Below are positions 1 through 64,000 of a DNA stretch of 64,000 nucleotides, one piece after another. Position 1 is the first letter of the stretch; the number at the start of each line of letters is the position of its first letter. The notes under the pieces are model-generated. The model saw nothing but the letters and a program-made list of their open reading frames with translations, did not search any database and was not told where the DNA came from. This stretch comes from Deltaproteobacteria bacterium (GTDB lineage Bacteria > Desulfobacterota > Binatia > UBA9968 > JAJDTQ01): NCBI GenBank assembly GCA_026712905.1, contig JAPOPM010000223.1, positions 62,001 through 126,000 on the forward strand, given 5' to 3'. A program made the translations under genes and the position numbers.

Positions 1-688
1 TATCGTCCACGAGCAGGACGCGCGTCCGCGCGACGGCACGGCCCGGGGCGATGGCGAAGGCGCCTCTGACGTTCGGCCCGCGTTCCCGCAAACTCAACGT
101 GCTTTGCGGGGCCGTCTCGGTCTTTCGCGTCAGGACGAAGGGATCGATGGTGACGCCCCAGCCACGCCCTACCTCCCGTCCCAGCAGGACGGACTGGTTG
201 AAGCCGCGCCAGCGCAGCCGCCGTGGATGCAACGGCACCGGAATGATGAGATCGAAGCCGGAATCCCCCTCCCAGGGCTGGCACGCTCGCGCCATGAGCC
301 GCCCCAAGGGCTTGCCGAGAGAAGCCTGCCGGCCGTACTTGAAACGGTGGATCACCTGTCGCAGCGGGTGCGTCGCGTCCGATTCCCGCGGATAGCACCC
401 CCAGCTCCGAGCCATGGAAAAGGCCGGTGGCCGCAGCAGGCAACCGCCGCACAGATGATCGCCCCGCCAATCGTGCGGATAGGGTCGCCCGCAGCGCGGA
501 CAGAACGGCGGCCGGGCAAGTTGGATCCGGTCAAGACACGGGAAGCAGAAGGCGCCGGGTGTCGTCGCTGGGAGCCACGCCTCGCAACCGATGCAGGATG
601 GTGGAAACACGATGTCCAGCACCGCCTCGAACACCGGACGGACCCATCTTCCCGGCCATCGGGAATCGCGCGAATCTGCCTTGTCCAC
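1..688 (-). CDS. comF: ComF family phosphoribosyltransferase-like protein (3' end beyond window)
   Basis: Reading leftward from a GTG at 688, the frame encodes a zinc-ribbon region followed by a phosphoribosyltransferase fold. Four CxxC pairs lie at about residues 32/35, 48/51, 63/66 and 80/83. The segment RFKYGRQ with a downstream LIIPVPLHPRRLRWRGFNQ is the ComF family signature, and the visible sequence ends in VLLVDD, the start of the PRPP-binding loop, so the last few dozen residues are off the left edge. ComF proteins are linked to DNA uptake in competent bacteria but are widespread, and their exact activity is uncertain. The frame stays open back to the UbiD stop but has no ATG, so the GTG start is the first plausible one and lacks a clear ribosome-binding site. 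It lies 111 bases after ubiD on the same strand. Confidence 0.88.
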   Translation of the reverse strand, partial: MDKADSRDSRWPGRWVRPVFEAVLDIVFPPSCIGCEAWLPATTPGAFCFPCLDRIQLARPPFCPRCGRPYPHDWRGDHLCGGCLLRPPAFSMARSWGCYPRESDATHPLRQVIHRFKYGRQASLGKPLGRLMARACQPWEGDSGFDLIIPVPLHPRRLRWRGFNQSVLLGREVGRGWGVTIDPFVLTRKTETAPQSTLSLRERGPNVRGAFAIAPGRAVARTRVLLVDD

Positions 689-799
689 ATAGGATAGGAT
701 CGGCGTCCAGGCGGAGTTCTTTAGCGCCGTCAGGATAAACCATCTGTGTTGGCCAAGAGTTACATCCGAAAATGGAACGGAGGCGCGGCCCCGCGGGCG

Positions 800-2167
800 C
801 TACAGGTAGTCCTCCAGCTTGACCTCGTCCATGAACGGATATTCCAGCAGCTCGTACTCCGCGGGGTCGACGTCGTCCGGGATGGTGGCGTCGATGCCCA
901 TCTTGGAGGTGGTGGGGAGGGCGCCCTTGGGAAGGCGGGAAGCCTTGAGGGTGGGGTCGAGGTGCTTGCCGCGGGCGCCGGAGACGATGATGACGTCCTC
1001 GTCGGGCTGGACCCGGAAGGCCATGGCGCGCTCCACCGCCATGGGGTCGGTGAGGTCCACGTCGCCGTCGGTGACCAGCACGAGCTTGATGGCGTGGAGC
1101 GACATCAGCGCCAGCAGCGCGTTCTTCCCTTCCCCAGGGCGCTTGTCGATGGCGGCGTAGAGGTGCCAGTAGCAGGCGCTCCCCGGGGTGGCGTAGACCG
1201 CGACGGTCCTGATGCTGGCTTCGCGCAGCGCGCGCCATCCCGCGGCCTCCAGCGGCGGCGCCTCCAGCCAGTCGTTCTCCCACGGCATCAGGATGGTCTG
1301 AAGGATCGGGTCTTTCCGGTGCGTGACCGCCTTGACCTTGAAGACAGGGTTCCAGCGGATCGAGCACTGGTGGCCGGTGAAGTCGCCGTAGCGCCCCTCG
1401 TCGATGGTCCAGCCGTCGGTGGAAATCTCCCCTTCCAGGACCATCTCCGCGTGGGCGGGCACCTCCAGGTCCACGGTCTTGCACTTCACCAGCGGCACCG
1501 GCCGGCCGTAGAGGGCGCCCGCCACGGCGAACTCGTCGTAGCCCGGCGGCGCCTTGTAGGCGGCCGCGATGATCTCGGGCGTGCCGGTGCCGAATGCGAC
1601 GGCGATGGGCAAAGGCTCGCCGCGCCTGAGCGACGCCTCGTAGCTGAAGCGCATGTCCGACGGCGATACCAAGTCGATGCTGGTCTCCCGCGAGGTGCGG
1701 TACATGAGCCGGTAGCAGCCGGCGTTGCGCCGTCCGGCGGCGTCCTTGGACACGGAGATGCCGGCGGAAAGATACGGGCCGCCGTCCTTCCGGTGCTGAA
1801 AGGGAATGGGCAGCTCGGTGAGGTCCACCTCGTCGCCGATCTTCACCACCTCCTGGGCCGGACCGGCCTCCACCACCTTGGCCTCGACCGGGTTGTCCAG
1901 GGCCTCCATGAACTTGCGTCCCAGCTCCCGCTGGTCACAGCCGAGTCCCAGCGCCACCCGCCGGCGTGAGCCTACGAGCCCACCCACCACCGGCATGCCG
2001 TAGCCCTCGACGTTCTCCATGAGCAGCGCGGTGTCGGCCTGTGCCAGCAGCGTGTTGAGGTAACGGGCTTCCACCGGCTTCGTGATGCGCCGGAGCTCGC
2101 CCTCGGCCTCCAGCAACGCCAGCAGGCCGCGCATGTCGTGGTACGGTAATCTGTCCGCTTGGCTCAT
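800..2167 (-). CDS. UbiD family decarboxylase
   Basis: A 455-residue protein of normal UbiD length. It has YRTSRE at residues 156-161 and a DEGRYGDFTG block at 256-265 that matches the family EGPFG[ED]xTG segment carrying the catalytic acidic residue. UbiD enzymes use prenylated FMN to decarboxylate or carboxylate aromatic and alpha,beta-unsaturated acids. The ATG at 2167 gives the usual N-terminus (MRGLLALLEAEGELRRI follows); longer readings run antiparallel into the SDR. The gene follows the SDR by 8 bases and is the last gene of the catabolic operon beginning at 5665. No UbiX (flavin prenyltransferase) is present in the window, so cofactor supply must come from elsewhere. The substrate cannot be read from sequence. 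Confidence 0.92.
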   Translation of the reverse strand: MSQADRLPYHDMRGLLALLEAEGELRRITKPVEARYLNTLLAQADTALLMENVEGYGMPVVGGLVGSRRRVALGLGCDQRELGRKFMEALDNPVEAKVVEAGPAQEVVKIGDEVDLTELPIPFQHRKDGGPYLSAGISVSKDAAGRRNAGCYRLMYRTSRETSIDLVSPSDMRFSYEASLRRGEPLPIAVAFGTGTPEIIAAAYKAPPGYDEFAVAGALYGRPVPLVKCKTVDLEVPAHAEMVLEGEISTDGWTIDEGRYGDFTGHQCSIRWNPVFKVKAVTHRKDPILQTILMPWENDWLEAPPLEAAGWRALREASIRTVAVYATPGSACYWHLYAAIDKRPGEGKNALLALMSLHAIKLVLVTDGDVDLTDPMAVERAMAFRVQPDEDVIIVSGARGKHLDPTLKASRLPKGALPTTSKMGIDATIPDDVDPAEYELLEYPFMDEVKLEDYL

Positions 2168-2175
2168 GGGATGTC

Positions 2176-2940
2176 TCAGTGCATGTAGGAGCCGCCGTCC
2201 ACCAACAGCGTCTGCCCGGTAATGAAGTTCGCGGCGTCCGAGAGGAAGAACATCACCGCGCCGACAATGTCCTCGGGATACTGGCTGCGGGGGATGGCGC
2301 GGCTCTGGATCTGGGGCACGTCGTCCTCGTCCACCAGGCCGCCGCGCACCTCCAGCAGGCTCTCGCTGCGGGTCAGTCCGGGCGCCACGGCGTTGACGCA
2401 GATGCCGTCCTTTCCGGTACCTCGGGCCAGGGTGCGCGTGAGCGCCACCACCGCGCCCTTGGACACCGTGTAGTGGATGTACACGGGGATACCCTTGAAG
2501 GGCACGCCGGAGGCGATGTTCACGATCTTTCCGGAACCCTGCGCCTTCATGTAGGGGTAGACCGCGCGCGACGCCAGCCATACGCCCTTGACGTTCACAT
2601 CCATCACCTGGTCCCACTCGGCCACGCTGATCTCGTCGAACGGAGCATAGCGGACGTCGGCGAAGATCGCCGCGTTGTTCACCAGTCCGTCGATGCGGCC
2701 GTAGCGGTCGTGGGCCGCCGCGGCCATGGCCTTGACGCTCTCTTCATTGGTGACGTCGGCCGTGACGAAGAAGGCGTCTCCGCCCTGCTCCCGTATCTCG
2801 GAAGCGCAAGGCTCCCCGTCCAGGATGTCCGACACCACCACCTTCGCCCCCGCCTTGGCCAACTCGGTGGAGTAAACACGGCCGATGCCCCGGGCCGCGC
2901 CGGTGACGATGATGACCTTGCCGTCAAAGTCCTGCGACAT
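2176..2940 (-). CDS. SDR family NAD(P)-dependent oxidoreductase
   Basis: A 254-residue classical short-chain dehydrogenase/reductase. The cofactor motif TGAARGIG is at residues 13-20, NNA at 88-90, and catalytic Ser144, Tyr157 and Lys161 (YTVSK) are all present. The C-terminal ITGQTLLVDGG is typical of the family. An aspartate at the end of beta-2 (VVVSD) suggests NAD rather than NADP preference, as inference. The start overlaps the upstream 69-residue gene by 17 bases, and ubiD follows after 8 bases, so it is probably translated with both. In this operon it would oxidise an alcohol or diol intermediate, or reduce a ketone; the substrate is unknown. Confidence 0.93.
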   Translation of the reverse strand: MSQDFDGKVIIVTGAARGIGRVYSTELAKAGAKVVVSDILDGEPCASEIREQGGDAFFVTADVTNEESVKAMAAAAHDRYGRIDGLVNNAAIFADVRYAPFDEISVAEWDQVMDVNVKGVWLASRAVYPYMKAQGSGKIVNIASGVPFKGIPVYIHYTVSKGAVVALTRTLARGTGKDGICVNAVAPGLTRSESLLEVRGGLVDEDDVPQIQSRAIPRSQYPEDIVGAVMFFLSDAANFITGQTLLVDGGSYMH

Positions 2941-3133
2941 GTTCGGTCCTCTTGGCGATGTAGCGCCCGGTCTCGATCTCCCGGTCCAGACAGTCCGCTT
3001 CCCGCAATCGGCCCCAGGCCTGGAGCATCACGCGATAGGGTGTGTCCTTGAACTCCAGCAGGATGTCCTCGAAATGGAGCGGCCCGTCCTTCAGCCGCTC
3101 CAGTACCTTGTCCGCCAGCGTTTCGGGAGTCAT
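2924..3133 (-). CDS. small protein of unknown function in UbiD operon (69 aa)
   Basis: A 69-residue ORF squeezed between the amidohydrolase (10-base gap) and the SDR (17-base overlap). It reads as a compact, probably helical protein: KVLERLKDGPLHFEDILLEF followed by a second helix (YRVMLQAWGRLREADCL) and a short basic end (GRYIAKR). The spacing of two helices and a terminal GRY strand resembles a winged-helix-like small domain, but I recognise no family. Its packed position argues that it is real. It could be a small accessory subunit for the decarboxylase or a DNA-binding regulator. Function unassigned. Confidence 0.65.
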   Translation of the reverse strand: MTPETLADKVLERLKDGPLHFEDILLEFKDTPYRVMLQAWGRLREADCLDREIETGRYIAKRTEHVAGL

Positions 3134-3143
3134 GCCGCTTCCG

Positions 3144-4262
3144 TCACAGGTTCAGGAACCGCCGGCCGTTGACGCTCAGGATCTTCCACTTGAGCTCTTC
3201 CGACAGGTCTTCCCGCTCCAGCAGCTCCCCCTTGGCGCCCTCCCGGGCCTCGGCGTGGGGCATGTCGCCCTCGAACAGCAGCCGGTCCTCGCCGACGTAC
3301 TCCGCCACCTGGGGCAGGAAGAGTTCATCCGCCTCCGGTGTGAAGTAGACGTCGCTCTGCTTGAGGGTTTCGGAAACCGGTTGCTTGACCGGCAACGGCA
3401 GGCCCAGGGCGCTGTCGGCGTGATGGTAGTGATCGATGCGTTGCACCAGGTAGGGGAGCCACTGCACCCCGATCTCCATGAAGGCGACCCTGAGGCGGGG
3501 GTGCCTCTCCAGGATGCCGCCGCCCAGGAAGCTGTAGAATCCCATCATGACCGGGAGGGTAAAGCCGATGGCGCGGGAGCCGGAGACATCGTCCATGCTG
3601 CGGGTGATACCGGGATGGCTCCAGCCTGCGTGGATGGCCAGGGGCACGCCCAACCGCTCCACCTCGGCGAAGAACTCGTCGTAGTAAAGGTCGTGCAGCA
3701 TGGTCTCGCCCACGGTGCCGTAGATGCCGGCCACCGAGGCGCCCAGCTTGAGGCTGCGATTGAGCTCATCCAAGGCCAGCCGCGGGTCCCGCATGGGCAG
3801 GATGGCGCCCCATTTCATACGGTCCGGGCGTTCCGCGCAGGCCGACGCCATCCAGGTGTTGTAGCTGCGCATGAGCGCGGCCTCGAACATGAGGTCGTCG
3901 GTCACCGGCTGGAGAAACACCGTGGAGAACACCACCTGGACGTCGATGCCCACCGCGTCCATGTCCTTCAGGCGGGCGGGGATGTCGGTCATGGTCTGGG
4001 AGCCGATGGTGAACTCCTTCTGGGTGGCGAAGCGCATCTCGATGGGAGTGCCGTACACGAGGTTTCCCCGCCCCATGGGTTTGGGGTAAACGGTGCCGTC
4101 GATGTACCAGAAGGCGTTGATGCCCCCCAGTTGCGGCAGGTCTTCGGCCACCACGGGGAAGGGCTTCCGATCCGCGTACTTCGAGTCGAGGTGATCCCAG
4201 GCCTCCTTGGGCTCCTCGACGTGCGAGTCCATGTCGATGACCGGCATTGCATCCGTGCTCAC
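3144..4262 (-). CDS. amidohydrolase family protein (ACMSD-like, amidohydrolase-2)
   Basis: A 372-residue TIM-barrel metal-dependent hydrolase or decarboxylase. The N-terminal metal motif is degenerate (VIDMDSHVEEP, residues 8-18) as in many ACMSD-like proteins. Further metal or catalytic candidates are His211 in IHAGWSHPG, Glu263 in FMEIGVQWLPYL and Asp333 in FEGDMPHAE. The start is set by an AGGAGG five bases before GTG 4262; an ATG further upstream has no such site. Family members decarboxylate ring-cleavage products or substituted aromatic acids. The gene lies two genes downstream of a 3-hydroxyanthranilate-dioxygenase-like cupin, the enzyme whose product ACMSD consumes, so a ring-cleavage then decarboxylation order is a reasonable inference. 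Confidence 0.88.
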   Translation of the reverse strand: MSTDAMPVIDMDSHVEEPKEAWDHLDSKYADRKPFPVVAEDLPQLGGINAFWYIDGTVYPKPMGRGNLVYGTPIEMRFATQKEFTIGSQTMTDIPARLKDMDAVGIDVQVVFSTVFLQPVTDDLMFEAALMRSYNTWMASACAERPDRMKWGAILPMRDPRLALDELNRSLKLGASVAGIYGTVGETMLHDLYYDEFFAEVERLGVPLAIHAGWSHPGITRSMDDVSGSRAIGFTLPVMMGFYSFLGGGILERHPRLRVAFMEIGVQWLPYLVQRIDHYHHADSALGLPLPVKQPVSETLKQSDVYFTPEADELFLPQVAEYVGEDRLLFEGDMPHAEAREGAKGELLEREDLSEELKWKILSVNGRRFLNL

Positions 4263-4331
4263 GGTAACCTCCTCGTTGTTTGACGCGGGCCGGCGGTCAG
4301 GCCCGCCCTGCGCCGCGCCCGATACCACCGG

Positions 4332-5090
4332 CTATGCCGGCCGTGTGCACTCCCGCTCCAGCGTTCGGAGCTCGCTCCTGCTCAGCGGGAATCCGAACTG
4401 TTCGTTGCGCATGCGCAGACGCTGGGATGATACGTCGGCGAGGATGCGCCGCGCGCGGTCGTGGTCCTTGCGGGTCTTGACCAGCGTCTCCAGCTCGTTG
4501 GCGTCGCTGTGCTTGGTCTCGTCCCGGTGGATGCGGCCGAAGATGGACGCGATCCGCCGGTTGGGGCGGCTCCCCTTCAGGTGGCGGCACACCTCGTACA
4601 ACGCGCCGCCGCCCCCTTCGGTCAGGGTGATGGCCGCGCGCTCGAGGGCCTCGTCGCGCCGTTGTATCTCGCTGGTGGTGATGCGCTCCGAGCCGTGCAG
4701 CAGCCCGGCATAGCTGCGCGAGTAGCGCGCCCGCACCTCGGCGAGCTTGCGGTCTTCCGGCAGCCACGTCAGGTCCTTCTGCGTGAGCCGCTCCCCGGTC
4801 AACTCCTCCAGGAAATCCATGATCAGGCGCGCGTGGCTCATCTCGTCGCCGAGCTTGTGGCACAGCTCCTCGTAGTCGTGGCGGTCCACCTGCCGGTCGA
4901 GCTGCGGGTAGAGCTTGTCGAGGGCGTGCACCAGGGGCTGAATGGCCGAGTATTCCTTGAAGGCCTGGGCCTTGAGCCACGGGATGTGGTCCGCGGGTGT
5001 GTGCGGCGTGCCGAAGTAGGCGCCGACGACTTCCCGCTCGGCCTTGCCGTAGCCCTCGGCCAGCCGTTCCAATGCCTTGCCGTAATCCAT
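4332..5090 (-). CDS. ferritin-like diiron protein
   Basis: A 252-residue, mostly helical protein with two carboxylate/ExxH metal-ligand pairs: Glu75 plus GDEMSH (Glu83, His86), and Glu158 plus RDETKH (Glu191, His194). This is the ferritin-like four-helix diiron pattern. Such proteins include storage ferritins, rubrerythrin relatives and oxygenases. Length and the lack of a ferroxidase signature make an oxygenase or electron-transfer role as likely as storage. It lies between the cupin dioxygenase (62-base gap) and the amidohydrolase (69-base gap), all on one strand. A role in oxygen-dependent chemistry on the same substrate, or in protecting the Fe(II) dioxygenase, is inference. Confidence 0.78.
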   Translation of the reverse strand: MDYGKALERLAEGYGKAEREVVGAYFGTPHTPADHIPWLKAQAFKEYSAIQPLVHALDKLYPQLDRQVDRHDYEELCHKLGDEMSHARLIMDFLEELTGERLTQKDLTWLPEDRKLAEVRARYSRSYAGLLHGSERITTSEIQRRDEALERAAITLTEGGGGALYEVCRHLKGSRPNRRIASIFGRIHRDETKHSDANELETLVKTRKDHDRARRILADVSSQRLRMRNEQFGFPLSRSELRTLERECTRPA

Positions 5091-5152
5091 CTTGCGTCCG
5101 TCCAGGGGAACTCCGTTCCGTCGCGTCCCAGAGTGTCTGGCTCGATTCGCGC

Positions 5153-5665
5153 CTATTCCGGCTGGGGAACGACGCTGCCGCAGTCACTGCAGGTCCGGAG
5201 CTTCTCGTCGCCGTAAAAATCCCGGTGAACCTGTCCCACGGGATCGTCGCCGTAGTTCCCCACGGTGACGTCCACCTCGTACACCTTCTTACCGCAGTTC
5301 TCGCAAAACCACATGAACCGGTCCTGCTCCCCCGGTTGGCGCACCCGCTCGAACACCAGGAACCAGGTCCCCGCATCGACGCGCGGGGAGTGCGGTACCC
5401 CGCCCGGGCACAAGGTCATCTGCCCGGGCCCCATGGTCACGACCTTTTCCTCGCCCTCGCCGGTGAGGCAATGGAGGCGCTGCTCCCCCTTCAGCACCAG
5501 CGTCACCTCGTCGCTCGGGTCCACGTGGAAGTCGATGCGCCGCTTGCGCCCGCTGCTGAGGAACGCGATGGACTCCGAGTCCTGCCACACCACCGTGCGG
5601 CCGTTGCCCTCGGCCTCGGTCTTCTCCATCAGCGCCGTGAGATCGATGGTCTCCATTGGCTTCAT
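5153..5665 (-). CDS. 3-hydroxyanthranilate 3,4-dioxygenase-like cupin
   Basis: A 170-residue single-cupin protein closely patterned on 3-hydroxyanthranilate 3,4-dioxygenase. Iron ligands His47, Glu53 and His92 are in RIDFHVDPSDEV and GGVPHSPR, with Arg43 and Glu106 at the substrate-carboxylate and amine positions. Like bacterial HAAO it carries a second rubredoxin-like metal site, C121/C124 (CENC) and C159/C162 (CSDC). The ATG at 5665 has GAGGAG seven bases upstream. These enzymes cleave the ring of 2-amino-3-carboxyphenols to a semialdehyde. It is the first gene of the operon ending in ubiD. No kynurenine-pathway genes are nearby, so the substrate may be another aminohydroxybenzoate. Confidence 0.9.
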   Translation of the reverse strand: MKPMETIDLTALMEKTEAEGNGRTVVWQDSESIAFLSSGRKRRIDFHVDPSDEVTLVLKGEQRLHCLTGEGEEKVVTMGPGQMTLCPGGVPHSPRVDAGTWFLVFERVRQPGEQDRFMWFCENCGKKVYEVDVTVGNYGDDPVGQVHRDFYGDEKLRTCSDCGSVVPQPE

Positions 5666-5722
5666 GACTTCTTCTCCTCGATCAGACCGTGTCAAACCAA
5701 CGACGCACCTACGTACCAGAAC

Positions 5723-5745
5723 GTCATTCCCGCGGAAGCGGGAAT
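5723..5745. repeat. palindromic dispersed repeat, copy 1
   Basis: CGTCATTCCCGC, a GAA-containing loop and GCGGGAAT form an 8-bp perfect stem. It abuts the stop codon of the ImmA/IrrE gene and lies before the cupin operon. A near-identical copy occurs at 60670-60696. Repeats of this type (ATTCCCGCG...GCGGGAAT) are widespread in bacterial genomes. There is no T-run, so a terminator role is unproven. Confidence 0.8.
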
Positions 5746-6558
5746 CTACTCACTTGCTCCCCGGGGGGCGAACAGATCGAGCTGTCCCGGCGCCGCGGCC
5801 GCGCGCCGCCGGCGCCTCGAGACCGCGGTTCCTGCTGTCTTGAAGAACATCAACAGTACCTTGTTCAAACGGACATAGTCGCCCCGGTAGGTCTTGCCGC
5901 TCGCCGGATGCGTGTAGGTGACCGGCCCGTCGTTTCGTTGCGCCAACTGTCGCACGAACGGCAGGTCGCCATCAAGGATGTGGCCGGATTCGAACGGAAG
6001 ATCGAAGCCGAAAGTGCGCGGCGCGGCGGAGAGTTCCAGGCTGCCGTCGTCCTGCTGCCGCCAGACCAGCAAGGCGCCCGTGACCTTTCCCACGTTGAGC
6101 ACGCGCCAGCCGGTGGCCTCGAGCGAGCACTGGAACCGCGTCGCCAAGCGCCGGAAGCCGGCCACGTCCAGGTCCGGCGTGACCGCCGCGTTGACGAAAC
6201 GGCCGGGCATCAGCAACTCCGCCGCCACCCGGTTGCACAACTCCTCGGTGGGGCCGTCGCCGCAACTCATGGACCCGTTCTCGTGGGCGGCGACGAGTAG
6301 GTGGCCGATTTCGTGGGCCAGGGTGAAGCGCCGGCGCGTGTGCGGCGCGTTGCGGCTGAGGATGACCTCGTAGTCGCCGTCCCCGAGTTCCACGAGCTGG
6401 CCGTCGAGCCGTATGTCCAATTCCCGTATGCGTCCGATGCCCACATGCCGCGCCAGCCGCACCAGATCCACCGGCGCGCGCTCTATGGCACAGTCATCGA
6501 GGAGCCGGCCGGCCGCCTCCAGGACACGGTGCGCCCGGCCTGTGGTCTCCTCGCTCAT
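5746..6558 (-). CDS. ImmA/IrrE family metallo-endopeptidase with C-terminal clamp-binding motif
   Basis: A 270-residue zinc protease. The HEIGH motif is at residues 82-86 (TLAHEIGHLL) and the third ligand is Glu105 or Glu106 in TEELCNRVAAELLMP, both typical of ImmA/IrrE. Relatives cleave XRE-type repressors: ImmA cuts ImmR to derepress an integrative element, and Deinococcus IrrE cuts DdrO to induce DNA-damage genes. Residues from about 120 form an extra domain without an obvious DNA-binding helix. The tail is basic (SRRRRR) and then carries QLDLF at 259-263, an exact match to the bacterial sliding-clamp-binding consensus QL[SD]LF. The gene follows ku by 36 bases on the same strand, suggesting co-transcription and a DNA-repair role. 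No XRE repressor is encoded in the window. Confidence 0.9.
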   Translation of the reverse strand: MSEETTGRAHRVLEAAGRLLDDCAIERAPVDLVRLARHVGIGRIRELDIRLDGQLVELGDGDYEVILSRNAPHTRRRFTLAHEIGHLLVAAHENGSMSCGDGPTEELCNRVAAELLMPGRFVNAAVTPDLDVAGFRRLATRFQCSLEATGWRVLNVGKVTGALLVWRQQDDGSLELSAAPRTFGFDLPFESGHILDGDLPFVRQLAQRNDGPVTYTHPASGKTYRGDYVRLNKVLLMFFKTAGTAVSRRRRRAAAAPGQLDLFAPRGASE

Positions 6559-6594
6559 GTCGGTGGATGCTGGCGGGAAGGCGCGCCGGAGCGG

Positions 6595-7704
6595 TCAGTA
6601 GCGTTCCCAGTCCCGCCCGGTCAGAGGGATGCGGGCAGCCTTGAGCTTCTTGGGCGCGTCGCCGAAAAGGTCCGGGTCGGAGCGGATGACCTCCAGGTCC
6701 TTGCGCAGGTTCACGACTTTGGCGCGCACGTCGCCGGCGACAAGCTTCTTGCGCTTCTTGAGGGACGCCAGCCCGCTGAAGCTGCGTTTCAATTCGGCGG
6801 CGCCCACCTCCAGACCGGACTCGCCCACCGCCGTCTGGAACTCCTCGAAGGTGACCTCGGCCTCGACCGCCGGCGTCTTGGGCGTGCGCGCGGCCTGACG
6901 CGCCGGCCGGGGCTTGGCCTTGGCCGCGCCTTCGTGCTGGCCGAGGCTTGCCTTGAGGGCTTCCATCAGGTCCACGACCTGGCTCTGACGCACCTGCGGC
7001 TCCAGCGCCGTGACCTCCTTCCCCTCCACCTTCTGCTCCACCAGGCGCAGCACCCGTTCCTTGTACGCGTCGTGGTAGTTCTCCGGGTGGAACTCCTTGC
7101 GTACCAGCTCGTTGATGAGGCGCACCGCCAAGTCCAGCTCGCCGTCCTTGATCTGGACCGTCTGGCCGCGCTCGATCTCGTCGAAGTCGCGCACCTCGTC
7201 CGCGTAGTACATGGTGTGCAGCATGAGTCCGCCGCGCACCGCGCGGACCAGCACCAGCCCTTCCTTGCCACGCATCACGTACTTGGCGAGCGCCACGTGG
7301 TTGGACTCGGTCATGGCGTCGGCCAGCAGGCGGTAGGCCTTGTCGCCGCCCTTGTCGGGCCCCAGGTAGTAGGTCTTCTCGAAGTAGACCGGATCGACCT
7401 TTTCCAGCGGCACGAACTCTTCCAGCTCGATCACCTTGGACGTCTCTTCCTCCAGGGCCTTGAGCTCGTCGTTCTCGAAGCGGACGTATTCGTTCTTGGC
7501 GAACTCGTAGCCGCGCACCAGGTCCGAACGCTGCACCACCTCCTCGCACACGGGGCAGAACTGCTGCTGCTTCATGCGCGAGCCGCACTTGTTGTGCAGG
7601 AAGTTGAAAGCGACGCCGCCGGACGATGCCGCGGTGTAAAGCTTGATGGGGATGGATACCAGGCCGAAGGAAATGGTCCCGGAACTGATGGCGCGTGCTG
7701 CCAT
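6595..7704 (-). CDS. ku: Ku protein, non-homologous end joining
   Basis: A 369-residue bacterial Ku homologue. It begins MAARAISSGTISFGLVSIPI, the family N-terminus, and contains the core barrel segments (FCPVCEEVV, YEFAKNEYV, YYLGPDKGGDKAY, LMLHTMYYADEVRD). Ku homodimers thread onto broken DNA ends and recruit LigD. GGAGG upstream fixes the ATG at 7704; an 18-codon longer reading is possible but lacks support. At 369 residues it exceeds the usual 260-320. The extra C-terminus (after about residue 270) includes a proline/lysine linker, an acidic-to-basic segment and a KKRKK cluster, ending GRDWERY. Such tails modulate DNA binding. It is divergent from ligD with 98 bases between starts. Confidence 0.97.
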   Translation of the reverse strand: MAARAISSGTISFGLVSIPIKLYTAASSGGVAFNFLHNKCGSRMKQQQFCPVCEEVVQRSDLVRGYEFAKNEYVRFENDELKALEEETSKVIELEEFVPLEKVDPVYFEKTYYLGPDKGGDKAYRLLADAMTESNHVALAKYVMRGKEGLVLVRAVRGGLMLHTMYYADEVRDFDEIERGQTVQIKDGELDLAVRLINELVRKEFHPENYHDAYKERVLRLVEQKVEGKEVTALEPQVRQSQVVDLMEALKASLGQHEGAAKAKPRPARQAARTPKTPAVEAEVTFEEFQTAVGESGLEVGAAELKRSFSGLASLKKRKKLVAGDVRAKVVNLRKDLEVIRSDPDLFGDAPKKLKAARIPLTGRDWERY

Positions 7705-7740
7705 GATAGGGCCTCCGTGATCCGCACACGTTTGGATGGG

Positions 7741-7770
7741 TTGGAGTTTACCACGCAATACCCTTAGAAT
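7741..7770 (+). promoter_or_regulatory. candidate ligD promoter
   Basis: TTGGAG (7741-7746) and TAGAAT (7765-7770) are separated by 18 bases in the short ku-ligD divergent region. The -10 box matches five of six consensus positions; the -35 is weak (only TTG conserved). Initiation near 7777 would leave a leader of about 25 bases to ligD. Confidence 0.4.
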
Positions 7771-7802
7771 TCCATACGTTATGCACAGTCCGGAGAATGG
7801 CC

Positions 7803-10319
7803 ATGGCCGCGCCGCTGGATGAATACCGGCGCAAGCGCGATCCCGAGCGCACCCCGGAAGCCTTCGGCGCCCACGGTTCGTGGCGCGGCGGCCTGTTCGT
7901 GGTGCAGCAGCACGCCGCCCGGGCGATGCACTACGACCTGCGCCTGGAGATGGGCGGCGTGCTCAAGAGCTGGGCCGTTCCCAAGGGCCCGTCGGTGCGC
8001 TCCCACGAGAAGCGCCTCGCGGTGCACGTGGAAGACCACCCCGTCGAATACGCCGACTTCGAGGGCGTCATCCCCAGAGACAACTACGGCGCCGGCGCCG
8101 TCATCCTGTGGGACCAGGGCTCCTACCGGCTGCTCCACGCATCGGACCCGCTCCAACAACTCGAAAAGGGCACGTTGGAAATCGAGCTCCAGGGCTACAA
8201 GCTGCGCGGCGTGTGGATGCTCGTGCGCATGGGACGGGGCGACAAGGAGTGGCTGCTGTTCAGCAAGGACGGGGCCGAGGCGGGCGCGGAGCCGGTGGAG
8301 GCGTTGCCCGCCTCCATCCTGTCCGGCCTTACCGTGGCGGAGCGGCGGGACCCGCGTTCGCGCCTGGCCCGTCTCGATCGGGCGCTGAAGCGCATGCCGG
8401 CCCCGGCGGCGGGGAGTGGGCGCAAGCCGAGACCGATGCTGGCCTCCCTCGGCACGGCGCCTTTCTCGGATCCCGGATGGCTCTTCGAGATCAAGTATGA
8501 CGGCGTCCGCGTTCTCGCCCGGCGCCGTGACGGCGCGGTGACCCTATTGGGGCGCAAGGGCGACGACGTGACGCTGCGCTATCCGGAGATCGTCCACGCA
8601 CTGAACAAGGCCGCCCCCACCGACTTCCTGATCGACGGCGAGATCGTCGCCATGGACGAGGACGGCCGGCCGAGCTTCCAGCGCCTGCAGCGGCGCATGC
8701 ACCTGAACAACCGCTTCGACATCGAGCAGGCGGCGCGGACGGTGCCCGTGCGCGGCTTCTTCTTCGACTGCCTGGAGGCCGAAAAGAGGGACCTGCGTGC
8801 CGTGCCCCTGGCGCAAAGGAAGCAGTGCCTTTCCATGTTCGTGCCGGAGCGCGGCCTGGTCCAGTACACGGAGCATATCCCGGAGCGCGGAGAGGAGTTC
8901 TATCACGCCGCCGCGGCGAACCACCTGGAAGGCATCATCGCCAAGCGCGCGGACAGCCGCTACAGCGCCGGGCGCTCGCGCGATTGGCTGAAGTTCAAGT
9001 GCCGCAAGCGCCAGGAGTTCGTCATCGGCGGCTACACCCAGCCCGGGGGTACGCGCCCGCTTTTCGGCGCGCTGCACCTGGGGCTCTACCGCGACGGTGC
9101 GCTGGAGTACGTCTCCAAGGTGGGCACGGGCTTCGACCGGAAGACCCTGGGCGCCGTGCACCGATGGCTCCAGGAACTGGAACGCGAGGACTCCCCTTTC
9201 CCCGCGGGATCGCCCGCGGGCAGAGCGCACCGGTGGGTGGAGCCCCGGCTGGTCTGCGAGGTGGAATACACCGAGTGGACGAAAGACGGCGGCCTGCGCC
9301 ACCCGTCCTTTCTGGGCCTGCGCGACGACAAGGCGCCGGAGGATTGTCTCCGTGAAGATCCGCCGGAAGTCTCCACCGGCGGCGCGGCGGAAACAAGCGC
9401 CGCGCCGCGGCATCCCGCGCCCGCGCAGCTCGCCCTCACCAACCCGGACAAGGTGTTCTGGCCCGAGGACGGCTACACCAAGAGCGACCTCATCGACTAT
9501 TACACGGCCATCGCGCCGTTCTTGCTGCCCTACCTCCGGGACCGCCCGCTGGTGTTGACGCGTTTTCCCGACGGCATCCACGGCAAGTCGTTCTTCCAGA
9601 AGGACGCACCGGATTTCGTTCCCGACTGGGTCGCCACCCGGCGCATCTACTCCAAGGACGCGGAGCGCGACATCGACTACTTCATCGTCAACGACACGGA
9701 CAGCCTGCGCTACGTGGCCAACCTCGGCACCATCCCGCTGCACATCTGGGGCAGCCGGCTCGATTCCCTGGAACACCCCGACTGGCTGGTGCTGGACCTG
9801 GACCCCAAGGGAGCCCCGTTCACACACGTCGTGCGCGTGGCGCGGGAGCTCAAACGTATCCTGGACGGGCTGGAGATCGCCTCGTACGTCAAGACCTCCG
9901 GCGCCACCGGGCTCCACATCCTGGTGCCCATGGGACGGCGCTACCTCTACGAACAGTGCCGCACCTTCGCGCGCCTGCTGGCCATGGCGGGCACGCAGGC
10001 GCTCCCCGACATCGCCACCGTACAAAGGCCGCTCCACGCCCGCGATGGCAAGGTCTACATCGACTTCGGCCAGAACGGCTACGGCCGCACCATCGCCGCG
10101 CCCTTCTCGGTGCGGCCACTGCCGGGCGCGCCGGTCTCCTGCCCGCTGCGCTGGTCCGAGGTGACCGCGAAGCTCGACCCCGGACGCTTCACGATCAAAA
10201 CGGCACTCCGACGCTTCGCAAAAAAGGCGGATCCGCTGTTGCCGGTGGTGGACGCGCCCGGCATCGACATGGTCGACGCGCTCGGGCGCATGGACACCCT
10301 GTTCAGGAAGAAGGTGTAA
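7803..10319 (+). CDS. ligD: ATP-dependent DNA ligase LigD (phosphoesterase-ligase-polymerase)
   Basis: Non-homologous end-joining ligase of about 838 residues with all three LigD domains in the Pseudomonas order. The N-terminal 3'-phosphoesterase covers about 20-160 (FVVQQHAARAMHYDLRLE, HVEDHPVEYADFEG). The ligase core covers about 210-520, with the nucleotidyl lysine in FEIKYDGVR. The C-terminal primase-polymerase runs from about 540 (LTNPDKVFWPEDG, GKSFFQKDAPDF, LVLDLDPKG with the catalytic aspartates). GGAG at 7792-7795 lies seven bases before ATG 7803 but only one before ATG 7797, so 7803 is preferred. It works with the divergent Ku to trim, fill and seal double-strand breaks. It is convergent with the VOC gene after a 14-base gap. 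Confidence 0.97.
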   Translation: MAAPLDEYRRKRDPERTPEAFGAHGSWRGGLFVVQQHAARAMHYDLRLEMGGVLKSWAVPKGPSVRSHEKRLAVHVEDHPVEYADFEGVIPRDNYGAGAVILWDQGSYRLLHASDPLQQLEKGTLEIELQGYKLRGVWMLVRMGRGDKEWLLFSKDGAEAGAEPVEALPASILSGLTVAERRDPRSRLARLDRALKRMPAPAAGSGRKPRPMLASLGTAPFSDPGWLFEIKYDGVRVLARRRDGAVTLLGRKGDDVTLRYPEIVHALNKAAPTDFLIDGEIVAMDEDGRPSFQRLQRRMHLNNRFDIEQAARTVPVRGFFFDCLEAEKRDLRAVPLAQRKQCLSMFVPERGLVQYTEHIPERGEEFYHAAAANHLEGIIAKRADSRYSAGRSRDWLKFKCRKRQEFVIGGYTQPGGTRPLFGALHLGLYRDGALEYVSKVGTGFDRKTLGAVHRWLQELEREDSPFPAGSPAGRAHRWVEPRLVCEVEYTEWTKDGGLRHPSFLGLRDDKAPEDCLREDPPEVSTGGAAETSAAPRHPAPAQLALTNPDKVFWPEDGYTKSDLIDYYTAIAPFLLPYLRDRPLVLTRFPDGIHGKSFFQKDAPDFVPDWVATRRIYSKDAERDIDYFIVNDTDSLRYVANLGTIPLHIWGSRLDSLEHPDWLVLDLDPKGAPFTHVVRVARELKRILDGLEIASYVKTSGATGLHILVPMGRRYLYEQCRTFARLLAMAGTQALPDIATVQRPLHARDGKVYIDFGQNGYGRTIAAPFSVRPLPGAPVSCPLRWSEVTAKLDPGRFTIKTALRRFAKKADPLLPVVDAPGIDMVDALGRMDTLFRKKV

Positions 10320-10333
10320 GGAAGCGGAACGGC

Positions 10334-11185
10334 CTACGGATAGTAGGCGTCCTGTCCGGGCATGTAGTTCCGCTGGGTCTGCCCCGCGTTCCGGTTCACC
10401 ATGATGCGGCCGACCATGGGGTGGTAGAGACTCCGCACCTCGTGCTCCAGCTCGAAGGCCTTCTCGCCCGTGGTCGGGTCCACGATGTCCTTGAAGCGGT
10501 ACTGGTGCGCGTTGCTCTCTTCCATGATCAGGTCCCGGCGCAGCAGGAACTCATGGGCGCGAGAGTGGTTCGCGATGTAGATGGCGATGTGGTGGCCGTC
10601 GAACTTGGGAATCCGCCCGTCGGTTTCGGTGAAGATCAGACTCTGGTTGCGGCCTACCTTCACCCGCGCGCTGCCGTTCTTGTAAACCACCGGGGCCTGC
10701 AGCACGGTCTTGTAGAACTTGCCGATGGCGCGGGCGGTGCCCGGAGGGGTGAGGAACTCCACGTAAGGCATGCCGATGGTCATGTCGCCGAACTCCGGTC
10801 CGGGGACGTGGCAACGAAAGCGATTGCCCCAAGGGCCGGTCACCGCCACGTGGTCGGCGGCCTCGCGCCACTTGAAGCGGGTCCCCTTGAGCTCCGGCTG
10901 CACCGTGGCCAAGCGGCGCTTCAGCGCTTCCAGGTCGGAGAGAACCAGTCCGATGTGGCCGGGAATCTTCTGAGTGCCGCGGGTCGGCAGGTGGAACTGC
11001 TGGCCGCCGACGTTGACCCACATGTTGTTCAGGCCGACGTTCATGTAGGGGTCGCGGGTCAAGCCGAGGCCCAGGACATAGAACGTCACGGCCGTGGACT
11101 GGTCGGGTATGGTAATGTTCACGTGTTCGAGCCCGACGATGTTGCCGAGGTCGTCAGCCTTGCGATCATAACCGTTGCTGTTCAT
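10334..11185 (-). CDS. VOC family protein (extradiol dioxygenase / glyoxalase fold)
   Basis: A 283-residue protein with two vicinal-oxygen-chelate modules. The first starts IVGLEHVNITIPD with His21 as a likely metal ligand. The second starts near residue 150 (GMPYVEFLTPPGTA, ending in DGHHIAIYIANHS). GGAGG lies six bases before ATG 11185; the longer reading with 22 extra residues lacks a site. Family members are dioxygenases, isomerases or resistance proteins. Conservation of one histidine per module and GHHIAIY fits a metal enzyme, but the reaction cannot be named. It stands alone, with an inserted repeat element just upstream that may have displaced or altered its promoter. Confidence 0.82.
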   Translation of the reverse strand: MNSNGYDRKADDLGNIVGLEHVNITIPDQSTAVTFYVLGLGLTRDPYMNVGLNNMWVNVGGQQFHLPTRGTQKIPGHIGLVLSDLEALKRRLATVQPELKGTRFKWREAADHVAVTGPWGNRFRCHVPGPEFGDMTIGMPYVEFLTPPGTARAIGKFYKTVLQAPVVYKNGSARVKVGRNQSLIFTETDGRIPKFDGHHIAIYIANHSRAHEFLLRRDLIMEESNAHQYRFKDIVDPTTGEKAFELEHEVRSLYHPMVGRIMVNRNAGQTQRNYMPGQDAYYP

Positions 11186-11259
11186 CTTTGCCTCCGTGAT
11201 AATGGCTTCGAACAAATAAAACACTTGACTTCGACGGCTGCAATGCCCCAAGGGCCATG

Positions 11260-11424
11260 CTAGTGTCCTGCGTCACAAATAGCTTGATGAATCCGCGGGT
11301 CCTTTTCGCCGTCGGCTGCGTTACTCTTCCTCGCGTGGTGCCCGCCACTGCTCGTCATCGCGCCTTGCCGACGACAAAAATGCCCTCGCGGTTTCATCAA
11401 GCTATTTGTGACGCAGGACACTAG
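11260..11424. mobile_element. MITE-like element with 32-bp perfect terminal inverted repeats
   Basis: Positions 11260-11291 (beginning CTAGTGTCCTGCGTCACAAA) are the exact reverse complement of 11393-11424, and the pairing continues with a few mismatches for about ten more bases. The element is 165 bp, carries no ORF of its own, and is flanked by TA at both ends, the duplication expected of IS630/Tc1-mariner-type transposition. The interior (about 11326-11378) recurs, inverted, at 17945-18066. It lies between the VOC start and the PmbA stop. Classification as a MITE is inference from structure; no transposase is in the window. Confidence 0.85.
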
Positions 11425-11469
11425 TGAGCCACGCGGGCCGACCCACGAACCTCGACCTCCCCACCGAAG

Positions 11470-12795
11470 CTACAGCGTCAACGCGAAATCGTCCACCACC
11501 GCTCCGGGCAGACTCAGGCTCCGGGTGGAGCGGCCACCGTAGGAGTTGGCATCGGGCAGGAGTTCCACCTCGCGCGTCAGGCCCACGAGGTTGTCGCCCA
11601 GCATCCGGTAAAGCGTTTCGTCGAAGCGCATGACGTTGACCGGGGCCCGCAGTTCCCCGTTCTCCACCCAGAACGCGGCGAAGCGGGTCATGCCGGTCAT
11701 GCGGCAGGCGTCCCGGTCGGAGTAGTTCAGGTACCACAGGTTGTTGATGAAAATGCCGGTGCCGAGCGTGGCGAGCACGTCCTGCCGCGGGATCGTGCCG
11801 CCGGCCACGGCCAGGGACTCGGGCGATTCCCGCCGGCTCGCTCCGTTGGCCGGAACGCCGTACTCTTTCGCCGCCCGCGCCGACACCAGCGCATCGCCCA
11901 GCCGCCCCCCCTCGATGAGGGTCACCTGGTCCGGCTTGAGGAAACCGGCGTCGTCGAACCCCGCGCTCAGTCCTCCGCGGGTGTCCTCCACCATGCGCAC
12001 CGAAGGGTCGAGAGCGGCGGCGTCCGTGACCATGCGCAGCAGCGGCGTCCGGCGCGTGCGCCGGGCGCTCAGCCCGAACCCGCCCCAGCGCAGCAGGCCG
12101 ACGACCTCCTCCAGGGCCTGGGGCGCCAGGTATACGCGGTAGCGTCCGGGCTTCAGGGTTCGCGGAGGCCGGCGCAAGGCTTCCAACTCCGCCTTGGCCC
12201 GCGCCATCTTTTCCTCGAACTCCGCGGGATTCCACACGAACCCGGCGTAGGCGCACTTGACCGCCTTGTCGCCGTCCAGATGGAAGCTCCAGTCGAAGTG
12301 GTGGCTGTAGGTGGAGAACCAGTTGCGCTGGCCCAGGGAGTTGGCGAAGCCCCGGTGGATCCCGCCGGCCATGTAGATGCCCACGAGGTCCCGCTCCTCC
12401 CCCGCCTTCACGATGGCGTCCACCACCTGCCCTTCGTTCTCGGGCAAGCGGTTGGGCCGTACGCTTTCCGTGGAATGGACCTCCGTCGCGTAATGCAGAT
12501 AGGGGTCTTCCGGAACGACCGACAGCCGCTCGCGGGCGTCGTCGAGCGCCGTGCGTATGCGCTCCCGGTCGAGCGCGGCGTCACCGGACGCCGTGAGGTG
12601 CGTGCTGACTCTCCGTCCGTCGCCGATCAGATGAAGCGCCAGTTGGCGTTGTTCCACCGCGCCGGCCTGGCGCACGGCGCTTCGGTTGAAGCGCACGAAG
12701 CTCGACTCCTCTCCGGAGAAGCCCAGCAGCAGCACCTCCGGCGCCTTCAGCAGCGCTTCGCCAAAATCCGCCAGTTCGTAGAAATAGTCCTGCAT
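11470..12795 (-). CDS. PmbA/TldE family metallopeptidase subunit
   Basis: A 441-residue member of the TldD/PmbA (U62) family, the TldE-like partner lacking the HExxxH zinc motif. Recognisable segments are ESSFVRFNRSAVRQAG near the N-terminus, a central GVP-containing region, and the C-terminal block GTGIFINNLWYLNYSDRD ... MTGMTRFAAFWVENGE. TldD/TldE form a heterodimer that degrades unfolded peptides and in some bacteria removes leader peptides from microcins. The start MQDYFYELADF at 12795 avoids an arginine-rich extension. It follows its TldD partner by 74 bases on the same strand. Confidence 0.9.
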   Translation of the reverse strand: MQDYFYELADFGEALLKAPEVLLLGFSGEESSFVRFNRSAVRQAGAVEQRQLALHLIGDGRRVSTHLTASGDAALDRERIRTALDDARERLSVVPEDPYLHYATEVHSTESVRPNRLPENEGQVVDAIVKAGEERDLVGIYMAGGIHRGFANSLGQRNWFSTYSHHFDWSFHLDGDKAVKCAYAGFVWNPAEFEEKMARAKAELEALRRPPRTLKPGRYRVYLAPQALEEVVGLLRWGGFGLSARRTRRTPLLRMVTDAAALDPSVRMVEDTRGGLSAGFDDAGFLKPDQVTLIEGGRLGDALVSARAAKEYGVPANGASRRESPESLAVAGGTIPRQDVLATLGTGIFINNLWYLNYSDRDACRMTGMTRFAAFWVENGELRAPVNVMRFDETLYRMLGDNLVGLTREVELLPDANSYGGRSTRSLSLPGAVVDDFALTL

Positions 12796-12869
12796 CGCGC
12801 ATCCGGGCGCCCCGTCACGGGAGCGCGCTTCAAAACCCCACGGACAGCCGCGCGGTCCGTTCAGTCCCT

Positions 12870-14318
12870 TCAGCCTTCGCCGCCGAAGACCTGCACGCCG
12901 GCGAACACGCACGCGGGGGCGGCGTGACCCACCCGGATCACCTGGTTGGGCTCCCCCTTGCCGCAGAACGGCGTCCCCAGCACCTCGCGAGTCTCTGGGC
13001 GTCCCACGTGAGTCAGGTTGCGCCAGAACGTGGCCGAGATGCCGCGGTAGTTGGGCTTCTTCACCACCTCGCGCAACTCGCCGTCACGGATCAGGGTACC
13101 GCGCTCGCAGCCGAACTGGAACTTGTTGCGCGAGTCGTCGATGGACCACGAGCAGTTGGTCTGCATGAACACGCCGTGCTCGATGGAACGCACCATGTCG
13201 TCGAACGCCGCGTCGCCGGGCTCCAGGTTGAGGTTGGCCATGCGGTCGATGGGCGGACGGTTCCAGCTCGTGGCGCGGGAGTTGGCCACCCCCGAAAGCC
13301 CCGTGCGCTGCTGGGACAGGTGACCGCCGAGGCCGCGCATGAGAATCCCGTCCTTGATGATGTGCTCGCGCCGCGCCGCGAGCCCTTCGTCGTCGAAGCC
13401 GTAGCTCGCGAACTGTCCCGGGTCGGTGGGATCGTAGGTGACGTTCAGGAGATCGGAGCCGTAGCGGTAGCGCCCGAACATGTCCGGCGTGACGAAGCTC
13501 GTGCCGGCGTAGTTACGTTCGTCGCCCAGGATGCGGTCCAGCTCCAGCGGATGGCCGATGGACTCGTGGATCTGAAGGATGAGCTGGTCGGGCGCCAGCA
13601 AGAGGTCCATGGTGTCCGTGGGACAGTTGGGCGCCGCCAGAAGTTCCAGGGCTTCCTGCGCCAACACCGGCGCGGCCTCGGAGAAACCCGTCTGCTCCAG
13701 CACCTCCAGGCCGCCCTGGCGGCAGAAGCCGCGGCCACCGAAAGTGCGGCTCGCGGTCTCCGAGCCATCGTTGGCCGTACAGCCCAAACCCGGAACCAAG
13801 TGGCTCAGGACTTGGTGCACGCGCGTTCCGTCCACGGTCAGGAAAAGGGTCTCGGTCTCCGTGTGCCACAGGGAGGCATCCCAGTCGACGATGCGCGGGT
13901 CCGCGTGCAGCCGCTCGCTCTGGTCCCGCAGCAGACCGATCTTGTCGGGCAACGGCATCGAGTCCCAGGAAGACTCCACCGGCGTGCGGTACTCACCCTG
14001 GCGGACCTCACCAAGCGTCGCGGCGGCGAAGTCCGTCACGGCGCACGCCTCGGTCCGCCGCGCCCAGTCCCGCGCGCGTTCCAGGGCGCGCTGCAGCCCC
14101 GTGCGGCTCAGATCGCACGTGCCCGCGTAGCCCAGGCCCCGGCCGTCGGCCACCGTGATCATGACGCCGGCGTCGTCCCCCGACGCGATGGGTTCCACCA
14201 CCCCGCGCCGCACGGAAACGTGCTCGGAACGTTCCCTCACATAGCGCAGCGAGCAGAAACTCACCGCGGGCCCGGCTTCCCGAAACCATGCTTCAAGGCG
14301 TTCTATCGGAGTGGACAT
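12870..14318 (-). CDS. TldD family metallopeptidase
   Basis: A 482-residue catalytic partner of the TldD/TldE peptidase. HESIGHPLELD at residues 251-261 is the conserved HExxxH...E zinc site. The C-terminal region (FMQTNCSWSIDDSRNKFQFGCE, GELREVVKKPNYRG) is also typical. The protein would act in the cytoplasm on short or unfolded peptides as a dimer with the neighbouring PmbA-like protein. ATG 14318 is chosen because the preceding sequence opens into the divergent NUDIX promoter. The TldD/TldE pair here is a diverged version rather than the classical E. coli-like genes, so it may be a paralogue with a narrower substrate. Confidence 0.92.
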   Translation of the reverse strand: MSTPIERLEAWFREAGPAVSFCSLRYVRERSEHVSVRRGVVEPIASGDDAGVMITVADGRGLGYAGTCDLSRTGLQRALERARDWARRTEACAVTDFAAATLGEVRQGEYRTPVESSWDSMPLPDKIGLLRDQSERLHADPRIVDWDASLWHTETETLFLTVDGTRVHQVLSHLVPGLGCTANDGSETASRTFGGRGFCRQGGLEVLEQTGFSEAAPVLAQEALELLAAPNCPTDTMDLLLAPDQLILQIHESIGHPLELDRILGDERNYAGTSFVTPDMFGRYRYGSDLLNVTYDPTDPGQFASYGFDDEGLAARREHIIKDGILMRGLGGHLSQQRTGLSGVANSRATSWNRPPIDRMANLNLEPGDAAFDDMVRSIEHGVFMQTNCSWSIDDSRNKFQFGCERGTLIRDGELREVVKKPNYRGISATFWRNLTHVGRPETREVLGTPFCGKGEPNQVIRVGHAAPACVFAGVQVFGGEG

Positions 14319-14368
14319 GCTGTCTCCCGTCGCATCGTGTATAGCACGAAAGCCGGTTCCGCCGAAGT

Positions 14369-14397
14369 TTGACCCTGCCCGGGTATGCCCCTATAGT
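14369..14397 (+). promoter_or_regulatory. sigma70-type promoter for NUDIX-terB operon
   Basis: TTGACC (14369-14374) and TATAGT (14392-14397) are separated by exactly 17 bases, a strong match at both boxes. Transcription would start near 14404, giving a leader of about 105 bases before the NUDIX ATG. It lies in the divergent gap with tldD. Confidence 0.7.
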
Positions 14398-14509
14398 ATC
14401 CGGTGCCGGCGGCCCGCGCGGCACACGCATGTGTCGCGTCACATGCCTCGTGTCGACGCACACACTCTGTCCGCGACGTTTGCCGGCAGAGCCGGCGAGA
14501 GGGTTGGTG

Positions 14510-15094
14510 ATGAACTATTGCAGCGACTGTGCCGCCCCCTTGGAGTTCCGCATCCCGGATGGGGACAACCTCCCCCGCCACGTGTGCGCCTCCTGCAACA
14601 CCATCCATTACACGAACCCGAAGGTCGTGGTGGGCTGCATCCCGGAGTGGGACGACACCATCCTGCTTTGCCGGCGCGCCATCGAGCCGCGCTACGGCTA
14701 CTGGACCCTGCCCGCGGGGTTCCTGGAGGACTACGAGACCACCATCGAGGGCGCCGCCCGCGAGACTCGCGAGGAAGCTCTGGCCGACGTCGACATCGCG
14801 GAGCTCTACACCCTCATCAACCTGCCGCAGATCAATCAAGTCTACGTCATGTTCCGCGGCAGTCTGCGCGAGCGCAAGTTCGGTGCCGGTGAAGAGAGCC
14901 TCGACGTACGCCTGTGCCGCGAGGAGGAGATCCCCTGGGACGAGATCGCGTTTCCCGTCGTCGAGCAGACCCTTAGACTCTATTTTCGCGACCGCCGGCG
15001 CGGCCGTTTCGGCACCTACACGGGCGACATCACCCGTCCGGCCGATAAGTGGAGGGACTACCAGGTGCGGTTCCTCAACGGGAGCGGCGCCTGA
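14510..15094 (+). CDS. NUDIX hydrolase with N-terminal zinc ribbon
   Basis: A 194-residue NUDIX protein. A zinc ribbon (C4/C7 and C26/C29) precedes the hydrolase domain, whose NUDIX box runs from Gly70 to about residue 92 (AGFLEDYETTIEGAARE, TREEA), with the REtrEE metal ligands intact. This architecture resembles zinc-ribbon NUDIX enzymes acting on NADH or other nucleoside diphosphate derivatives; the exact substrate is not determined. The ATG at 14510 gives the ribbon as the natural N-terminus; an in-frame upstream reading contains arginine-rich filler. The stop overlaps the next start (TGATG), so translation is coupled to the TerB-like gene. Confidence 0.92.
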   Translation: MNYCSDCAAPLEFRIPDGDNLPRHVCASCNTIHYTNPKVVVGCIPEWDDTILLCRRAIEPRYGYWTLPAGFLEDYETTIEGAARETREEALADVDIAELYTLINLPQINQVYVMFRGSLRERKFGAGEESLDVRLCREEEIPWDEIAFPVVEQTLRLYFRDRRRGRFGTYTGDITRPADKWRDYQVRFLNGSGA

Positions 15095-15561
15095 TGCTCG
15101 CGGCCATCCAGCGGTTCTTCACGAACCAGATCGACCCCGGCCACCGCGATGTGCGCCAAACGGACCAGCACCGGCTCCAGGTAGCCACCGGCGCCCTGCT
15201 CGTCGAGATGATGCGCACCGACGTCGAGTGCACGGAGGGCGAGCGCGCCGTGGTTCTCGGCGCCCTCCAGGACAAGTTCGACCTCACCGAAGAGGAAACG
15301 CACCAGTTGATGGAACTCGCCGAGGCCGAAGCCGACGACGCCATCGACCACTACCAGTTCACCTCGCTCATCAAGAGCGGCTTCTCCCAGGAACAGAAAC
15401 GGAAAGTCGTGGAGTACCTGTGGGCCGTCGCCTACGCCGACGCCAACGTCGACAAGCACGAGGAGTACCTCGTCCGCAAGATCGCCAACCTCATCGGCGT
15501 CTCACACAAGGAATTCATCGAAGCGAAGCTGCGGGTGCGGGACGGTGGGCTCCAGCACTAG
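15094..15561 (+). CDS. TerB family tellurite-resistance-like protein
   Basis: A 155-residue all-helical protein of the TerB fold. It has two repeats of the TerB half-motif: ALLVEMMRTDVECTEGERAV near residue 40 and YLWAVAYADANVDKHEEYLV near residue 115, each with acidic residues after an A/V-x-A-D pattern that can bind metal. Such stand-alone TerB proteins occur widely and are not evidence of tellurite resistance. The start overlaps the NUDIX stop by one base. The stop codon (15559-15561) is the first three bases of TAGTGTCGTG, the end sequence of the dispersed repeat family, so the C-terminus may have been set by an insertion. Confidence 0.85.
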   Translation: MLAAIQRFFTNQIDPGHRDVRQTDQHRLQVATGALLVEMMRTDVECTEGERAVVLGALQDKFDLTEEETHQLMELAEAEADDAIDHYQFTSLIKSGFSQEQKRKVVEYLWAVAYADANVDKHEEYLVRKIANLIGVSHKEFIEAKLRVRDGGLQH

Positions 15562-15575
15562 TGTCGTGCCGTCGT

Positions 15576-15917
15576 TCAGCTCAGCTTCCCCAGCCTCAGC
15601 GGCAGCCGGGTTCCCAGCCACAGCGACCTGTCGCGGTGGTCGCCCACGTGCTCGCCGGTGCTGGGGTGGATGAGAATGTCCAGGTCTTCGCGGTTGAGCA
15701 TGAGCCAGGAGACCACGTTGGCGAACTCGTCCGGGGTGAAGGCCACCTGGTACATGGCCTTGGGGTGGGGACCCACGGGAACGTCGTGCCAGCGGCCCAG
15801 GACGACGTCGAAACGGTCGCCGAGTCCTTCGCGTACACGCCCCGCCACCTCCCTGGTGTCACGGTCGTAGTAGACGTGGGCGTGATAGCCGGAGATTTCG
15901 GTTGCCTCTTGCGTCAT
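15576..15917 (-). CDS. DOPA 4,5-dioxygenase family protein
   Basis: A 113-residue protein of the DOPA 4,5-dioxygenase family, with the metal motif YHAHVYYD at residues 11-18 and the later GPHPKAMYQVAF and LDILIHPSTGEHVGDH segments. Fungal and bacterial members open catechol rings such as L-DOPA; many bacterial homologues have no assigned substrate. ATG 15917 starts ten residues inside the longest frame, where the conserved N-terminus begins. It lies 40 bases downstream of an intrinsic terminator and about 400 bases downstream of a strong minus-strand promoter, so its expression may depend on read-through of a structured leader. Confidence 0.85.
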   Translation of the reverse strand: MTQEATEISGYHAHVYYDRDTREVAGRVREGLGDRFDVVLGRWHDVPVGPHPKAMYQVAFTPDEFANVVSWLMLNREDLDILIHPSTGEHVGDHRDRSLWLGTRLPLRLGKLS

Positions 15918-15956
15918 GTTTCTGCCCCGATCATGTCTTGAACGCACCTCACATAG

Positions 15957-15988
15957 AAAAGCGGGCCCCCCTCCCGAGAAGAGCCCGC
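15957..15988 (-). terminator. intrinsic terminator or attenuator ahead of the DOPA-dioxygenase gene
   Basis: On the minus strand GCGGGC and GCCCGC pair around an inner CTC/GAG stem and are followed directly by TTTT. It would end a leftward transcript about 40 bases before the start codon at 15917. Read on the plus strand it has no T-run. Confidence 0.75.
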
Positions 15989-16149
15989 TCCCGGCGTTTA
16001 TCCACGCCGGTCGATGCGTGTCTTTTCTTGTCCGGCTCCCCGGCCGCGGGTTGCCTTCAACGAGCTTCCGGGATTGTGTCCTGTGCTGCCTTTTCCCCTC
16101 ACGTATTACGGCGTTAAAGCCGTGTTGTCCAACACCTGAGTCGGGACGG

Positions 16150-16242
16150 TCAGCCGGTAGCCGCCTTCGGCAAACCTCCGGGGAACCCCGCCTGCCCGCT
16201 CAAGAGCGGGCGTCCCGTGTCCGGCGGATTGTCTGTAGTCAT
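16150..16242 (-). CDS. putative 30-residue peptide
   Basis: A 30-codon ORF with an excellent ribosome-binding site (AGGAGG six bases before ATG 16242). The peptide begins MTTDNPPDTG and ends in a proline/glycine-rich, uncharged stretch closing GGLPKAATG. It is too short for standard gene calling. It sits inside a transcript unit with its own promoter and terminator. The stem GTCATC/GATGAC encloses the ribosome site and overlaps the ATG, so translation could be structure-controlled. It may be a leader peptide, a small regulatory protein or a modified-peptide precursor; no homologue is recognised. Confidence 0.5.
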   Translation of the reverse strand: MTTDNPPDTGRPLLSGQAGFPGGLPKAATG

Positions 16243-16330
16243 CCGACACCTCCTGGCGGTTTGATGACCGAGCCCGGAACCGTCGCGCGGGGTTTTCGGG
16301 CTCTTGTCCGTTCGCGAACCAGACAAGACG

Positions 16331-16359
16331 AGTCTAGGTCCGCTTCGAGTCGGTGTCAA
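16331..16359 (-). promoter_or_regulatory. strong sigma70-type promoter (leftward)
   Basis: On the minus strand TTGACA (16359-16354, perfect) and TAGACT (16336-16331) are separated by exactly 17 bases, with initiation expected near 16324. It drives the leader or small transcript toward the DOPA-dioxygenase-family gene and is divergent from the GMC oxidoreductase start at 16442. Confidence 0.7.
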
Positions 16360-16441
16360 GAAAAAAACGTGCACCGTTGAACGGCAACCGCGGAGTTGGT
16401 ACGGGAAAGAGATCAACGGCGCGGAACGGGAAAGGGATGTC

Positions 16442-17947
16442 ATGGCAAACGAATACGATGTGATTGTGGTAGGTGGCGGCTCGGCCGGCTGCGCGGCGGC
16501 GGCGCGTCTTTCGGAGGACCCGAACAGGAAGGTCCTGCTGCTGGAAGCGGGCCCCGATCCGCTGCCCATCCCCGAGTTGGTGGCCCAGGCCGCCGGGAGG
16601 GTGCGGCTCCTGCTGGAGACCCCCTACATCAACATGTATCCCTCGGAGCGCAGGGTCGACGGCAGCACCTTCTATTCCCTGGCCGGGAAGATCATGGGCG
16701 GCGGCTCCTCGGTGAACGTGATGTCGGTCATCCGTCCCATCAAGGCGGACATGGACGCGTGGGCGGCGGCGGGGAACCCTTCCTGGTCGTGGGAGCACGT
16801 CCTGCCAATCCTAAAGCGGCTCGAGAACGACCAGGACAATCCCGACAGTACCGACCACGGTCACGAGGGCCCGCTCTACTTCGAGCGCCATTACCTCTTC
16901 GGCCAGGAAGTCCCCAGAGCGGTGCAGGTCTTCATGGACGCGGCGCGGGAACTCGGGCTGCCGCGCGGCGATGTAAACGACCCGAATCCCTGGGGCCTGT
17001 GCACCTCGCCCTACAACATCAAGGAGGGCATGCGGCAGTCCACCACCGTGGCCTACCTGGACGCCGCCCGGGAGCGGTCCAATCTCACCGTCATCGCCGA
17101 GGCCCCCGTGGTTTCGCTTTCCATGTCGGGCAACCGCGTGACCGGAGTGAACTACGAGAAGGACGGCCAGCGGCACACGGCCGCGGGCACCGAGGTGGTG
17201 CTCACCGCCGGCGCGTTCCACAGCCCCCACATCATGATGATCTCGGGCATCGGACCGGCGGCGGAGCTGGAGCGGCACGGCATCGAGGTGCTTCACGACC
17301 GTCCCGGGGTGGGCGAGAACTACCAGGACCACGCCATGCTGCACATGGGCTTCGAGGGACGCGGCGGCTTCGACGTGGACTGGGTGGTGCCGCCCTTCCG
17401 GTTGATCACCAAGAGCGACCCGTCACGGGAGACCGGCGACTTCCACGTCTTCATGCGCCCGCCTACCGTGCTCGAGGGCGTGGGCCGGACGCTGAACATT
17501 TCCGCGGCGCTCCTGGAACAGCGCAACCGCGGCCGGGTCTTCCTCCAGAGCGCCGATCCCCACGAGCTGCCGGGAGTGGATGCGCGGATGCTGGAGCACC
17601 CTGGAGACATCGCGGCCGTGGTGTCGACCCTGGAGTTCCTGGACCTGCTGACCCAGACCGGCGACATGCCCGAGTTCTACGGCCCGCCGATCCAGCCCAA
17701 ACGCGGCGAGGACTGGGCGCGGTGGGCCCGCTCGACCCTCGACAGCTACCACCACGCCGCCGGCACCTGCCTCATGGGGCCGGCGTCCGACCCCATGACC
17801 GTAGTGGACGAGCAGTTGAGAGTCCACGGTATCGACAACCTGAGGGTTGCCGACGCCTCCATCATGCCCACGGTCACCCATGCCAACACCAACGTGACCT
17901 GCATGATGATCGGCGAACGGGTGGCGGATTTCATCAAGGGGAGCTAG
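16442..17947 (+). CDS. GMC family FAD-dependent oxidoreductase
   Basis: A 501-residue glucose-methanol-choline oxidoreductase. The FAD dinucleotide motif GGGSAGCAAAARL starts at residue 11, with a second GMC signature around GKIMGGGSSVNVM. The C-terminal active-site pair is present: His in SYHHAAGT and Asn in VTHANTNVT. These enzymes oxidise alcohols such as choline, polyethylene glycol or aromatic alcohols to aldehydes. ATG 16442 is preceded by a GA-rich site; the 46-residue longer reading crosses the promoter region and is rejected. The stop TAG (17945-17947) is the first part of an inserted repeat element, so the true C-terminus may have been altered. Confidence 0.93.
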   Translation: MANEYDVIVVGGGSAGCAAAARLSEDPNRKVLLLEAGPDPLPIPELVAQAAGRVRLLLETPYINMYPSERRVDGSTFYSLAGKIMGGGSSVNVMSVIRPIKADMDAWAAAGNPSWSWEHVLPILKRLENDQDNPDSTDHGHEGPLYFERHYLFGQEVPRAVQVFMDAARELGLPRGDVNDPNPWGLCTSPYNIKEGMRQSTTVAYLDAARERSNLTVIAEAPVVSLSMSGNRVTGVNYEKDGQRHTAAGTEVVLTAGAFHSPHIMMISGIGPAAELERHGIEVLHDRPGVGENYQDHAMLHMGFEGRGGFDVDWVVPPFRLITKSDPSRETGDFHVFMRPPTVLEGVGRTLNISAALLEQRNRGRVFLQSADPHELPGVDARMLEHPGDIAAVVSTLEFLDLLTQTGDMPEFYGPPIQPKRGEDWARWARSTLDSYHHAAGTCLMGPASDPMTVVDEQLRVHGIDNLRVADASIMPTVTHANTNVTCMMIGERVADFIKGS

Positions 17948-18066
17948 TGTCGTGTCCCGCAAATGCCTGGCATGAGTTGCGCAGGATTTTTCGTCGTCGG
18001 CAAGGCGCGATGACTTGTAGGGGCGACCTGCGGTCGCCCCCCGGTGGCGGGCACCACGCGAGGAAG
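17945..18066. repeat. partial, rearranged copy of the TAGTGTC repeat element
   Basis: It starts TAGTGTCGTG at the GMC stop codon and shares, in inverse orientation to the 11260-11424 element, the core CGTCGGCAAGGCGCGATGAC (about 17995-18014) and GTGGCGGGCACCACGCGAGG (about 18043-18063). Between the two halves sits a 9-bp perfect hairpin (GGGGCGACC/GGTCGCCCC, 18020-18040) absent from the other copy. No second terminal repeat is seen, so the copy is truncated. It occupies the convergent gap between the GMC and glutaredoxin genes. Confidence 0.8.
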
Positions 18067-18116
18067 TGGGTACGGGGGTCAGGGGCGAGCCCGCTACGAC
18101 CGCCGGAGAGATCGTT

Positions 18117-18374
18117 TCACGACCCGAGCAACTCATCGAGCCGGCCGCTGTCATCCAGCGCCCTTAGCTCGTCGAAGCCGCCGATGAGGTCGCCGTCTAT
18201 GAAGATCTCCGGGACGGTCCACCGGCCCTGGGAGCGCTCCAGCATCTCGTCGTACTTGGCGGGCTCCAGCTCCACGTCGAACTCGACGAACTCCTGGCCC
18301 TTCTCCTCCAGAAGGCGCTTGGCCATCCGGCAGAACGGGCACCAACCCTTACTGTAGACTTCGACGGTTGCCAT
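18117..18374 (-). CDS. grxC: glutaredoxin
   Basis: An 85-residue dithiol glutaredoxin of normal GrxC length: active site CPFC at residues 12-15, cis-proline in TVPEIFIDG, and the glutathione-binding GG in LIGGFDEL. It reduces disulfides and mixed glutathione disulfides in the cytoplasm. The ATG at 18374 gives the standard MATVEVYSKGWCPFC start; the longest frame adds 15 residues without support. It is the last gene of the minus-strand SDR-thiolase-DUF35 group, 63 bases after DUF35. Together with FrmA further right it indicates a glutathione-using cell. Confidence 0.94.
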   Translation of the reverse strand: MATVEVYSKGWCPFCRMAKRLLEEKGQEFVEFDVELEPAKYDEMLERSQGRWTVPEIFIDGDLIGGFDELRALDDSGRLDELLGS

Positions 18375-18437
18375 GGCGTAGCGGAGGGCCGCGCCAGGAG
18401 CGTCCGTTGCACTAGACACTCCCGGCGCGGCTGCAAA

Positions 18438-18842
18438 TCAGGCCAGCTCGAACACCGGCAGCTTGATGTCGGGGTCCTCCGTCTCCATGAACGTGACGGT
18501 GACGGGTGCGCCGAGGGTCACCTGGTCGCGGTTGTCGCCGACGATGCGCGTGACCATGCGCACGCCTTCGTCCAACTCCACCTCGGCCACGTAGATGGGA
18601 ACCTCGTCCATGAAGGCGCGGTTGCGCGGCACCCGGCAGAGGGAGAAGGTGTGCACCTTGCCCTTGCCGCTCACCGGCACCCACTCCAAGTCGCCGCCGA
18701 GGCAGCCGGTGCAGGCGATGCGCGGGAAGAACTGCATCTTGCCGCAGGCGCGGCACTTCTGGAGCCGCAACTCACTCTTGGCGGCCCCCTCCCAGAACCC
18801 GCGGTCGATCGCGTTTACGGCGGGAAGACTCTTGCCGGCCAT
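18438..18842 (-). CDS. Zn-ribbon OB-fold protein (DUF35 family)
   Basis: A 134-residue two-domain protein: a rubredoxin-like zinc ribbon with CRAC (about 32-35) and CTGC (about 46-49), then an OB fold (GKGKVHTFSLCR ... GAPVTVTFME). DUF35 proteins are partners of thiolase-like enzymes, for example in acyl-CoA thiolases of archaea and in steroid side-chain aldolase/hydratase complexes, where the OB domain binds CoA. The start overlaps the thiolase stop by one base (TGATG), strong evidence of a coupled complex with the upstream thiolase-family protein. Confidence 0.92.
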   Translation of the reverse strand: MAGKSLPAVNAIDRGFWEGAAKSELRLQKCRACGKMQFFPRIACTGCLGGDLEWVPVSGKGKVHTFSLCRVPRNRAFMDEVPIYVAEVELDEGVRMVTRIVGDNRDQVTLGAPVTVTFMETEDPDIKLPVFELA

Positions 18843-19993
18843 CAGGACCTCCTCTCCAGGATCAGCGCCGCGGTGGTGTTGAGATTGCGCGCGTAGGACA
18901 GCCAGCCGATGCCCGTGACCAGCGCGGTCTCGGCCGCCTTGACCTGCCGTTCGCCGGCCTCGCCGCGCAACTGCCGCAGCGCTTCCACCACGTGCAGCAT
19001 ACCGCCTGCCAAGCCCGCTTGCCCCACCGAGATCTCGCCGCCGCCGGTGTTCACGGGGAAGTCGCCGGCGAAGGTCAGGTCATGGTCGTCGACGAACGGC
19101 CCGCCCTGCCCTTTGGCGCAGTAGCCCAGGTCTTCGAGTTGCATCATCACCGCGATGGGGTAATCGTCGTAAACGGCCAGAAGGTCGATGTTGTCCCGGC
19201 TCATCTCCGAGAACAGGTGCTCGCCCACCACGCTCATGCCGGTGACGGTCTTGTCCGGCAGCATGTTCGAGGCCTGAAAGCCGATCTTCTCGGCGTCCGT
19301 CACCAGGTAGATGGGCTTGTCGGTGATCTGCCTGGCGCGCTCTTCGGAGGCCACCACCACGCACTCGCCGCCGGAGCACGGCATCACGCAGTCGAACAGC
19401 CGTATGGGATCGGAGATCAGGCGCGAGTTCAGGTAGTCCTCGATGGTCATGGGGGTGCGCAGAAGCGCCTGGGGATTGGGGCCGGCGTTGAAGCGCTGGC
19501 TCACGGCGATCTTGCCGATCTGCTCCAGGGTGGTGCCGTACTCCTCCATGTGGCGCCGTTGCACCAGCGCGAACAGCGTGTTCGGTCCGCCGTAGCCGTA
19601 CACGTCCACGTAGTTGGCCCGCTGGTACTCCAGCACCCGCTGGTGGGACACGTTCTTGTCGAAGGCGTTGCCCGCGACGATGAAGGCCACGTCCAGATAG
19701 CCCGCCTCGATGGCGTCCGCCGCGCGCCGGATGGCGCACACCGCGCCGGCGCCGCCGCAGTCGCCGTTGAGCACCCAGTCGAGCTCCAGGCCCAACTGCT
19801 CGGCCACGTAGGGCGAGTAGTCGGGACTCGCCTGGGTCACCATGGAGAACCCGTTGATCTCCTTCTTGGTGAGACCGGTCTGCGCCATGGCGTTCTGCAT
19901 GGCCTCGGCGTAGTACGACAGGAGCGGCCGGTCGGACTTGCGCGAGTATTCCGTCGAGCCGTAGCCGACGAGACACACCTTCTTTCTCAGCAT
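18842..19993 (-). CDS. thiolase family protein (SCP-2 / aldolase-like)
   Basis: A 383-residue thiolase-fold protein of the lipid-transfer/SCP-2 branch. The usual nucleophile region reads LNGDCGGAGAV, with Cys79 as candidate. The C-terminal GHPxGASG box of true thiolases is replaced by GGGEISVGQAGLAGG, which lacks the catalytic histidine. That pattern, together with a DUF35 partner, resembles Ltp2-type retro-aldol enzymes of steroid side-chain degradation rather than beta-ketothiolases. It acts on acyl-CoA substrates. The gene follows an SDR (47-base gap) and is translationally coupled to the DUF35 protein. Confidence 0.87.
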   Translation of the reverse strand: MLRKKVCLVGYGSTEYSRKSDRPLLSYYAEAMQNAMAQTGLTKKEINGFSMVTQASPDYSPYVAEQLGLELDWVLNGDCGGAGAVCAIRRAADAIEAGYLDVAFIVAGNAFDKNVSHQRVLEYQRANYVDVYGYGGPNTLFALVQRRHMEEYGTTLEQIGKIAVSQRFNAGPNPQALLRTPMTIEDYLNSRLISDPIRLFDCVMPCSGGECVVVASEERARQITDKPIYLVTDAEKIGFQASNMLPDKTVTGMSVVGEHLFSEMSRDNIDLLAVYDDYPIAVMMQLEDLGYCAKGQGGPFVDDHDLTFAGDFPVNTGGGEISVGQAGLAGGMLHVVEALRQLRGEAGERQVKAAETALVTGIGWLSYARNLNTTAALILERRS

Positions 19994-20040
19994 AAGGTCT
20001 TCCCTTCCACGTCAAGGGACTCCGGCACCAGGTCCGGAGA

Positions 20041-20787
20041 TCAAATCATAAAGTCTCCGCCGTTGACGACCAGGGTCTGCCCGGTGATGTAGGCGGCCGC
20101 GCCGCTTGCGAGAAAGGCGACGGCGTTGGCGATGTCCTCCGGTTCCGCGATGCGGCCCAGCGGCGTTTGTTCGCCGCGTTGCCGCAGCGATTCCTCGGAG
20201 CGGTGCTGGCGCGGCATGGCCGTGTTGGCGGTCCCCGGCGCCACCGCGTTCACGGTGATGCCGTGGGGCGCCAGCTCACGGGCCAGCCCGCGCACGAAAC
20301 CGAGGGTCGCGGCCTTGGATGCGGCGTAGTGGGAATGCCCGGCGGCGCCCTTGTATGCGATGGACGACGCCGTGCAGATGATGCGGCCGCTGCCCTCCTG
20401 CTTCATGGCCGGAGCGAAAGCCCGGGCACACAAGAACTGACCGCCGACGTTGACGTCCAGCACCCGGTCCCACTCCTCCTCGGACATGTCCACCACCATG
20501 GAACGCGGATACAGCCCCGCGTTGGCCGCCAGGACGTCCACGCGTCCGAAGCGCTCCAGGGCGCGTTCCCGCAACGCGGCCACGGAGGCCTCGTCGGCCA
20601 CGTCCACCTGCACCGCCAGCGCCTCGCCACCGGCGTCCGCGACCTCGGCGGCAACCGCCTCGGCGGTGTCCGGGTTCATGTCGGCCACCACCACCTTCGC
20701 GCCCGCCCCCGCCAGCGCCAGGGTGATGGCCCGCCCCAGGCCCTGTCCGCCGCCCGTAACCACGGCGACCATGTTCTCAAGCGTCAT
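20041..20787 (-). CDS. SDR family NAD(P)-dependent oxidoreductase
   Basis: A 248-residue classical SDR: TGGGQGLG cofactor motif near residue 12, NAG at about 89, catalytic Ser in CTASSIAYKG and the YAASK tyrosine/lysine pair near residue 153, ending TGQTLVVNGG. Asp after beta-2 (VVVADMN) suggests NAD use, as inference. ATG 20787 is the conserved start; the longest frame adds 22 residues into a repeat remnant. It is first in the minus-strand group SDR-thiolase-DUF35-glutaredoxin, consistent with oxidation of a 3-hydroxyacyl-CoA-like intermediate before carbon-carbon cleavage. Confidence 0.93.
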   Translation of the reverse strand: MTLENMVAVVTGGGQGLGRAITLALAGAGAKVVVADMNPDTAEAVAAEVADAGGEALAVQVDVADEASVAALRERALERFGRVDVLAANAGLYPRSMVVDMSEEEWDRVLDVNVGGQFLCARAFAPAMKQEGSGRIICTASSIAYKGAAGHSHYAASKAATLGFVRGLARELAPHGITVNAVAPGTANTAMPRQHRSEESLRQRGEQTPLGRIAEPEDIANAVAFLASGAAAYITGQTLVVNGGDFMI

Positions 20788-20799
20788 GATCCGTTCCTT

Positions 20800-20845
20800 T
20801 AGTGTCCTGTCTGGGCCATTCGCATCATAATCTGCGGGTCTTGTT
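20800..20845. repeat. diverged end fragment of the TAGTGTC element
   Basis: TAGTGTCCTG at 20800-20809 is identical to the end of the 11260-11424 element, and about 25 bases on AATCTGCGGGTC matches its AATCCGCGGGTC with one difference. The sequence between has diverged. It lies upstream of the SDR start in the divergent gap with the E1-alpha gene. Confidence 0.6.
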
Positions 20846-20969
20846 GCTCGCACCGTGATTAGCCCGGCCCGGAGGGCTTGTCAAACAGCGCCGGCGCCTC
20901 GGCGTGCTTCACTCAGGGTCATGAAGGGGGTTGGCATCCGCGGCGCGATGGCCTATACCGGTTGCCGAA

Positions 20970-21989
20970 ATGCTCCCCGACATCGCCAAGGAACAACTGC
21001 TGGACCAGTGCCGGAGGATGCTGCTCATCCGGCACTTCGAGGAACGGCTCATCGGCCTGCACCACGAGGGGCGCTTCCGCGGCCACTACCACGTCTACAT
21101 CGGCCAGGAAGCCACCGGCGTGCCGGCGATCTCGCTGCTCCGTCCCGACGACCTCCTGTTCTCCACGCACCGGAACCACGGCCACATCCTTGCCCGAGGC
21201 GGCGACCCCGGACGGCTCCTGGCGGAGATCCTGGGCCGGCGCGACGGCTACAACCGCGGCAAGGGCGGCTCCTTCCACACGAGCCCGCGGGAGCTGGGGT
21301 TCCTTCAGTGCTCGGGCGTGGTGGGCGGCATCCTGCCGCTGGGGGCCGGCGCCGCGTACGCGGCCAAGAGCCGGGGCGCCGGACAGATCGCGGTGTGCCT
21401 GTTCGGCGACGGCGCGCTGGAGGAAGGCGCCATCCCCGAAACCTTCAACCTGGCGTCGCTGTGGAAACTGCCGGTCCTTTTCCTGTGCGAGAACAACGGC
21501 AAGTACGGCGCGGGCAACGCCGTGGGCGCAACCCAGTCGTCCACCATGGCGGCCTACCCGCTCACCGATCTGCCCAAGGCGTACAAGGTCCCCGCGGTCC
21601 AGGTAGACGGCACCGACGCCGGCGTGGTGCACGAGGCGCTGCGTGAGAACATCGACGCGATCCGTTCGGGCGAAGGCCCGCGCTTCATCGAGACCCTGAC
21701 GGTCCGATGGCCGGGCAGCGAGACCAACTGGCCGGTGGTCAAGGCGCCCACCACCGTGGAGTTGGCCTGGGACGTGTCCACCGCGCCCGAGGACGTGCGC
21801 GGCTGGTATCGGGACAGTGATCCGGTGCTCCGGTTCATGCGCGAGCTGGTGGAGAACGGGCACGCAAACCGGGACGAGCTTGAGGCCATCAACCGGCCGG
21901 TGGTGGAACAGATCGCGGCGGCCGTCGACTTCGCTTTCGACAGCCCCTATCCCGATCTCGCCGAAGCCGAGACCGACGTGTTCGCGTAG
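20970..21989 (+). CDS. thiamine-diphosphate dehydrogenase E1 component, alpha subunit
   Basis: A 339-residue E1-alpha of the pyruvate/acetoin/branched-chain 2-oxoacid dehydrogenase family. It has STHRNHGH near residue 60 and the thiamine-diphosphate motif from GDGALEEGA (about 145) to CENN (about 173). Lengths and order with the following beta subunit match acetoin- or pyruvate-type complexes. ATG 20970 begins at MLPDIAKEQLLDQ; a TTG at 20931 directly after AAGGGGG would add 13 residues and cannot be excluded. The expected E2 acyltransferase and E3 are absent, and a flavoprotein follows instead. Confidence 0.9.
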   Translation: MLPDIAKEQLLDQCRRMLLIRHFEERLIGLHHEGRFRGHYHVYIGQEATGVPAISLLRPDDLLFSTHRNHGHILARGGDPGRLLAEILGRRDGYNRGKGGSFHTSPRELGFLQCSGVVGGILPLGAGAAYAAKSRGAGQIAVCLFGDGALEEGAIPETFNLASLWKLPVLFLCENNGKYGAGNAVGATQSSTMAAYPLTDLPKAYKVPAVQVDGTDAGVVHEALRENIDAIRSGEGPRFIETLTVRWPGSETNWPVVKAPTTVELAWDVSTAPEDVRGWYRDSDPVLRFMRELVENGHANRDELEAINRPVVEQIAAAVDFAFDSPYPDLAEAETDVFA

Positions 21990-22056
21990 AGCCCCGCGAT
22001 CCCCCGCTCCGCCCATGGATTTCCGCGGAACAGGCTGTGTCGACGACTGAACTGAA

Positions 22057-23025
22057 ATGCGAAACCTGAAGTACCACGAGGCAAAGCTCGAAGCTCTGCG
22101 CGAGCTCATGGAGGAGGACGAACGCGTCCATCTCATCGGCGGGACGTTCTTCAGCCTGAGCCCGCACCGGCTCAAGTTCGCCGCCATCGAAAAGGCCTGG
22201 CCCGATCGCGTGGCCTCGCCGCCCATATCGGAACTGGGCTTCTGCGGACTGGCCACGGGGGCCGCCATGGCCGGGCTGCGGCCCGTCGTGGACGTGACCA
22301 CGGGCAGCTTCCTGTTCGAAGCCTGGCCCCAGGTGGTGAACGAAGCGGCCAACGTCCTGTACATGTCCGGCGGCCAGGCGCGGGCGCCGGTGGTGTTCCA
22401 CATGCTCCACGGCCTCCGGGGCGGCGGCGCGGCGCAGCACTCGGCCAGCCCCCAGGCCATGCTGTGGAACTGTCCGGGCCTGGAGATCGTGCTGCCGTCG
22501 TCCCCGCGCGACGTGAAGGGCCTTCTCAAGGCGGCGGTGGCGAGCGACAATCCCACGGTCTTCGTCGACCACTCGAACCTGTTCGAGACCGAAGGACCGG
22601 TGCCGGAGGGCGAACGCATCCCCTTGGGGCAGGCGGACGTGAAACGCGCCGGCGCCGACGTCACCCTGATCGCCACTTCCTTCACGGTCCAGCGCGCCCT
22701 TGCCGTGGCCGAAGCGCTCGCGTCCGACGGCATCGACGTGGAGGTCGTGGACCCGCGCACCCTGGTGCCCTTCGACCTCGACACCGTCATGTCCTCGGTG
22801 GAAAAGACCGGCCGGGTGGTGATCGCGGACGAGACCCACCAGAGTTGCGGCGTGGCCGCCGAGATCGCCGCGCGCATCGCCGAGAGCGGCTTCGACAAGC
22901 TCAAGGGGCCCATCCGCCGGGTGGCGACGCTGGATGTGCCGGTCCCCTACAGTCAACCGCTCGAGGACTACATCGGCCCATCGGAAGAGCGCATCGCCCG
23001 CGCCGTCCGGGAATCCACGAGGTAA
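22057..23025 (+). CDS. thiamine-diphosphate dehydrogenase E1 component, beta subunit
   Basis: A 322-residue E1-beta partner of the preceding gene (67-base gap). It shows PPISELGFCGLATGAAMAG near residue 57, containing the conserved glutamate that activates thiamine diphosphate, a VVFHMLHGLRGGGAAQHSAS loop, and the C-terminal transketolase domain from about 190 (ATSFTVQRALAVAEAL, DPRTLVPFD, ADETHQSCG). It forms an alpha2beta2 decarboxylating dehydrogenase with E1-alpha. With no E2/E3 nearby the complex may borrow them from another locus or act with an artificial-acceptor-like partner. Confidence 0.92.
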   Translation: MRNLKYHEAKLEALRELMEEDERVHLIGGTFFSLSPHRLKFAAIEKAWPDRVASPPISELGFCGLATGAAMAGLRPVVDVTTGSFLFEAWPQVVNEAANVLYMSGGQARAPVVFHMLHGLRGGGAAQHSASPQAMLWNCPGLEIVLPSSPRDVKGLLKAAVASDNPTVFVDHSNLFETEGPVPEGERIPLGQADVKRAGADVTLIATSFTVQRALAVAEALASDGIDVEVVDPRTLVPFDLDTVMSSVEKTGRVVIADETHQSCGVAAEIAARIAESGFDKLKGPIRRVATLDVPVPYSQPLEDYIGPSEERIARAVRESTR

Positions 23026-23029
23026 CGAC

Positions 23030-23971
23030 ATGGCGGACGGCCACATCCCCTGCGGCATCGAGATCCCCCAGGTGTTCATCGGTGGACCCGTGGACACGGA
23101 CCACATCAAGAAGTTCGTGGCCCGGGCCGAGGAACTGGACTACGACAGCCTCTGGACCCAGGAGCGCATCCTCAGCAACTTCTCGATGCTGGAGCCGGTC
23201 ACCCTGATGACCTACGTGGCCGCGGCAACCTCCCGCCTCAGGATCGGCGCCTCGGTGCTGCTCACCGTGCTGCGCAATCCCTTGCAGCTCGCCAAGAGCC
23301 TCGCGAGCCTGGACCAGTTGAGCGGCGGGCGCATCGTTCCCGGCATCGGCCTCGGAGGCGTCCGCGGACGCATGTGGCCCGAGCCCGAGACCGTCTTCGG
23401 CTACCCTTCCGAGCACCGCGTGACCCGCTTCGTGGAAGGCATCAAGGTCATGCAGGCGCTGTGGAGCGAGGAACGCGTCAGCTTCGAGGGACGGTTCTGG
23501 AACTTCACCGACGTCGCCATGGAGCCCAAGCCGCTGCAACAGCCGTTCCCGCTCTGGTTCGGCGGCCACGCCGAGCCGGCCCTCCGACGGGCCATCACCT
23601 ACGGCGCCGGCTGGATGGGCGCCGGGTCCTCGGGCACCGACCGCTTCGTCAAGGAGCACGGGCGCATCGTGCGCCTGCTGGACGAAGCCAGGCGGGACCC
23701 GGCCACCTTCACCATCTCCAAGCGCGTCTACCTCGCGGTGGACGACGACCGCGACCGGGCGGAACGGCGCCTGCGCGAGTTCTTCGCCGTGCGCTACCGC
23801 AACGCCGACATGGCCTCGCAGGTGTGCGTCTGGGGCGGGCGCCAGGAGGTCATCGACAAGCTCAACCAAGTGGTGGGCTTCGGCGCCCGGCACCTGCTCC
23901 TCAACCCGGCCTTCGACGAGATGGAGCACCTGGAGTTGCTCGCCGAAGACGTCGTGCCCCATCTCGGATAG
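23030..23971 (+). CDS. LLM class flavin-dependent oxidoreductase
   Basis: A 313-residue luciferase-like monooxygenase-fold protein. It starts at ATG 23030, four bases after E1-beta, and has the family features YDSLWTQERI (about 40), a TSRLRIGASVLLT strand, PLQLAKSLASLDQLSGGRI and the C-terminal PLWFGGHAEPALRRA. Members use FMN or F420; nothing in the visible sequence decides between them. Tight spacing implies co-expression with the two E1 subunits, so a joint oxidative pathway is likely but the substrate is unknown. It converges with the MFS gene after four bases. Confidence 0.9.
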   Translation: MADGHIPCGIEIPQVFIGGPVDTDHIKKFVARAEELDYDSLWTQERILSNFSMLEPVTLMTYVAAATSRLRIGASVLLTVLRNPLQLAKSLASLDQLSGGRIVPGIGLGGVRGRMWPEPETVFGYPSEHRVTRFVEGIKVMQALWSEERVSFEGRFWNFTDVAMEPKPLQQPFPLWFGGHAEPALRRAITYGAGWMGAGSSGTDRFVKEHGRIVRLLDEARRDPATFTISKRVYLAVDDDRDRAERRLREFFAVRYRNADMASQVCVWGGRQEVIDKLNQVVGFGARHLLLNPAFDEMEHLELLAEDVVPHLG

Positions 23972-23975
23972 CGGT

Positions 23976-25250
23976 TCAACCGTCCGGCACCGCGTCCGCG
24001 CGTGGCAGCGACCTTCCCAGCACCGTCCACAACCCGAACACCAGCGGCGGCGCCGCCAGGCCCATGAACACCGGGTAGAAGCCGAAGGCGTCCAGACCGG
24101 CGGTGACGACCATCGGGCCCAGGAACAGTCCCACGTCCCCCACCGCGCGGTGCAGCGCCATGGCCTGCCCGCGCATGGCCGACGGGAACAGCGACAGGAT
24201 CCCCACCTGGCCCGCGAGGTTCACCATGCCGGCGCCGGCACCCACGGCGGTGTGCACGACCAGGAGCGACCAGAAGTCCGTCGTCCACGGTACCAGCGCG
24301 TAGCCTGCCGCCGAGATAAAGAAACCGGTGGCGAGACACGCGCCGACCCCCGAGCGGTCGGTCCAGAGTCCGCCGAAGAAGCGACCGTTCACGTTGCCGA
24401 GCTGGCTGATGCCGCGCATGATGCCGTAGGAGCTGAGCGACAGGCCCAGGGAGTCGGTGGCGTAGAACGCCAGCGCCAGCGCGCGCGCCGGCTGGTAGAA
24501 CAGGGAGAAGAAGCTCGCGGCGCACAGCAGCCCCGCGCCGGGCGTGCACAGGATCTCGCGGATCACCCGCCCGTGCAGCGACCCTTCCCGGCCTTTGGGT
24601 TTCTTCTCCCGCGGCGTGAGCCGCACCAGCAGCAGCGGCAGCCACAGAACGAAGCCCGCCCCCACGGCGAACAGCGTGCGGTACCCCAGGTGCTCGGAGA
24701 CGAATCCGCCGAGGGCGATGCCTACCATGGGACCCGAGGCCAGGAAGAGGCTCAGGATTCCCAGGGCGCGGCCTCGCCGGCCCGCCCAGCATCGGCTTCC
24801 GCCCCCACCAGCCCTTGGCCGGCTCAGGATTCCCAGGGCGCGGCCTCGCCGGCCCGCCTGTGCCCCCTCGAACACGATCTGCCGGAGCGCGATCTGCACC
24901 CATGCGACGCCGGCGCCTATGAAGAAGAACGCCGCGGTGACGGGGTAGGCGCCGGGGAACAGCGCGCAAGCCAGCAGAGCCAGACCGGTGAACGTGACCC
25001 CCAGCGCAAGTATCGTCTGCGGGCGAACCCCCCGCCCGGCCACGACGATGGCCGCGGCGTCAAAGGTGAACCGGCCGATGGCCCGCACTCCCAGGGGGAG
25101 CCCGCTGACAAAGTACGAAGAGCCCAGGCTCTTCATGTAGAGCGGCACGTAAGTGACCGCCGCGCTCATGGAACTGGAGACACAGGCGCCCGCCAGGTAG
25201 TTGAGCCGGCGCGCCCAACGCTCGCTGTTTCGGGAGTCGGTGGGTTCCAC
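23976..25250 (-). CDS. MFS transporter with internal 24-residue duplication
   Basis: A 424-residue major facilitator with about twelve hydrophobic segments. Conserved cytoplasmic loop sequences include the GRRGRALGIL motif before helix 5 and GGLWTDRSG in the second half. That loop motif is present twice because of a 72-base in-frame insertion (38-bp direct repeats at 24749 and 24821); without it the protein would be an ordinary 400 residues. The inserted loop (RPRAGGGGSRCWA plus the second motif) might impair folding. Start: GTG 25250, whose G is the last base of the upstream thioesterase stop. The transported compound is unknown. Confidence 0.88.
   Translation of the reverse strand: MEPTDSRNSERWARRLNYLAGACVSSSMSAAVTYVPLYMKSLGSSYFVSGLPLGVRAIGRFTFDAAAIVVAGRGVRPQTILALGVTFTGLALLACALFPGAYPVTAAFFFIGAGVAWVQIALRQIVFEGAQAGRRGRALGILSRPRAGGGGSRCWAGRRGRALGILSLFLASGPMVGIALGGFVSEHLGYRTLFAVGAGFVLWLPLLLVRLTPREKKPKGREGSLHGRVIREILCTPGAGLLCAASFFSLFYQPARALALAFYATDSLGLSLSSYGIMRGISQLGNVNGRFFGGLWTDRSGVGACLATGFFISAAGYALVPWTTDFWSLLVVHTAVGAGAGMVNLAGQVGILSLFPSAMRGQAMALHRAVGDVGLFLGPMVVTAGLDAFGFYPVFMGLAAPPLVFGLWTVLGRSLPRADAVPDG
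24749..24858. repeat. 38-bp direct repeat inside MFS gene
   Basis: Two identical 38-bp copies (24749-24786 and 24821-24858, beginning GGCTCAGGATTCCCAGGGCG) are offset by 72 bases with a 34-base unique spacer. The offset is a multiple of three, so the MFS frame is kept. A recent slippage or insertion event, or an assembly artefact, would produce this. Confidence 0.9.
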
Positions 25251-25663
25251 TACAGAAACAGTTCCCGGACGGAGGCGGGGATGGCGACCGCGCGCATGGA
25301 CCGGGGTTCCGTCTCGGTCAAGGCGGCCCAGGCGCGGGTCTCGTAGCCCTCCACCGCCGGCTCGCCCTCGCACTCGATGCGGTGCTGCACCACGAACACC
25401 TTCTCGCGCCAGGAGTCCACCCAACTCTCCAGGCGCACCCGCTCTCCGTGGCGGCAGGGACGCAGGTACTTGGAGCCGGTTTCCAGGAGGGGCAGGCCGA
25501 TGACGCCGTGGCGTTCCTCCATGGCACGGTAGGTCAGTCCCACGGAGGCGAACAGCCGTTCCGTGGCGCGGTCGAACCACTTGTAAAAGTTGGGATAGAA
25601 CACGATTCGGGCAGAATCGCAGTCAGCGAACTCCACCCGGCGTTCGGATACGAAGCGTTTCAA
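25250..25663 (-). CDS. acyl-CoA thioesterase, 4-hydroxybenzoyl-CoA thioesterase family
   Basis: A 137-residue hot-dog-fold thioesterase. The active-site segment FADCDSARIVFYPNFYKWFD (residues 12-31) matches the DxDxxGxVxxxxY signature, with Asp16 as likely catalytic residue. No ATG fits: GGAGG lies seven bases before a TTG at 25663, giving the usual family length, while the longest frame adds a proline/arginine-rich leader. It hydrolyses an aromatic or short-chain acyl-CoA. The MFS start overlaps its stop, so thioesterase and transporter are probably co-expressed, for example to release and export an acid. Confidence 0.88.
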   Translation of the reverse strand: MKRFVSERRVEFADCDSARIVFYPNFYKWFDRATERLFASVGLTYRAMEERHGVIGLPLLETGSKYLRPCRHGERVRLESWVDSWREKVFVVQHRIECEGEPAVEGYETRAWAALTETEPRSMRAVAIPASVRELFL

Positions 25664-25792
25664 GGGCCAACCTCCGTCCCGGCGCGGCCCCGCGGGGCAT
25701 CCACGAGCCTCCTGGCGGCGCGCCGAAAAACCCATCTTCAGTTCCGCGACGCGATGGTGTAGATTGGCCGGCCAGGGAACCGGACGCCCTTC

Positions 25793-27421
25793 ATGCGCAG
25801 CCTCCTCATCGCGTTGATGGTCCTTATTATAGTTGCCGCCGCATTGCTAGGTTGGGCGCTCTACAATATCGACACGATCATCACCTGGAACAAGGACCGG
25901 ATCATTGCCGCGGCCGCGCGGCGCACCGGCCGGACCATCGACTTCGACCGCGTGCACGTCACGTTCAGAGGCGGCATCCGCGTCCGCATCCTCGGCCTCG
26001 CCGTGTCCGAAGACCCCGCCCTGGGCTCCGGCCGTTTCTTCGACGCTCCCGAAGTACGGGTCGGGCTCGAGATCCATCCCCTGCGCCGGCAGGTCACCGT
26101 CACCCGCGTCGACACCGCCGGCGCTGTTCTCCACCACCGGGACGGCCGCCGGCACCTGCGCCTGCGGGATCTCAAGCTGGAGGTCGATTCCGACGGTGAC
26201 CGCGCCACCGTACGCACGCTCGACTTCCGCCTGGGCCAGGCGCAAGTTTCCGGGAACGGGGTCATCGAGAGCTTCAACCCCCTGGCGATCGGCTACGACC
26301 TGCGCTCACCCCAACTACAACTGGCCGATCTCCAGCTTCAACCGGACGGGGTCCTGGAAGAGGCCCATGCCAGCGGGCGCCTCACCTGGACCGGAAGTCT
26401 TGCCGGCGGCGCCACTCTGACCGCGTCGCGGGGCAGCCTCCTGGGTCTCGATTACACGGACCTCGCGGCCACGGTCGATGTAGCCCGGCCATGGCTCGTA
26501 CTGGATTCCCTTCGGCTGAAGGCTCTCAACGGTGAGTTGGAAGCCGATGGCCGCATGCAACTCCGGGACGCCCCTTTCCCGTTCGAGGCCGCGTTGCGTG
26601 TGCGCGGCATGGATATCGGCGCCTACCTCGACGGCACCGCCGGCATCCCCCCGGCAAGAGGAACCCTTGAGGCCGACCTGCGCATGGCCGGACAAGGACA
26701 CACCTGGGACGCGGTCAAGTCCACGCTCGCCGGGAATGGAAAGGCCGCGGTTCTCGGCGGCCGGGTGCTGGAGTTCAATCTGGCCGAGCAGGCCCTCGAA
26801 GGCATCACCGGCATCCAGGGTCTGACCGAGCTCTTCAGCCGCGGCCTCAGGGACCGCTATCCGCACATCTTCCAGCGCGGCACCACCGTCCTGGAGCAGC
26901 TCGATGGAGAATTCAAGGCAGAGGGCGGCAAAGTCGCCATCGAGCGCATCACCCTCAAGGCCAAGGACTACGACGTCACCGGCACGGGCTCCGTGGACCT
27001 CGACGGCGTCACCGAGATCGAGGGCGTGCTGACCGTGTCCCAGGGCCTGTCCGCCGACCTGGTGCCTCCCTCCCGGCTCCGCGTCCTCGCCAACGGCCAG
27101 GGCGAGATCGAGCTGCCCTTTTCCGTCGACGGCACATTGCCGGGTGTTCACGTGAGGCCCGGGCCCCAACTGGTCGCGCGCCTGCGTCAGATAGGCGTGC
27201 GCGCACGCCTGGGACGGCTGTTGGACCTCTTCCCTGGAATAAAGACCAGACTGGTGCCGGAGGAAAGCGCCGCGGAATCGCCGGAAACTCGGAAGTCGCC
27301 CAAGGACACTCCCGAAGCAGCGGAGGACAAACAGGAGAAGCCCCGGGCGACGCGGCAACCCGAAGACCCGCTGCAACAGCTCATCGACCGCGGACTCAGG
27401 CTATTCCGCGGCAACGATTGA
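25793..27421 (+). CDS. AsmA family membrane protein
   Basis: A 542-residue protein with one N-terminal membrane anchor (residues 4-24) and a long periplasmic part made of beta-strand repeats. The conserved AsmA C-terminal domain appears around 300-430 (GTLEADLRMAGQG, LEGITGIQGLTELFSRGLRD, LDGEFKAEGGKVAIERITLKA, GTGSVDLDG). AsmA-like proteins bridge inner and outer membranes and influence phospholipid transport and outer-membrane assembly. The tail from about 485 is charged, low-complexity (Glu/Lys/Pro) and ends DRGLRLFRGND. It is monocistronic-looking, divergent from the thioesterase and 61 bases before recD2. Confidence 0.85.
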   Translation: MRSLLIALMVLIIVAAALLGWALYNIDTIITWNKDRIIAAAARRTGRTIDFDRVHVTFRGGIRVRILGLAVSEDPALGSGRFFDAPEVRVGLEIHPLRRQVTVTRVDTAGAVLHHRDGRRHLRLRDLKLEVDSDGDRATVRTLDFRLGQAQVSGNGVIESFNPLAIGYDLRSPQLQLADLQLQPDGVLEEAHASGRLTWTGSLAGGATLTASRGSLLGLDYTDLAATVDVARPWLVLDSLRLKALNGELEADGRMQLRDAPFPFEAALRVRGMDIGAYLDGTAGIPPARGTLEADLRMAGQGHTWDAVKSTLAGNGKAAVLGGRVLEFNLAEQALEGITGIQGLTELFSRGLRDRYPHIFQRGTTVLEQLDGEFKAEGGKVAIERITLKAKDYDVTGTGSVDLDGVTEIEGVLTVSQGLSADLVPPSRLRVLANGQGEIELPFSVDGTLPGVHVRPGPQLVARLRQIGVRARLGRLLDLFPGIKTRLVPEESAAESPETRKSPKDTPEAAEDKQEKPRATRQPEDPLQQLIDRGLRLFRGND

Positions 27422-27482
27422 GCCCGCGAGCGAAACACCTCCCGAGAACGCGAGCAGAGCCGCAAGGTCCGGAAACCACCCT

Positions 27483-29720
27483 ATGTGGGACAAGGCAGTC
27501 AGACAGCCCGCGACCACCACCGAACAGCTCCAGGGGTTCGTCGAGCGGGTCACCTTCCATAGCGAGGACAGCGGCTTTTGCGTCCTGCAGGTGAAGGCCC
27601 GCGGCCAGCGGGACCTGGTGACGGTGGTGGGCAACGCGGGCGCGGTGAACGCGGGCGAGGAGATCGACTGCCAGGGGGGCTGGGTCAACGACGCCACCTA
27701 CGGCCTCCAGTTCCGCGCGGCGGCCCTGAGAGTCATTCCCCCCACCACCCTCGAAGGGGTCGAGAAGTACCTGGGGTCGGGGTTGATCAAGGGCATCGGC
27801 CCGCACTTCGCGCACCAGCTCGTCAAGGAGTTCGGCGCCGAGGTGTTCGACGTCATCGAGCAGGACCCGGACCGGCTGCGCACGCTGGAGGGCATCGGCA
27901 CCAAGCGCCAGGAGCGCGTCGTCGAGGCGTGGCGCGAGCAGAAGGCCATCCGCGAGATCATGGTCTTCCTGCACACCCACGGCATCGGCAACGCGCGCGC
28001 GGCGCGCATCTACCGGGTGTACGGCGACGCCGCCATCGAGCGCATCCGGGAGAACCCCTACCGGCTGGCCCTGGACATCCACGGCATCGGCTTCCTCACC
28101 GCGGACGTCATCGCGCAAAAGCTGGGCATCCCGTCGGACTCGGTGATTCGCATCCGCGCGGCCCTGCACCACGTGCTCTGGGAATTGTCGTCCGAAGGGC
28201 ACTGCGCGGCGGCGCGACCGAACCTGATGGAGCGCACGGTGGAGCTTCTCGAAGTGACGCCCGCGCTGGTGGAAGAGGCCATCGGGCTGGAGGTAGCGGC
28301 GGGAAACCTCGTGGCGGAGCACGTGGGGGGCGAGCCGGCGCTGTTCCTCACCCCGCTCCACCGCGCCGAGGCCGGCGTCGCCGGCCATCTGCAACGGCTT
28401 CTGCGCGGCGCACCGCCCTGGGGCAAGGTCGACGGCGCGCGGGCGATTCCATGGGTGGAGCAGGCCACCGGCCTGAGCCTGTCGGAGTCCCAGCGCCGGG
28501 CGGTGGAGACCGTGCTCGACGGCAAGGTCACCGTGTTGACCGGCGGACCGGGGGTGGGCAAGACCACCATCGTCAACAGCATCCTCAAGCTGGTGGAGGC
28601 ACGACGCGCCCAGGTGCTGCTGTGCGCGCCCACCGGGCGCGCGGCCAAGCGCCTGTCGGAGTCCGCCGGCGCCGAAGCACGCACCATCCACCGCCTGCTG
28701 GAATTCGATCCCAGGCAGATGGGCTTTCGCAAGGATGAAGCCGATCCCCTGGACGTGGAGCTGCTGGTGGTGGACGAGGCGTCCATGGTGGACGTGCTGC
28801 TGATGAACCAGCTCCTCAAGGCCGTGCCCACCCACGCCGCGGTGCTGTTCGTGGGGGACGTGGACCAGCTCCCCTCGGTGGGACCGGGTTCGGTGCTGCA
28901 GGACATCATCGAGTCCGGACAGGTACCCACGGTGCGGCTCACGGAGATCTTCCGGCAGGCGGCATCCTCAAGCATCGTGGTCAACGCCCACCGCATCAAC
29001 GACGGCATGGCCGTCGAAACCCCGGACGGGAGCGGCGAGCTGCAGGACTTCTATTTCATTCCGGCCGAGTCCCCCGAGGAAATCCACGACAAGCTGTTCC
29101 AGGTGGTCACCGAGCGCATACCCAAGCGCTTCGACCTGAGCCCCATCCGGGACATCCAGGTGCTGACCCCCATGAACCGCGGCAGCCTGGGCACGCGCTC
29201 GCTCAACGTGGAGTTGCAGAAGCGACTAAACGCCGGCGCCGAGCCCCAGGTGAGCCGCTTCGGCTGGAGCTACGCGCCGCGGGACAAGGTCATCCAGACC
29301 ATCAACAACTATGACAAGGAAGTCTTCAACGGCGACATCGGGCAGGTGTCGCGGGTCGACCTGGACGAGGGCCAGCTCCACGTCGTCTTCGACGACCGCA
29401 CGGTGCCCTACGATTTCACCGAGCTGGACGAGATCGCCCTGGCCTACGCCACCTCGGTGCACAAGAGCCAGGGCTCCGAGTACCCGGCGGTGGTGATCCC
29501 GCTGGCCATGCAGCACTACCTGCTGCTGCAGCGCAACCTGATCTACACCGCGGTCACACGCGGCAAGCGCCTCGTGGTCATCATCGGCCAGCCCCGCGCC
29601 CTGAGCATGGCGGTAGGGAACGCCCGCGCCACGCGCCGCCTCACGAACCTCGCCGCCCGGCTCGCCGGCAGCGCCGCAGCGCCTTCGGCCCTTTCCCTCT
29701 TCGGGAGCGACCCCGGGTGA
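27483..29720 (+). CDS. recD2: ATP-dependent RecD2-type DNA helicase
   Basis: A 745-residue SF1B helicase. An N-terminal OB-like region and two helix-hairpin-helix-type segments (YLGSGLIKGIGPHFA, LEGIGTKRQERV) precede the Walker A box GGPGVGKTT (about residue 354), the Walker B VVDEASMVD (about 430) and the C-terminal VHKSQGSEYPAVVIPL. This is the long RecD2 form found in bacteria without RecBC. It unwinds 5'-3' and acts in replication-fork and mismatch repair. The extreme C-terminus reads SALSLFG, close to the QLSLF sliding-clamp motif, with Ala for Gln. It follows asmA by 61 bases. Confidence 0.96.
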   Translation: MWDKAVRQPATTTEQLQGFVERVTFHSEDSGFCVLQVKARGQRDLVTVVGNAGAVNAGEEIDCQGGWVNDATYGLQFRAAALRVIPPTTLEGVEKYLGSGLIKGIGPHFAHQLVKEFGAEVFDVIEQDPDRLRTLEGIGTKRQERVVEAWREQKAIREIMVFLHTHGIGNARAARIYRVYGDAAIERIRENPYRLALDIHGIGFLTADVIAQKLGIPSDSVIRIRAALHHVLWELSSEGHCAAARPNLMERTVELLEVTPALVEEAIGLEVAAGNLVAEHVGGEPALFLTPLHRAEAGVAGHLQRLLRGAPPWGKVDGARAIPWVEQATGLSLSESQRRAVETVLDGKVTVLTGGPGVGKTTIVNSILKLVEARRAQVLLCAPTGRAAKRLSESAGAEARTIHRLLEFDPRQMGFRKDEADPLDVELLVVDEASMVDVLLMNQLLKAVPTHAAVLFVGDVDQLPSVGPGSVLQDIIESGQVPTVRLTEIFRQAASSSIVVNAHRINDGMAVETPDGSGELQDFYFIPAESPEEIHDKLFQVVTERIPKRFDLSPIRDIQVLTPMNRGSLGTRSLNVELQKRLNAGAEPQVSRFGWSYAPRDKVIQTINNYDKEVFNGDIGQVSRVDLDEGQLHVVFDDRTVPYDFTELDEIALAYATSVHKSQGSEYPAVVIPLAMQHYLLLQRNLIYTAVTRGKRLVVIIGQPRALSMAVGNARATRRLTNLAARLAGSAAAPSALSLFGSDPG

Positions 29721-29736
29721 GGCGGCAAGGGTGTAT

Positions 29737-29766
29737 TTGACAGTCCGCTCATCTTTCGAGTACAGC
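29737..29766 (+). promoter_or_regulatory. candidate promoter for amidohydrolase
   Basis: A perfect TTGACA (29737-29742) lies just after the recD2 stop, with TACAGC (29761-29766) 18 bases on as a weak -10. Initiation near 29773 would leave about 25 bases to the ATG at 29799. Confidence 0.4.
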
Positions 29767-29798
29767 ACACCGGGACAGCATCACGAGGTGAACCGACC

Positions 29799-31247
29799 AT
29801 GAAAACACTCATTCAGGGCGGCTGGGTGGTGGGTTACGACGGCGGCGGCCACGAGCTCCTGCCCGACGGCGTGGTGGTCTACGAGGATGATCGCATCATT
29901 CACGTGGGTTACGGCTTCGACGGACCGGTGGACCGCACCATCGACGCGCGCGGCCGGTTGATCGGGCCGGGACTCATCAACTGCCACATCCACGCGGGCA
30001 CCAACGCCCGCCACGTCATGCTGAACGACGCCACCAAAACAGACTACCTCGGGATGAACTTCCTGTCCTACGGGGCCATGCGGCGTGGCGCCAAGGGCAT
30101 GGGGCCGCCGCCGCGCGCGGGGGTGGAGGGGAAGTTCGGCGTGTGGGCCGCCATGCGCGGCGGCGCCACCACCATCCTGGACGTGGGTACCCGCGGGACC
30201 ATGATCGACGGCTTTACCGAGATGATCGGTGAGCTGGGTGCGCGCGCCTACCTCGGCGCCGGCTATCGCAGCGCCGCCTACGTGCTCGACGACCAGGGAC
30301 GCATCCAGTGGGACTGGAACGAGGCCAGCGGCGAACAGGGGCTGGCACGGGCCGTGGAATACGCGCAACAGCACGACGGCGCCCACGACGGCCGCATCCG
30401 CGCCATGCTGTACCCCGGGCAACTGGACACCTGCACACCCGAGCTGCTCCAGGCGACGAAGCGCGCCGCAGCCGATCTCGGCATCGGCATCCAGCTCCAC
30501 ACCGCCATGAATCCCCTGGAGTTCCAGTCGACCCTGCGGCAGCGCGGGGTGACGCCGATCCAGTACCTGCACGACCTGGACTTCCTGGGCGAGGAAGTGA
30601 TCCTCGGACACTGCGTGTTTCACAGCCGGCACTCCTGGTGCCACTACCCCTACACCGACGACCTGGCGATGCTGGCGGACAGTGGCGCCTCGGTGGCGCA
30701 CGCCCCCTACAAGTACGCCAAGATGGGCATCGCGCTGGAATCCTTCGACGCGTACCGGCAGCGCGGCATCAACGTGGTGCTGGGGACGGACACCTTCCCG
30801 CAGGACATGGTGCACGAGATGCGTCTGGCGGGCCTCGCCTGCCGCCTGGTGGAAGGAAGCTTCCGCGCCGGCAAGCCCTACGACGTGTACCACGCCGCCA
30901 CCCTGGGTGCCGCCAAGGCCCTGCGCCGCGACGACCTGGGACGGCTGGCGCCGGGCGCCAAGGCCGACATGATCCTCGCGGACCTGCGCCGCACCCACTT
31001 CGGCGCCGTGCGCGATCCCATCAAGTCCCTGGTGGAAGGCGGCAGCGGCAGCGACATCGAAACCATTATCGTGGACGGGGAGACGCTGCTGGAAGGCGGC
31101 CGTCCCACGCGTTTCGATGAAGCCGAATTGCTGACCGAGATCCAGGAAGGCGCCCAGCCGCTGTGGGACTCCGTGCCCGAATGGCGCGCCCTGGGCGAGA
31201 CCATCGACGACGTGGCCCCCATGAGCTACCCGGTGCGGCCGCGTTGA
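29799..31247 (+). CDS. amidohydrolase family protein (metal-dependent, ATZ/TRZ-like)
   Basis: A 482-residue TIM-barrel amidohydrolase of the cytosine-deaminase/chlorohydrolase branch. The metal motif HIH is at residues 63-65 (GLINCHIHAGTN), followed by His in IQLHTAMN, His in VILGHCVFH and Asp in VVLGTDTFPQD, a complete single-metal set. The N-terminal composite beta-sandwich (LIQGGWVVGYDG) and the late GAKADMILADL also match. Such enzymes deaminate or dechlorinate heterocycles or hydrolyse cyclic amides. ATG 29799 has a GAGGTG upstream. A stand-alone promoter suggests independent control from recD2. Confidence 0.92.
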   Translation: MKTLIQGGWVVGYDGGGHELLPDGVVVYEDDRIIHVGYGFDGPVDRTIDARGRLIGPGLINCHIHAGTNARHVMLNDATKTDYLGMNFLSYGAMRRGAKGMGPPPRAGVEGKFGVWAAMRGGATTILDVGTRGTMIDGFTEMIGELGARAYLGAGYRSAAYVLDDQGRIQWDWNEASGEQGLARAVEYAQQHDGAHDGRIRAMLYPGQLDTCTPELLQATKRAAADLGIGIQLHTAMNPLEFQSTLRQRGVTPIQYLHDLDFLGEEVILGHCVFHSRHSWCHYPYTDDLAMLADSGASVAHAPYKYAKMGIALESFDAYRQRGINVVLGTDTFPQDMVHEMRLAGLACRLVEGSFRAGKPYDVYHAATLGAAKALRRDDLGRLAPGAKADMILADLRRTHFGAVRDPIKSLVEGGSGSDIETIIVDGETLLEGGRPTRFDEAELLTEIQEGAQPLWDSVPEWRALGETIDDVAPMSYPVRPR

Positions 31248-31346
31248 ACAGCCGGTTGGACTAGTGTGGTGTCAATCCGACCAGGGACGCCAAGGTCTCG
31301 GGAGCACCTCTTTCAGGCGCCCCGACGGGCGTCCGAGGAGGCCGCG

Positions 31347-32150
31347 GTGCCGACCATCGAGAGACAAGGCGTCACCCTCTACTACGAAACCCACGGCGCG
31401 GGGCGTCCGTTCCTGTTCCTGAGCGAGACCGCGTGCCACTGCGACGTGTGGAAGCTCCACCAGGTGCCCGAGTTCTCCCGCGGCCATCAGGTGATCCTGT
31501 ACGACTATCGCGGCACCGGCCGTTCGACCTGGCCGTCGGGGCCCTACAGCGTCAAGGATTTCGCCGACGACGCGGCGGCGGTCCTGGAACACTTGGACGC
31601 TCGCGACGCGGTCGTATGCGGCCATTCCATGGGTGGCTCGGTGGCCCAGGTCATGGCCCTGGACCATTCCGACCGGGTCTCCGCCCTGATCTGCGCCTCG
31701 GGCCGCGCCTTCAATCCGACGCCGGGCATCCCGCTGCGAATCGCCAAGGAAATGGTGGAGTGGGGCTACAAACAGTACCTGCGCGACCACGGCATCCTCG
31801 TGGGCTTCACCGACGCGTTCGTCAAGCGGTACCCTCACCGGGTGGAAGGCTATCTGGCGGTGCGATTGGCACACCTCAACCCGGTGGAACAGTATTTTCG
31901 CCACGTCATCGCGCGCCAAGCGCACGACGTGAAGGAACGCCTCAAGGAAATCCGCATGCCCACGCTGATCCTGGTGGGGGCGGAGGAGCACAACGTCACC
32001 AGCGACACGTCGTTGCGGCAGGCCGCGGACGAGCTGGCCGCCGGAATTCCGGGAGCGGAATTCGTCGAGCTCGAGGGCGAGAGGCACAGCTATTTCTTCG
32101 TGAACCCCGACGCGGCCCACGCCGCGATCCGGAAGTTCCTGGCCGGTTGA
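31347..32150 (+). CDS. alpha/beta hydrolase
   Basis: A 267-residue alpha/beta-hydrolase fold protein. The nucleophile elbow GHSMGGS is near residue 93, an oxyanion/cap region with YDYRGTGRS lies near 56, an acid candidate is in VGAEEHN, and the late GERHSYFFVNPD carries the histidine. GAGGAGG five bases before GTG 31347 fixes the start; the longer ATG reading has no site. Similar proteins hydrolyse esters, lactones or C-C bonds of ring-cleavage products. A repeat-like TAGTGTGGTG (31262-31271) lies in the gap after the amidohydrolase. The DoxX gene follows by 73 bases. Confidence 0.9.
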   Translation: MPTIERQGVTLYYETHGAGRPFLFLSETACHCDVWKLHQVPEFSRGHQVILYDYRGTGRSTWPSGPYSVKDFADDAAAVLEHLDARDAVVCGHSMGGSVAQVMALDHSDRVSALICASGRAFNPTPGIPLRIAKEMVEWGYKQYLRDHGILVGFTDAFVKRYPHRVEGYLAVRLAHLNPVEQYFRHVIARQAHDVKERLKEIRMPTLILVGAEEHNVTSDTSLRQAADELAAGIPGAEFVELEGERHSYFFVNPDAAHAAIRKFLAG

Positions 32151-32223
32151 CCCGGAAACGGCCGACGCGGCGCCACGCCGCCGCCTTGACGCCGCCATGG
32201 ACGCGGCCCGCGGGAGGACAAGG

Positions 32224-32658
32224 ATGAACGCGATCTTTCAAACGGAACCCAACATGGCCTTCGTCATCCTGCGCCTGGGCCTGGCCGTGACCTTCTTCGC
32301 CCACAGTTCAATGCATCTCATCGGCTGGTTCGGCGGCAGGGGCATCAAGGGACAGACGGGCAACTGGCGCGACAAGTATCACATCCCCGTGTGGATCGGC
32401 GTCATCGGCATCCTCACGGAGGCGCTCAGCGTGCCAGCGTTGATCCTGGGCTTCTTCACCCGCCCGCTGGCCCTCGGCCTGATGATCTTCCTCGCGGTGG
32501 CCACCTGGAAGAGTCACGTGGAGTTCGGTTTCTTCCTGTCCGGCGGCGGCCGCAAGGGCATGGGCATCGAATATTGCCTCGCCCTCTTCCTGATGGCGTT
32601 CGCGCTTCTGGTGGGCGGCGCGGGAGCGCTGTCCATCGACGGGATGCTCGCCCGGTAG
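32224..32658 (+). CDS. DoxX family membrane protein
   Basis: A 144-residue inner-membrane protein with four hydrophobic segments. It starts with MAFVILRLGLAVTFFAHSSMHLIGWFGG-type DoxX features (histidine and glycine after helix 1) and continues WIGVIGILTEALSVPALILGFF and GIEYCLALFLMAFALLVGG. ATG 32224 follows an AGGA site; the frame opens nine codons earlier without one. DoxX proteins are linked to redox and sulfur metabolism or respiratory chains, mostly uncharacterised. It is likely transcribed with the alpha/beta hydrolase. Confidence 0.88.
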   Translation: MNAIFQTEPNMAFVILRLGLAVTFFAHSSMHLIGWFGGRGIKGQTGNWRDKYHIPVWIGVIGILTEALSVPALILGFFTRPLALGLMIFLAVATWKSHVEFGFFLSGGGRKGMGIEYCLALFLMAFALLVGGAGALSIDGMLAR

Positions 32659-32689
32659 TATCGACGTCCGTCGTTTCTCCCGCCGCCCG

Positions 32690-32974
32690 TTACGATGTCC
32701 GTTTCCGCGATCCGGACGCGCTTGAGCGCGGGGTTCGACGGGCACCGGCTCGGGAGGCCGTCGCGGATGCGGCGCGCTTTCTTGTCCGGGGCTTGCCTGC
32801 CGCGCGCCGCCGGGCCAGCAGGGCCGTGACCGTCCTGTAGACCATCCAGCCGACCGCGGCGGCGATCCACACCGGGGCGCTGGCCTGCAGGATCACATCG
32901 CGATCCCGGTAGAGCAGGAAACAGAGCACGGTCCAGCCGAGGCTGAGCCACAGGAGCACGATGGCGGAACGCAT
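32690..32974 (-). CDS. small membrane protein with basic tail (hypothetical)
   Basis: A 94-residue ORF with two predicted membrane helices (IVLLWLSLGWTVLCFLLY and APVWIAAAVGWMVYRTVTAL) followed by a strongly basic Arg/Ala/Ser tail. It lies between the DoxX gene and the molybdenum hydroxylase, downstream of a TAGTGTC fragment and with no clear ribosome-binding site. The clean double-helix pattern supports a real protein, but composition of the tail is what GC-rich noise also gives. Unrecognised. Confidence 0.5.
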   Translation of the reverse strand: MRSAIVLLWLSLGWTVLCFLLYRDRDVILQASAPVWIAAAVGWMVYRTVTALLARRRAAGKPRTRKRAASATASRAGARRTPRSSASGSRKRTS

Positions 32975-33010
32975 GGACTGCTAGTGTCTGGTCAGGCCGG
33001 CGCTCACCGC

Positions 33011-36449
<3,439 letters not shown>

Positions 36450-36469
36450 CTACGCACCCGGCCCAACCG

Positions 36470-37354
36470 TTATCGGGCTTCCTTGCGCCCGCACAGAATC
36501 GAGAAGACTTCACAGGCGATGCCGGTGGCCTCGTAGCCGTCCACGCCGTTGGCCTGCGCGATGGCGAACATCTGGTAGACCAGTGAGCTGAAGGGCACCG
36601 GGATCTCCATCTCCCGGGCGACGTCGAGGCCGAAGCCCACGTCCTTGGGCATCCACGACTTTCGGGGCTTGAACTCGCCGCTCACGATGATCCGGGTGAC
36701 GCGCTCCAGGGCGTCGGAGTAGTTCTGCGAGCTGCGAATGAAGTTCTCGAAGTCCTCCTCGTTGAGACCCCCCGCCTTGAGCCAGTTATACACCTCCACC
36801 ATACCCATGTGCATGATGCCGCTGAACATGGCGTTGGCGGTCTTCACGAGCTTGGCGTTGCCCAGTTCGCCCATGTAGACGACTTTCTTCCCCATGGCCT
36901 GGAAGACAGCCAGGTTCTCGTCGTAGAGCGGCCGCGGGCCGGAGGCCCAGATGGAGAGGGTCGCCGCCGCGGCGGCTTCCTCCACGCCGCTGACGGAGGC
37001 GTCGAGCAGCGCCCAGCCGCGCTCCCCGAGGGTCCCGTTCACGTCCAGGACGGTCTTCTTGTCGATGCTGCTGAAATCCACCCAGGTGCGCGCGCCTCCG
37101 GCCGCCTCCGACAGGCCCCCTTCACCCAGCGCCACCTGGCGCACGGCCGCGCCGTAGGGCAGCATGGAGAGCACCACGTCACTGGCCTCGGCCACCTCCC
37201 GTGGGCTGCCCTTGAACACCGCGCCGTTCTCCTCGAGCGGCCGGGTCACCTCCCGGCGGACATCGTTGACCACGACGCCGAAGCCGGCCTTGAGCAGGTT
37301 GGCGGCCATGCCGCTGCCCATTCCGCCCGTACCGATGAATCCGATCTGCTTCAC
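36470..37354 (-). CDS. NAD(P)-dependent oxidoreductase, 3-hydroxyisobutyrate dehydrogenase family
   Basis: A 294-residue beta-hydroxyacid dehydrogenase. The cofactor motif GFIGTGGMGSGMA is at residues 5-17, the substrate-binding segment reads DASVSGVEEAA, and the catalytic lysine is in NAKLVKTANAM (about 165). These enzymes oxidise 3-hydroxyisobutyrate, tartronate semialdehyde or related compounds. The start overlaps the M48 protease stop by four bases (ATGA), so the two are coupled, and frmA begins 57 bases later. The substrate is not determined. Confidence 0.92.
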   Translation of the reverse strand: MKQIGFIGTGGMGSGMAANLLKAGFGVVVNDVRREVTRPLEENGAVFKGSPREVAEASDVVLSMLPYGAAVRQVALGEGGLSEAAGGARTWVDFSSIDKKTVLDVNGTLGERGWALLDASVSGVEEAAAAATLSIWASGPRPLYDENLAVFQAMGKKVVYMGELGNAKLVKTANAMFSGIMHMGMVEVYNWLKAGGLNEEDFENFIRSSQNYSDALERVTRIIVSGEFKPRKSWMPKDVGFGLDVAREMEIPVPFSSLVYQMFAIAQANGVDGYEATGIACEVFSILCGRKEAR

Positions 37355-38172
37355 GAGTGTCTCCTTGGTTTTCGTGCGCCTTGTCGGAGAATGCGCTGGA
37401 TCTGCCGCAGGCGGCCTTCATCCTCGGCTTCCAGGCGAACCCCCGGGGGCAGCCCCTCGATCAGCTTGCGCGCGTTGGCGATACGCACCGCGGTCGCCGG
37501 GTGGGTCGACAGAAAGCTCGGCGCGGAGCCGCCGCCCTTCTCCTTTTGCAGCGTTTCAAAGAAGCTGACGAGCCCACGCGGATCGTAGCCCGCCCGGTGC
37601 ATGAGCCCCAGGGCAAAGACGTCCGCTTCGTGCTCGGCCTCGCGGCTGAACGTGTTGAGGTATCCCATGGCCGCCAGGCCGCCGAGAGCCGCGGTGGCCC
37701 GCCCCGCTTCGGCGCCCGCGGCGATTTGGGCGGCGGCCGCACCCGCCTGCCGCAGAATGTTGGTGGCGAGGGCGCGGTTGAAGTTGCGGGCGACGTGGCG
37801 CTTGGCCACATGCCCGATCTCGTGGGCGATGACCGCGGCCAGCTCGCTCACGTTCCGCGCCGCGAGAATGGTACCGGTGTAAAGGTAGATATGGCCCGCG
37901 GGCGCGGCGAACGCGTTGACGTCGTCATTGGGGACGACCTTGAAACGGTAGCTGAACGGCTGGGGCGCCGCGTGTTCAAGAAGCCGCGCACCGATGGCGG
38001 AGATGTATCGGGCAACGGTGGCATCGCGCACCAATTCGGTGCGGAGCTCGAAATTGCGTGAGAAGTCGGCTCCCAGGCTGCGCTCGTCCTCTACGCTCAA
38101 GGGGGCACAAGCCCCCAACACCGCCATCAGCAGCGTGCCCACCGCCGACCGGACAAATCCCGGGAAACGCAT
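37351..38172 (-). CDS. M48 family metalloprotease, lipoprotein
   Basis: A 273-residue periplasmic zinc protease. A signal peptide ends in the lipobox LGAC with Cys22, so it should be lipid-anchored. The zinc site is HEIGH at 117-121 (AVIAHEIGHVAKRH) with the third ligand in EAEHEAD (about 178-184). NAFAAPAGHIYLYTG is another M48 hallmark. It resembles the protease domain of BepA/LoiP, which clears misfolded outer-membrane proteins, but lacks tetratricopeptide repeats. Located beside metabolic genes, it overlaps the HIBADH-type gene by four bases. Confidence 0.93.
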   Translation of the reverse strand: MRFPGFVRSAVGTLLMAVLGACAPLSVEDERSLGADFSRNFELRTELVRDATVARYISAIGARLLEHAAPQPFSYRFKVVPNDDVNAFAAPAGHIYLYTGTILAARNVSELAAVIAHEIGHVAKRHVARNFNRALATNILRQAGAAAAQIAAGAEAGRATAALGGLAAMGYLNTFSREAEHEADVFALGLMHRAGYDPRGLVSFFETLQKEKGGGSAPSFLSTHPATAVRIANARKLIEGLPPGVRLEAEDEGRLRQIQRILRQGARKPRRHS

Positions 38173-38305
38173 CGCCTAAGATTAACCGGCGCAACCTTGC
38201 CTTACAAGCGTTGCGGGCGCCGTTGCGCCCTCGGGACCGGCCGGGTCGCGGCGGCCGCTGCCGGGCGGTTTCTCAAGACCCTCCGGTGCGTTACAATCCA
38301 GCGTC

Positions 38306-38998
38306 ATGGCTTCCAATCCCAAGAAGATCGCCGGTGAACACGCCGCGGACTATGTAACGCACGACATGATCGTAGGTCTGGGAACGGGCTCGACGGCCTA
38401 TTTCGCCATCGTCCGGCTGGCCCAGAGAATCCGTGACGAATCGCTGCGCATTCGCTGCATCCCCACGTCCGAGAGTTCGGCGACCCTGGCGCGGGAACTC
38501 GGCATCCCCCTCACCAGTTTCGCGGAGGTGCTTCACGTCGACGTCACCATCGACGGCGCCGACGAGGTGGACCCGGCATTCAACCTCATCAAGGGCGGCG
38601 GCGGAGCGCTCCTGCGCGAAAAGTTCGTCGCCTCCGCGAGCGAGACCGAGTTGATCATCGTCGACGAGAGCAAGCTGAAAGAGCGCCTAGGCGCCTTTCC
38701 CCTGCCCGTGGAGGTCGTGCCGTTCGGCTGGCAGATGACGCGAAAGCGCCTGCGGGACCTCGGCTGCGACGCGCGTTTCCGCTCGTCGGACAACGCCCCG
38801 TTCGTGACCGACAACGGCAACTACATCCTGGACTGCTCGTTCGGCGTCATTGAGGATCCGCCCACCCTGGAACGCGAGATCGTCGGGACCTGCGGTGTCG
38901 TGGAGTGCGGGATCTTCAGCGGGCTCGCCACCCGGATCCTCATCGGCACGTCCGACGGGAACCTGGTTGAGCGGGCGGACCCGGAGAAGCTCACCTGA
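38306..38998 (+). CDS. rpiA: ribose-5-phosphate isomerase A
   Basis: A 230-residue RpiA with the complete family signature: IVGLGTGSTAYFAI (about 22-35), CIPTSESSATLARELGI, the active-site DVTIDGADEVD (about 78-88), LIKGGGGALLREKFVASAS, and IVDESKLKERLG. It interconverts ribose-5-phosphate and ribulose-5-phosphate in the pentose phosphate pathway. The start is the ATG following GCGTC without an obvious ribosome site; a TACAAT box lies only about 10 bases upstream, so the message may have a very short leader. It converges with the RRM gene after nine bases. Confidence 0.96.
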   Translation: MASNPKKIAGEHAADYVTHDMIVGLGTGSTAYFAIVRLAQRIRDESLRIRCIPTSESSATLARELGIPLTSFAEVLHVDVTIDGADEVDPAFNLIKGGGGALLREKFVASASETELIIVDESKLKERLGAFPLPVEVVPFGWQMTRKRLRDLGCDARFRSSDNAPFVTDNGNYILDCSFGVIEDPPTLEREIVGTCGVVECGIFSGLATRILIGTSDGNLVERADPEKLT

Positions 38999-39007
38999 CG
39001 GGACCGG

Positions 39008-39313
39008 CTACCAGCGTTCCCGGTTCCCACCACCGCCGCGGTTGTCTCCGAATCCGCCGCGGCGTTCCTGAGGACGCGCCTCGCTGACCGTCAACTTGCG
39101 TCCCCCCAACTCCGTTTCGTGCAGGGCATCGATGGCCTGTTGTGCCTCGTCCCCCGACCCCATCTCCACGAAACCGAATCCGCGCGAGCGGCCCGTGAAC
39201 TTGTCGGTGATGATCCTGGCGGACACCACCGTGCCGTGCGCGGCAAACACGTCCTGGAGTTGATCTTCCGTTGTCGCGTAGGGCAGACCGCCCACATACA
39301 GCTTCTCGTTCAT
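39008..39313 (-). CDS. RNA-binding protein with single RRM and RGG-like tail
   Basis: A 101-residue RRM protein: RNP2 LYVGGLPYA at residues 5-13, RNP1 RGFGFVEM (about 44-51), and a glycine/arginine-rich tail (GGFGDNRGGGGN). Such short bacterial RRM proteins are typical of cyanobacteria and deltaproteobacteria and are often cold- or stress-responsive. GGAGG lies before ATG 39313. A strong promoter 150 bases upstream gives a long 5' leader, as in cold-shock genes. A paralogue without the RGG tail is encoded at 44276-44539. Confidence 0.94.
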   Translation of the reverse strand: MNEKLYVGGLPYATTEDQLQDVFAAHGTVVSARIITDKFTGRSRGFGFVEMGSGDEAQQAIDALHETELGGRKLTVSEARPQERRGGFGDNRGGGGNRERW

Positions 39314-39466
39314 GCTTTCCTCCGTCTTTTCTCTTTTCGACCCCGCGACAGGACACGATGAAAGCCGAACGCAATAGGGACGATCGAAGCTCTCGGACCG
39401 GGTTTGGATCTTACGCGATCTCTCACAAGGCGAAAAAGATATCGTTCATTTGTCAACCCGTTGTAC

Positions 39467-39496
39467 CTTATATTGACCCGCTACCCTTTTTGTCAA
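39467..39496 (-). promoter_or_regulatory. sigma70-type promoter of RRM gene with long leader
   Basis: On the minus strand a perfect TTGACA (39496-39491) and TATAAG (39472-39467) are separated by 18 bases, in the only conspicuously AT-rich stretch of the region. Initiation near 39460 gives an untranslated leader of about 147 bases. A second TTGACA (39456-39451) follows but has no matching -10. Confidence 0.65.
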
Positions 39497-39537
39497 CTGG
39501 GTTCCGCAAATTCACTAATCGTTAACCGCTAATGTCA

Positions 39538-40698
39538 TTAGCGCAAAAGGCGATACCAGAGTGGCGTCCCCAAGGCGACGAGCAGGAAGAAGACGCCGGC
39601 GCCGGCGAACATCGGCGCGAAACCCCACGTGTTGGCCGCCCACCCGAGCACCAGCGGAAGAGCCATGGGCGACATGTTCCAGCCGAGTCCGGTGGCGGCC
39701 ATCACCGCCGACCGATCGCTGGCGCGGCTGAGGTCCACCGCCTGAACCTGATTGAGCAGGTCCGCCACGGCCCCGGCCATGCCCAGGCCGGCGATGCAAA
39801 GACCTAGAAGCAGCCATCCTTGCGTCCAGATGCTGGCGAGGATGCACAGCCCCAACCCGGCCATGCTGATCGCGTAGAACCCCTTCTCGCGTTCGATGGT
39901 GATCTCGGAGCCCAAGGCCAGTCCGATGGCCACCGGACCGATGGAACGCACCGCGATGATCACGCCGATCCAGCCCTCGGCAAAGCTCAAGTCGCTCATG
40001 TAGACTGGGTAGATGGACTGGGTGATGCCGAAGGGCACGGCCGCCGCGCACGAACTCGAGATGAGCAGCCAGGTCCGCCCCCGCAGCAGACGGCGGCTCA
40101 TCCCCACGGTCGTCTCCCACACCGTGCGGCCGCCGTGCACGCGGATGGGCGGGAGCACGAAGCCCAGCAACATGCCCAGCACCGAAGCGAAAGTCACCAG
40201 GGCGAACGTATAGCCGTATCCCAGCCAGCCCGCGAGCACGCCGCCGAGGGCCAGCCCCAACAGTTGGCCCGTGTAGTTGGCCGCCGACAACTGCCCGAGC
40301 ATCTTGCCCGGATAGCGGCTGGAGAGCTGGCTCGCCATGGACTGGGCCGGAACCCAGAACATGCTGCGCGAGAGGTTCGCCAGGCCGCTTGACAACATCA
40401 GCGAGAGGAACCCCCCCGCCAGGGCCAGCGTGACGGCCGCAAGCACGTTCAGGGAATAGCAGGCCTGGAGCATGCGGTGCTCGCCGTAGCGGTCGGCCAG
40501 GGCGCCGCCAACGAAGCGCATGATGATGGTCAGCAAGTAGGGGAGCCCCACCAGCGACCCGATGTCGAGCACGGAGAGCCCCAGGCTCACGCCGACGAGC
40601 GGCGTGAGCACGAACAACATGCCGTTGCACATGTTCCACAGGAGCGCGCCCGCGAAGAGGATTCCCCGCGCCGGTCGGATGCGGCCCGTATCGTTCAT
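39538..40698 (-). CDS. MFS transporter
   Basis: A 386-residue major facilitator with twelve hydrophobic segments. The loop 2-3 motif GGALADRYGEHRM (about 60-72) and SRSMFWVPAQSM are typical, with a long cytoplasmic middle loop near residue 190 (RVHGGRTVWETTVGMSRR). It begins at MNDTGRIRPARG (ATG 40698); the longest frame adds 56 residues of low-complexity sequence. It follows the amidohydrolase by 43 bases on the same strand, hinting at uptake or efflux of that enzyme's substrate or product. The transported compound is unknown. Confidence 0.9.
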   Translation of the reverse strand: MNDTGRIRPARGILFAGALLWNMCNGMLFVLTPLVGVSLGLSVLDIGSLVGLPYLLTIIMRFVGGALADRYGEHRMLQACYSLNVLAAVTLALAGGFLSLMLSSGLANLSRSMFWVPAQSMASQLSSRYPGKMLGQLSAANYTGQLLGLALGGVLAGWLGYGYTFALVTFASVLGMLLGFVLPPIRVHGGRTVWETTVGMSRRLLRGRTWLLISSSCAAAVPFGITQSIYPVYMSDLSFAEGWIGVIIAVRSIGPVAIGLALGSEITIEREKGFYAISMAGLGLCILASIWTQGWLLLGLCIAGLGMAGAVADLLNQVQAVDLSRASDRSAVMAATGLGWNMSPMALPLVLGWAANTWGFAPMFAGAGVFFLLVALGTPLWYRLLR

Positions 40699-40741
40699 CG
40701 AATGTCTGGTTGGAGGCGGGGGGCGGGTATCCGCCGCGCCC

Positions 40742-41878
40742 TTATCCGTCCCGGTCCAGGGCGTAGTAGGCGGCGCAGTTGTCCCACAGGATCTTGTGCT
40801 TGTCTTCCTCGCTGATGGTGGCGAGATCGAGGAAGCTTTCCACCGCGTGGGGGAACTTGGAGTCACCGTGGGGATAGTCGGTGGAGAACACGATACGCTC
40901 GTTGCCGAGGTAGTCGATGACGTACTTCACCGGCTCCTCGTCCGGTTCCACGGACACGAAGCACTGGCGCTTGAAGTACTCGCTCGGGGGCATGGCCAGA
41001 TCCGGCGACCAGACGTCCGCCTCCCTCTCGCATGCCTCGTCCATGCGCCAAAGGAGCCAGGGCAGCCAGCCGCAGTTGGCCTCCAAGAAGGCCACCCTCA
41101 GGTTCGGATGCCGCGCCAGCACGCCTCCCGCGCAGATGCTGCCCATGGCCAGCATTTGCTCCACGGGCTGGGCGAACACGCGCCGCAGCATGAAGTTGGG
41201 TTCGAACTGGTCGCCCACCTGACGCACGCCCGAAGACGAGGACTCGTGCAGTCCCAGGGGCATGTGGAGCTCTTCCAGGGCGCTCCAGAGGGGCTCGTAA
41301 CAGGGGTCGTGGAAGCTGCGGTCGTTGACGGGATTCGAGCGCATGAAGATGCCCCGGAAGCCCAGTTCCCTGGCGCAGCGGGTCGCCTCCGCCACCGCCG
41401 CGTCGACGTCGAAGGGCGACAGCATGCCCGCGCCCAGCAGGCGCGTGGGGTCGGCCGCGCAGAAATCGTGAAGCCAGTTGTTGTAGGCCCGCGCCACGGC
41501 GGCGGCGAAACGCGGTTCCATGTCCGCCTCGCTCAGGGCCTGGAGGCCGCGCGTGGGATAGAGCACCGCCACATCGATGCCCTCGATGTCCATGGCTTCC
41601 AGTTGCACCTCCGGCGTCCAGCCCCGCTCCGCGTGGGTGCCGTAGATGCCCTGGTTCTTCTTGAAGTTGTGCCCCTGAGTGACGTTGCCGGCATGGACCT
41701 CGGGGAGGCCCCAGAGCCTTCCGTCCGGATGGACCATGCGCAGGTCGCGCACGTTCTCGCTGGTGACGCCGCGGGGGGCGTAAGGCCTGAACTCGGGCTC
41801 CAGGTACTTCTCCCACAAGTCCGGCGGCTCCATGATGTGCATGTCGCTGTCGAGAATGCGGTATCCGTTCTTGGCCAT
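40742..41878 (-). CDS. amidohydrolase family protein (ACMSD-like, amidohydrolase-2)
   Basis: A 378-residue metal-dependent amidohydrolase-2 protein. The N-terminal motif reads ILDSDMHIMEPPDLW, where the usual HxH is DMH. His in PLGLHESSSSG, Glu in VAFLEANCGWLPWLLWRMDE and Asp in VFSTDYPHGDSKFP complete the site. The family includes decarboxylases and hydrolases of aromatic or dicarboxylic compounds. It is a second homologue of the gene at 3144-4262, with the same degenerate first motif. It precedes an MFS transporter on the same strand and follows the DUF423 gene by 29 bases. Confidence 0.9.
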   Translation of the reverse strand: MAKNGYRILDSDMHIMEPPDLWEKYLEPEFRPYAPRGVTSENVRDLRMVHPDGRLWGLPEVHAGNVTQGHNFKKNQGIYGTHAERGWTPEVQLEAMDIEGIDVAVLYPTRGLQALSEADMEPRFAAAVARAYNNWLHDFCAADPTRLLGAGMLSPFDVDAAVAEATRCARELGFRGIFMRSNPVNDRSFHDPCYEPLWSALEELHMPLGLHESSSSGVRQVGDQFEPNFMLRRVFAQPVEQMLAMGSICAGGVLARHPNLRVAFLEANCGWLPWLLWRMDEACEREADVWSPDLAMPPSEYFKRQCFVSVEPDEEPVKYVIDYLGNERIVFSTDYPHGDSKFPHAVESFLDLATISEEDKHKILWDNCAAYYALDRDG

Positions 41879-41907
41879 CTGTTCCTCCCGTCGGACTCGG
41901 ACCCGGC

Positions 41908-42282
41908 CTATCCCTTCCAGGCGCCCCACGCCAGGCTGAGCCACCCCACCAGGAACGCGAGCCCGCCGATGGGGGTGATCGCGCCCAGCCAGCGGATGCC
42001 CGAAAGGCTCAGGACGTAAAGGCTGCCCGAGAACACCACCGTGCCGACGACGAACGACCAGCCGGCCACCAGGAACTCGGGACGGGGCCAGCGCCCGAAC
42101 GCCAGCGCCACGGCCACCAGTCCCAGCGCGTGGTACATCTGATAGCGCACGCCTACCTCGAAGATGTCGAACATCTCGACCGAGAGCCGGCTGCGCAGGC
42201 CGTGGGCGGCAAACGCGCCCAGCGCGACCCCGGCAAACCCGGACAAGGAACCCAGCAGCAGGAACAGACGATCGGCGCCCAC
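41908..42282 (-). CDS. DUF423 family membrane protein
   Basis: A 124-residue protein of four membrane helices matching DUF423 (YwdK/YgdD type): FLLLGSLSGFAGVALGAFAAHGL at the N-terminus, YQMYHALGLV, VAGWSFVVGTVVFSGSLYVLSL, and ITPIGGLAFLVGWLSLAW. GGAG five bases before GTG 42282 marks the start and gives the normal length; the longest frame adds 61 unrelated residues. Function is unknown, although the family is almost universally conserved in proteobacteria. The 273-base gap to infA shows no other gene. Confidence 0.9.
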   Translation of the reverse strand: MGADRLFLLLGSLSGFAGVALGAFAAHGLRSRLSVEMFDIFEVGVRYQMYHALGLVAVALAFGRWPRPEFLVAGWSFVVGTVVFSGSLYVLSLSGIRWLGAITPIGGLAFLVGWLSLAWGAWKG

Positions 42283-42555
42283 GAGAACTCCGGCGCACCG
42301 CTCCGGCATACGGAACGCGATGCGAAACAAGACAGGGTGTCCGCCGGACCGCCCCCCAAGAAAGCCTTCGGAGGCGGTGCCCGCGCGATCCGCTAGTCTT
42401 TCACACGGACTCCGCGATTGCAACGTGTTGCGGAAGGATGGTGGGGGTGCGGCGGGGATGGACAATTCACCCCCCTTGGGCTACTCTATCGCAACATGAC
42501 ACGGAGTCCACGCGGACTCGAGGAAAGGGGGCTTGGTGCACACAGCACACGTGGT

Positions 42556-42777
42556 ATGAGCAAGCAGGACAACATCGAGGTTACGGGCACGGTGAGGGAG
42601 AGCCTTCCCAACGCCATGTTCAAGGTCGAACTGGACAACAAGCACAACGTACTTGCGTACACCGCGGGCAAGATGCGCAAGTTCTACATCAAGATTCTGC
42701 CCGGAGACCGGGTGACGCTCGAGCTGTCGCCCTATGACCTGAGCCGCGGCCGGATTACCTACCGGCATCGCAACTAA
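42556..42777 (+). CDS. infA: translation initiation factor IF-1
   Basis: A 73-residue IF-1 of normal length and near-consensus sequence: [55 protein letters not shown]. It binds the ribosomal A site during initiation. The ATG 42556 is the conserved start (MSKQDN); the longer frame has 46 unrelated residues. It stands alone rather than in a ribosomal-protein operon, as often seen in proteobacteria. Histidine-valine positions ([12 protein letters not shown]) differ slightly from the usual GHxVLAHISGK. Confidence 0.96.
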
Positions 42778-42842
42778 GGCACCTACCCACTGGCGCACGC
42801 ACGGCCGATACCGGCGTGCCGCGTGCACCACCGGACACCGCA

Positions 42843-44204
42843 CTAGGAGGCGGGCATACGCTCCATGATGTCGCGGCGCGCGGCTTGGGCGCGCCGCACC
42901 ACGGCCTCCTCGTCGAGCAGGGTACAGCGGCGTTCGCGCATCAGCACCTTGCCGTCGGCCATCACCGTGTCCACGTCGGTGGCCTTGGCGCAATGCACCA
43001 ACTGACTCACCAGGTCGTTGACGGGCTGGAAATGCGGCTTGTCCACGTCCACCAGGATCAGGTCCGCGCGCTTGCCCACCTCCACCGTGCCGCAGACCGA
43101 CCCGAGGCCCAGCGCCTGGGCGCCGTCGGCCGTGCCCATGCGCAGAACCGTGTAGGGATCGATGACGCCGGCGTCCTGGTGTTTGACCTTCTGCAACAGT
43201 GACGCCGCCTTCATGGTCTCGAACAGGTCCTGGCCGTGGTTGCTCGCCGCGCCGTCCGTGCCCAGACCGACCCGGACGCCGGCCGCCAGCATCTCCACGA
43301 CGGGCGCGATGCCGTCGCCCAGCATCATGTTGCTCACCGGGTTGTGCGACACGGCCGTGCGGGTTTCCGCCATGTGACGGATCTCGTCGCCGGACAGGTG
43401 AACGCTGTGGGCGAAGATCGCGTCCTCGCCGGGAATGCCGAAGTCCTTCAGGTGCTCGACCACGCCGGCGCGATCGAGCGTCCGGCGCGTCAGCTCCACC
43501 ACGGAGGCCGATTCCGCCACATGGACGCTTATACCGATGGAATGGGCGTCGGCAAACCGCCGGATCTCCCGAAGGAGGTCGGGCGAGGCGTTGATGGGCG
43601 GGGTGTTGGGTCCCGTGCGGAAGGTCAACAGCCGATGTCCGTCGGGCGCGGCGCCGCCCTGACGCGCCATCAAGTCCTCGATACGCCCGAAGGCGGTCTC
43701 CGGGGTCTCCCTGGTGCAGTCCGGTACGATCTCCCCCGAATCCATGACCGTGCGCGCGAACACCCCGCGCAAACCCGACTCGGTGATGGCGTCCACCGTG
43801 GTCACGGCGCACTCCGGCCCGGGGTTCAGGAAGTTGTGCTCACAGACGGTGGTGACGCCGCCCTTGAGATTCTCAAGGCACCCCAGCAAGGCGCCCGCCG
43901 CCGCGTGCTCCGGGTTGAGCACGCGCGCCACGCCGTAGATGCGCTCAAGCCAGTCGAGGAACGGCATGTCCTCCCACACCGCCCGCAGCAGCACCTGGTA
44001 GAGATGCGTGTGGGCATTGACCAGCCCGGGCAGGAGCACCTTGCCGCGGCCGTCGATGCGCGTCTCCCCTTCCCTGGCCGGCGCTTCACCCTTGTCCACC
44101 GCGGCGATGATGCCGTCCACGGCGGTCACGTACCCGGTGTCGATGACCGCCCCGCGACCGGTCATGGGAAGGATCGTACAGTCCGTGATCGTGGTTGTTT
44201 CCAT
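42843..44204 (-). CDS. amidohydrolase family protein (adenosine / S-adenosylhomocysteine deaminase-like)
   Basis: A 453-residue amidohydrolase of the MtaD/SsnA/TrzN branch. The N-terminal beta-sandwich (DCTILPMTGRGAVIDTGYV) precedes GLVNAHTHLYQVLLRA with the HxH metal pair near residue 65. Further ligands are His in GISVHVAES, His in DAIFAHSVHLSG, and Asp in GLGTDGAASNHGQDLFE. These are the residues used to deaminate purine-like or triazine rings. It is convergent with infA (65-base gap) and 71 bases after the RRM gene. Substrate specificity cannot be read from sequence. Confidence 0.92.
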   Translation of the reverse strand: METTTITDCTILPMTGRGAVIDTGYVTAVDGIIAAVDKGEAPAREGETRIDGRGKVLLPGLVNAHTHLYQVLLRAVWEDMPFLDWLERIYGVARVLNPEHAAAGALLGCLENLKGGVTTVCEHNFLNPGPECAVTTVDAITESGLRGVFARTVMDSGEIVPDCTRETPETAFGRIEDLMARQGGAAPDGHRLLTFRTGPNTPPINASPDLLREIRRFADAHSIGISVHVAESASVVELTRRTLDRAGVVEHLKDFGIPGEDAIFAHSVHLSGDEIRHMAETRTAVSHNPVSNMMLGDGIAPVVEMLAAGVRVGLGTDGAASNHGQDLFETMKAASLLQKVKHQDAGVIDPYTVLRMGTADGAQALGLGSVCGTVEVGKRADLILVDVDKPHFQPVNDLVSQLVHCAKATDVDTVMADGKVLMRERRCTLLDEEAVVRRAQAARRDIMERMPAS

Positions 44205-44275
44205 GGCTGCTCCAAAGCGAAGGGGCGGCGCATCCGCCGCCCCTTCGAGCTTGTAGTCTTGCCGGCCGGAGCGTT

Positions 44276-44539
44276 TCAGGAGTCCCGTGTCCGCCGTTCG
44301 TGCGCCTCGTTCACCTTGAGCACGCGCCCCTGAAGCTCGGTCCCGTTCAAGGCCTCCATGGCTGCCTCGGCCTCGGCGTCCGAGCCCATCTCCACGAACC
44401 CGAAACCGCGCGACCGGCCGCTGAAGCGGTCGGTGACGATCCTCGCCGAAGCCACCGTCCCGTGTGCTGCGAAGAGCTCCTGCAACTGCTCTTCGGTCAC
44501 GGCGTAGGGCAGTCCGCTCACGTAAAGTCTATCACCCAT
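44276..44539 (-). CDS. RNA-binding protein with single RRM
   Basis: An 87-residue RRM protein: RNP2 LYVSGLPYA at residues 4-12 and RNP1 RGFGFVEMGS (about 43-52), followed by a short charged tail (NEAHERRTRDS) without the RGG region of its paralogue at 39008-39313. The two are highly alike over the domain. Single-RRM proteins of this type bind single-stranded RNA and are often induced by cold. A candidate promoter lies 70-95 bases upstream. Confidence 0.94.
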   Translation of the reverse strand: MGDRLYVSGLPYAVTEEQLQELFAAHGTVASARIVTDRFSGRSRGFGFVEMGSDAEAEAAMEALNGTELQGRVLKVNEAHERRTRDS

Positions 44540-44605
44540 GGCACACCCCCTCTTCGAGGTCCGAACACGGCGTTCGAACGTGACATCAGCGCGGCAAACG
44601 GCCCG

Positions 44606-44634
44606 ATCTTATCTTCATGGACCCCGCAATGCAA
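44606..44634 (-). promoter_or_regulatory. candidate promoter of second RRM gene
   Basis: On the minus strand TTGCAT (44634-44629) and TAAGAT (44611-44606) are 17 bases apart, inside the 155-base gap after lpxK. The spacing is ideal, but the boxes match only about three and four consensus positions. It would give a leader of about 60 bases. Confidence 0.4.
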
Positions 44635-44694
44635 ACGAGGAGCCGACAACAAAGGCCCTGCGCATCCGGGTACACAATTGCGTGTGACGGGGCA

Positions 44695-45792
44695 CTAATC
44701 CTGCGCCGCCGGACGCACCGCCGCGAGGACGTATTCCAACAGTGCCTCTGGCCGGTCCACGGACATCTCCATCCTGAGGGCCAGCAGGCGTCCGGTGGAA
44801 AAGGGAAACCGTGCCAACTTGACGTAGTCCTTCTCGGTCGTGACAATCTTCTCCGCCGGGTGGCGATTGATCTCGCGCCAGTCTCCCTCCGAGTACGCGT
44901 GGTGATCGGGATACTCCAGCGTGTCCACGATGATCGCCTCGCACTCACGGAGCATGGCATAGAACGGCGCCGGATCGGCGATGGCCGCCACCGCCAGGAC
45001 CCGGGCGCCGGCGAGGGCGGCCAGCGTCCGCTCCTGGTGACCGGACTCGGTGCGTACCAGCACGGCGCGCGGCCGCCGGTCGACGAAGAAGACCCTGGAA
45101 GAGTCGAAACGGCGCTCCAGCCGGCTCCGCCAGTGTTCGTGCGCCCCGGTCACCAGGACGATGTCGGCGCGGCGCAACGCCCGGACCGGCTCCCGAAGCG
45201 GCCCCGCGGGCAGGAGCGAACCCTCGCAGCCGGAATCCACCAGGACGATGTCGAGGTCTCGCCCGAGGCGCCGGTGCTGGAAGCCGTCGTCAAGGACGAA
45301 CAAATCCGCGTTGCGCGGGTCCCGACTCAACTCCAGGCCGACGCGGTAGCGATCCGCGCCCACAGCCACCCTCTGCCCGTATAGGGCGCTCATCATGGCC
45401 GGTTCGTCACCGTAAGCCAGAAGCGTGCCGGCGGCCTCGTCGAGCCGCCTCTCGGCATCTTCGGGGTCGATCACGGCCGCCGCGCCCGTGCCGCCGTAGC
45501 CGCGCGTCAGGATCATCGTCTTGAGCCCGCGCTCCCGCAGGGCATGGGACAGCCACAGGACCGTCGGGGTCTTGCCGGTGCCGCCCACCGTCAGGTTGCC
45601 CACGCTCACCACCGGGAGCGGGAGTTTCCGGGAACGCAGCACCCGGATCTCGTACAAGAAGTTCCGCAGCCCGATCACGATCCGGTAGACCAGGCTCCAG
45701 GGCCACAGGAGCGGCCACAGGATACGGGCGGCCACGCCCCGTCCTTGCCAGATGTCAAGGACTCGTCGTGCCGGCGCGCTAGCCAAGGGCAC
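44695..45792 (-). CDS. lpxK: tetraacyldisaccharide 4'-kinase
   Basis: A 365-residue LpxK. The N-terminal membrane-associated region (LWPLLWPWSLVYRIVIGLRN) is followed by the Walker A sequence VGNLTVGGTGKTPT (about 64-77), LTRGYGG, and the DDGFQHRRLGRDLDIVLVD motif (about 162-180). It phosphorylates the lipid A disaccharide at the 4' position at the inner membrane. It is the last gene of the lipid A operon, and its start overlaps the end of waaA by 14 bases. Confidence 0.95.
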   Translation of the reverse strand: MPLASAPARRVLDIWQGRGVAARILWPLLWPWSLVYRIVIGLRNFLYEIRVLRSRKLPLPVVSVGNLTVGGTGKTPTVLWLSHALRERGLKTMILTRGYGGTGAAAVIDPEDAERRLDEAAGTLLAYGDEPAMMSALYGQRVAVGADRYRVGLELSRDPRNADLFVLDDGFQHRRLGRDLDIVLVDSGCEGSLLPAGPLREPVRALRRADIVLVTGAHEHWRSRLERRFDSSRVFFVDRRPRAVLVRTESGHQERTLAALAGARVLAVAAIADPAPFYAMLRECEAIIVDTLEYPDHHAYSEGDWREINRHPAEKIVTTEKDYVKLARFPFSTGRLLALRMEMSVDRPEALLEYVLAAVRPAAQD

Positions 45793-47074
45793 CTCGGGAG
45801 GCGGTGTGCGGGAGTTGCCGGCACACGAGTCTCATGCTCCGCGACAGCACGTCCTCGTCCACCGCCGCCGCCCGCGCGGCGGCACGACCCACCGCCGCGG
45901 CCCGGGCGGGGTCCTCCAGCAGACCGCCGATCTCCGCCTGGAGGTCCTCGGGGCCGCGCACCTCGACGCCGCCGCCGCCGTCCAGCAGCGCGCGCGCGAC
46001 CGCGGCGACGTTGGCGTGATGAGGACCGAACAGCACCGGCTTGGCCCAATGCGCCGGTTCCAGGAGATTGTGCCCTCCGGCCGGGACCAGCGTTCCCCCC
46101 ACGAACGCGACGTCCGCGCGGCCGTACACGCGCGGCAACTCGCCCAGGGTATCCAACAGCAGGACGCCTGCTTCCCCGGACGGGTCGCCCTTCGGTTCGG
46201 ATCGCTTATGGTAACGCAACCCGCGTTGCCGCAGCAGGCGTTCCACCTCGGCGAACCGCTCGGGATGCCTCGGAGCAAGGATCAACGACAGGCCCGGGAA
46301 ACGGCGGCGCAACCCGGGGAGGACATCCAGCAGCACCGCTTCCTCTCCCCTGTGGGTGCTGCCCGCCACCACCACGGGGCCCGCGCCGAAGCCCGACAGG
46401 TCCGCGGGCGGCCCCGGCGCCGGCACGTGCGGAGCGTGCTTCAGGGAGCCCGTCACCGTCACCCGGGCCGGATCCACGCCCAGATCCAGCAGGCGGGCGG
46501 CATTCTCGTCGTCCTGCATGCCGAAGGCGGACACTCGCTCCAGCACGGGCCGGAAGAGCCGTTGGAATCGCTTGAAGAGGGCCGCGCCACGCGGCGACAG
46601 GCGGCCGCTGAGCACCACCAGGGGTATGCGCAGCCGGTGCGCCGCGTGAATGAGGTTGGGCCAGATCTCCGTCTCCAGCACGATGATCACTTCCGGACGG
46701 AGCCGCCGAAGGCTGCCCGAGACCAGCCATGGCAAGTCCAGAGGCAGGTAGGTGACGGCGTCGACGTCGGGGAGGGTTTCCCATCCGGTCTGCCGGCCGG
46801 TGGCGGTGACCGTGGACAGCAGGAGCTTGCGTTCGGGCCAGCGCGCCTTGATGCACTGAAGCAGCGCGGCGGCCGAACGTACCTCGCCCACGGAGGCGGC
46901 ATGGACCCAGATGGGGCGGGAACCCGCGAGCGAGTCGCGCAGCACCGGCGGATAGACGCCGAAGCGCTCGCGCAGGCCTCGGTAGGGGCGCCGCGGGAGG
47001 ACGAACAGCAAAGGCCACGCCACAAGCGCAAGCAACAGGCCCGCGTGCCACACGGTATTGTAGAGGCTCAACAC
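45779..47074 (-). CDS. waaA: 3-deoxy-D-manno-octulosonic acid transferase
   Basis: A 431-residue Kdo transferase (KdtA). It has an N-terminal membrane anchor (WHAGLLLALVAWPLLFVLP), the conserved WVHAASVGEVRSA (about 55-67) with the catalytic glutamate, ETEIWPNLIHAA, SGRLSPRG and the C-terminal GGHNLLEPAHWAKPVLFGPH. It transfers one or more Kdo sugars from CMP-Kdo to lipid IVA. It lies between msbA (52-base gap) and lpxK (14-base overlap). Confidence 0.95.
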   Translation of the reverse strand: MLSLYNTVWHAGLLLALVAWPLLFVLPRRPYRGLRERFGVYPPVLRDSLAGSRPIWVHAASVGEVRSAAALLQCIKARWPERKLLLSTVTATGRQTGWETLPDVDAVTYLPLDLPWLVSGSLRRLRPEVIIVLETEIWPNLIHAAHRLRIPLVVLSGRLSPRGAALFKRFQRLFRPVLERVSAFGMQDDENAARLLDLGVDPARVTVTGSLKHAPHVPAPGPPADLSGFGAGPVVVAGSTHRGEEAVLLDVLPGLRRRFPGLSLILAPRHPERFAEVERLLRQRGLRYHKRSEPKGDPSGEAGVLLLDTLGELPRVYGRADVAFVGGTLVPAGGHNLLEPAHWAKPVLFGPHHANVAAVARALLDGGGGVEVRGPEDLQAEIGGLLEDPARAAAVGRAAARAAAVDEDVLSRSMRLVCRQLPHTASRGALG

Positions 47075-47126
47075 CCGTTCCGGCTCCGTCCGTCGCCACC
47101 GGGCCGCGTGGGAGGGGCGGCCGGCG

Positions 47127-48878
47127 TCAGTGCAGGTATTTCCTTTCCGTCGCGCTGTCTTCGACGGCCTGCAATTGATAGAGGCGGCTGTATTCCTTCC
47201 GCTGGGCCAGCAGATCCTTGTGAGTGCCCTCCTCCACGACGCTGCCCTTGGCGAGGACCACGATGCGCGTGGCGTTGCGAATCGTGGACAAGCGGTGGGC
47301 GATCACGAGGCTGGTGCGGTTCTCCATAAGCGCGTCGAGAGCATCCTGCACGAGCCGCTCCGACTCGGAGTCGAGGGCGGAAGTGGCTTCGTCGAGGATA
47401 AGGATCGGCGCGTTCTTGAGCACGGCGCGGGCGATGGCGATGCGCTGCCGTTGTCCCCCGGACAGCTTCATGCCCAACTCTCCGATGACGGTATCGTATC
47501 CTTCGGGCAACTCCATGATGAAGTCGTGGGCATGAGCCGCCCTGGCGGCGCGGATGACGTCGTCCATGCCCTTGGAGGGATCGCCGTAGGAGATGTTGTT
47601 CCTGACGCTGTCATTGAAGAGGAAGGTGTGCTGGGTGACGATGGCGATCTGGCGCCGGAGCGACGCGACGGTGAGCTTGCGGATGTCCGTCCCGTCAAGG
47701 GTGATGCCGCCCGATGTGACGTCGTAGAAACGCGGCAGCAAGGCAGAGAGCGTCGTCTTGCCCGCGCCGCTCGTACCCACCAGGGCCACCGTCTCACCGC
47801 GCCGCACCTCCAGGTCGATGTCCTTGAGGACAGGCTCCCCCGCATACCCGAAGGTCACTTTCCGAAACGAGACACGATCGGAAAACCGTTCGGCGGGAAC
47901 GGCGTCCGGGTCGTCGGCGATGTCCAGCGGCGCGTCCAGCACGTCGAAGATCCGCTCGCCCCCGGCGATGCCCTGATAGATCTCCGGCAGCGTGCGGCTC
48001 AGGTGCTTGAAGGGTTCGTAGGCCAGCAGCATGGCGGTGATGAAGGCGAAGAACTCGCCCGCGGTGCGCCCGCCGGCCATGACCGAGCTGCCCCCGTACC
48101 AGAGCACGCCGGCGATGCCGAGAGACGCCAGCACCTCCATCGCCGAGGGAATGATGGCGCGGGCGCGGCTCGCCTTCATGCTGTGGCGCAGGACCTCTCG
48201 ATTCTCGCGGTTGAAGCGGTCCAGCTCGTACTGCTCCATGCCGAAAGCCTTCACGATGGGGCTCCCCTGCAGGCTCTCCTGAAGGATCGCGGCAAGGGTG
48301 CCGGTGCTGGCCTGGCTTCGCCGGGTGGCCGTACGGACGCGACCCGTGAGCCGCCGCACCGGAAGGACGGCCCCGGGGAAGGCCACGAAGGCGATGGACG
48401 CCAGCACCCAGTCCATGTAGAAGGCCACCAGCGTCAACGCCGTCACCGAGGTCGTATTGCGCGCCAGCGAGGCGACAGAGCTGGTAAGCGCGACCCGCAC
48501 CAGGCTCACGTCGCTGGTGACCCGGGACAGCAGCGTGCCGGAGGGATTCCGATGGATGTAGGCCAGCGAAAGCCACTGGAGCTTCTCGCACAGGGCCGAG
48601 CGCAGGTCGCGAATGATCCGATGGCCGACGTAGTCCATCAGATAGATCTGGCCGAAGTTGGACGCCGCGCGAACCGCGAAGACCAGGACCACCATGAGCG
48701 GGACGTAGAGCAGCATCCCGGGATCCTTGTCCACGAAAACCCGGTCCACCATGTCCCGCACGACGAAGGGAAGCGCGGCGGTGGAGGCACTGAAGAGCAG
48801 CATGCACACGACCGCCCCCGAAAAGTGCGGCCACACGTAGGGTCTCAGATATGAGAGCAAACGCCGGTAGGGCGTCAT
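47127..48878 (-). CDS. msbA: lipid A export ATP-binding/permease protein MsbA
   Basis: A 583-residue half-transporter. The six-helix membrane domain covers residues 1-310, and the nucleotide-binding domain has Walker A GTSGAGKTT (368-376), signature LSGGQ (472-476) and Walker B ILDEATS (494-500). It flips the lipid A core across the inner membrane. ATG 48878 overlaps the lpxB stop by four bases (ATGA); longer frames continue antisense through lpxB and are not real. Position between lpxB and waaA supports MsbA over other ABC exporters. Confidence 0.94.
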   Translation of the reverse strand: MTPYRRLLSYLRPYVWPHFSGAVVCMLLFSASTAALPFVVRDMVDRVFVDKDPGMLLYVPLMVVLVFAVRAASNFGQIYLMDYVGHRIIRDLRSALCEKLQWLSLAYIHRNPSGTLLSRVTSDVSLVRVALTSSVASLARNTTSVTALTLVAFYMDWVLASIAFVAFPGAVLPVRRLTGRVRTATRRSQASTGTLAAILQESLQGSPIVKAFGMEQYELDRFNRENREVLRHSMKASRARAIIPSAMEVLASLGIAGVLWYGGSSVMAGGRTAGEFFAFITAMLLAYEPFKHLSRTLPEIYQGIAGGERIFDVLDAPLDIADDPDAVPAERFSDRVSFRKVTFGYAGEPVLKDIDLEVRRGETVALVGTSGAGKTTLSALLPRFYDVTSGGITLDGTDIRKLTVASLRRQIAIVTQHTFLFNDSVRNNISYGDPSKGMDDVIRAARAAHAHDFIMELPEGYDTVIGELGMKLSGGQRQRIAIARAVLKNAPILILDEATSALDSESERLVQDALDALMENRTSLVIAHRLSTIRNATRIVVLAKGSVVEEGTHKDLLAQRKEYSRLYQLQAVEDSATERKYLH

Positions 48879-50056
48879 GACGGCGCTCCCGTGCCGGCGC
48901 GTGCCAGCAACCGCATCGCCATGTCCGCGACCCGTCCGGGAGCGCCCGGAGGACCCAGGCGCCGGCGCACCGCCTCGAGTTTCGCCACCACCGCCCGGTG
49001 GACCTCCGGCCGGAGCAGACGCCGGGTCTCGGCCAGTATCCCCTCGGCCGTGACCTCGCTCTGGATCAACTCGGGCACCACCCGTTCGCCGGCGATGATG
49101 TTCACCATGCCGATATGCTCCACCCGAATGAGCAGACGCCCCAGCCAATAGCTCAGGGGCGACAAACGATAGGTGATGACCATGGGCTTCTTGAGCAGAC
49201 CCGCCTCCAGGGTCGCCGTCCCGGACGCCACCCACACGAGGTCCGCCGCCGCCAACACGTTGTAGGCGTCGCCGTCGGCGATGCGCACGGTGAAGGGGGC
49301 TTCCGCCACGGCCCGCTCCAACTCGCCGGGCTCGATGGTGCTGGCCCGTATCACAACGAACTGGACCTCGCGCTCGCGCGCCAGACCCCGCGCCGCGTCC
49401 AGCATGGGACCCATGAGCGAGGCCACTTCCTTCTCCCGGCTGCCGGGCATGATCGCCACGGTGAGCTTCGCGGCTTCCAGCCCCAGCCCTTGAAGGCTGG
49501 CGTCGCGCTCCCGGCTCGGGTTGACGACGTCCACGAGGGGGTGTCCGACGAAGTTGACGGTCGGCACGCCCGAGGACTTGTACAGCTCGGCCTCGAACGG
49601 GAACACCACGGCCATGGCGTCGACGCAAGCGGCGAGCTGGCGGATGCGGTAGCGGCGCCAGGCCCACACCTGCGGGCTGATGTAGTAGAGCACGGTGATG
49701 CCGTGGCGCCGCGCAAGGCGCGCCAACCGCATGTTGAACTCCGGGAAGTCGATGAGAATAAGCAGGGCCGGGCGCGTGCTCAGCAACAGGCGCCGCAAGA
49801 GCCGGTAGGCCAGCCAAACGTGGCGCAAGCTGCCCACCACCTCCCAAAACCCCACGCCCGACACCTTGGCGAAGTCGTGCACCACCTTCATGCCCGCCTG
49901 GCGCAGGCCTGCGCCGCCCATGCCGAAAACCTCCACCGTCGGGTCGCGCCGCCTCAGGATCCGCACCAGCTCGGCCCCGCGGGCGTCGCCCGAGGCTTCC
50001 CCGCACACCAGCATCACCTCGGCCGCCCGCTTCCCCGGGGATGCGTGATTCGTCAT
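48875..50056 (-). CDS. lpxB: lipid-A-disaccharide synthase
   Basis: A 393-residue LpxB. It has the N-terminal VMLVCGEASGDARGAELV (about 14-31), FGMGGAGLRQAGMKV, the LILIDFPEFNMRLARLA segment, ISPQVWAWRRYRIRQ (about 131-145), and LLPGS-like VAIMPGSREKEV. It condenses UDP-diacylglucosamine with lipid X to form the lipid A disaccharide. ATG 50056 overlaps the Gfo/Idh stop (TGATG); a GTG one codon earlier is an alternative. It is coupled to msbA downstream. Confidence 0.95.
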   Translation of the reverse strand: MTNHASPGKRAAEVMLVCGEASGDARGAELVRILRRRDPTVEVFGMGGAGLRQAGMKVVHDFAKVSGVGFWEVVGSLRHVWLAYRLLRRLLLSTRPALLILIDFPEFNMRLARLARRHGITVLYYISPQVWAWRRYRIRQLAACVDAMAVVFPFEAELYKSSGVPTVNFVGHPLVDVVNPSRERDASLQGLGLEAAKLTVAIMPGSREKEVASLMGPMLDAARGLAREREVQFVVIRASTIEPGELERAVAEAPFTVRIADGDAYNVLAAADLVWVASGTATLEAGLLKKPMVITYRLSPLSYWLGRLLIRVEHIGMVNIIAGERVVPELIQSEVTAEGILAETRRLLRPEVHRAVVAKLEAVRRRLGPPGAPGRVADMAMRLLARAGTGAPS

Positions 50057-50988
50057 CACAAGCGCTCGCTTATGGCAGAGGCGATGCGCAGGGCGTGCAG
50101 CCCGTCCTCTCCGCTCACCACCGGGTCCCTGCGGGCAGCCACCGATTCCAGAAACGACTCGATCTGGTCCCGGAGGGCATCGCCGCCCTCGGTCACGATG
50201 GTTTCGCCCGAGATGCCGTCCCAGCCCCGGCTCCGGTCCTCCATGCGGTACACCTGCGCCTTCTTGGCGTCATAGTCCAGCGAGATGTAGGCGTCGTGCT
50301 GAAAGAAGCGAATCTTGCGCTCGCGCTTCACCGACACCCGGCTCGCCGTGACGTTGGCGACGCATCCGTCCTCGAAACGAATGCGCGCGTTGGCGATGTC
50401 GGGCTTGTCCGTAAGCACGGTGACGCCGGTGGCGTCGATTTGAGCCACGGGCGCGTGCACCAGGCTGGAGATCACGTCGATGTCGTGAATCATCAGGTCC
50501 AGCACCACGTCGACGTCCGTGCCCCGGGCAATGAACGGCGCCAAGCGGTGGCACTCCACGAACCTGGGCGCCGATATCACCGAGGAGAGTGCGCGCACCA
50601 CCGGATTGAAGCGCTCCAGATGTCCCACCTGAAGGATGCGGCCGTGGCGGCGCGCGGTCTTCACCAACTCGCAACCGTCGGCCACCGTCGAGGTGATGGG
50701 CTTTTCCACGAGCACATCGACTCCCGCCTCCAGGCAAGCGCGAGCGACCCGGTAGTGTTGCTGCGTCGGCACCGCGATGCTCACGCAACGCACGCGCTCG
50801 AGGACTCGGCGGAAATCGGTGACCGCGGGCACGCGGTAGCGTGCGCCGGCCTCTTGCGCGCGCCGTTCGTCGACGTCGGCCACGGCCACAAGCTCGGCGG
50901 AGGGCAAAGCCGCGTACTTGGCCGCATGGAGGCTGCCGGCGTAGCCCACGCCGATCACACCCACCGCGATGGGGGCCTGCCTGCTCAT
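50056..50988 (-). CDS. Gfo/Idh/MocA family oxidoreductase (lipid A operon)
   Basis: A 310-residue NAD-dependent oxidoreductase. The N-terminal Rossmann motif reads VGVIGVGYAGSLHAAKYA (about 8-25), the family signature LVEKPI is at about 95, and the C-terminal catalytic region contains GHLERFNPVVRAL. A gene of this family holds the same position in several deltaproteobacterial lipid A operons. Its relative GnnA oxidises UDP-GlcNAc at C3 for diamino lipid A but works with an aminotransferase, GnnB, which is not seen here. The role is therefore open. It overlaps lpxI by four bases. Confidence 0.88.
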   Translation of the reverse strand: MSRQAPIAVGVIGVGYAGSLHAAKYAALPSAELVAVADVDERRAQEAGARYRVPAVTDFRRVLERVRCVSIAVPTQQHYRVARACLEAGVDVLVEKPITSTVADGCELVKTARRHGRILQVGHLERFNPVVRALSSVISAPRFVECHRLAPFIARGTDVDVVLDLMIHDIDVISSLVHAPVAQIDATGVTVLTDKPDIANARIRFEDGCVANVTASRVSVKRERKIRFFQHDAYISLDYDAKKAQVYRMEDRSRGWDGISGETIVTEGGDALRDQIESFLESVAARRDPVVSGEDGLHALRIASAISERL

Positions 50989-51818
50989 TCCGGCTCCGAG
51001 GCCACCGCGACCACGGCGATGCCCGCATCGTCGGCGGCCGCCAGCAGCTCCTCCCTGTCCAGCAGAATCGACCGCTCACACTCCACCGCGAGCACGCCGC
51101 CCCCTGCTTCCCGCAGGACCTCGATGGTCCCCGGGCCGATGGCAGGCACGTCGAAGCGCAGGTCCTGGTCCGGCTTGCTCATCTTCACCACCACGATGGA
51201 ACCCTCCACGATCTCGCCGCCGCGGCGGATGGCGGCGTCCGTACCCTCGACGGCTTCCACGGCCAGAACGACCCCCTCCTTCAGCACCAGGGTCTGACCG
51301 ATGCCCATGCGCCCGAGCGTCTTCACCATGGGGATTCCCAGACGCACGTCCCGCCATTGCAGCGCGCTCGGCTCGGTGCGGGTCAATACGCCAGGCGTAC
51401 CGGGAACGATGCGTTCGAGGAAGACCGTTGAAGGGACCACCCGGATACCCTCGCCCTCGAGCTCTCCGGCAACCCCGCGCAAGAGGTGGTCGTCGTCCCG
51501 GCGCCGCATCCGCGCCAGCAACGCCAGCCCTCTGGGATCGGGCCTGAAGTTCGAGAACATGCGGACCTTGCGGATGCCGCCCGCCATGACCGCGTGACGA
51601 ACGTGGGCCTTGTGGAAGGTTCGTATGATCCGCCCCAACTGCCCTACCCGGATCCAGGTGACCTCCGCCGCGAACTGCTCGATCTCCGGGTCCGTTTCCC
51701 CATGGTGCGCCACCGCGATGACGCGCACCCCGGCCTGTCGCGCGTTGCGCGCGAATATCAACGGGAACCGTCCGCTGCCGGCGATCAGCCCGACCCGGTC
51801 CGCCGGCATTTCCGCCAT
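50985..51818 (-). CDS. lpxI: UDP-2,3-diacylglucosamine pyrophosphatase LpxI
   Basis: A 277-residue LpxI (formerly DUF1009). It has the N-terminal GLIAGSGRFPLIFARNAR (about 10-27), MAGGIRKVR, VVVKMSKPDQDLRFDVPA (about 208-225) with the conserved aspartate, and IGPGTIEVLREAGGGVLAVE. It hydrolyses UDP-diacyl-GlcN to lipid X, replacing LpxH, as in Caulobacter and many deltaproteobacteria. It lies between lpxA (6-base gap) and the Gfo/Idh gene (4-base overlap), so lipid A precursor steps are co-expressed. Confidence 0.94.
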   Translation of the reverse strand: MAEMPADRVGLIAGSGRFPLIFARNARQAGVRVIAVAHHGETDPEIEQFAAEVTWIRVGQLGRIIRTFHKAHVRHAVMAGGIRKVRMFSNFRPDPRGLALLARMRRRDDDHLLRGVAGELEGEGIRVVPSTVFLERIVPGTPGVLTRTEPSALQWRDVRLGIPMVKTLGRMGIGQTLVLKEGVVLAVEAVEGTDAAIRRGGEIVEGSIVVVKMSKPDQDLRFDVPAIGPGTIEVLREAGGGVLAVECERSILLDREELLAAADDAGIAVVAVASEPE

Positions 51819-51823
51819 CCGGC

Positions 51824-52600
51824 TCAGCGGCAGATCCCCCGCCTGGAGCTTTCCACGAAGTCGATCATCTGCTCCACTTCCCGGGTTCGCGGCACCTCCG
51901 CGCGCACCCGCGCCAGCGCCTCCGGAACCCGCAACCCGGACCGGAAGAGGATGCGGTACGTGCGCCGCAGTGCCGCCACGCGGCTCTGGTCGAAACCCTG
52001 CCGCCGCAGCCCCTCGACGTTCAGACCGCGCAGCTTCACACGGTCCCCGGTGGCGTTGCAGTACGGCGGCACGTCCTTGGAGACCATCGAGCCCGCGCCG
52101 ACGATGGCCCCGCTGCCGATGGCGACGAACTGGTGAACGCCCACCAGGGCGCCGATGACCGTCCGGTTTCCGACCCGCACGTGGCCTCCGAGCATGGCCC
52201 CGTTGGCGACGATGTTGTCGTCGCCGACGATGCAGTCATGGGCGATGTGGCATTGCATCATCAAGAGGTTCCGTTGCCCCACCCGGGTGAGCATTCCGCC
52301 GCCGCGGGTCCCGGGGTTCAAGGAAACGAATTCGCGGATGGCGTTGCCGTCACCGACGACCAAGCGGCTGTCCTCGCCCTGGTACTTGAGGTCCTGCGGA
52401 ACGGAACCCACGGTGGCGAACGGGTGGATGACGTTGTCCCGGCCGAGGGCCGTGTTCCCTTCCACCACCACGTGAGACTTGATGCGCGTGCCCCTGCCGA
52501 CGCTCACCCCCGAGCCGACGACCGTGTACGGCCCGATCTCGACGTCGTCGTCGAGCTCCGCGCCCGCATGCACCACAGCGGTGGGATGCACCCGGACCAT
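51824..52600 (-). CDS. lpxA: UDP-N-acetylglucosamine acyltransferase
   Basis: A 258-residue LpxA made of left-handed beta-helix hexapeptide repeats from residue 4 to about 185, then a C-terminal helical region. The catalytic histidine is His121 in CHIAHDC, in the loop NLLMMQCHIAHDCIVGDDNI. The conserved VPPYCNATGDRVKLRGLNVEGLRRQGF follows. It transfers a 3-hydroxyacyl chain from ACP to UDP-GlcNAc, the first step of lipid A synthesis. Gap to fabZ is 27 bases. Confidence 0.96.
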   Translation of the reverse strand: MVRVHPTAVVHAGAELDDDVEIGPYTVVGSGVSVGRGTRIKSHVVVEGNTALGRDNVIHPFATVGSVPQDLKYQGEDSRLVVGDGNAIREFVSLNPGTRGGGMLTRVGQRNLLMMQCHIAHDCIVGDDNIVANGAMLGGHVRVGNRTVIGALVGVHQFVAIGSGAIVGAGSMVSKDVPPYCNATGDRVKLRGLNVEGLRRQGFDQSRVAALRRTYRILFRSGLRVPEALARVRAEVPRTREVEQMIDFVESSRRGICR

Positions 52601-52627
52601 GCTCCTCCCCTCAGCGCCGCGCGCAGG

Positions 52628-53056
52628 TCACACGGGCATCTCCATGGCGGACAATTCCGCCTCCGCCACGCGCTTTCCGTCCACCGTCGCATGCGCGCCA
52701 AGGCGCCAATAGTGCTTGCGCCGCCGCAGGATTTCCAACTCGATACGCAACTGATCGCCCGGCTCCACCGGGTGCTTGAACTTCACCCGGTCGAGGCCGG
52801 TGAGGACGAAGACCTTGTCCGACAACTGGTCGCTGCAACGCGCGAAGATGGCGCCCACCTGCGCCATGGCTTCGCAGATCAGCACGCCCGGCATGATGGG
52901 CTTGTCGGGAAAGTGGCCCTGGAAGAAGCTCTCGTTGATGCTGACGTTCTTGATGCCCACGATACGCCGGTCGGGCTCGAGCTCCACGATTCGATCCACC
53001 AGAAGGAACGGATAACGATGCGGGATCAGCTTGCGTATCTCGGTTACGTCGATCAT
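52628..53056 (-). CDS. fabZ: 3-hydroxyacyl-ACP dehydratase FabZ
   Basis: A 142-residue hot-dog-fold dehydratase. It has IPHRYPFLLVDRIVELEP (11-28), the catalytic His48 in FFQGHFPDKPIMPG and Glu62 in VLICEAMAQVG. It dehydrates 3-hydroxyacyl-ACP in fatty acid synthesis and so competes with LpxA and LpxD for the same substrate; the lpxD-fabZ-lpxA linkage is conserved across Gram-negatives. ATG 53056 lies four bases after lpxD. Confidence 0.97.
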   Translation of the reverse strand: MIDVTEIRKLIPHRYPFLLVDRIVELEPDRRIVGIKNVSINESFFQGHFPDKPIMPGVLICEAMAQVGAIFARCSDQLSDKVFVLTGLDRVKFKHPVEPGDQLRIELEILRRRKHYWRLGAHATVDGKRVAEAELSAMEMPV

Positions 53057-53060
53057 TTCG

Positions 53061-54116
53061 CTACGGGACCTCCTTGTCCTCCGTAGAGGCCGTCAAACGC
53101 AAGGCTCGCTCGATCTCGGCGACCCGACGCCAAAGCGAGGGCAGCTTCGGCAGGAGCCGGATCACCCTGAGCCACTCCTTGTGCGGCGCGGCCGTGATCA
53201 GCCCGGAGAGCATGGAACCGGGCGGCACCGATTGCACAATGGTGCTCCTGGGTCCGATCACCGACCGGGAGCCGATCTCCACGTGGTCGCTCACGCCTAC
53301 CCGTCCGGCGAGCACCACGTCGTCGCCCACCACCGCGCTGCCCGCGATGCCTGTCTGGGCGACGATCAGACAGCGTTCGCCGATCACCACATTGTGCCCT
53401 ATCTGCACGAGATTATCGATCTTCGTGTCCGCGCCGATGCGAGTGCTGCCGATGGTCGCCCGATCGATGGTGGTGTTGGCGCCGATCTCCACGTTGTCGC
53501 CGATCTCCACGATCCCGGCCTGCGGCACCTTGAGGCGCCGTGGACCGTGGCCCACGTAGCCGAAGCCGTCGCTGCCGATGACCACGCCCGCGTGAACAAT
53601 GACGCCGTCGCCGATCCGGCAGCCCGCCGCCACCGTCACGTTGGGATGCAACACGCAACCACGGCCGAGCCGCGTCCCCGCTCCGACGGACACACCCGGC
53701 ATGAGAACGGTCCCCTCTCCAACCCGGGCGTCCTTGCCCACGTGGCAGTGAGGATAGAGGCTGGCGCTCGGTTCAACGACAGCGGATGGATCGACCGCGG
53801 CCAAGGGGCTGACGCCCGCCGCGTGCACGGCCGGGGGATTGAACAAGGCGTGAATCCGCGCGAATGCCCGGTGGGGATCCTCGACGCGAAGAAGGTTGAG
53901 CGAGGTGTCCGTGCGCAGGTCATGGGCCACGATGACCGCGCCGGCCTTGCAGGCGGCCATATGGCGCCGGTAGCGTGGGTGGGTCAGGAAAGTGATGTCC
54001 CCCGGGCCGGCATCCTCGATGGAGGACACCCTCTCGATGGTCACGTCCGCGTCACCGACCACCCGTCCGCCGACGAACTCGGCGAGGTCCGCGAGCGATT
54101 TGCCTGAGGTGGTCAC
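53061..54116 (-). CDS. lpxD: UDP-3-O-acylglucosamine N-acyltransferase
   Basis: A 351-residue LpxD. An N-terminal uridine-binding domain (LADLAEFVGGRVVGDADVTIERVSSIEDA) is followed by left-handed beta-helix repeats from about 110 to 290. The catalytic histidine region VQIGHNVVIGERC lies near residue 235. It N-acylates UDP-3-O-acyl-GlcN, the third committed lipid A step. The start overlaps skp by four bases (ATGA). Confidence 0.96.
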   Translation of the reverse strand: MTTSGKSLADLAEFVGGRVVGDADVTIERVSSIEDAGPGDITFLTHPRYRRHMAACKAGAVIVAHDLRTDTSLNLLRVEDPHRAFARIHALFNPPAVHAAGVSPLAAVDPSAVVEPSASLYPHCHVGKDARVGEGTVLMPGVSVGAGTRLGRGCVLHPNVTVAAGCRIGDGVIVHAGVVIGSDGFGYVGHGPRRLKVPQAGIVEIGDNVEIGANTTIDRATIGSTRIGADTKIDNLVQIGHNVVIGERCLIVAQTGIAGSAVVGDDVVLAGRVGVSDHVEIGSRSVIGPRSTIVQSVPPGSMLSGLITAAPHKEWLRVIRLLPKLPSLWRRVAEIERALRLTASTEDKEVP

Positions 54117-54637
54117 CTGTCCTTGTCGGCCGTCTTCCGAAAGCGCTCGTTGTAAAGCTTGATCACGTCATCGGTGACGTCGGTTCCCTTGTCCGTGTAG
54201 AGAAGCTGGCCCCGTTCGAGAATCATGGTGAACTTCCCGGTCTTGCCCAGTTCCGCGATGATCTTTTGCAGTTCCTTCAGGATCCCGTCGGTGACCTCGC
54301 GTTCCCTGAGGGCCAGTTCCTCCTGCATGTCGCGCTTGTCGCGTTCGTAGTCGCGCACGCGGCGCTGGAAGCGGAGCTGCGCCTTGGCCCTCTCGCTTTC
54401 CTTCATCAGGACGCCCTGCTTCTGCAAGTCCCGCTGCTCCTTCTCGATGGCCTGTTGCTCCTTCCGCAATGCGTCCTGCTTGTCCTTGACCGAGGCCCGA
54501 AACTGCGCGCGCGCACTCTTGCCGCGCTCGGACAAGCTGATGGCCCTCTGAAGATTGACGAACCCGACCTTGAGTTCCTGGCCCCACGCGGGGGTCAGCA
54601 GCAGCGTCGACAAGAGAACCAGGCAGACTCGGGTCAC
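54113..54637 (-). CDS. skp: OmpH/Skp family periplasmic chaperone
   Basis: A 174-residue exported protein. The signal peptide (MTRVCLVLLSTLLLTPAWG) is cleaved near residue 19, followed by the family start ELKVGFVNLQRAISLSERGK. Residues 45-125 form a long, charged coiled coil (DALRKEQQAIEKEQRDLQKQ), and the end is a mixed segment with GQLLYTDKGTDVTDDVIKLYN. Skp trimers hold unfolded outer-membrane proteins for BamA. It lies between bamA (54-base gap) and lpxD. Confidence 0.94.
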   Translation of the reverse strand: MTRVCLVLLSTLLLTPAWGQELKVGFVNLQRAISLSERGKSARAQFRASVKDKQDALRKEQQAIEKEQRDLQKQGVLMKESERAKAQLRFQRRVRDYERDKRDMQEELALREREVTDGILKELQKIIAELGKTGKFTMILERGQLLYTDKGTDVTDDVIKLYNERFRKTADKDR

Positions 54638-54691
54638 CGTAACCTCCAGAAAGACTAAAGCTCAAAAATGCGGCTCGGCCCACCGGCGCCG

Positions 54692-57079
54692 TCAAAAACC
54701 GCCGAGCGCTCCAAACGCGAATCCGAGAAGCTCCTTGCGATCGGTCGGCTCCGCGTTCACCGGGAAGGCCCAACTCAGTCTAACCGGACCGATGGGCGAC
54801 TGCCACCGCATCGCCAACCCCACCGAGCGCCTCAAGTCCTCGATACGGATATTCTCGGAGGGGCCGAACGCCTGCCCCTGGTCGAAAAAGAGAGAGCCCC
54901 GGAATCCCCATTGATTCGCGATCGGAAAGTGCAACTCGGTCTTGAGGATGAGCAGCTTGTTGCCGCCCACGACTTCGGCGTCACAATCGGACGTGTCGGG
55001 CGTGTCGGGCGTGTCCCTGGGGCATTCTCGCGGGCCCAGGGTACGATACTCGTAACCGCGCACCGAATTGATGCCACCCGCGAAGTAGCGTTCGAACAGC
55101 GGCAGTTCCCGTTCCGTCCAGGAGTCTCCGTAGCCGATCCGGCCTCCGAGCAGCAAGGCGAAGCTCTTGCCCCAGTCGAAATTCGCGAGAATGGGATAGT
55201 ACCAGCCGACGGACAAATCGCTGCGGACGAAGCGGTTATCTCCCCCAAGTCCGGCCAGCTTGATGGACAGCGAGGAGCGCGTCCCCGCGGTGGGGGAGAA
55301 GAAGTGATTGCGGGTGTCGTAGGAAAGCCTCGGGGTGACCGCACTCGTGGTGGATTCGCCCTCCTCGATGCTCCGCGGCGCGTCCTCCCCCACGTCCGTG
55401 ACCTTGGAACGGAAGAACGTGTAGCCTATCCCACCGTGCAGGTGGTCCAGAACGGAGAATCCGGGCTCCACGTCCGGGTCATCGCCCCGCCAGACGTCCG
55501 CGCGACGCCCGAAGTACGGCAGACGGACGTAGCGCAAGGGAGTGCTGACCCGGGTGGCGAAACCCGTGCGCTGATTGGTCCAGGTGGCGTATTCGGCGGT
55601 CGTGTGAAAAACGTCGAAACCGAGATCCGTTCGGGTGTCGAAAATGCGCGGTTCCACGTAACCCAGGACGATGTCCTGGTCGGTGCTGCTCAACGTGAGG
55701 TCCGCGGACACTCGCCGTCCGGTGCCGAAGAGGTTGCGTTCCTCCAGGGAGGTGCGGAAGGAGAACCCGCTGGCGGTGCTGTAGCCCGCGCCCACGCTGA
55801 AGGCACCGGTGGGCGCTTCCTCCACTTTCACCAGCAGGTTGATCCGGTCATCCCGCTCGGCCTTCTCCGTGGACACGGTGACGTCCTTGAAGAAACCCGT
55901 GCGCAACAGGGAGTTGCGGCTCTCCCTGACCCTCGCGGAGGAGAACCGTGTCTCTTCCGCCACTTCGAGCTCCCGCCGGATCACCTTGTCCCGGGTCTTG
56001 ACGTTGCCCGCGATTCTCACCTCGTCGAAGTAGACCAGCGGCCCCTGCTTGACAAGGTAGGTCACGTTCACCAGCCGCTCCTCGACGTTGAAACGTGTCT
56101 GGGGAGTCACCTCAACGAACGCGTAGCCGCGGTCCGCGTAGCGTTCCTGCAGTGCGGTGACGTCGTTGAGCAGGCGGCTCCGGCGGAACACCTGCCCCGA
56201 AGTGAGGCTGACCCGTTCCAGGAGCCGTTCCGGCGTCCGGCCGATGTCCCCGCCGACCCTCACCTCTCCGACGCGGTAGCGCTCGCCCTCCTGGATGCGG
56301 ATCACGACATCCAGACCTTCGCCCCGGGGCAGGACGATGGGCTCGTCGACCTTGTGGTCCACGAACCCGTGGTCGTAGTACAAGGCCGACAACTGCGTGG
56401 TGTCGTTGGTAAGGACGTCCGGATCCAGGCGGCCGCGGCTGGTGAAGGGGATGAACCACCGCTCCTTCGTATCCATGACATCCTTCAATTCGTCGTCGGA
56501 GAAGGCCCGGTTGCCCTCGAGAGTGATCTTGTGGATCAGCAACGTCTCGCCCTCGACGATGGTCAGGGTCACGGTGGTCTGATTGTTCTCGGCCGGGGTC
56601 AGCCGGTAGTCGACACGGGTATTGACGTGGCCGGCTTCGCCATAGAGGCGCAGCACCCGCTGCAGTCCTTCCTGCAAACGCGCGTTGTCCAGGGCCGTGC
56701 GTAGCTGGACGCCCAGGGCGGCTTCGATGTCGTCCGTGGACACCTGGTCGTTGCCCACGATCCGGACCTCCCTCACGTACGGGCGTTCCCTGACCGTGTA
56801 GGTCAGAACGCCGGCGGCGGAGAAGTCGGCGCTCACGTCGTCGAAAAGACCCATGCGGTAGATGGCCTTGACGTCCCGGTTCACCATCTCGGCGTCGAAC
56901 GGTTGCCCCGGCTGGGTCTCGATGCTCAGCCGGATGGCGTCCTCCTCCACCCTCAGGTTGCCCGCGACGCGGACCTCGCTGACCTGGGACTGGGCGACGG
57001 CCAGCCCATGCCAACCGGCAATACAACACATCCCGGCCACAAGGACCGTGGCGATTCTTCCCCCAATTGTAATTCGCAT
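54692..57079 (-). CDS. bamA: outer membrane protein assembly factor BamA
   Basis: A 795-residue Omp85 protein. A signal peptide (residues 1-30, ending GLAVAQS) precedes five POTRA domains to about 420, with repeated LTYTVRERPYVREV- and VLRLYGEAGHVNTRV-type strands. The barrel has VEPRIFDTRTDLGFDVF, the conserved loop 6 ERYFAGGINSVRGYEYRTLGP, and a final aromatic residue (FGALGGF). It inserts beta-barrel proteins into the outer membrane. A conspicuous surface or loop insert DTPDTPDTSDCD follows the VRGYE motif. It is 134 bases from lolD. Confidence 0.96.
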   Translation of the reverse strand: MRITIGGRIATVLVAGMCCIAGWHGLAVAQSQVSEVRVAGNLRVEEDAIRLSIETQPGQPFDAEMVNRDVKAIYRMGLFDDVSADFSAAGVLTYTVRERPYVREVRIVGNDQVSTDDIEAALGVQLRTALDNARLQEGLQRVLRLYGEAGHVNTRVDYRLTPAENNQTTVTLTIVEGETLLIHKITLEGNRAFSDDELKDVMDTKERWFIPFTSRGRLDPDVLTNDTTQLSALYYDHGFVDHKVDEPIVLPRGEGLDVVIRIQEGERYRVGEVRVGGDIGRTPERLLERVSLTSGQVFRRSRLLNDVTALQERYADRGYAFVEVTPQTRFNVEERLVNVTYLVKQGPLVYFDEVRIAGNVKTRDKVIRRELEVAEETRFSSARVRESRNSLLRTGFFKDVTVSTEKAERDDRINLLVKVEEAPTGAFSVGAGYSTASGFSFRTSLEERNLFGTGRRVSADLTLSSTDQDIVLGYVEPRIFDTRTDLGFDVFHTTAEYATWTNQRTGFATRVSTPLRYVRLPYFGRRADVWRGDDPDVEPGFSVLDHLHGGIGYTFFRSKVTDVGEDAPRSIEEGESTTSAVTPRLSYDTRNHFFSPTAGTRSSLSIKLAGLGGDNRFVRSDLSVGWYYPILANFDWGKSFALLLGGRIGYGDSWTERELPLFERYFAGGINSVRGYEYRTLGPRECPRDTPDTPDTSDCDAEVVGGNKLLILKTELHFPIANQWGFRGSLFFDQGQAFGPSENIRIEDLRRSVGLAMRWQSPIGPVRLSWAFPVNAEPTDRKELLGFAFGALGGF

Positions 57080-57212
57080 GAGTCAATACGCCGAAAAAGG
57101 CATGTATCGTGCAATGTCCTGCTAGCAAGTTCACCGGCCGTTGTAAAGCAATTCCGAAGGGCCGTAAACACCTGGAGGCCCTGGCGCGGCGCCGCGCACG
57201 AGGCTCCGGCGA

Positions 57213-57896
57213 TCATTCCGAGAGCTCGAACAGGCGCCCCTCGCGCAGTTCGAGCCGCCGGTTCATGCGTCCCGCGAGATGACGGTTGTGGGTCGTGACG
57301 ATCAAGCCCAGACCGCGCTCTTCGTTGAGACCGCACAGCAAATCCTCTATCTCGCCCGCGGTCCCGGGATCCAGGTTGCCCGTGGGCTCGTCGGCGAGCA
57401 TGAGCTGCGGTCCAAGGATCAGCGCGCGCGCAATCGCCACCCGCTGCTGCTCCCCGCCGGACAACTCCCCGGGCCGGTGCGTCAGCCGGTGAGCCAGGCC
57501 CACCGCGTCCAGCAACTCCAGGGCGGAGGCGCGCGCGCGGGGCCGGTCCCAGCGCGCGATCAGGGCCGGCATCATGACGTTCTCCAGGGCGTTGAAGTCG
57601 GGGAGCAGGTGATGAAGCTGGAAGACGAAGCCGATGACGCGGTTGCGCAGGGCGGAGATCTCGTCGTCGCTCCAGCCGGTGACGTCCCGTCCCTCGTAGC
57701 GCAGCGTGCCCCGATCGGCTTGGTCGAGGGTGCCGATGATGTACAGCAACGTGCTCTTGCCCACGCCGGACTCGCCGATGATGGCGAGCCGCTCGCCTTG
57801 TTCCAGCGCCAGGTCGAGGTCCGCGAGCACGTCCACGCGCCGGTCGCCGCTGGTGTAGGACTTGACGAGTCCGCGTATTTCGATCAGCGCCGCCAT
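57213..57896 (-). CDS. lolD: lipoprotein-releasing ABC transporter ATP-binding protein LolD
   Basis: A 227-residue ABC ATPase of the MacB/LolD type: Walker [16 protein letters not shown] (about 39-53), [21 protein letters not shown], signature [15 protein letters not shown] (about 140-154) and Walker [13 protein letters not shown]. It powers release of lipoproteins from the inner membrane to LolA. The permease gene follows by six bases upstream in transcription order, forming the LolCD pair. Confidence 0.95.
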
Positions 57897-57902
57897 GGCC
57901 GA

Positions 57903-59147
57903 CTACTCGTAACGGATCACGTCCACGGGATGAAGCCGCGCCGCCTGCCGCGCCGGGTAGATGCTGGCGAGACAGCAAATGACAAGGGAGGCCAGCGCCA
58001 CCAGGGCGAAATAGAGCGGCGAGATGCTCACCGGCACCGTGGAGACCACGAAGACGTCCTCGGGCAGATCGATGAACTGGTAGCGTTCGATGAGCCGCGC
58101 GAGCACGTAGCCGACCACCACGCCCAGCACGGTGCCGGCGGCGCCGATGATCCAACCCTTCAACAGAAAGATCCAGCGGATGCTGCCGCGGGAAGCCCCC
58201 ATGGAGCGCAGCACCGCGATGTCCTTGCGCTTCTCCATCACCACCATGATGAGGGTCGAGACGATGTTGAAGGCGGCGATGAGCACCATCAGCAGGAGCA
58301 CCAGGAAATACACCGTCTTCTCCAGGCGCAGCGCGGCGAACAGGTTGGGCCACAGGCGCGTCCAGTCCTCCACCCGGTAGCGTTCGCCGACATCCTCCTG
58401 GATGCCGGCGGCAATGGCCACGGCGTTGCCCACGTCGGTGACGGTGATCTCGATGCTGGTGGCCACCTTGCCCACGCCGAAGAAGTCCTGGGCCGCCGGG
58501 AGACCGAGGAACGCCAAACCGCTGTCATACTCGCGCATGCCCGAATCGAAGATGCCGGCCACGGCGAAGCGCCGGATGCGCGGGATGATGCCCACGGCGG
58601 TGGGACTGCCGATGGGCGACACCGCCTGCAGCGCGTCGCCCAAACCCACCCGGAGCTGTTCCGCGAGCCGGTCGCCGATGATGATGCCCGGGAGCCGCAG
58701 TTCCCGGCCGTCCACCGTCACCGGGGTGCGCGTCTTCAGACCGTCCAGGCGTCCCTCCCGCAGGTGTTCTTCAAGCTCCACGCTGGAACGGTCCGGATCG
58801 ATGCCGCGAACGACCACACCCGAAACCCGGCTTCGGGAGGTGAGGATGATATGCCCGGTGAGCATGGGCGCGGCCGAGACCACGTCGTCGCGCTCGCCGA
58901 CGCGTTGGGCGAGCTCGTCGTAGCCCCGCAGATAGCTGGCCGGCCGGACCAGGAGCACGTGAGCGTTGAGACCCAGGAGCCGGTCGCGCAGCACCTCTTC
59001 GAAGCCGGTCATCACCGCGATCACCACGTTGAGGGTGACCACCGCGATCATCACTCCGAGCACGGAAATGACGGTGAGCAGGGAGATGAACCGCTCGCTG
59101 CGCCGGGCCCGCAGATAACGCAGCCCTACGAACAACTCGTACGGCAT
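57903..59147 (-). CDS. lolC: lipoprotein-releasing ABC transporter permease LolC/LolE
   Basis: A 414-residue FtsX-like permease with the LolC/E architecture. An N-terminal helix (ISLLTVISVLGVMIAVVTLNVVIAV) follows the typical MPYELFVGLRYLRARR, then a large periplasmic MacB-type domain, then three C-terminal helices (VYFLVLLLMVLIAAFNIVSTL, ..., CCLASIYPARQAA). MVVMEKRKDIAVLRSMGAS is the cytoplasmic coupling helix. A single permease gene implies a LolC/E homodimer (LolF-like). ATG 59147 follows lysS by two bases; the longer frame is antisense to lysS. Confidence 0.94.
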   Translation of the reverse strand: MPYELFVGLRYLRARRSERFISLLTVISVLGVMIAVVTLNVVIAVMTGFEEVLRDRLLGLNAHVLLVRPASYLRGYDELAQRVGERDDVVSAAPMLTGHIILTSRSRVSGVVVRGIDPDRSSVELEEHLREGRLDGLKTRTPVTVDGRELRLPGIIIGDRLAEQLRVGLGDALQAVSPIGSPTAVGIIPRIRRFAVAGIFDSGMREYDSGLAFLGLPAAQDFFGVGKVATSIEITVTDVGNAVAIAAGIQEDVGERYRVEDWTRLWPNLFAALRLEKTVYFLVLLLMVLIAAFNIVSTLIMVVMEKRKDIAVLRSMGASRGSIRWIFLLKGWIIGAAGTVLGVVVGYVLARLIERYQFIDLPEDVFVVSTVPVSISPLYFALVALASLVICCLASIYPARQAARLHPVDVIRYE

Positions 59148-59149
59148 GG

Positions 59150-60625
<1,476 letters not shown>

Positions 60626-60669
60626 GTGTCTTCGGAAGTTCTGCTCGGAGCCGGTAGGGCCTTACGACG

Positions 60670-60696
60670 CGTCATTCCCGCGAAAGCGGGAATCCA
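60670..60696. repeat. palindromic dispersed repeat, copy 2
   Basis: CGTCATTCCCGC, a GAA-containing loop and GCGGGAATCCAG, nearly identical to 5723-5745 (one base different in the loop). It lies in the 165-base gap between sufT and lysS, where no gene is seen. Confidence 0.8.
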
Positions 60697-60790
60697 GGGG
60701 TGGGGAACGACGTCTCGTAAGGTCCCTCTCTCACGAGTTTTGGCACCGCCTGCTGTACAAGTACTCTTCCTGGAACGCAGGGCACAAGGG

Positions 60791-61114
60791 TCACAGCATC
60801 CCGAGCTGAAGCTTGGCCGCGTCCGACATGAGGCTGGGGTCCCAGGGCGGCTCCCAGACGATGTCGACATGCACGTCCGTAACGCCGTCCACTGCCCGCA
60901 CCTTCTCTTCCACCTCCGCGGGAAGGGACTGGGCCGCCGGGCAGTTGGGCGCGGTGAGAGTCATGGTGACCGTCACCTCTCCGAGGGGGTCCACTTCCAC
61001 GCCGTAGATCAGGCCCATTTCGTGGATGTTCACCGGCACCTCGGGGTCGTAGCAGGTCTGTATCGCCTCGATGGCGCGCCGTTCGATGTCCTTCTGCTCC
61101 GCAACGCTTTCCAC
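60791..61114 (-). CDS. sufT: SufT-like Fe-S maturation factor (MIP18/DUF59 family)
   Basis: A 107-residue DUF59 protein. It has AIQTCYDPEVPVNIHEMGLIY (about 18-38), VTVTMTLTAPNCPAAQSLP with the conserved TxPxCP cysteine (about 63), VDGVTDVHVDIVWEPPW, and the terminal MSDAAKLQLGM. GGAG six bases before GTG 61114 defines the start; the longer frame is antisense. SufT assists maturation of Fe-S proteins with SUF. It follows sufU by 29 bases as the last gene of the operon. Confidence 0.92.
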   Translation of the reverse strand: MESVAEQKDIERRAIEAIQTCYDPEVPVNIHEMGLIYGVEVDPLGEVTVTMTLTAPNCPAAQSLPAEVEEKVRAVDGVTDVHVDIVWEPPWDPSLMSDAAKLQLGML

Positions 61115-61143
61115 GAATGTCTCCCGGTCCGGCTTGCGCCGCC

Positions 61144-61596
61144 CTACTCGGTGCTCACGGCCTTGTCCTCGCCGTCCAAGGCCGCGCACAACGTGTGCCA
61201 TGCCAGCGTAGCGCACTTCACCCGCGCCGGATAGTCGCGTACGCCCGCGAACGCCTCCAGCTTGCCCAGGCCGGGGCCGTCGATGCCGCCGCCGTTGTCG
61301 GTCGCCACCATCTGGTGAAACCGCTCGAACAGCTCTTTGGCATCGTCGCAGCTCCGCTCCTTCAGGCTCTCGGTCATGACCGAGGCGGAGGCGATGGAGA
61401 TGGCGCAACCCGTGCCCTCGAAGCTGACGCCCGCCACGCGGCCGTCCTCCACGCGCAGATGGACCGCGACCTTGTCGCCGCACAGCGGGTTCACGCCCCG
61501 GGCACTGCGGTTGGCATCGGCCAGCGGCCCGAAGTTCCGCGGCTTGCGGTTATGGTCCAGGATCAGCTCCTGGTAGAGGTCCCTCAGGTCAGACAC
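61144..61596 (-). CDS. sufU: SufU-type Fe-S scaffold / sulfurtransferase
   Basis: A 150-residue IscU-like protein of the SufU class. The three cysteines and the aspartate are in NPLCGDK (Cys39, Asp41), GTGCAISIASAS (Cys64) and VKCATLAWH (Cys128). The 18-21 residue insertion between the second and third cysteine typical of SufU is present. SufU relays sulfur from SufS through zinc. The start overlaps the sufS stop by eight bases, so the two are coupled. Confidence 0.94.
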   Translation of the reverse strand: MSDLRDLYQELILDHNRKPRNFGPLADANRSARGVNPLCGDKVAVHLRVEDGRVAGVSFEGTGCAISIASASVMTESLKERSCDDAKELFERFHQMVATDNGGGIDGPGLGKLEAFAGVRDYPARVKCATLAWHTLCAALDGEDKAVSTE

Positions 61597-62854
61597 CGTC
61601 GAACAGCCTCCTTACCTTCTCGAGTCCCTCGGCCAGCACCTCCACCTCGGCCTCGGTGTTGTAGCACGCGAACGACGCGCGCACCGTGGCGGGCACGTTG
61701 AACCGGTCCATCACGGGCATGGCGCAGTGGTGGCCGGTGCGCACGGCGACGCCCTCCTGGTCCAGGATGGTGCCGATGTCATGGGCGTGCACGTCGCCGA
61801 AGACGAACGACACCAGCGACGCCCGGCGCGCGGGCGTGCCGATGAGCCGCAGCCCCGGTATGCGCGTGAGCCGCTCCAGCGCGTAGGCCAACACCCGGTC
61901 CTCGTGGGCCGCCACCGCCTCCACGCCCAGGCCGGTGAGGTACTCGACGGCCGCGCCCAGGCCGATGACCCCGGCGATGTTCGGGGTGCCGGCCTCGAAC
62001 TTGTAGGGCAGCGCGTTGTACTCGGTGGCCTCGAAGCTCACCGTGAGGATCATGTCGCCGCCCCCTTGGTAGGGCGGCATGGCCTCCAGCAGCCCGGCCT
62101 TCCCATAGAGCACGCCGACACCGGTGGGGCCGTAGAGCTTGTGGCTGGAGAAGGCGTAGAAGTCGCAGTCCAGGTCGCGCACGTCCACGGCGGCGTGGGG
62201 CGCCCCCTGGGCGCCGTCGATGAGCACCGGGATGTCCGCCCGGTGTGCCTCCGCGATCATTTCCTTGATGGGGTTCACCGTGCCCAGGGCGTTGGACACG
62301 TGCGGCAACGCCACGATGCGGGTGCGCGGCCCCAGCAGCCGGTGATACGCCTCCATGACGACGTCGCCGCGGTCGTCCACCGGAATGACCCGGAGGAGCG
62401 CGCCCTTCTCCTGGCAGATGAGCTGCCACGGCACGATGTTGGAGTGGTGCTCCATGGCGGAGATGATCACCTCGTCCCCCGCCTCCAGGTTGGCGCCGCC
62501 GTAGCACCGGGCCACGAGGTTGATGGCCTCGGTGGCGCCGCGCACGAACACGATCTCCCGGTCCTCCGCCGCGTTGAGGAAACGCCGAACCGCACCGCGG
62601 GCGTCCTCGTAGGCGCGGGTGGCCTGCTCGCTCAGGCGATGCACGCCGCGGTGGATGTTGGAGTTCTCGGTTTCGTAGTAGTGTGCCACGCGCTCGATCA
62701 CCGACCGCGGCTTCTGCGCCGTGGCCGCGTTGTCGAGGTAGACCAGGGGCTTGCCGTGGACGCTCTCGCCGAGGATCGGAAAATCCTCGCGCACCCGCGC
62801 CACGTCGAAGCCGTCCTCCATCCCGTTCCAACCTGTGGTCCTGACCTGTTCCAT
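61589..62854 (-). CDS. sufS: cysteine desulfurase SufS
   Basis: A 421-residue group II cysteine desulfurase. It has FPILGESVHGKPLVYLDNAAT near the N-terminus, the PLP lysine in SSHKLYGPTG (about 239), RGATEAINLVA, HHSNIVPWQL, and the catalytic cysteine in TGHHCAMPVM (about 377). It removes sulfur from cysteine for the SUF scaffold. ATG 62854 is used; another ATG 33 bases downstream (MEDGFDVARVRE) is close to the minimal family start and remains possible. It lies 74 bases after sufD and overlaps sufU. Confidence 0.95.
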   Translation of the reverse strand: MEQVRTTGWNGMEDGFDVARVREDFPILGESVHGKPLVYLDNAATAQKPRSVIERVAHYYETENSNIHRGVHRLSEQATRAYEDARGAVRRFLNAAEDREIVFVRGATEAINLVARCYGGANLEAGDEVIISAMEHHSNIVPWQLICQEKGALLRVIPVDDRGDVVMEAYHRLLGPRTRIVALPHVSNALGTVNPIKEMIAEAHRADIPVLIDGAQGAPHAAVDVRDLDCDFYAFSSHKLYGPTGVGVLYGKAGLLEAMPPYQGGGDMILTVSFEATEYNALPYKFEAGTPNIAGVIGLGAAVEYLTGLGVEAVAAHEDRVLAYALERLTRIPGLRLIGTPARRASLVSFVFGDVHAHDIGTILDQEGVAVRTGHHCAMPVMDRFNVPATVRASFACYNTEAEVEVLAEGLEKVRRLFDGV

Positions 62855-62928
62855 GCTCCTTCTCGAAAAGAACCGGATCAATCCTTCGACTTCGCTTCGC
62901 TACGCTCGGGACGCCCGCTCCATTGCCG

Positions 62929-64000
62929 TCATGCGCCCAACTCCGCGAGCACCCGGCTCGTCAGCCCGTCCCGCAAGGGCTCGATGGCGACGCCGTCGAG
63001 GATCTCGCTGGCGAAGCCGTGCACGAGCAGCTTCCGGGCCACTGCCGCGTTCAGCCCGCGTGAGCGCAGGTAGAACATTTCGTCCTCTTCCAGTTGGCCG
63101 ATGGTGGTGCCGTGGGCGCAGCGCACGTCGTCGGCCAGGATTTCCAACTGCGGCTTGCTGTCGATCTCCGCGTCCCTCGACAGCATCAGGTTCCGGTTGG
63201 ACTGCCGCGCGTCGGTCTTCTGCGCCTCCTGACGCACCACGATCTTGCCGTTGAACACCGCCCGTGCCCGATCGTTGAGCACGCCCTTGTACAGCTCGCG
63301 GCTGGTGCCGTGGGGCCTGGCGTGCTCGATGGCCGTGCGGCTGTCCACGTGCTGCGCGCCGGCGGCGACGTAGAGTCCGTGCAGCATGCAGTCCGCGCCC
63401 TCGCCATCGAGCAGCGCGTTCAACTCCACGCGCGTGATGGCGCCGCCCGTGGTCACCGAATGCGAGCGGTAGCGGCTGTTGCGTGCCTGGTGCACCTGCA
63501 CCGTTCCGATATGGAACGTCCCGCCGCCCTCGCGCACCAGACGGTAGTGGTCCAGCTCGGCGTCGTCCTCCAGGACGATCTCGGTGACGGCGTTGGTGCA
63601 GTAGACCGCGTCGCCAGAGCCCGCGTAGGTTTCCACCAGCGTGAGCCGGCTGCCCGCGCCCACCACCACCAGCGTGCGCGGATGCACGATGCGGTCGGGC
63701 GCCTGTGCGGGGTCCGCGCGGAAGGCCAGGTGGACCGGCCTGTCGAGGGTTCGCCCACGCCCCACCCGAACCGCGCCGCCGTCCTCGACGAAGGCCGTGT
63801 TGAGCGCACGGAGCGCGTGTCCGTCATAGTCGGCGTGACGCCCGAGGTGCGCTTCCACCCACGGGAGCCGCTGCTCCACGGCCTCCGCCAGGCGGCCGAC
63901 GAAGAGGTCCTCGTCCTGCCCGTCGCTCGCCTCCGGGCGGGTCGCCTCCTTGCCGGTCCACGGAAACGCCAACTCGTAACGCTCCCATCCGCCGGCATCG
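62929..64000 (-). CDS. sufD: Fe-S cluster assembly protein SufD (5' end beyond window)
   Basis: The frame is open to the right edge, giving at least 357 residues, and the last visible N-terminal part reads WERYELAFPWTG, the segment that precedes the SufD beta-helix. The core shows EIVLEDDAELDHYRLV, ARNSRYRSHSV, DCMLHGLYVAAGAQHVD, and the C-terminal signature DVRCAHGTTIGQLEEDEMFYLRSRG with the conserved histidine. SufD forms the SufBCD scaffold, presumably encoded beyond the edge. sufS follows after 74 bases. Confidence 0.95.
   Translation of the reverse strand, partial: DAGGWERYELAFPWTGKEATRPEASDGQDEDLFVGRLAEAVEQRLPWVEAHLGRHADYDGHALRALNTAFVEDGGAVRVGRGRTLDRPVHLAFRADPAQAPDRIVHPRTLVVVGAGSRLTLVETYAGSGDAVYCTNAVTEIVLEDDAELDHYRLVREGGGTFHIGTVQVHQARNSRYRSHSVTTGGAITRVELNALLDGEGADCMLHGLYVAAGAQHVDSRTAIEHARPHGTSRELYKGVLNDRARAVFNGKIVVRQEAQKTDARQSNRNLMLSRDAEIDSKPQLEILADDVRCAHGTTIGQLEEDEMFYLRSRGLNAAVARKLLVHGFASEILDGVAIEPLRDGLTSRVLAELGA

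What the first reader, a model, noticed from the sequence alone, without database searches (positions are those of the whole stretch)
5746..7704. IrrE-like protease with a sliding-clamp motif, in an operon with Ku
An ImmA/IrrE-family metalloprotease follows ku by 36 bases on the same strand, facing ligD. Its last residues contain QLDLF (259-263), an exact match to the bacterial beta-clamp consensus QL[SD]LF, after a basic linker. Family relatives cleave repressors to induce DNA-damage or mobile-element genes. A protease that docks on the replication clamp and is co-expressed with end-joining proteins suggests damage-sensing at the fork that switches on, or acts on, NHEJ. I know of no described IrrE protein with a clamp motif in a Ku operon.
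Basis: partly seen in the sequence, partly recalled or inferred. Interest (0 to 1): 0.8.

Follow-up and report, generated by a model that had tools for sequence, protein, structure and literature searches.

The report
Clamp-tagged IrrE-type protease beside Ku
Beside the bacterial end-joining gene ku sits a conserved gene for a DNA-damage-type protease with a short tail that looks like a docking tag for the replication clamp, suggesting a protease that works on DNA to control how broken ends are joined; the DNA and its conservation are solid, but the binding and the target are untested.

Summary
A 270-aa ImmA/IrrE (M78) protease lies 36 bp after ku on the same strand, with ligD divergent, and QLDLF is at residues 259-263. 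The pair ku-irrE is kept in all 9 genomes of the genus, which are fully syntenic and so only weak evidence. It is also kept in one genome of another family (G033), in an unrelated neighbourhood without ligD. The exact QLDLF occurs only in the window's species. Relatives have QRELF (3), QGELF (5) and QGKLGF (G033), so positions 1, 4 and 5, which the literature calls decisive, are kept in 9/9 genus members. In the same genus ImuB, a known clamp binder, carries QGELF at its clamp site, where sister genera have QLRLF. The predicted fold best matches PprI bound to ssDNA. New here: the Ku partner carries an ~85-aa C-terminal extension with a near-invariant last peptide. It is absent from every Ku without this irrE that I read, but occurs in three irrE-less genomes as a separate 'Ku-arm' protein. 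A second M78 family (protease-macro) also ends in clamp-like peptides. Best reading: a clamp-docked, probably ssDNA-activated protease that acts on the Ku module. Clamp binding and substrate are inferred. New variant of a known kind.

The parts
5746..6558 (-). irrE-like gene: M78 (ImmA/IrrE) metalloprotease, 270 aa; predicted protease (about 1-130), HTH-like helices (132-155), GAF-like domain (161-243), disordered tail (244-270)
   Evidence: PF06114 3.8e-13; AF2; Foldseek 8sln E 7.3e-12
6301..6315 (-). HEIGH zinc-binding motif, residues 82-86; probable third ligand E105 (TEELCN), invariant in all ten homologues
5770..5784 (-). clamp-type motif QLDLF, residues 259-263, after a basic linker RRRRR; Q259 and L262 invariant in ten homologues, F263 in nine
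6595..7704 (-). ku, 369 aa, directly upstream of irrE (36 bp)
6598..6867 (-). C-terminal extension of Ku (residues 280-369), predicted three-helix bundle plus end helix; found on every Ku that has this irrE beside it and on no other Ku read
6598..6645 (-). last peptide of Ku, LKAARIPLT[AG]RDWERY, identical between families apart from one A/G position while the rest of the extension is about 46% identical
   Evidence: synonymous codon changes, so kept at protein level
7745..7783 (-). conserved block between the divergent ku and ligD starts, with T[AG]GAATTCTAA palindrome; possible shared operator or promoter (genus only)
7797..10319 (+). ligD, 840 aa (PE-ligase-PrimPol), divergent from ku

Best explanation
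The gene encodes a PprI/IrrE-type zinc protease made together with Ku. A flexible basic tail ends in a QxxLF-type peptide that docks it on the DNA sliding clamp. Like PprI and CapP it is probably switched on by single-stranded DNA, and because it is held at clamp-loaded DNA (forks, repair synthesis) it cleaves a protein locally. I commit to the Ku complex as that target, first candidate the unusual C-terminal arm of Ku, so that the protease disarms or releases Ku where end joining would be harmful or is finished. Shown: the gene pair, its conservation across two families, the intact HExxH site, the PprI-like predicted fold, the conserved clamp-type tail, and the co-occurring Ku extension. Inferred: co-transcription, clamp binding, ssDNA activation, protease activity and the substrate. 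My odds: clamp docking real 0.7; function tied to end joining 0.7; Ku itself the substrate 0.3.
For: Pair ku-irrE with 19-37 bp spacing in 10 genomes, including G033 in unrelated surroundings. M78 over cut-off; top structure hits are PprI with ssDNA (8sln), IrrE (3dte) and CapP (7t5t); ssDNA activates PprI and CapP (PMC10904395). R75, which aligns with PprI Arg85 of the essential ssDNA patch, is invariant. Q-x-[DE]-L-F in 9/9 genus tails, QGKLGF in G033. ImuB of all nine genomes has QGELF where f3 ImuBs have QLRLF, at the place of the tested mycobacterial motif 352-QLPLWG (PMC10421592); DnaE1 has QFGMF. The Ku extension is on 10/10 Kus with this irrE and 0/20 read without it. In M. [quoted passage not shown]
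Against: No binding or cleavage data. The exact consensus is lost in every relative. All substrates known to me for this family are XRE-type repressors or regulators, not Ku. The extension also exists without this irrE, on stand-alone Ku-arm proteins in three f3 genomes, so it has some other job. Synteny in the genus makes nine of the ten adjacencies one event, and G033 is a MAG with 9% estimated contamination. The AF2 models differ (mean pLDDT 80, 65, 64, 61, 49).
Confidence: 0.38

Rival explanations
1. Classical IrrE switch: the protease cleaves an unlinked XRE-type repressor after damage and so derepresses ku-irrE and ligD (and other genes). The clamp tail only places it near ssDNA.
For: Known for PprI-DdrO and CapP-CapH (PMC10904395). 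A conserved palindromic block lies between the divergent ku and ligD starts in all nine genus genomes. The PADLOC capP model is the best defence-library hit (2.5e-23).
Against: No repressor gene beside irrE in any of the regions looked at. The palindrome is absent upstream of ku in G033. A diffusible repressor gives no obvious reason for a clamp tag. I did not search the genome for a DdrO-like repressor.
Confidence: 0.3
2. The C-terminal QxxLF is not a clamp motif, or is unused; the protein is an ordinary IrrE-type regulator whose place beside ku is inherited synteny.
For: Exact QLDLF only in one species. QLDLF/QFDLF-type words occur about 4 times per genome at control level. Genus neighbourhoods are fully syntenic.
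Against: Q259 and L262 invariant in all ten, F263 in nine, in a tail whose linker varies; identical QGELF in ImuB of the same genomes at its clamp site; pair kept in G033 in a different neighbourhood; a second M78 family also ends in clamp-like peptides.
Confidence: 0.2
3. The protease serves another substrate at the fork, such as a DNA-protein crosslink, LigD or a DNA-bound regulator, and Ku is only a partner.
For: Clamp-type tail plus predicted ssDNA-activated metalloprotease resembles eukaryotic SPRTN in logic (SPRTN needed for crosslink repair and replication: PMC6637133 abstract; its PCNA-binding motif is from general knowledge).
Against: No sequence or fold relation to SprT-type proteases was found; the tight pairing with ku favours an end-joining role.
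Confidence: 0.12

Closest known systems
PprI/IrrE of Deinococcus (PDB 3dte, 8slm, 8sln)
   Same: M78 protease, HTH-like and GAF-like domains in that order; HExxH; best structural match over about 250 columns
   Different: Tail with clamp-type motif, gene paired with ku, no ddrO partner found, only 19-21% identity; substrate unknown
CapP of CBASS (PDB 7t5t; PADLOC capP)
   Same: M78 fold, PADLOC capP E 2.5e-23, ssDNA-activated family
   Different: No capH or CBASS genes beside it; paired with ku instead
ImmA of mobile elements (ImmR/ImmA pairs)
   Same: Protease gene a few bases downstream of its presumed partner gene
   Different: Partner is Ku, not a repressor; chromosomal, not on a detected mobile element
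ImuB clamp-binding site
   Same: Same pentapeptide QGELF in this genus; QxxLF rule
   Different: Internal site after the little finger in ImuB; at the very C-terminus in IrrE
Bacterial Ku with extended C-terminus (M. tuberculosis, B. subtilis)
   Same: Core, minimal C-terminus (VDLMEALKxSL) and an extension that varies between species (PMC9638933)
   Different: Extension here is a predicted folded domain with no PDB match, ending in a near-invariant peptide, limited to two families of one order in the genomes searched
SPRTN
   Same: Works like: DNA-activated metalloprotease held at the replication clamp (analogy only)
   Different: Unrelated sequence and fold; not a member

Membership tests
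ImmA/IrrE (Peptidase_M78, PF06114) | Match over the curated cut-off with HExxH and a downstream Glu ligand | tested here: met
   49.7 bits against cut-off 22; H82, E83, H86, E105 invariant in ten homologues
PprI/IrrE three-domain type | Protease + HTH-like + GAF-like domains in that order | tested here: met
   AF2 model pLDDT 80; 8sln/3dte over 250-257 columns, TM 0.64-0.66
PprI/IrrE three-domain type | ssDNA-binding patch (Arg85, Arg207, Arg267 in D. geothermalis PprI) and activation by ssDNA | tested here: inconclusive
   R75 aligns with Arg85 and is invariant; the two GAF arginines could not be placed without coordinates
PprI/IrrE three-domain type | Cleaves a DdrO/XRE-type repressor | not testable with these tools
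   No adjacent repressor; genome-wide repressor search not run
CapP/CapH (CBASS regulator) | Adjacent CapH repressor and CBASS genes | tested here: not met
   Neighbours are ku, ligD and metabolic genes in all genomes seen
Beta-clamp-binding proteins | QxxLF-type motif (positions 1, 4, 5) in an accessible, disordered segment | tested here: met
   9/9 genus members, tail pLDDT below 50; rule from PMC3919608 and PMC12926913
Beta-clamp-binding proteins | Measured binding to DnaN | not testable with these tools
   No complex prediction or assay available here
Bacterial NHEJ Ku | Ku core (TIGR02772) with LigD in the genome | tested here: met
   298.5 bits against 150; ligD divergent neighbour
SPRTN/SprT-type proteases | SprT-like fold or sequence | tested here: not met
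   Pfam gives M78 only over its cut-off; top structure hits are PprI/IrrE/CapP and Mtb regulators

The most novel reading that the evidence does not exclude
A clamp-tethered, ssDNA-activated PprI-type protease directly cleaves or removes Ku at forks or after joining: a bacterial protease switch on end joining, working like SPRTN, and one case of a wider habit of PprI-type proteases (also the protease-macro family) to dock on the clamp through their C-terminus.
Probability: 0.22. Interest if true: 0.9.

Novelty: new variant of a known kind. Interest (0 to 1): 0.7.

Why it matters
How bacteria restrain Ku, and remove it after joining, is to my knowledge open, and IrrE-type proteases are known only as cutters of repressors. 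A protease paired with ku and tagged for the clamp would link the replication machinery to the choice of end joining, and it names concrete tests: tail peptide with DnaN, and Ku arm as substrate. If the same C-terminal tag is general among PprI-type proteases, it would give the missing rule for how they find damaged DNA.

Tried and rejected
(1) Exact QL[SD]LF as the conserved feature: rejected, only one species has it. (2) Ku extension as strictly tied to IrrE: rejected after the profile found stand-alone Ku-arm proteins in three irrE-less genomes. (3) Relatives in viral contigs, phages and plasmids: no full-length homologue, only M78-domain hits; the Ku extension has none in plasmids or viral contigs. 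(4) Fold of the Ku extension: three-helix bundle, no PDB match with E at or below 0.001, no Pfam or NCBIfam family. (5) Tree of the Ku core: G033, the genus and family f3 group together but their order is unresolved, so one origin or transfer of the pair cannot be told apart. (6) Promoter scan: nothing. (7) Reading ku and irrE as one chain through the in-frame TGA for a joint model: not run, because the tool gives no interface scores. (8) Literature: searches for IrrE with LigD/end joining, sliding clamp or macro domain and for bacterial Ku proteolysis turned up no title or abstract describing this, within an open-access library.

Full report
What is there. The ORF at 5746-6558(-) encodes a 270-aa protein with HEIGH at residues 82-86 and QLDLF at 259-263, 36 bp after ku (6595-7704, same strand); ligD (7797-10319) is divergent. 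Pfam gives Peptidase_M78 over its cut-off for the protein, Ku for the upstream gene, and PE, ligase and PrimPol domains for LigD.

Is it more than chance? The exact consensus word is expected about twice in a proteome of this size and 3e-4 times in this protein. A QLDLF/QFDLF-type DNA word occurs 4 times in this genome, no more often than its reversed control. The word by itself would not carry the case; conservation does. All nine genomes of the genus (G000-G008) have the gene after ku, and so does G033 of another family, at 42% identity. Spacings are 19-37 bp. The genus neighbourhood is syntenic from ubiD to NUDIX, so nine of ten adjacencies count as one event. G033 has wholly different neighbours and no ligD nearby, so there the pair stands on its own.

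The tail. Tails are QLDLF (window species), QRELF (three close relatives), QGELF (five) and QGKLGF (G033). Q259 and L262 are invariant in ten and F263 in nine, while linker columns 244-258 vary (62% mean conservation against 86% in the motif). Codons change synonymously. The published rule is QL[S/D]LF with positions 1, 4 and 5 the most important (PMC3919608), generalised to QxxLF (PMC12926913). The genus passes that rule and fails the literal consensus. An internal yardstick helps. ImuB, a protein whose clamp motif has been tested in mycobacteria (352-QLPLWG, PMC10421592), has QGELF in all nine genus genomes. It stands at the site where ImuBs of family f3 have QLRLF. DnaE1 has QFGMF at its usual site. 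So QGELF is an accepted clamp word in this very genus, by position in an orthologue, though not by assay.

Fold. The AF2 model (mean pLDDT 80 for the best of five models, which vary from 49 to 80) has a protease domain, HTH-like helices, a GAF-like domain and a tail below pLDDT 50. The best PDB match is D. geothermalis PprI with ssDNA (8sln, E 7.3e-12, 20% identity), then IrrE 3dte and CapP 7t5t. PprI is activated by ssDNA through Arg85, Arg207 and Arg267 (PMC10904395). R75 here aligns with Arg85 and is invariant; the other two could not be placed.

The Ku of these ten genomes is 366-373 aa and carries an ~85-aa C-terminal extension that ends in LKAARIPLT[AG]RDWERY. The last peptide is identical between the two families apart from one A/G position, while the rest of the extension is about 46% identical. 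Twenty other class Kus that I read are 283-296 aa, without it and without this irrE beside them. The extension is predicted as a three-helix bundle with no PDB match. A profile search of 148 class genomes then found it in three f3 genomes without this irrE, as stand-alone 185-198-aa proteins. They have an HlyU-like N-terminus (weak hit), the minimal C-terminus of Ku and the extension with its end peptide. The BLASTP match to Ku 242-366 is 32% identical, E 1e-15. One of them lies near a ligD gene, beyond an S1/P1 nuclease. So the extension is a Ku-arm module, perhaps for LigD or DNA ends, and not solely an IrrE target. This lowers the claim that Ku is the substrate; it does not exclude it.

A wider pattern. 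Three other M78 proteins picked up as weak hits (L021, L033, L036) are protease + middle domain + macro domain. They end in QFELF, QLDLPY and QSDLF. Two relatives in IMG/VR contigs end in QLELL and EADLFA. Clamp-like C-termini thus recur in a second, only distantly related PprI-type family. The sample is small and was not drawn at random, so this is a lead.

How it most likely works. A PprI-type protease made with Ku docks on the clamp by its tail, is activated by ssDNA and cuts a protein at that place. A clamp tag makes most sense for a local, DNA-bound target, and the co-encoded partner is Ku with an unusual arm; hence the commitment to Ku as first candidate (0.3 for Ku itself). The classical alternative is an unlinked XRE repressor of ku/ligD, favoured by family precedent and by a conserved palindromic block between ku and ligD (7745-7783), though that block is absent upstream of ku in G033. 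Nothing here shows binding, cleavage or co-transcription.

Comparison and novelty. It belongs to ImmA/IrrE by profile and to the PprI three-domain type by predicted fold. It is not a CapP system, since no CapH or CBASS genes lie beside it. It works like SPRTN only by analogy. Five full-text searches gave no title or abstract describing an IrrE protein in a Ku operon or with a clamp motif (open-access papers only). Verdict: a real, conserved, unusual gene pair; new variant of a known kind; interest 0.7.

Noticed in passing
L127:4963-5556(-), L128:5628-6182(-), L129:1131-1709(+): Detached 'Ku-arm' proteins in three f3 genomes: HlyU-like N-terminus, Ku minimal C-terminus and Ku extension ending R-I-P-[LV]-[ST]-x-R-x-W. 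No Ku passed the class search threshold (1e-15) in one of them (G030).
   Followed up: partly
L021:673-2016(-), L033:673-2103(-), L036:1381-2766(+), L165:2995-4332(+), L166:3001-4320(+): M78 protease + middle domain + macro(-like) domain proteins whose last residues are clamp-like (QFELF, QLDLPY, QSDLF, QLELL, EADLFA); macro domain over the Pfam cut-off only in L165 (weak hit in L021).
   Followed up: partly
L165:4354-6629(+) and the same order in L166: In two IMG/VR contigs the M78-macro gene is followed at once by a fused AAA/adenylosuccinate-synthetase-like gene and (Pfam-tested in L165) a DUF7002 gene: an unnamed three-gene cassette.
   Followed up: partly
window 6664-6678(-) (Ku residues 343-347) and the same place in L054: The low-confidence segment of the Ku extension reads DP[DE]LF in the genus and QPSLL in G033, itself clamp-like; could be chance or a second clamp contact.
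   Followed up: no
L092-L100 and f3 loci L152-L154, L157, L151: ImuB clamp site differs by family: QGELF in the genus, QLRLF in five f3 genomes.
   Followed up: yes
window 7745-7783: Conserved block with T[AG]GAATTCTAA between the divergent ku and ligD genes in nine genus genomes; not upstream of ku in G033.
   Followed up: partly
window 5725-5746 and 60673-60694: REP-like palindrome CATTCCCGCGNAAGCGGGAATC right at the 3' end of irrE and once more in the window.
   Followed up: no
irrE residues C23, C99, C108, C144: Four cysteines invariant in all ten homologues; possible extra metal or redox site.
   Followed up: no

Follow-up and report, generated by a model that had tools for sequence, protein, structure and literature searches.

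Short proline-containing ORFs in the leaders of bacterial genes can control transcription through EF-P, as described for mgtL and mgtP of Salmonella, which act by attenuation in the leaders of mgtA and mgtCBR (PMC6460261). The locus described here has in common with them a long structured leader (264 nt in mgtA), a short proline-containing ORF and, if our model is right, regulation of whether transcription proceeds into the gene that follows. The likeness is functional: the downstream gene encodes a dioxygenase-family protein here and a Mg2+ transporter there, an intrinsic terminator follows here, and the prolines stand as PP-D plus a late P, whereas those of mgtL and mgtP are alternating or triple. 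Terminator-type riboswitches also place a conserved branched RNA arm 5' of an intrinsic terminator and an enzyme gene, but the present leader has no Rfam family, precedes one gene in one genus and carries a translated-looking ORF. SgrS/SgrT is a dual-function sRNA with a small ORF; its own promoter and terminator and a short ORF within a structured RNA recur here, in contrast, just 5' of a gene with no other visible promoter. Set beside these systems, the element fits an attenuator leader with a leader peptide, apparently restricted to a genus and without an Rfam family. Our best explanation, at a probability of about 50%, is a 5' leader of the dioxygenase gene that works as a transcription attenuator, with translation of the peptide as its likeliest sensor.

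The locus and its transcription signals

The window is a 64,000-nt contig stretch of a metagenome-assembled genome of Candidatus Binatia, the name borne by its close relatives. Within it, the leader is intergenic, lying between a GMC oxidoreductase gene on the plus strand and a DOPA 4,5-dioxygenase-family gene on the minus strand. Helices P1 to P6 and the terminator, listed here with the other features, belong to a consensus structure derived from an alignment of eight sequences.

16442-17947, plus strand: GMC oxidoreductase gene (PF00732/PF05199), divergent from the leader
15953-16359, minus strand: the whole leader, promoter to U-tract
16331..16359, minus strand: sigma-70-type promoter TTGACA-17-TAGACT, from a promoter scan, kept in 8/8 genomes
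16305..16325, minus strand: P1, 5' hairpin of palindromic sequence, GTTCGCGAAC, where the transcript is predicted to start
16270..16303, minus strand: P2, GAGCCCG/CGGGCUC hairpin; 95.5% of cells paired, with both partners changed at two pairs
16238..16268, minus strand: P3, GUCAUC/GAUGAC hairpin enclosing the Shine-Dalgarno AGGAGG and the start codon; nearly invariant in eight genomes
16207..16242, minus strand: the small ORF's 12 conserved codons, reading MTKNxPPDxxRP in relatives and MTTDNPPDTGRP in the window
16194..16211, minus strand: P4, GCCCGC/GCGGGC hairpin, with the stop of the relatives' small ORF in its loop region
16034..16188, minus strand: P5, long branched arm forming the RNA core, from the consensus fold of the alignment of eight
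16122..16153, minus strand: near-invariant 32-nt block CTGACCGTCCCGACTCNGGTGTTGGANAACAC within P5
15991..16010, minus strand: P6, CCGGCGU/ACGCCGG hairpin directly 5' of the terminator; 98.2% of cells paired
15953..15990, minus strand: intrinsic terminator, a hairpin of 13-14 pairs plus U-tract; 100% of cells paired in eight genomes
15576..15917, minus strand: DOPA 4,5-dioxygenase-family gene (113 aa; PF08883, E 3e-33), the likely regulated gene

The PF08883 match bears out the family that an earlier note, made from the letters of this DNA, had given to the downstream gene. Its product matches two putative dioxygenases of solved structure, 2peb and 2nyh. Among homologues with a characterised structure, 2NYH is the one reported as closest to the enzyme by which Gluconacetobacter diazotrophicus forms betalamic acid (PMC6426604), and a bacterial relative in the family converts L-DOPA to betalamic acid (PMC6426604). 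The GMC, TerB-like, NUDIX and TldD-like neighbours are all syntenic within the genus. Identity within the genus is higher for the divergent GMC oxidoreductase (86-96%) than for the adjoining dioxygenase (79-93%).

The leftward promoter that the note had read at 16359-16331 was recovered in our scan (1 found against 0.2 expected in shuffles), and its spacing is 17 or 18 across all eight leader-bearing genomes. No other promoter-like site was found in the window's leader region. Between the leader start and the aligned end just before the dioxygenase gene, the leader's own promoter was the only sigma-70-like site in 8/8 genomes, in a scan of a kind that promoters of other types would escape. The proposed intrinsic terminator likewise held up, with a hairpin at 15990-15961 (-23 kcal/mol) followed by TTTTCTAT. 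A simple terminator scan of the window missed it, probably because its G-rich flank allows the stem to extend by G-T pairing into the U-tract. From the U-tract to the ATG at 15917 we measured about 37 nt, where about 40 had been estimated, and this gap is about 28-44 nt across the eight genomes; the post-terminator stretch is of lower conservation and its length varies between lineages. So short a gap offers the dioxygenase gene little space for a promoter of its own. Given this gap and a single sigma-70-like promoter, the gene is probably transcribed by read-through past the terminator, the principle on which attenuators operate.

Structure, conservation and distribution of the leader

The 391 nt following the promoter have a predicted folding energy of -188 kcal/mol (z = -4.9), a value as low as which was reached by none of 100 shuffles; together with the consensus helices P1 to P6, this agrees with the several strong hairpins first described. 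In the consensus structure, 98.4% of 743 cells pair and five pairs change on both sides. Its covariation score of 0.121 compares with 0.040-0.052 when partners are slid and was reached in 0/500 shuffles, although the shuffles ignore relatedness, the structure comes from the same alignment and only about four lineages are represented. Hence the covariation analysis of homologous leaders, which had been suggested as a check, finds several covarying helices and lends moderate support. One pair of P1 varies as U-A, U-G or C-G among genomes. There is too little variation for covariation evidence in P3, whose stem is invariant, in P4 and in the hairpin GUGUU/AACAC. The helix CUUGUC/GGACAAG, which closes the leader's fold as predicted from the window, was rejected: the second lineage does not keep it.

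The P1 hairpin (16305-16325, minus strand) contains a 12-nt palindrome, CGTTCGCGAACG, in relatives, with one base changed in the window. It could double as a DNA operator. As a shared operator it was rejected: four genomes yielded no further good copy, and the one extra site, with three mismatches, was matched by no fewer in the control.

Eight of the nine genomes of the genus, the window's included, carry the leader, which BLAST found in 7/8 of the others at 70-93% identity. Each has one copy, always at the dioxygenase locus. Structure and sequence are both kept within the genus, and conservation in related genomes is what the earlier note had made its proposal depend on. The ninth genome (88% complete, 960 contigs) lacks both the leader and the neighbouring TerB-like gene, which makes the absence of the leader uninformative. 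Between the diverged lineages G001 and G006, P3 is identical at 31/32 positions and the core arm at 39/39, against 65% of 4-fold degenerate sites taken from four neighbouring genes. For the window against other lineages, the corresponding values are 28/32, 34-35/39 and 64-68%. The core arm and P3 evolve more slowly than 4-fold degenerate codon sites.

Searching 148 genomes of the class for the 32-nt core pattern with at most three mismatches gave nothing significant beyond the genus. A covariance model of the P5 core (R1) found only the eight genus copies in 35 genomes of the order and 145 of the class (stricter filters), and the leader was not detected in the approximately 140 other Binatia genomes searched. 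Nearly all genomes of the order (31/35) have the dioxygenase gene, and in other families of the order the regions upstream of it show no leader. From this distribution, the leader appears to be confined to the genus, which the dioxygenase gene is not. Candidate second copies were sought and rejected: there was none in the window's own genome, and 23-nt matches in G006 and G002 (L013, L014) looked like short chance similarities in otherwise unrelated surroundings. The 32-nt block had no exact counterpart in a viral collection.

The impression that no known RNA class is recognisable was confirmed by an Rfam 15 search, in which no family matched at its gathering score in the window; with permissive filters the leader gave just two matches, both at chance level. 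An identity as tmRNA or RNase P was rejected because both RNAs lie at other loci in three genus genomes, and 6S RNA because its Rfam model had no match anywhere in these. With that model the whole genomes G000, G001 and G004 yielded no 6S RNA, although tmRNA and RNase P were found. On the plus strand, a stop-free frame of 154 aa (15916-16380) runs antisense to the whole leader. We rejected it as a protein, since its frames shift among relatives and show no codon periodicity (57/139, 57/139, 54/135). In a partial literature collection, no paper coupled 'Binatia' with 'noncoding RNA'.

The small ORF

The AGGAGG (16254-16249) is enclosed by the GTCATC/GATGAC stem, as had been observed, and so is the ATG at 16242. 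The 30-codon ORF did not survive as a conserved unit: it is private to the window's genome, and in 7/7 relatives the frame ends after 12-13 codons. In the window it continues to 16150 owing to one extra base in the P4 loop, either a genuine insertion or an artefact of assembly. The relatives' frames read MTKNNPPDTGRPL, MTIDNPPDTGCPR, MTKNSPPDHERP, MTKTVPPDSERP or MTKSSPPDKERP and then stop. The stop codon, always in the P4 loop region, is TAA in one lineage, where it follows codon 13; elsewhere it is TGA and follows codon 12. The Shine-Dalgarno sequence and start codon are present in 8/8 genomes and the stop at 12-13 codons in 7/8. The proposed check on peptide conservation therefore has a divided outcome, in that a peptide of 12-13 residues is kept and one of 30 is not.

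Residues M1, T2, P6, P7, D8 and P12 of the peptide are invariant, with third-base changes in the codons of T2, P6 and P7. In-frame contrasts comprised 6 synonymous and 22 non-synonymous changes, whereas the other two frames gave 3/27 and 4/27. Because these overall coding contrasts are weak, translation of the 12-13-codon ORF into a peptide is likely, short of proven. Pro-Pro-Asp is a likely slow, EF-P-dependent translation motif. A simple Shine-Dalgarno scan of 71 regions upstream of other PF08883 genes found no PP-containing leader ORF.

An attenuator model and its rivals

The folded RNA of about 370 bases is probably an on/off switch for the dioxygenase-family gene. The sequence has the marks of an attenuator: a conserved short ORF led by a Shine-Dalgarno sequence, and an intrinsic terminator between this ORF and the gene. 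From these elements we infer transcription, termination, read-through, ribosome pausing and their coupling as follows. Transcription would start near 16325, the RNA would fold into several hairpins and most transcripts would end at the terminator (15990-15953). Some condition would let RNA polymerase continue past it into the dioxygenase gene. The likeliest sensor of that condition would be translation of the 12-13-codon leader peptide, with the ribosome starting in P3, slowing at PPD and ending in P4. Its position would decide which hairpins form, and P4 and P5 would fold differently before RNA polymerase has completed the terminator. A candidate antiterminator pairing between the 5' strand of P4 and the 5' arm of the terminator is good in the window's lineage and elsewhere scores no better than shuffles. 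This weighs against the model, as do the weak coding contrasts of the small ORF and the loss of its early stop in the window.

We regard a cis-acting attenuator leader of some kind as fairly likely, and the assignment of the sensing role to the leader peptide as tentative. A composite switch, in which a proline-pausing peptide and the branched core together sense either translation state (EF-P/Pro-tRNA) or an aromatic metabolite and so control an extradiol dioxygenase, is a more doubtful possibility.

The earlier note had allowed either a leader of the dioxygenase gene or an independent small gene or RNA, and the leader is the favoured of the two, given the short gap and the lack of any other promoter-like site. 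An independent dual-function RNA of about 370 nt encoding a small peptide, with a constitutive terminator and the gene living on leaky read-through, seems unlikely to us. Its own promoter, strong terminator and several conserved unpaired stretches would suit such an RNA, and leader RNAs can act in trans, the mgtCBR leader being an instance cited in PMC6460261. However, it always lies directly 5' of the same gene, within the same short range of gaps and with no other promoter-like site between, and it was never found at another locus. Since all the neighbours are syntenic, the association of leader and gene does not by itself separate these two readings.

The main mechanistic rival of peptide-sensing attenuation, beside the dual-function RNA, is a ligand-binding P5 core. 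As a metabolite-binding riboswitch, P5 with its 32-nt block would be an aptamer controlling the terminator, and the small ORF would be incidental or a means of tuning. A long structured leader with a terminator preceding an enzyme gene speaks for this reading, and the strongest sequence conservation lies in P5, at 39 of 39 positions between G001 and G006, rather than in the ORF. Yet the element precedes one gene in one genus only, matches no Rfam riboswitch and has a conserved Shine-Dalgarno sequence, start and stop that a riboswitch leaves unexplained, and we judge this reading improbable as well. Least probable by far is that the region is GC-rich intergenic DNA with a promoter and operator, its folding and similarity by-products of recent shared descent: such DNA folds readily, and one genus with some four lineages and several never-varying helices could mislead, but the conserved blocks evolve more slowly than 4-fold sites, the folding z-score is -4.9, there are compensatory changes and the covariation score exceeds every slid control.

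The phylum of these genomes is described as yet uncultured (PMC8262859). If the leader reading is true, the genus has a regulatory RNA family that is missing from Rfam and tied to a betalamic-acid-related enzyme family. It would also offer a compact setting, outside enterobacteria, in which to see whether a Pro-Pro-Asp peptide and a large structured arm can gate transcription. The narrow distribution of the leader suggests that a single genus can give rise to such elements and retain them, and that broad surveys would overlook these.
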